The notes beneath the pieces were generated by a model. It saw only the letters and a list, made by a program, of their open reading frames with translations, did no database searches and was not told the origin of the DNA. From JBFLXN01 sp040755715 [NCBI: Candidatus Edwardsbacteria bacterium] (GTDB lineage Bacteria > Edwardsbacteria > AC1 > JBFLXN01): a DNA stretch of 11,006 bases. The translations under genes and the position numbers were made by a program. Position 1 is the stretch's first letter; every line of letters starts with the position of its first letter. Below are positions 1 through 11,006 of the stretch, piece by piece. The DNA lies in assembly GCA_040755715.1 (NCBI GenBank), contig JBFLXN010000087.1:1-11006 (forward strand), read 5' to 3'.

Positions 1-15
1 AGGGAGATAATCTTT

Positions 16-132
16 CTACAAACATATCGCTCCTCTGGAGCTAATATGAATAAAGCTCCGTAGGAGCAATCTGTTTGTAGTATTTCGCAAAAGCAATATG
101 TTTGTAGCTCCGTAGGAGCGACCTGTTTGTAG
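16..132. repeat. REP-like palindromic repeat cluster 1
   Basis: Four copies of a repeat of about 28 bp. Each has a small hairpin, GCTCCGTAGGAGC or a variant, followed by a tail close to GATATGTTTGTAG. The copies are 16-43 (minus orientation, hairpin CTCCAGAGGAG), 54-80 (plus), 81-107 (plus, hairpin half decayed to CGCAAAAGC) and 105-132 (plus). The same unit recurs near 6675-6856. The hairpin plus conserved tail resembles REP/RAYT-type elements, but no RAYT transposase is in the window. The bases from 133 to 306 hold no gene or repeat that I can recognise. Confidence 0.8.
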
Positions 133-306
133 TAGTAGAGATTGAATATCTGTTTCTTGCATTTTATTTAAACCTATTTCACAGGTCAAAATATTTTTAA
201 AATCCCTTGCCCAGCAAAAAGGAATTGAAAGAAATCTTTTAATCAAAAAGTTCATCAAAAACATTCTTTATTCAAAAGAGCAAATGCAAATAAACCTTTA
301 TTATTT

Positions 307-373
307 ACCCCGTGAGATAGAAGACGATAGAAATAAGGGTCTATTGCATAATGAAAAAATTATCTCACGGGGT
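307..373. repeat. 13-bp perfect inverted repeat, 41-nt spacer
   Basis: ACCCCGTGAGATA at 307-319 is repeated as its exact reverse complement at 361-373. The 41-nt spacer has no open frame and no T run follows, so it is not a typical terminator. It could be a very small mobile element end pair or a structured RNA. The word ATTTACCCCGT also occurs at about 6769-6779 inside the insertion there, which favours a repeat-family origin. From 374 to 433 I see nothing. Confidence 0.6.
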
Positions 374-433
374 GAAGAGGATTTTGACGCTTTCAAAAAT
401 TAAAATATTCCTTCAGGGGTTGGGTCGGGTGGG

Positions 434-479
434 GAGAAAAAAGAAAAGGGGACTTCCGTTTCTCTTTCCGAAAATCCCC
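434..479 (-). terminator. Rho-independent terminator of the tRNA-Asn transcript
   Basis: Read on the minus strand, GGGGATTTTCG (479 to 469) pairs with CGGAAGTCCCC (458 to 448) in an 11-bp stem with two G-T pairs and a loop of about 10 nt. It is followed directly by TTTTCTTTTTTC (447 to 436). It begins 18 nt after the tRNA CCA end, so it most simply ends the tRNA-Asn precursor transcript. Confidence 0.8.
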
Positions 480-704
480 AATTCGTATTAATAAAACTGG
501 CTCCCCGGGTAGGACTCGAACCTACAGCCTTGCGGTTACAAGCACCCCTGAATTACTCCAGGGCTTGGACTATCTCACATCCCGCCAGATGACGGGACTC
601 AGGCGCTTCCCATCCCAAGATTATCGGAATAGTACTCCCTTGCGGGATAGTCTCTGCACCTTCCCCGACATAACGTCAGGGCTTGGCTCAGGATTGTCCC
701 CATC

Positions 705-1064
705 TTACATCGGGATTTCCCTGAATTCACCTGATTTTTCAACCACGATTGCTCGTGGAAGCTGCAACCCGGTATGCATCTCCCGATGACAATTGGCGCA
801 TAACATTAGGCATTTATCAAGTTCTTCCCTGACTTTTTTCCAGCCACGGGTATATCCTTTTTTAGATATGCCGAAGTCTTTTTTAGAAGAACTTGGATGA
901 TGGAATTCCATTGCTTCCATGCATCGATGGTAACCGCAGACTTGGCCTCTTCCGCCCTTGTATTTGATCGCCATCTGCCGAATCTTTTTTCTCCTCTTTC
1001 GGACAGCCTCAATCAAATATTGTCTCCGGTCACGATAGCGCCTCTTGTCAATCTTTGGACTCAT
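705..1064 (-). CDS. HNH homing endonuclease, intron-encoded
   Basis: A 119-aa protein encoded wholly inside the tRNA-Asn intron. The N-terminal third (residues 4-40) is very basic and may bind nucleic acid. The HNH zinc-finger core spans about 41-97: C43-x4-C48, then EFHH (53-56), an SSSKKDFGIS segment (58-67), W75, and KCLMLCANCHREMH (84-97), whose C89-x2-C92 completes a Cys4 zinc site. H55/H56, N91 and H93/H97 are candidate HNH residues. The family cuts DNA, and an enzyme in this position would be expected to cut intronless tRNA-Asn genes and spread the intron by repair. The start at 1064 is preceded by AAAGGTGG only one base upstream. The last 20 or so residues, after the final His, are encoded by ribozyme sequence (guide, P2, P3, P4, P5) and may be a translated readthrough of RNA structure. 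The reading frame looks intact. Confidence 0.9.
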   Translation of the reverse strand: MSPKIDKRRYRDRRQYLIEAVRKRRKKIRQMAIKYKGGRGQVCGYHRCMEAMEFHHPSSSKKDFGISKKGYTRGWKKVREELDKCLMLCANCHREMHTGLQLPRAIVVEKSGEFREIPM

Positions 1065-1065
1065 A

Positions 1066-1073
1066 CCACCTTT
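1066..1073 (-). promoter_or_regulatory. Shine-Dalgarno-like site at the very start of the intron
   Basis: The first eight intron bases, AAAGGTGG, resemble a ribosome binding site, with only one base (T) before the ATG at 1064. The spacing is shorter than the usual 5-9 nt, so initiation may be weak. Because the site begins at the splice junction, translation would have to use unspliced precursor or free intron RNA. Confidence 0.4.
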
Positions 1074-1119
1074 ACAGCCGCTTGCTCCACCATTGAGCTA
1101 CCGGGGAACCTTTAAACAA

Positions 1120-1148
1120 AATCTAAAATGCAAATATCAAAATCACAA
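1120..1148 (-). promoter_or_regulatory. Possible sigma70-type promoter of tRNA-Asn
   Basis: TTGTGA (1148-1143) and TAGATT (1125-1120) are separated by 17 bp. Each matches four of six consensus bases. The -10 box ends 12 nt before the first tRNA base, leaving a short leader. The sequence is AT-rich and resembles common intergenic repeat words, so this is only suggestive. Confidence 0.3.
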
Positions 1149-1150
1149 AT

Positions 1151-1237
1151 TAGTTCATAGTTCATAGTTTATTAAGGAGCAGCTAACCAATGAATTTTCA
1201 AATATACTATGAACGATGAACTACGAACTATGAACTA
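1151..1237. repeat. TTCATAGTTCATAG word repeat, inverted
   Basis: The left arm at 1151-1169 is a tandem run of TAGTTCATAG. The right arm (1219-1237) is its reverse complement with one mismatch in 19, preceded by another partial copy (1206-1218). It sits between the protease stop and the tRNA promoter region, and the hairpin could slow transcription from the protease side. No T run is present, so I call it a repeat and not a terminator. Confidence 0.7.
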
Positions 1238-1239
1238 TT

Positions 1240-3180
1240 TTACCTCACTACGGCAATTTTTTTGACTGAATGCCCCCAACCTGTATGTAAGAGCACAAAA
1301 TAAACACCACTTGCTACTTTTTTGCCATTTAGATTTTTCCCATTCCATGGAACTTTATAATCCCGACCTGGAATATATGTGCCCAAATCCTTTCGCCAGA
1401 CTAATTCTCCAGAAATAGTGAAGATATAAAGCGAAACCAGCGATTGATTTACTAGATTAAAGGGGATTACCAGCTCGTCATCTTTAAAATTATTTGGGTT
1501 ATCGGAGTTATCTTCAAGATTAGCTGGGTTAGGATACGGGTCAGCCAGTTCATCCTGATTAAATGGCGGAACCTCCGGAGTTTCATAATATAGGGCTTTT
1601 TTGAAGTCGGGAATTCCCCAACCTAAGATAGTGTCAGGACTATTAGATTGACTGGCAGTTTTAATAATTGCCTCCCGAACCTTCATATTGCTCCAAGATG
1701 GATGCGCCTCTAAGAGCAAGGCACAGGCACCGGCGACAATAGCAGTAGCACAAGATGTCCCAGCTCCATAGGTATATGCCGTGATGCTGTCTACTTTTAT
1801 CGTATAAGCTTGCCAGGCGGCACAAACTTCGGGCTTGGTCCTTCCATCTGCTGTTGGACCAGTAACACTGTAGGTGGAATTCCACTCATTGGTCCAGGGA
1901 TTCACCCCACCCACTGCAATGATGCTGTCTGCATCTGCCGGGGCGACAATATAAGTAACATTATAATATGGGTCATTTGGATGGTTTAAATCCGTCCGTT
2001 TGTTCCCCATGGCATTGATTACTAAAATCCCCTTAGAAGCGGCGAGGTCAGCCGCTTTAGTAGTGACCGCACTGTCTCCATTCATTGCAAGGGAGTCATA
2101 ATAAAATAGAGTGTCACCACCACTTGGGGAAGTAAAGAAGGCATGATAGCCTAAGGAACTGGAGATAATATCAGCGCCTAGTCTCTCTGCCGAATCAGCG
2201 GCTTCTACCCAATTATCTTCCTCAGCCGTTATGTCGTTGCCTTGATAAATTTCCGTCTTCATCAGCAAAAAATCAGCCCCGAAAGCCGAACCTATCAGAT
2301 TGCCCGGAGCATAGCCAGCGATTAGTGCAAGCATCTTGGTTCCATGGCTCGGTTGCTCAGGGTCCGTATCTTCCGGATCACTTCCAGGATTAGTCGGGTC
2401 CCAAGGGTTGTAGTAAGTCGTGGAGTCATTATTAATGAAATCCCACTGGTAGAGAATGTGATTCTTGGCATTTCGCAAAGCCTCGTGCACATAGCAATAG
2501 GGAGTTTCCACAATATTAAATCCTGTATCAAAGATGGCAATTAATACCCCTTTCCCGGTATAACCCATTTGATGTAAATCTGGCACCTTAATTTGGCTCA
2601 GTTGTGTTTCGGAATTACCGTATTGAAGTGTTTCTATAGTTCGAGGAGATTTTCTGGGAGGAAGCAATTTTTCCTCTTCAGACTCTCTCGGACAAATAAG
2701 GATTGCCACCGGTCTAATTTCCCTGACAAAAGGAAGTTTTTGAATTTCTGAGATTGACCCCACCGTCGTCTTCACACTGACTCCATTCAACCAAGGAGTG
2801 GGCACTAAGATTTTTGCTCCTTTTGATTTCAGTGTTTCTAAGTAGGGGGAGAAAACAGGTAAATCAGTGAAATCAACTACATTCTCCCACGACCTCAATT
2901 TTAATCGGCGATTGAGGCTTCTTTTCGTAAGTTGGTTTCTGACATTTTGTAATTCTCTTTCATAATTAGTTTTGGTAAAAATTCCTTTATCTGTAAAGAA
3001 TACCCAGAGTTTGACAGTATCCTGCGGATCCATTTGAGAAAAAAACTTCTGGAATTTTTCGTTAATCTTTGGTGAATTGCCAGGAGTCACTAAGATTCTT
3101 TCTATTTCTTCGGCTTGCACTATACTTTGAAAAAATATCAGAAAAATAATCGTCAGTAAAAAAAGTTTCCCTTTTTTCAT
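1240..3180 (-). CDS. Secreted subtilisin-like serine protease (S8) with FlgD-like C-terminal domain
   Basis: 646 aa. Residues 1-23 are a signal peptide (KKGK, hydrophobic core, VQA-EE cleavage). Residues about 50-160 look like an I9-type propeptide. The S8 catalytic domain spans about 205-530: Asp218 in AIFDTG, His279 in SHGTKM, oxyanion Asn393 in AMGN and Ser476 in GTSCATA, so the triad is complete. After a Pro/Asn/Asp-rich linker (about 533-568), residues 570-646 form a beta-rich domain with ISGELVW, PWNGKNLNGKKVASGVYF and a terminal KKIAVVR, typical of FlgD-like or type IX sorting domains. The protein should be exported and act outside the cell, cutting proteins; its substrate is unknown. 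A strong site, AAGGAGG, lies 4 nt before the ATG. It follows the PATAN gene by 18 nt, so it is probably the last gene of the accA operon. Confidence 0.93.
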   Translation of the reverse strand: MKKGKLFLLTIIFLIFFQSIVQAEEIERILVTPGNSPKINEKFQKFFSQMDPQDTVKLWVFFTDKGIFTKTNYERELQNVRNQLTKRSLNRRLKLRSWENVVDFTDLPVFSPYLETLKSKGAKILVPTPWLNGVSVKTTVGSISEIQKLPFVREIRPVAILICPRESEEEKLLPPRKSPRTIETLQYGNSETQLSQIKVPDLHQMGYTGKGVLIAIFDTGFNIVETPYCYVHEALRNAKNHILYQWDFINNDSTTYYNPWDPTNPGSDPEDTDPEQPSHGTKMLALIAGYAPGNLIGSAFGADFLLMKTEIYQGNDITAEEDNWVEAADSAERLGADIISSSLGYHAFFTSPSGGDTLFYYDSLAMNGDSAVTTKAADLAASKGILVINAMGNKRTDLNHPNDPYYNVTYIVAPADADSIIAVGGVNPWTNEWNSTYSVTGPTADGRTKPEVCAAWQAYTIKVDSITAYTYGAGTSCATAIVAGACALLLEAHPSWSNMKVREAIIKTASQSNSPDTILGWGIPDFKKALYYETPEVPPFNQDELADPYPNPANLEDNSDNPNNFKDDELVIPFNLVNQSLVSLYIFTISGELVWRKDLGTYIPGRDYKVPWNGKNLNGKKVASGVYFVLLHTGWGHSVKKIAVVR

Positions 3181-3198
3181 CTTTTCCTCCTTATTATT

Positions 3199-3855
3199 TT
3201 ATTTTTTCTTTCCGAACAGTCCACCAAGTAGTCCGCCTTTTTCCTTTTTTGCTTCTTCCACTACTATTTTTTTCTCAACTTTTGGTGGTTCAGTTTTTGA
3301 TTTCTCCACTGCTTTTGTGCCTACACTCTTAATTAATCCCGAAGAAAGGAGCCCATAAAGGACTTTACAGGTATCAAACTCAGAAATGCGACTCTCTTTA
3401 CAAATTTCATTGATTGACCTTGAGCCATCAACAAAGGTAAGAATTCTCCATTCCAGTGGTTGGAGTTGAATCTCGTCTGTTCCAATAGCGGGATTTTCTT
3501 CAATAGTCAGAATGACATCCATAGAGGGAATGAGTCTTTTCATATCTTCCCATTCATCAATTTGCCGGGCGGCTTCCAGGACAAGATGTTGAATGGGATG
3601 CTTCATTGTATGTTCAGTCGTCGTCTCATCAGGCTTAAAGACAAACTGACCGGTTCGCCAGCGCAAAATGCGATTAACCGCTTCATCGCCTGTCAAATGC
3701 TCTGAGAAAGCGTGCACTGCCATTCCTTCATTAAAATAGATAATCCCTGAATCAACTCCAGACTGAAGATGAAGTGCACCGGTTTTTTTTCCAAGGTGAA
3801 TTAGTTGTAGAATATCGGCTAAGTCAAAATCAGCCAGGCTTCCTTCAAGTCCCAT
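3199..3855 (-). CDS. PATAN-domain (DUF4388) protein
   Basis: 218 aa and no signal peptide, so cytoplasmic. The N-terminus (residues 1-110) matches the PATAN/DUF4388 pattern: LEGSLADFDLADILQLIHLG, then KKTGALHLQSG, GIIYFNEG and HAFSEHLTGDEAVNRILRWRTG. In other bacteria this domain occurs in two-component and gliding or motility proteins and is thought to mediate protein contacts. Residues about 132-180 look like a small winged-helix segment (WRILTFVDGSRSINEI, then LYGLLSSGLI), common after PATAN domains. The C-terminus is a charged linker ending in LLGGLFGKKK. It starts 5 nt after the accA stop with only a weak GGAA site, so translational coupling is likely. A signalling or scaffold role is inferred; the partner is not known. 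Confidence 0.85.
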   Translation of the reverse strand: MGLEGSLADFDLADILQLIHLGKKTGALHLQSGVDSGIIYFNEGMAVHAFSEHLTGDEAVNRILRWRTGQFVFKPDETTTEHTMKHPIQHLVLEAARQIDEWEDMKRLIPSMDVILTIEENPAIGTDEIQLQPLEWRILTFVDGSRSINEICKESRISEFDTCKVLYGLLSSGLIKSVGTKAVEKSKTEPPKVEKKIVVEEAKKEKGGLLGGLFGKKK

Positions 3856-3860
3856 AAGAT

Positions 3861-4826
3861 TTATTCCAATTCTTCAGAGAAGATACCTATTTGGGAAAAT
3901 TTCTCAATTCTTAATTTGATTAAATCTTCCGTAGGTATATCTTTTAGTTCATTTAATGCTTTAAGTATTTCAACTTTCAAAATATTAGCGGCTTCGGTGG
4001 GTTGACGATGTGCTCCACCTAATGGTTCGGGAACAATTTTGTCAATCACTTTTAGATGGTATAAGTCTTGAGCGGTTAGTTTTAGAGCTTGAGCGGCTTG
4101 TGGGGCTTTACTACTATCACGCCAGAGAATGGAAGCACAGCCTTCTGGTGAAATGACTGAATAAATAGCATTTTCCATCATCAAGATTCGGTCACCTACC
4201 GCAATTCCTAAAGCCCCCCCCGAACCGCCTTCACCAATTATACAGACCACAATAGGGACAGGTAGAATTGACATTTCTCTTAAGTTTCTGGCAATCGCTT
4301 CTGATTGTCCTCTTTCCTCAGCATCAATGCCACACCACGCTCCCGGTGTGTCAACCAGCGTGACAATCGGTCTTTTAAACTTGGTGGCCATTTGAAAGAG
4401 TCTTAAGGCCTTGCGATAGCCCTCTGGGCGAGCCATCCCCCAGTTTCTTTTAATCTTTTCTTTAGTATCTTTACCTTTTTGTTGCCCAACCACAATAATT
4501 GGTTGACCGTCAAGCCAGGCTAATCCTCCGACAATTGCCGCATCATCACCAAAAAGTCGGTCCCCGTGGAGTTCAAGGAAATCAGTCATCATCAGCTCAA
4601 TATAGTCAAGGGTGTAAGGACGCTTGGGATGTCTAGCGAGCAACACTCTTTGCCAGGGAGTAAGTTTGGAATAGATATCCCTTCTGAGTCTTTCGGCTTT
4701 CTTTTCCAGTCTGGAAATCTCCTCCCACATCTCCAGTTTTTCATCCGAGACAAGACTTTTTAATTCCTCAATTTTATGTTCTAATTCAGCTAATGGTTTT
4801 TCAAAATCTAAATAAGGTCCGTTCAT
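3861..4826 (-). CDS. accA: Acetyl-CoA carboxylase carboxyltransferase subunit alpha
   Basis: 321 aa, close to the 319 of E. coli AccA, so full length. With AccD it forms the carboxyltransferase that moves CO2 from carboxybiotin to acetyl-CoA, making malonyl-CoA for fatty acid synthesis in the cytoplasm. The N-terminal coiled region (5-55) is LEHKIEELKSLV-like. Then come the family signatures RHPKRPYTLDYI (66-77), ELHGDRLFGDD (85-95), GQQKGKDTKEKIKRNWGM (114-131), VDTPGAWCGIDAEERGQ (158-174), GEGGSGGALGIAVGD (198-212) and ISPEGCASILWRD (225-237). The GAWCGI stretch is usually GAYPGI, so two conserved positions differ. accD is not in the window. It is the first gene of a tight unit with the PATAN and protease genes. 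The start has a poor ribosome site, but the N-terminus aligns well with the family. Confidence 0.97.
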   Translation of the reverse strand: MNGPYLDFEKPLAELEHKIEELKSLVSDEKLEMWEEISRLEKKAERLRRDIYSKLTPWQRVLLARHPKRPYTLDYIELMMTDFLELHGDRLFGDDAAIVGGLAWLDGQPIIVVGQQKGKDTKEKIKRNWGMARPEGYRKALRLFQMATKFKRPIVTLVDTPGAWCGIDAEERGQSEAIARNLREMSILPVPIVVCIIGEGGSGGALGIAVGDRILMMENAIYSVISPEGCASILWRDSSKAPQAAQALKLTAQDLYHLKVIDKIVPEPLGGAHRQPTEAANILKVEILKALNELKDIPTEDLIKLRIEKFSQIGIFSEELE

Positions 4827-4868
4827 TTTCTTGGTTCCACCATTTTAGCACGAATAAACACGAAAGGT

Positions 4869-4946
4869 TTGAGTTTGTTGAGTTTATTGGGTTTATTGGG
4901 TTAAACTCAATAAACTGGGTCAACTCAACAAACCCAATAAACCCAA
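4869..4946. repeat. GTTTATTGGGTTTATTGGG word repeat, inverted
   Basis: Left part 4869-4902 repeats GAGTTTGTT, GAGTTTATT and GGGTTTATT. The right part (about 4904-4946) carries the reverse words AACTCAATAAA, CAACTCAACAAA and CCCAATAAACCCA. Together they can fold into a long imperfect hairpin. It fills the space between the gene at 4953-5507 and accA. Confidence 0.75.
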
Positions 4947-4952
4947 AATGTT

Positions 4953-5507
4953 TCATTTTGCAAAAATCATTACTCCAGCCGCAATGCCCACCGCATCAGC
5001 AACAAGGTCTTTTTTACTGAAACCTGTGGGCCTTCTTTTCCAATCGTACAATTCCTTAAGCAAGCCAGCCAGGGCTGTGCCACTGATTGATAAAAATCTT
5101 GTTTCTTTCTGACTGAAGTCACTTTCTCTATGAAGAAGATGATAAGAAAAACCTATAAGCGACAAAGAAACTATCAGATGCTTGAATTTATCTTGACCAA
5201 ACCAGGTATCTTTCTTTTGAGAGAAGACCTGAGAATCTACGGGACAAGATGCGCCACTCTGTTGCTGGCCAAAAAGCAAAACCGGCCAAAAGATGAAAAG
5301 GATAAATATACCGATGCAAACAGACGCCGTCGTCCCAAACCGGACTATGGCGTCGGACGATTTAAGTCGCCGAAGGCGAACCTCGCCTCTGGCGGGCAGA
5401 CTTACCCCGGTATCCCGACCTTTGTCGGAACGCTTTCTGACAGGGTTCGTACAGATATTTATTATCCGTTTGCATCCGTCGCCATTCGTTTGAATTTGCC
5501 TATACAT
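4953..5507 (-). CDS. DUF2279-like membrane or periplasmic protein
   Basis: 184 aa as called, but only the C-terminal 85 residues are recognisable: TWFGQDKFKHLIVSLSLIGF (101-120), then ISGTALAGLLKELYDWKRR (141-159), FSKKDLVADAVGIAAGVMI (163-181). This pattern of DKFKH, KElyD and kDLvaDavG is what I recall of DUF2279/YfiM-type lipoproteins or small membrane proteins. No enzymatic role is known to me. A hydrophobic segment at 63-80 followed by GQQQSGASC could be a signal or lipoprotein peptide. The first 55 residues (arginine-rich, SLPARGEVRLRRLKSSD) read through short palindromes at 5362-5400 and look like translated repeat DNA. No alternative ATG lies between, so the true start is uncertain. 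It begins 16 nt after the PorV-like gene stop. Confidence 0.65.
   Translation of the reverse strand: MYRQIQTNGDGCKRIINICTNPVRKRSDKGRDTGVSLPARGEVRLRRLKSSDAIVRFGTTASVCIGIFILFIFWPVLLFGQQQSGASCPVDSQVFSQKKDTWFGQDKFKHLIVSLSLIGFSYHLLHRESDFSQKETRFLSISGTALAGLLKELYDWKRRPTGFSKKDLVADAVGIAAGVMIFAK
5362..5400. repeat. Two short palindromes inside the DUF2279-like reading frame
   Basis: TCGCCGAAGGCGA (5367-5379) is a perfect 5-bp stem with a 3-nt loop. CTCGCCTCTGGCGGGCAG (5382-5399) is an imperfect GCC/GGC palindrome related to the CCCGCC family elsewhere in the window. Both lie within the arginine-rich N-terminal extension of the gene at 4953-5507, supporting a repeat origin for that extension. Confidence 0.5.
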
Positions 5508-5523
5508 TCTTTCAAATCCTATG

Positions 5524-6453
5524 TTAGAATTTTAATCCTAAAGAAAACCTGTGACTTGTCCCTAAATTCAGACGATGCGGGACAAAGGCGTAGTCAAATA
5601 GATATGATTTCATCTTGTATCCCACACCGGCGGTGAAGCCTTCACTGTCATGCCCTAATTTGTGACCAACACGCAGAAAATATCGTTTTTGATAATTATA
5701 CTCAGTGCCAAGATTCAAATGCCAGAAATTATCTATTGGCTTTACAAAGTCACTGGCTAATAGAAACTGTCCTCTTAAATGAGGAGAATCTATAGAATAA
5801 CTTCCACCGAATTTAAAAGTTGTTGGTAGACGAAAATCTCTTCTCTCAAATTTCATATCGGGTCCGATGTTTTGCACCACCCCGGCCAGTTCTAAATTCT
5901 TGTAGCCAGGAATAATTGATGTCCCTAAATCAAATGACCAGCCTTGGGTATCGTTTAAATAAATTTTTTCGTAGAGATATTTAAAAGTTACTCCAAAAGA
6001 AATATCCTTTCCCAAACTTTGAGCCAGAGAGCCACTTAAAGATAAATCATAGGTATTAAATTTTCCTTTTGGTTCCGCAGTCGGTTGGTCTTCACGGAAT
6101 TCAAGTCCACTCACTGTTACTTCTGTCAAGGCTAAAGAGAAGGTTCGCTTTCCTTTAGAAAAGGGAATAGCCAATGACAGGTATTCATGATTTATGTCCT
6201 GAATCCAGTGATTATGCATTAGTACCAGACTATATCCTTCAATCCTTGTCAGTCTAGCCGGATTCCAGAAATTAGCACTGGCATCGTTAACTACCGCTAA
6301 AGAGGCTTCTCCCATCCCGGAAATTCTGGCTCCGACGCCGATTTTCAAAAAAGCCAGACCTGTTGTTCCTGCTCTGGAGTGAATGGCAAAAGAGTTGCTC
6401 ATAGAAATAAAAGAGAAAGAAACGAAAAGAATAATTCCCCAAATTTGTTTCAT
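5524..6453 (-). CDS. PorV/PorQ-family outer-membrane protein
   Basis: 309 aa. Residues 1-23 are a signal peptide (MKQIWGIILFV... SNSFA). The mature N-terminus has the family signature: SRAGTTGLAFLKIGVGARI, then SGMGEASLAVVNDASANFWNPA (about 26-67). The rest alternates amphipathic beta strands and ends with RFSLGLKF, whose final Phe is typical of outer-membrane barrels. PorV and its relatives are FadL-like barrels; PorV itself serves type IX secretion by passing substrates to the attachment complex, but many homologues in candidate phyla have no proven role. The presence of FlgD-like C-terminal domains on nearby proteins fits a link with such secretion, which is inference. AAGGGG lies 9 nt before the ATG. 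The upstream neighbour is the decayed domain ending at 6496. Confidence 0.85.
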   Translation of the reverse strand: MKQIWGIILFVSFSFISMSNSFAIHSRAGTTGLAFLKIGVGARISGMGEASLAVVNDASANFWNPARLTRIEGYSLVLMHNHWIQDINHEYLSLAIPFSKGKRTFSLALTEVTVSGLEFREDQPTAEPKGKFNTYDLSLSGSLAQSLGKDISFGVTFKYLYEKIYLNDTQGWSFDLGTSIIPGYKNLELAGVVQNIGPDMKFERRDFRLPTTFKFGGSYSIDSPHLRGQFLLASDFVKPIDNFWHLNLGTEYNYQKRYFLRVGHKLGHDSEGFTAGVGYKMKSYLFDYAFVPHRLNLGTSHRFSLGLKF

Positions 6454-6528
6454 TGAAGTTTTCCCCTTGATTTAATGTTCAATTAACCTGAGTTATTATT
6501 TTACCATTATTATCTTCTTTATGTCAAT

Positions 6529-6944
6529 AAAATTAGTTACCTCTGTCAATTAAGAATTAAAAGTGGACACCTAAAATGCTATAACCTATTAAGCGCTATT
6601 TGAAAAAAGAGATTGAAAAAAACATATCCCAGGAATTTTGGGGTGTCAAGAAATGGTATCTACAGAAAGCTATTTAACTCCGTAGGAGTTATATGTTTAT
6701 AGCAAAAAATTGTAACACAAGGAATTTAGCTCCGTAGGAGCGATATGTGTATATGTATTAGCCGAGCATTTACCCCGTATTTCGTCCCGCCAACGGCGGG
6801 GCTATGTGGCTTCGCAATTGTTCTATATCTATAAACATTTTGCTCCTAACGGAGCTCTCAAAAATTTACTAAGATATATTCCATTTCAATTTTTCAAACT
6901 GTCCACTTTTAAATTTTAGCTAACACAAAATTAGTTACCTCTGT
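6529..6944. mobile_element. MITE-like insertion with 18-bp direct repeats
   Basis: AAAATTAGTTACCTCTGT occurs at 6529-6546 and again, identical, at 6927-6944. Just inside are inverted ends: TTAAAAGTGGACA (6557-6569) and TGTCCACTTTTAA (6900-6912), a perfect 13-bp match. The insertion plus one direct repeat is 398 bp. It has no transposase gene, so any movement would need an enzyme encoded elsewhere. It contains three REP-like units and a CCCGCC palindrome (6786-6800). Removing 6529-6926 rejoins the FlgD-like domain in frame, so this is a real insertion into older coding sequence. An 18-bp duplication is long for most insertion sequences, and I cannot name the family. Confidence 0.75.
6675..6856. 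repeat. REP-like palindromic repeat cluster 2
   Basis: Three more copies of the unit seen at 16-132: 6675-6702 (plus, AACTCCGTAGGAGTT with compensating stem changes), 6727-6755 (plus, GCTCCGTAGGAGC) and 6829-6856 (minus orientation, GCTCCTAACGGAGC). The paired changes in the first copy keep the hairpin, which suggests the structure matters. All lie inside the MITE-like insertion. Between them a CCCGCCAACGGCGGG palindrome occupies 6786-6800. Confidence 0.8.
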
Positions 6945-7087
6945 TACTATCTCTTCGCGGTGTGGTGGAGTGAATAATTCATAGAAATAGACGCTTGGTG
7001 CTACCTGCTGGCTGCTTTCATCTCTGCCCTCCCAAAAACCGACTTCTCGCCTACCACTTCCCGATGAGGGGAAGAAAAGGGGAGAGG

Positions 7088-7394
7088 TTATCTCATTAGA
7101 ATCATCTTCTTTGTCGCCGTAAAATCACCAGCCCTCAAGCGATAAAAATATACACTTGACGCTACAGGTTTTCCGCTTTCATCCTTACCATCTCACCTCA
7201 CCCTCCCCCTCTCCTAACCCCTCCCTTCCCTCCCCTTGTCCCGCCAGAGCGGGATCCCGCATTTGCGGTGAAGGGGAGGGTGAGGGTGGGGTTACCTCAT
7301 TAACCAACGTCCTCACTAACTGCCCCGCAACATTGTAGATTTTCAAACTGACTTTACTGTCATCTGCTATCTGATATCGGATATCTGGATTATG
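7088..7394 (-). pseudogene. First FlgD-like C-terminal domain remnant, split by a palindromic insertion
   Basis: From 7394 one frame reads HNPDIRYQIADDSKVSLKIY, then NVAGQLVRTLVNEV, a typical start of a FlgD-like or type IX sorting domain. A GC-rich palindromic block (about 7193-7291) follows and breaks the frame. Beyond it, from 7192, the domain resumes in another frame as DGKDESGKPVASSVYFYRLR, AGDFTATKKMILMR and a stop at 7088. The two halves together match one complete domain lacking only the short stretch usually ending in W before DGKDE. The upstream gene is missing: the reading frame at 7367-7711 overlaps the beginning in a different frame and is unrelated. The region is therefore a broken gene end. 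Confidence 0.75.
7193..7291. repeat. CCCTCACCCTCCCC palindromic insertion
   Basis: The plus strand begins CTCACCTCACCCTCCCC and ends GGGGAGGGTGAGGGTGGGG, so the block folds into a large hairpin. Its centre holds two small hairpins: TCCCGCCAGAGCGGGA (7239-7254) and CCGCATTTGCGG (7257-7268). The word TGAGGT (minus strand) lies at both edges and may be a target duplication. It lies exactly between the two halves of the FlgD-like domain, so it was inserted there. Confidence 0.7.
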
Positions 7395-7711
7395 CCTTTC
7401 TTTATATTAAAGGAATAGTTTGAACTGAAGAGTAACAAGAGATTTGATAAGGTTTGTTCACTAGCTTGATCTCTCAAGTAATTTAGATCTATGGTTAAAA
7501 AGAGGGGTTTTGGCGGTAAAGAAAGCTCGTAACCTGGATAAATTGGCAAAGAAAGTTTTGTTTCACTAAATGCCCAGCGGAACCATATTGCTAACCCATT
7601 CCCAAATCTGGAAGAAGAACCCCATCGCCTTAAATGTTCATTTGCCTCCTTCACACGAGGAGAATAATATCCGCCCTCAACGGAGAAGACAGTATGAGAA
7701 CAAAGACTCAT
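7367..7711 (-). pseudogene. Truncated outer-membrane protein gene
   Basis: 114 aa from the only ATG in frame. The N-terminus SVEGGYYSPRVKEANEHLRRWG resembles the mature start of exported beta-barrel proteins that I have seen in candidate phyla, but the signal peptide before it is missing or out of frame. The natural start would be the ATG overlapping the upstream stop (ATGA at 7749-7746), which reads only eight codons before a stop. No ribosome site precedes the ATG at 7711. The 3' end runs in the wrong frame into the FlgD-like remnant and stops at 7367. I therefore treat it as broken at both ends; its function is unknown. Confidence 0.55.
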
Positions 7712-7744
7712 CGGAAAAAGGTCAACTCTTTCTCTTACCCTCGC

Positions 7745-8233
7745 TCATCTGTGAAATATATAACCGTTGTTTTCTAGAGAAGTCTGCCTATAATCTATTT
7801 TAAAAAACAAATTTTTGTTTGGTTGATACTGTAAGGAAAAATATGGAACAAATGATTTTTGTATTTGGCTCGTCTTTTTGAAAGGCTCAAAACGAGTCGC
7901 CAAATCAAATTCTAAGAGCAGTGAAGGTGATAGACGATAACTCATCTGGTTTAGATATAACCCCTGCCATTGTCCTTTACTATTCGCCAGAGAATAAGAA
8001 AGTGTATATGAATGAGACATTGAAAACCGAGAGGGCGTAAAGAACCTGAAGAGTCCTTCATTGCTTTTAGAAATTAGAGACGCACTCTCTTTCATTTGTC
8101 CTTGAGCCAAACTAGCGAAACAAAACAGCGCTAAAAGAACCACTAAACCCAGATGAGACATCACTCTGTGAAATTCCAAGAATTTGGTAGTATTGGCAAT
8201 TTTGGGGATTTGGGATTTTCTTTTATGACACAT
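7745..8233 (-). CDS. Exported protein of unknown function, beta-rich
   Basis: 162 aa. GGAGGAAAAG precedes the ATG at 8233 with good spacing. From Met25 there is a clear signal peptide (SHLGLVVLLALFCFASLAQGQ), so the first 24 residues (MCHKRKSQIPKI...) are either an unusual n-region or a mis-start. The mature part has FTPSRFSMSHSYTLSYS, GLYLNQMSYRLSPSLLLEFD and PYFSLQYQPNKNLFFKIDYR, an alternating pattern of aromatic beta strands. Similar short exported proteins occur in uncultured phyla as I recall, without known function. The stop TGA overlaps an ATG (ATGA) of what may have been a coupled second gene, now broken (7367-7711). The pair probably formed an envelope gene cassette. Confidence 0.65.
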   Translation of the reverse strand: MCHKRKSQIPKIANTTKFLEFHRVMSHLGLVVLLALFCFASLAQGQMKESASLISKSNEGLFRFFTPSRFSMSHSYTLSYSLANSKGQWQGLYLNQMSYRLSPSLLLEFDLATRFEPFKKTSQIQKSFVPYFSLQYQPNKNLFFKIDYRQTSLENNGYIFHR

Positions 8234-8251
8234 CTTTTCCTCCTTCTTTTT

Positions 8252-8270
8252 TATTTGATATTGTCAAATA
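8252..8270. repeat. 7-bp inverted repeat upstream of the gene at 7745-8233
   Basis: TATTTGA (8252-8258) and TCAAATA (8264-8270) flank TATTG. On the minus strand it contains TTGACA, but no matching -10 lies at the right distance. It is about 20 bp before the start codon, so it could be an operator or leader hairpin. No factor can be named. Confidence 0.3.
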
Positions 8271-8311
8271 CTTAACCACAGAGATCACAGGGATTATTTA
8301 ATAATAAGAAC

Positions 8312-8620
8312 TTATGATTCTTTCTCTTCCTTCCCTCTTTGTGTTCCCTGCCCGCCGCTTCGCTTTGGCAGACGGGTCTGTGGTTCATTTTTTTCCCTTT
8401 TTGGTCTTTCTATTTTTGGTTTTGCTTCAGCACTACGAGGGCTTCTGTAGTCAGTGGCGTAAAAACCAGTTCCTTTAAAAATAATACCTGAACCTACACC
8501 TATCAGTCTCTTTACTTCTCCCCCACAAATAGGACATTGTTTAATGGGTTCAGCAGTGATGCTTTGAAATCTCTCAAAACGGTAGCCACAGGATTCGCAT
8601 TCATACTCATAAGTAGGCAT
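8312..8620 (-). CDS. FmdB-type zinc-ribbon protein
   Basis: 102 aa. It begins [20 protein letters not shown], the standard FmdB/CxxC_CxxC_SSSS start, with C8-x2-C11 and C29-x2-C32 forming a zinc ribbon. [15 protein letters not shown] (44-58) is the second conserved block. The family is small, cytoplasmic and proposed to be regulatory; no reaction is known. From about 61 the tail is charged and low-complexity. Residues 81-93 ([13 protein letters not shown]) are encoded by a GC-rich CCCGCC/GGCAGACGGG palindrome-like stretch at 8348-8376, similar to repeats elsewhere. AGAGGT lies 6 nt before the ATG. It stands between the exported protein gene and a repeat-filled gap. Confidence 0.9.
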
Positions 8621-8674
8621 TTTTTTACCTCTTTATTACCATCCTATAGCTCTGTCAACTAAATAAAGGTATGA

Positions 8675-8785
8675 TTTCACAGATGGGCACAGATGAAAAG
8701 ATACAAGATGAGCACAGATATTTCTGACGACATCTGTGCTAATCAGTCCCGATATATCGGGATCTGCGCTAATCTGTGTAGATGC
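8675..8785. repeat. CACAGATG word repeat, inverted, with central TCCCGATATATCGGGA
   Basis: CACAGATGGGCACAGATG near 8679-8696 is mirrored by ATCTGTGCTAATC (8732-8744) and CTGCGCTAATCTGTGTAGATG (8764-8784). Nested inside is a perfect 16-bp palindrome, TCCCGATATATCGGGA (8747-8762), apparently inserted into the right arm because the word ATCAG/ATCTG resumes after it. The gap 8621-8931 contains only this and the next repeat. Confidence 0.75.
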
Positions 8786-8820
8786 AACCCTTATTTATTT
8801 TACAAGGCACTATAGGTTTA

Positions 8821-8933
8821 ATCCAAAAATCACAAACCAAAAATCCAAAATTATTTTTCCTAAATGCTTCTTTGAATTGTTCTTTTTCAAATTTTGAATT
8901 TTGCATTGTCATTTTGATATTTGATTTTTGGTT
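8821..8933. repeat. AAAATCCAAAATT / AATTTTGAATTTT word repeat, inverted
   Basis: The left arm at 8821-8852 (ATCCAAAAATCACAAACC, AAAAATCCAAAATT) is complementary in word order to the right arm at 8889-8933 (AAATTTTGAATTTTGC, ATTTTGATATTTG, ATTTTTGG). It is AT-rich with many mismatches. The same vocabulary appears at about 1112-1150 upstream of the tRNA. Confidence 0.6.
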
Positions 8934-9444
8934 AGTCCCTCTGCCAATTGATTCTTATCAATTTTTCCTCCTGACTGAAACGATATTTTATTTTTCCTTT
9001 ATAGGCGCGGGAGAGGACCCGTCCTAAACGCAGAGCCAAACTTTCTGTAGTCGTTTCTACATTCAGTCCGTATTTCATTTCTTCTATTTTAATGACCCTT
9101 TCTAGAGGGTTTTTCTCTCGTCCCCTTCTTTCTTCACTCCTAATAAGATTTATAAGTTCGTCTTTATGTTCGTTGAGAAATTTACCGGAAAGATGAAGAA
9201 TGCCCATTGGGTAACGGTCTTCAATTTTGCGGCAAGCCGGACATTTTTGATAATGAAATTCTCCAAGTTTTTTTAAACTAAAAGATAGTTGTTCTTCTAA
9301 GGCCCATTTCTTATTATAATAAATCGCTTTACAAGTTGGACAGACCGTGGGTTCCTTGTAACCACCCCGCGGGAGATAGGGGTCATCTGAGTGAAGGTGA
9401 GCTCCTACATCTCTCTTTTTATACATCTTTCCTTTAAGAGTCAT
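8932..9444 (-). CDS. BCAM0308-family zinc-binding protein
   Basis: 170 aa from the ATG at 9444. It starts MTLKGKMYKKRDVGAHLHSD. VCPTCKAIYYNKKW is followed by YQKCPACRKIEDRYPMGILH, two CxxC pairs that should bind one zinc. Then come LSGKFLNEHKDELINLIRSE, NPLERVIKIEE, TTTESLALRLGRVLSRAYKG and a terminal INWQRD, matching my memory of the BCAM0308 family (NMD3-like zinc region plus alpha/beta tail). Its role is unknown; it is probably cytoplasmic and may bind RNA or ribosomes, which is speculation. A start 11 codons upstream exists, but the strong ribosome site lies inside that extension, so 9444 is preferred. The neighbouring site-2 protease is separated by a repeat. Confidence 0.85.
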   Translation of the reverse strand: MTLKGKMYKKRDVGAHLHSDDPYLPRGGYKEPTVCPTCKAIYYNKKWALEEQLSFSLKKLGEFHYQKCPACRKIEDRYPMGILHLSGKFLNEHKDELINLIRSEERRGREKNPLERVIKIEEMKYGLNVETTTESLALRLGRVLSRAYKGKIKYRFSQEEKLIRINWQRD

Positions 9445-9456
9445 TTTTTCCTCCTC
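9445..9456 (-). promoter_or_regulatory. Ribosome binding site choosing the start at 9444
   Basis: GAGGAGG (9456-9450) followed by AAAAA (9449-9445) directly precedes the ATG at 9444. It is a near-perfect Shine-Dalgarno with 5-nt spacing. It makes the in-frame ATG at 9477, which has nothing comparable in front, unlikely. Confidence 0.8.
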
Positions 9457-9477
9457 ATTGCAGTCTAAATTCTGCAA

Positions 9478-9607
9478 TCCGCAGATTACACAGAAAAATA
9501 TAACTTGTATACTAATCTTTTTATCTCAAGAGTCTTTCTACCAAAATTTAAAGTTAAACCAATCTATCTGTAAGTTTATTTGTTTTTTTCTCTGCGTAAT
9601 CTGCGAA
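9478..9607. repeat. CGCAGATTAC inverted repeat
   Basis: CCGCAGATTACACAGAAAA (9479-9497) is reverse-complemented by TTTTTCTCTGCGTAATCTGCG (9585-9605) with two or three mismatches. About 87 AT-rich nt lie between. Further copies of the word (TTGCGTTCTCTGCGAG) follow to 9627. It shares its vocabulary with the repeat at 10738-10860, so the site-2 protease gene has related repeats on both sides. Confidence 0.75.
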
Positions 9608-9646
9608 TTTTTTGCGTTCTCTGCGAGTCGTTTTTTCTCTATTACT

Positions 9647-10729
9647 TTACCTCTGTCTGGCACTTAAGAGAATGACAGCTTTACCGATGTGTTCCAATGT
9701 CAACATCCCGATTATCCTGCCTTCTTCTAACACTGGTGCCACAGTTCTACCTTTTTCCAGAAACCTTTGATGAACTTCTGACAAAGAATCCTCTGGAGAG
9801 ACTTTTAGAAAATGTCTTTCCATCACCGCTTCCACTAAAGTGTCTTTTTCTCTATGGTGAAGACTCTGCAAAATCCGGCCTTTGGAAAGAAGTCCGATTA
9901 ATAGGCTATTTTCTATCACCGGAAAATCTTCTTGATAACCGTGGTAAATCATCTCCAATGCCTTGGCCAAAGTATCCTTGGGTAAGAGACTTTGAAATTC
10001 TGAAGCCATTACTTGTCTGACTTTTAATCCCTTGATAGCGTAATTAAAAGCGACGGCTTGCTCTTCTGCTTCAGCCCCGAGATAGATAAAGATAGCGATG
10101 AGAATCAGTAGAGGGTTGAGAAAAAAACCGATTAGGGCAAAGAGGAAGGACATCACCTGTCCAACTTTGGCGGCAATATGAGTAGCTTTGGTATAATTTC
10201 CTTTAATAGCGAGAATTCCGCGCAGAATTCTTCCACCATCCATAGGAAAGGCAGGCAGGAGATTAAAAAGTCCTAAAGTCAAGTTAATGATAAAAAGGTC
10301 AACTGGAATACTGGAAAAACTTTCTCCTACTTTTGGCAGGGCTTTCCAGAAGTGGATTTTACCAAAAAGAATCATGGGTAAAAAAATTAGTCCAGCAATA
10401 AAAAAATTTAAGAAGGGACCAACTATTGCCAGAAGGATTTCCTGTTTAGGATTCTCCGGCATTTTTTCCATCCGGGCAACTCCACCAACAGGAAGAAGGA
10501 TAATATCCTGAACCTTTATGCCGTAACTCTTTGCCACTAAACTATGGGCAAGTTCATGCAACATTACACAGAGGAAGACCAAAAATACGGTAAAGAGACT
10601 GGACATGCCGGCGGCAAATCCGGCTTCGGCTCCCCGGACTACGGCAATCAAAAAAATTAGCAAAAAAAAAGTAGCATGAAGCTTAATCTTGATTCCAAAA
10701 ATTTCAATTAAATTAAACGACCATTTCAT
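9647..10729 (-). CDS. Site-2 protease (M50B) with two CBS domains
   Basis: 360 aa, full length for this subfamily. Transmembrane segments lie at about 18-33, 43-63, 97-122, 143-160 and 190-217. H58-E59-x2-H62 (MLHELAHSL) is the zinc site within the membrane, and D164 in LLPAFPMDGGRILRG is the third ligand, so the active site is complete. GPFLNFF (104-110) is the usual conserved turn. Two CBS domains follow (about 235-290 and 300-352), beginning VRQVMASEFQSLLP and VMERHFLKVSPEDSLSEV; these bind adenine nucleotides in related proteins. The protein should cut membrane-bound substrates within the inner membrane, such as anti-sigma factors, with activity sensing energy state; the target is not known. 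No strong ribosome site precedes the ATG. No anti-sigma gene lies in the window. Confidence 0.93.
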   Translation of the reverse strand: MKWSFNLIEIFGIKIKLHATFFLLIFLIAVVRGAEAGFAAGMSSLFTVFLVFLCVMLHELAHSLVAKSYGIKVQDIILLPVGGVARMEKMPENPKQEILLAIVGPFLNFFIAGLIFLPMILFGKIHFWKALPKVGESFSSIPVDLFIINLTLGLFNLLPAFPMDGGRILRGILAIKGNYTKATHIAAKVGQVMSFLFALIGFFLNPLLILIAIFIYLGAEAEEQAVAFNYAIKGLKVRQVMASEFQSLLPKDTLAKALEMIYHGYQEDFPVIENSLLIGLLSKGRILQSLHHREKDTLVEAVMERHFLKVSPEDSLSEVHQRFLEKGRTVAPVLEEGRIIGMLTLEHIGKAVILLSARQR

Positions 10730-10737
10730 CTTTCAAA

Positions 10738-10860
10738 ATATTCCTCACTCCGTTCGGAATATGATTACGCAGATTTTTAAACAAGATTACACAGATTAGC
10801 CACGGGAAGTTTATCTGCGTAATCTGTTCTTTTAATCCGCGTCCCGCCGTGGCAGGATTC
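10738..10860. repeat. Composite repeat: ATATTCC palindrome, ATTACGCAGATT words and TCCCGCC palindrome
   Basis: ATATTCC (10738-10744) pairs with GGAATAT (10756-10762). Then ATTACGCAGATT (10764-10775) and GATTACACAGATTAG (10785-10799) are mirrored by ATCTGCGTAATCTG (10813-10826). TCCCGCCGTGGCAGGA (10842-10857), a member of the CCCGCC palindrome family, follows. No gene is visible from 10730 to 10890. Confidence 0.65.
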
Positions 10861-10890
10861 AAATTCCTAGGCTTCTATATAACCTATATG

Positions 10891-11006
10891 TTATACTAAT
10901 AGGTGTGGTAATTGTTTTTGTAATTGGATCTGTAAGTGTTTTTTAGTTGTTTTTGTCAGTAGCTTTGGTGTAATATTTACTATGCTAACTCCAGGTTCTG
11001 GTAGAA
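10891..11006 (-). CDS. Possible 3' end of a gene entering from the right edge
   Basis: One minus-strand frame is open from the edge to a stop at 10893-10891 and reads LPEPGVSIVNITPKLL, then TKTTKKHLQIQLQKQLPHLL. It is only 37 codons and its second half is low-complexity (K, Q, L and T from AC/AA-rich DNA), so it may be chance. The start and any domain lie outside the window. Confidence 0.2.
   Translation of the reverse strand, partial: LPEPGVSIVNITPKLLTKTTKKHLQIQLQKQLPHLLV

What the first reader, a model, noticed from the sequence alone, without database searches (positions are those of the whole stretch)
498..1107. tRNA-Asn(GUU) split by a group I intron that carries an HNH endonuclease
The two tRNA halves, 535 nt apart, join to a perfect acceptor stem, D, T and anticodon arms only when U35 is joined to U36. 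That makes the 5' exon end in U and the intron end in G, as group I chemistry requires. The well-known bacterial tRNA group I introns that I recall are in Leu(UAA), Ile(CAU), Arg(CCU) and fMet. Asn(GUU), interrupted inside the anticodon and mobile through an HNH enzyme, is not among those. I cannot say it is unreported.
Basis: partly seen in the sequence, partly recalled or inferred. Interest (0 to 1): 0.88.

Follow-up and report, generated by a model that had tools for sequence, protein, structure and literature searches.

The report
Self-splicing intron inside an asparagine tRNA
An asparagine transfer-RNA gene is cut in the middle of its anticodon by what looks like a self-splicing RNA intron carrying a small DNA-cutting-enzyme gene; relatives sit at the same spot in many bacterial groups and in some virus-like contigs.

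Summary
Confirmed. On the minus strand, 1107..498 is a tRNA-Asn(GUU) gene with encoded CCA, split after U35 by a 535-nt group I intron (1073..539). Joined, the exons read as tRNA-Asn. The ribozyme core scores 76 bits against RF00028, E 2.7e-18; on 38 related cores 37 of 54 base pairs show changes on both sides. The 119-aa ORF is HNH-type (phrog_2255, 1.3e-24). It starts in the P1 loop and reads on through the guide sequence, P2, P3 and into P4-P5. It has Gly where 19 of 21 aligned relatives have Cys, so its present activity is doubtful. In 49 of 54 genomes with this intron no intact tRNA-Asn was found, among them one titled complete, which suggests working splicing. The kind, tRNA anticodon-loop group I introns, is known; a 2025 preprint on a novel tRNA intron site in Patescibacteria could not be read and may pre-empt the site. 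Splicing and homing are inferred.

The parts
1074..1107 (-). 5' exon of tRNA-Asn(GUU), positions 1-35, ending ...CTGT
   Evidence: ARAGORN on joined exons
539..1073 (-). group I intron, 535 nt, begins AAAGG, ends CUUG
   Evidence: Junction; RF00028 76 bits at 817..546
498..538 (-). 3' exon of tRNA-Asn, U36 to encoded CCA
   Evidence: ARAGORN on joined exons
705..1064 (-). 119-aa HNH-type ORF, start codon at intron nt 10; lies in the P1 loop, its 3' part overlaps the guide sequence, P2, the 5' strands of P3 and P4 and the start of P5; Gly at residue 40 where 19 of 21 aligned sequences have Cys
   Evidence: ORF; phrog_2255 E 1.3e-24; alignment
1066..1072 (-). possible Shine-Dalgarno AAGGUGG, made of intron nt 2-8 (inference)
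   Evidence: Read from sequence; homologous L001 has AAAGGAGGTG in the same place
760..765 (-). internal guide sequence GCAGCU, pairs with exon GGCUGU (1079..1074): P1, 6 pairs with U35.G at the splice site
   Evidence: GCAGC invariant in 38 of 38 aligned cores
743..758 (-). P2 hairpin, CCACGA/UCGUGG
   Evidence: helix 1: 6 of 6 pairs with changes on both sides
728..734 (-). P3 5' strand UCAGGUG
   Evidence: helix 2; partner 605..599
599..605 (-). P3 3' strand CGCCUGA
   Evidence: helix 2
687..725 (-). P4-P5 (P4: UUCAGG 725..720 with CCUGAG 692..687)
   Evidence: helices 3-4; helix 5 is a gap in the window's row
647..652 (-). P7 5' strand GACUAU (guanosine site)
   Evidence: helix 8; 5 of 6 pairs invariant in 38 rows
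568..573 (-). P7 3' strand AUAGUC
   Evidence: helix 8
580..597 (-). P8 hairpin
   Evidence: helix 9
546..563 (-). P9 hairpin CCCUGGA-GUAA-UUCAGGG
   Evidence: helix 11
540..566 (-). P9.0 pairing AAG 566..564 with CUU 542..540, just before the terminal G (539)
   Evidence: helix 10, 3 of 3 pairs with changes on both sides

Best explanation
The locus is a tRNA-Asn(GUU) gene interrupted between U35 and U36 by a group I ribozyme. After transcription the intron folds: the 5' exon (GGCUGU) pairs with the guide GCAGCU, guanosine bound at P7 attacks after U35, the exons are joined at U35|U36, and the tRNA is completed. The intron's HNH-type ORF fills the P1 loop and runs on into the core. In active relatives its product would cut the conserved anticodon region of intronless tRNA-Asn genes, and repair would copy the intron in. 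Shown here: anatomy, family, covariation, distribution, and that intact copies are seldom found beside the split one. Inferred: splicing in vivo, DNA cutting, homing. For this copy the endonuclease may already be decaying.
For: Joined exons give tRNA-Asn. RF00028 E 2.7e-18 over the full model; 8 of 8 relatives scanned also reach the gathering score. 38 cores: 96.9% of 2009 cells paired, 37 of 54 pairs with changes on both sides, covariation score 0.567 against 0.164 shuffled and at most 0.095 when slid. Same junction in 101 rows including the window (L139 and L140 repeat L116 and L097). With the guide anchored to the P3/P4 motif, which worked for 89 of 101 rows, it lies at intron nt 300-353 in 18 of 18 rows with a full HNH motif and at 5-91 in 61 of 61 rows without HNH-like frames, 49 of these at 20 or less; this puts the ORF in the P1 loop. 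HNH: phrog_2255. 49 of 54 genomes with the intron show no intact tRNA-Asn, among them G001, holding L019, titled a complete WWE3 chromosome.
Against: No RNA data. The window's own genome is not held, so a second tRNA-Asn there cannot be excluded. 5 of 54 such genomes do hold an intact tRNA-Asn match (ARAGORN confirms four, G016 was not checked). Absence by exact pattern in incomplete bins is weak evidence. P10 is not conserved: a run of 3 or more pairs in 16 of 101 rows, 4 in the window. P7 hardly varies, so covariation does not test it. The window ORF lacks a conserved cysteine, and Pfam sees HNH only at E 0.55. Viral loci L015, L016 and L018 with other split tRNAs gave no RF00028 match at the gathering score.
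Confidence: 0.92

Rival explanations
1. A dead tRNA-Asn copy with a relic intron, the cell using another tRNA-Asn gene.
For: The window's genome is not held; 5 of 54 genomes with this intron also hold an intact tRNA-Asn match (four confirmed); the ORF has a lost cysteine.
Against: Exons intact with encoded CCA; the helices scored can form in the window's own row, except helix 5, where that row has gaps; 49 of 54 bearers show no intact copy.
Confidence: 0.05
2. The ORF is not a homing gene of this intron but an HNH gene that came to lie beside a ribozyme by chance.
For: Similar HNH proteins occur in many phages (361 phage records, best places all under 60% identity).
Against: 21 alignable ORFs (the window, L001 and 19 others) lie in introns at this tRNA site, and in 18 of 18 rows that could be anchored the full-motif frame ends beyond the guide.
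Confidence: 0.05
3. Vertical inheritance from an old bacterial intron rather than repeated transfer.
For: CPR HNH proteins form one side of a branch (84/84); 11 WOR-3 rows, two of them repeats, form one group (99*); the window's HNH lies in a starred set with two WOR-3 proteins (97/93*).
Against: The window's core groups with L047 (Elusimicrobiota) and L081 (Omnitrophota), 96* and 96*, not with the WOR-3 group, while its AccA and gene order point to WOR-3; WOR-3 rows L146 and L147 fall elsewhere again. The host assignment is an inference and the trees are short.
Confidence: 0.2

Closest known systems
Bacterial tRNA group I introns (Leu-UAA, fMet, Ile-CAU, Arg-CCU)
   Same: Group I ribozyme in the anticodon loop of a tRNA gene
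   Different: Host tRNA is Asn(GUU) and the site is U35|U36; from recall, not from a call, the Leu introns sit after U34 and the Ile and Arg introns after U36
Cyanobacterial tRNA-fMet intron endonuclease (Bonocora and Shub 2001; only the title seen, in the reference list shown)
   Different: Other tRNA; enzyme family and ORF position were not compared here
Group I intron cores in phage genes (annotated terminase of Aeromonas phages phiA009 and phiA019 and of DSS3_VP1; psbA intron of S-CBWM1)
   Same: 73-79% nucleotide identity over about 90-106 bases of the core (15 of 24 records listed)
   Different: They lie in protein genes
[quoted passage not shown]
   Different: Text not held; which tRNA and site it reports is unknown to me

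Membership tests
Group I catalytic intron (RF00028) | Conserved core P3-P9 with P7 guanosine site | tested here: met
   76 bits, gathering 50; covariation in all helices but P7, which hardly varies
Group I catalytic intron (RF00028) | 5' exon ends in U paired with G of the guide; intron ends in G | tested here: met
   U35.G765 and terminal G539. The search pattern required the terminal G, so its recurrence in relatives is not independent
Group I catalytic intron (RF00028) | Self-splicing activity | not testable with these tools
   Indirect only: 49 of 54 bearers without an intact tRNA-Asn match
Bacterial tRNA group I introns, subgroup IC3 | Insertion in the anticodon loop | tested here: met
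   After U35
Bacterial tRNA group I introns, subgroup IC3 | Subgroup IC3 structure | not tested
   No subgroup models were at hand; IC3 would be a guess from host gene and size
HNH homing endonuclease | Sequence similarity to HNH endonucleases | tested here: met
   phrog_2255 1.3e-24, phrog_3106 2.2e-21; Pfam HNH only E 0.55
HNH homing endonuclease | Two pairs of cysteines, taken as zinc ligands from recall | tested here: not met
   First cysteine is Gly in the window; Cys in 19 of 21 aligned sequences
HNH homing endonuclease | Cuts the intronless allele | not testable with these tools
   No bench data

The most novel reading that the evidence does not exclude
One lineage of HNH-bearing group I introns has settled at U35|U36 of tRNA-Asn(GUU) across dozens of phylum-level groups and in virus-like contigs, mostly in the only tRNA-Asn gene found. 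Because the ORF starts at the first intron bases and runs through the guide, P2, P3 and into P4-P5, translation and splicing of one RNA molecule exclude each other, so that translation of the enzyme could throttle the supply of Asn-tRNA and act as a switch.
Probability: 0.2. Interest if true: 0.65.

Novelty: new member of a known kind. Interest (0 to 1): 0.45.

Why it matters
A standard tRNA finder with default settings misses this gene (ARAGORN), so a genome that carries it can look as if it lacks tRNA-Asn, an essential tRNA. If bearers rely on the split gene, decoding of asparagine depends on a ribozyme. The family, with intact, decayed and absent HNH genes at one site in many phyla, is a natural series for studying the gain and loss of homing genes. 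Whether the site has been described in print is open.

Tried and rejected
Rejected: P1 formed by the exon with the intron's first bases (AAAG/GUGGU), mostly G.U pairs; the downstream guide GCAGC is invariant in 38 of 38 aligned cores. Rejected: the placing of the first helices by the RF00028 alignment from 817 onward, which conflicts with the guide and P2 found by comparison. Rejected: reading ARAGORN's 'Thr(tgt)i(33)' calls as tRNA-Thr introns; scored by script, the rows I checked have the 5' exon CTGT and are Asn.

Sorting of hits. Of 114 genome stretches: 84 tRNA-Asn split after U35, 15 intact tRNAs (false hits, Thr-like), 1 tRNA-Lys split (L044), 14 with no 5' half found. Of 15 viral stretches: 5 Asn split, 1 (L014, same contig as L001) with the 5' exon cut off, 3 intact, 3 Lys-like split, 2 Thr-like split, 1 (L010) none. 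Of 12 WOR-3 stretches: 11 Asn split, 1 (L143) without a 5' half.

Corrected on the way: the guide choice (nearest to 235 nt from the 3' end) was wrong for 8 rows (L029, L060, L070, L089, L093, L096, L101, L111) when anchored to the P3/P4 motif, and 12 rows could not be anchored. The core tree and the P1 and P10 counts still rest on the first choice; the window and the 38 rows of the alignment are not among the 8.

Led nowhere: one search used a badly spaced pattern and its 5 hits are not tRNAs; ignored. One search (7 genomes, one mismatch) gave many chance hits; used only to see an intact copy in G024 and none in G001. The looser pattern was not run on uninterrupted genomes, so it has no control of its own. 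Plasmids: no match. L006 intron in named phages: no match. No structure prediction was run.

Literature: ten searches, the cap. In the listings, abstracts and passages I saw, none describes a tRNA-Asn group I intron in bacteria; most listed papers were not opened, for example the chloroplast paper PMC9840617. Most subscription papers and all bioRxiv preprints are outside the library.

Full report
Observation. The minus strand of 1107..498 holds both halves of a tRNA-Asn(GUU) gene with encoded CCA, 535 nt apart. ARAGORN finds no tRNA in the window by default and tRNA-Asn(GTT) when the halves are joined or introns are allowed. Acceptor, D and T stems are fully paired; the anticodon stem has 4 of 5 pairs. 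All eight equal shifts of both ends by 1 to 4 bases are still read as tRNAs, Thr or Tyr, so the junction rests on group I rules and on relatives, not on the cloverleaf alone.

Ribozyme. cmscan gives RF00028 at 817..546, 76 bits against a gathering score of 50, E 2.7e-18, over the whole model. The stretch folds better than all 20 shuffles, z -8.0. I aligned 38 related cores, chosen from 101 rows. On a structure of 54 pairs, drawn mostly from these rows' own consensus, 96.9% of 2009 cells are paired and 37 pairs show changes on both sides; the covariation score is 0.567, against 0.164 in shuffles and at most 0.095 when partners are slid. RNAalifold alone predicted 49 pairs, 37 with changes on both sides. 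P7 hardly varies and so is not tested by covariation; its sixth pair is absent in 24 of 38 rows. P10 is not conserved.

Where the ORF lies. Each of the 101 rows has a GCAGC or GCAGT that can pair with the exon end CUGU. A first choice among copies, by distance to the 3' end, gave guides at 5-167 in 70 rows without HNH-like frames and 300-466 in 21 rows with a full HNH motif; it was wrong for 8 rows. Anchored to the P3/P4 motif, which worked for 89 of 101 rows, the guide lies at 5-91 in 61 rows without such frames (49 at 20 or less), at 300-353 in 18 rows with a full motif, and at 77-327 in 10 rows with partial or deviating frames, the window (308) among them; 68 rows have 6 continuous P1 pairs, 7 have 5 and 14 have 4. 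So the ORF fills the P1 loop. In 18 of 18 anchored full-motif rows the frame ends beyond the guide, as in the window, so its 3' part also encodes ribozyme parts. In three of these rows (L043, L098, L129) the first start codon comes only at intron nt 114-236, a sign of broken frames.

The protein. Pfam finds nothing at 0.001 and HNH at E 0.55; PHROGs gives HNH families at 1.3e-24 and 2.2e-21; no solved structure is close (best E 0.093). Twenty-one sequences, taken by length and a histidine motif, align (20 rows including the window, plus L001). The window has Gly at residue 40 where 19 of 21 have Cys (L068 has Tyr). L055 keeps the two ends of the HNH gene with the middle missing. This fits a cycle of gain and decay of the endonuclease, as an inference.

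Distribution. Sorting by script gives 84 tRNA-Asn genes split after U35, 15 intact tRNAs, 1 tRNA-Lys split, 14 without a 5' half. For 60 of the 84, record titles give an NCBI phylum, 30 different names, many of them CPR; 24 give none. Nearly all are metagenome bins and may be misbinned. In viral contigs 5 of 15 stretches are split tRNA-Asn genes. L001/L014 is a contig with terminase- and portal-like genes and a recombinase, judged by eye, beside a split tRNA-Asn whose 5' half is cut off, so there the tRNA may be the host's. The 101 rows are these 84 and 5, 11 from the WOR-3 phylum search (L139 and L140 repeat L116 and L097), and the window.

Is splicing needed? For 44 genomes (45 of the 84 loci, chosen by me) a strict pattern for intact tRNA-Asn matched in 2. 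In 147 genomes of the phylum of L097 it matched in 92 and the split form in 12, both in one, G134. A looser pattern on 54 bearers (the 44 and 10 more of that phylum) matched in 6; four are tRNA-Asn by ARAGORN, one is no tRNA, and one (G016) was not checked. Counting G016 as intact, 49 of 54 show no intact copy. G001, holding L019 and titled a complete WWE3 chromosome, has none. Absence by exact pattern in incomplete bins is weak one by one; the contrast with uninterrupted relatives carries the weight.

Host and movement. No genome is held for the window. Its AccA is at most 67% identical to proteins of the phylum of L097, Stahlbacteria or WOR-3; the best genome, G056, has DUF4388-like, AccA and PorV-like genes in that order, judged by eye, where the window has one more ORF between the last two. 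Yet the intron core groups with L047 (Elusimicrobiota) and L081 (Omnitrophota), 96* and 96*, apart from the 11-row WOR-3 group (SH-aLRT only). The HNH tree puts the window with L065, another Elusimicrobiota bin (89/71), inside a starred set with two WOR-3 proteins (97/93*); L065's own core does not group with the window's. Core and HNH gene thus point to partly different kin. Horizontal transfer is the better reading, not a proof.

Literature. I saw passages of the 2014 review (PMC3984707), whose main text has no 'Asn' or 'HNH' and says phage introns observed to date were all in protein genes; of tRNAscan-SE 2.0 (PMC8450103), which names fMet and Ile2 introns; of a cyanobacterial tRNA paper (PMC5733544); of PMC8172020, which says some tRNAs of its genomes had group I introns without naming them in the passages shown; and of PMC11835236, PMC8155191 and PMC6125680. 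The reference list of PMC12641178 names the 2025 preprint on a novel tRNA insertion site in Patescibacteria, which is not held. I therefore file the window's intron as a new member of a known kind.

Noticed in passing
L008, L012, L015 (viral contigs), L044 (Alphaproteobacteria MAG): tRNA-Lys-like genes (CUU or UUU by the script's loop) interrupted at the same relative position, introns of 219-697 nt.
   Followed up: no
L016, L018 (viral contigs): A tRNA with a Thr-like loop interrupted by a 792-nt insert; no RF00028 match at the gathering score.
   Followed up: no
L004, L006, L007, L013, L017: Split tRNA-Asn genes in viral contigs, three of them (L004, L006, L013) beside dense tRNA arrays; the 2014 review says phage introns observed to then were all in protein genes.
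   Followed up: partly
L055, L096, L129, L137: Partial or broken HNH-like reading frames inside the same intron, apparent stages of decay.
   Followed up: partly
L074: A MAG titled Klebsiella pneumoniae carries the split tRNA-Asn; its exons resemble those of L055 (Aminicenantes) and L092 (Acidobacteriota), so it is probably mislabelled or misbinned.
   Followed up: no
L077 and L090 (both in G027), L148: One genome bin with two different split tRNA-Asn genes and an intact one.
   Followed up: no
L149 (G002): The intact tRNA-Asn of this bearer lies in an array of 24 tRNA genes within 3 kb, which looks phage-like.
   Followed up: no
window 43-134 and 6665-6756: Four copies of a 40-nt repeat around CTCCGTAGGAG, 68-85% alike, in two pairs 52 nt apart.
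   Followed up: no
window 7215-7294 and 4869-4946: Imperfect palindromes of about 70-80 nt (74-88% complementary), possibly small non-autonomous elements.
   Followed up: no
L047:6742-6818: A group II intron match (RF00029, 48.9 bits) on the same 6.8-kb contig as a split tRNA-Asn.
   Followed up: no
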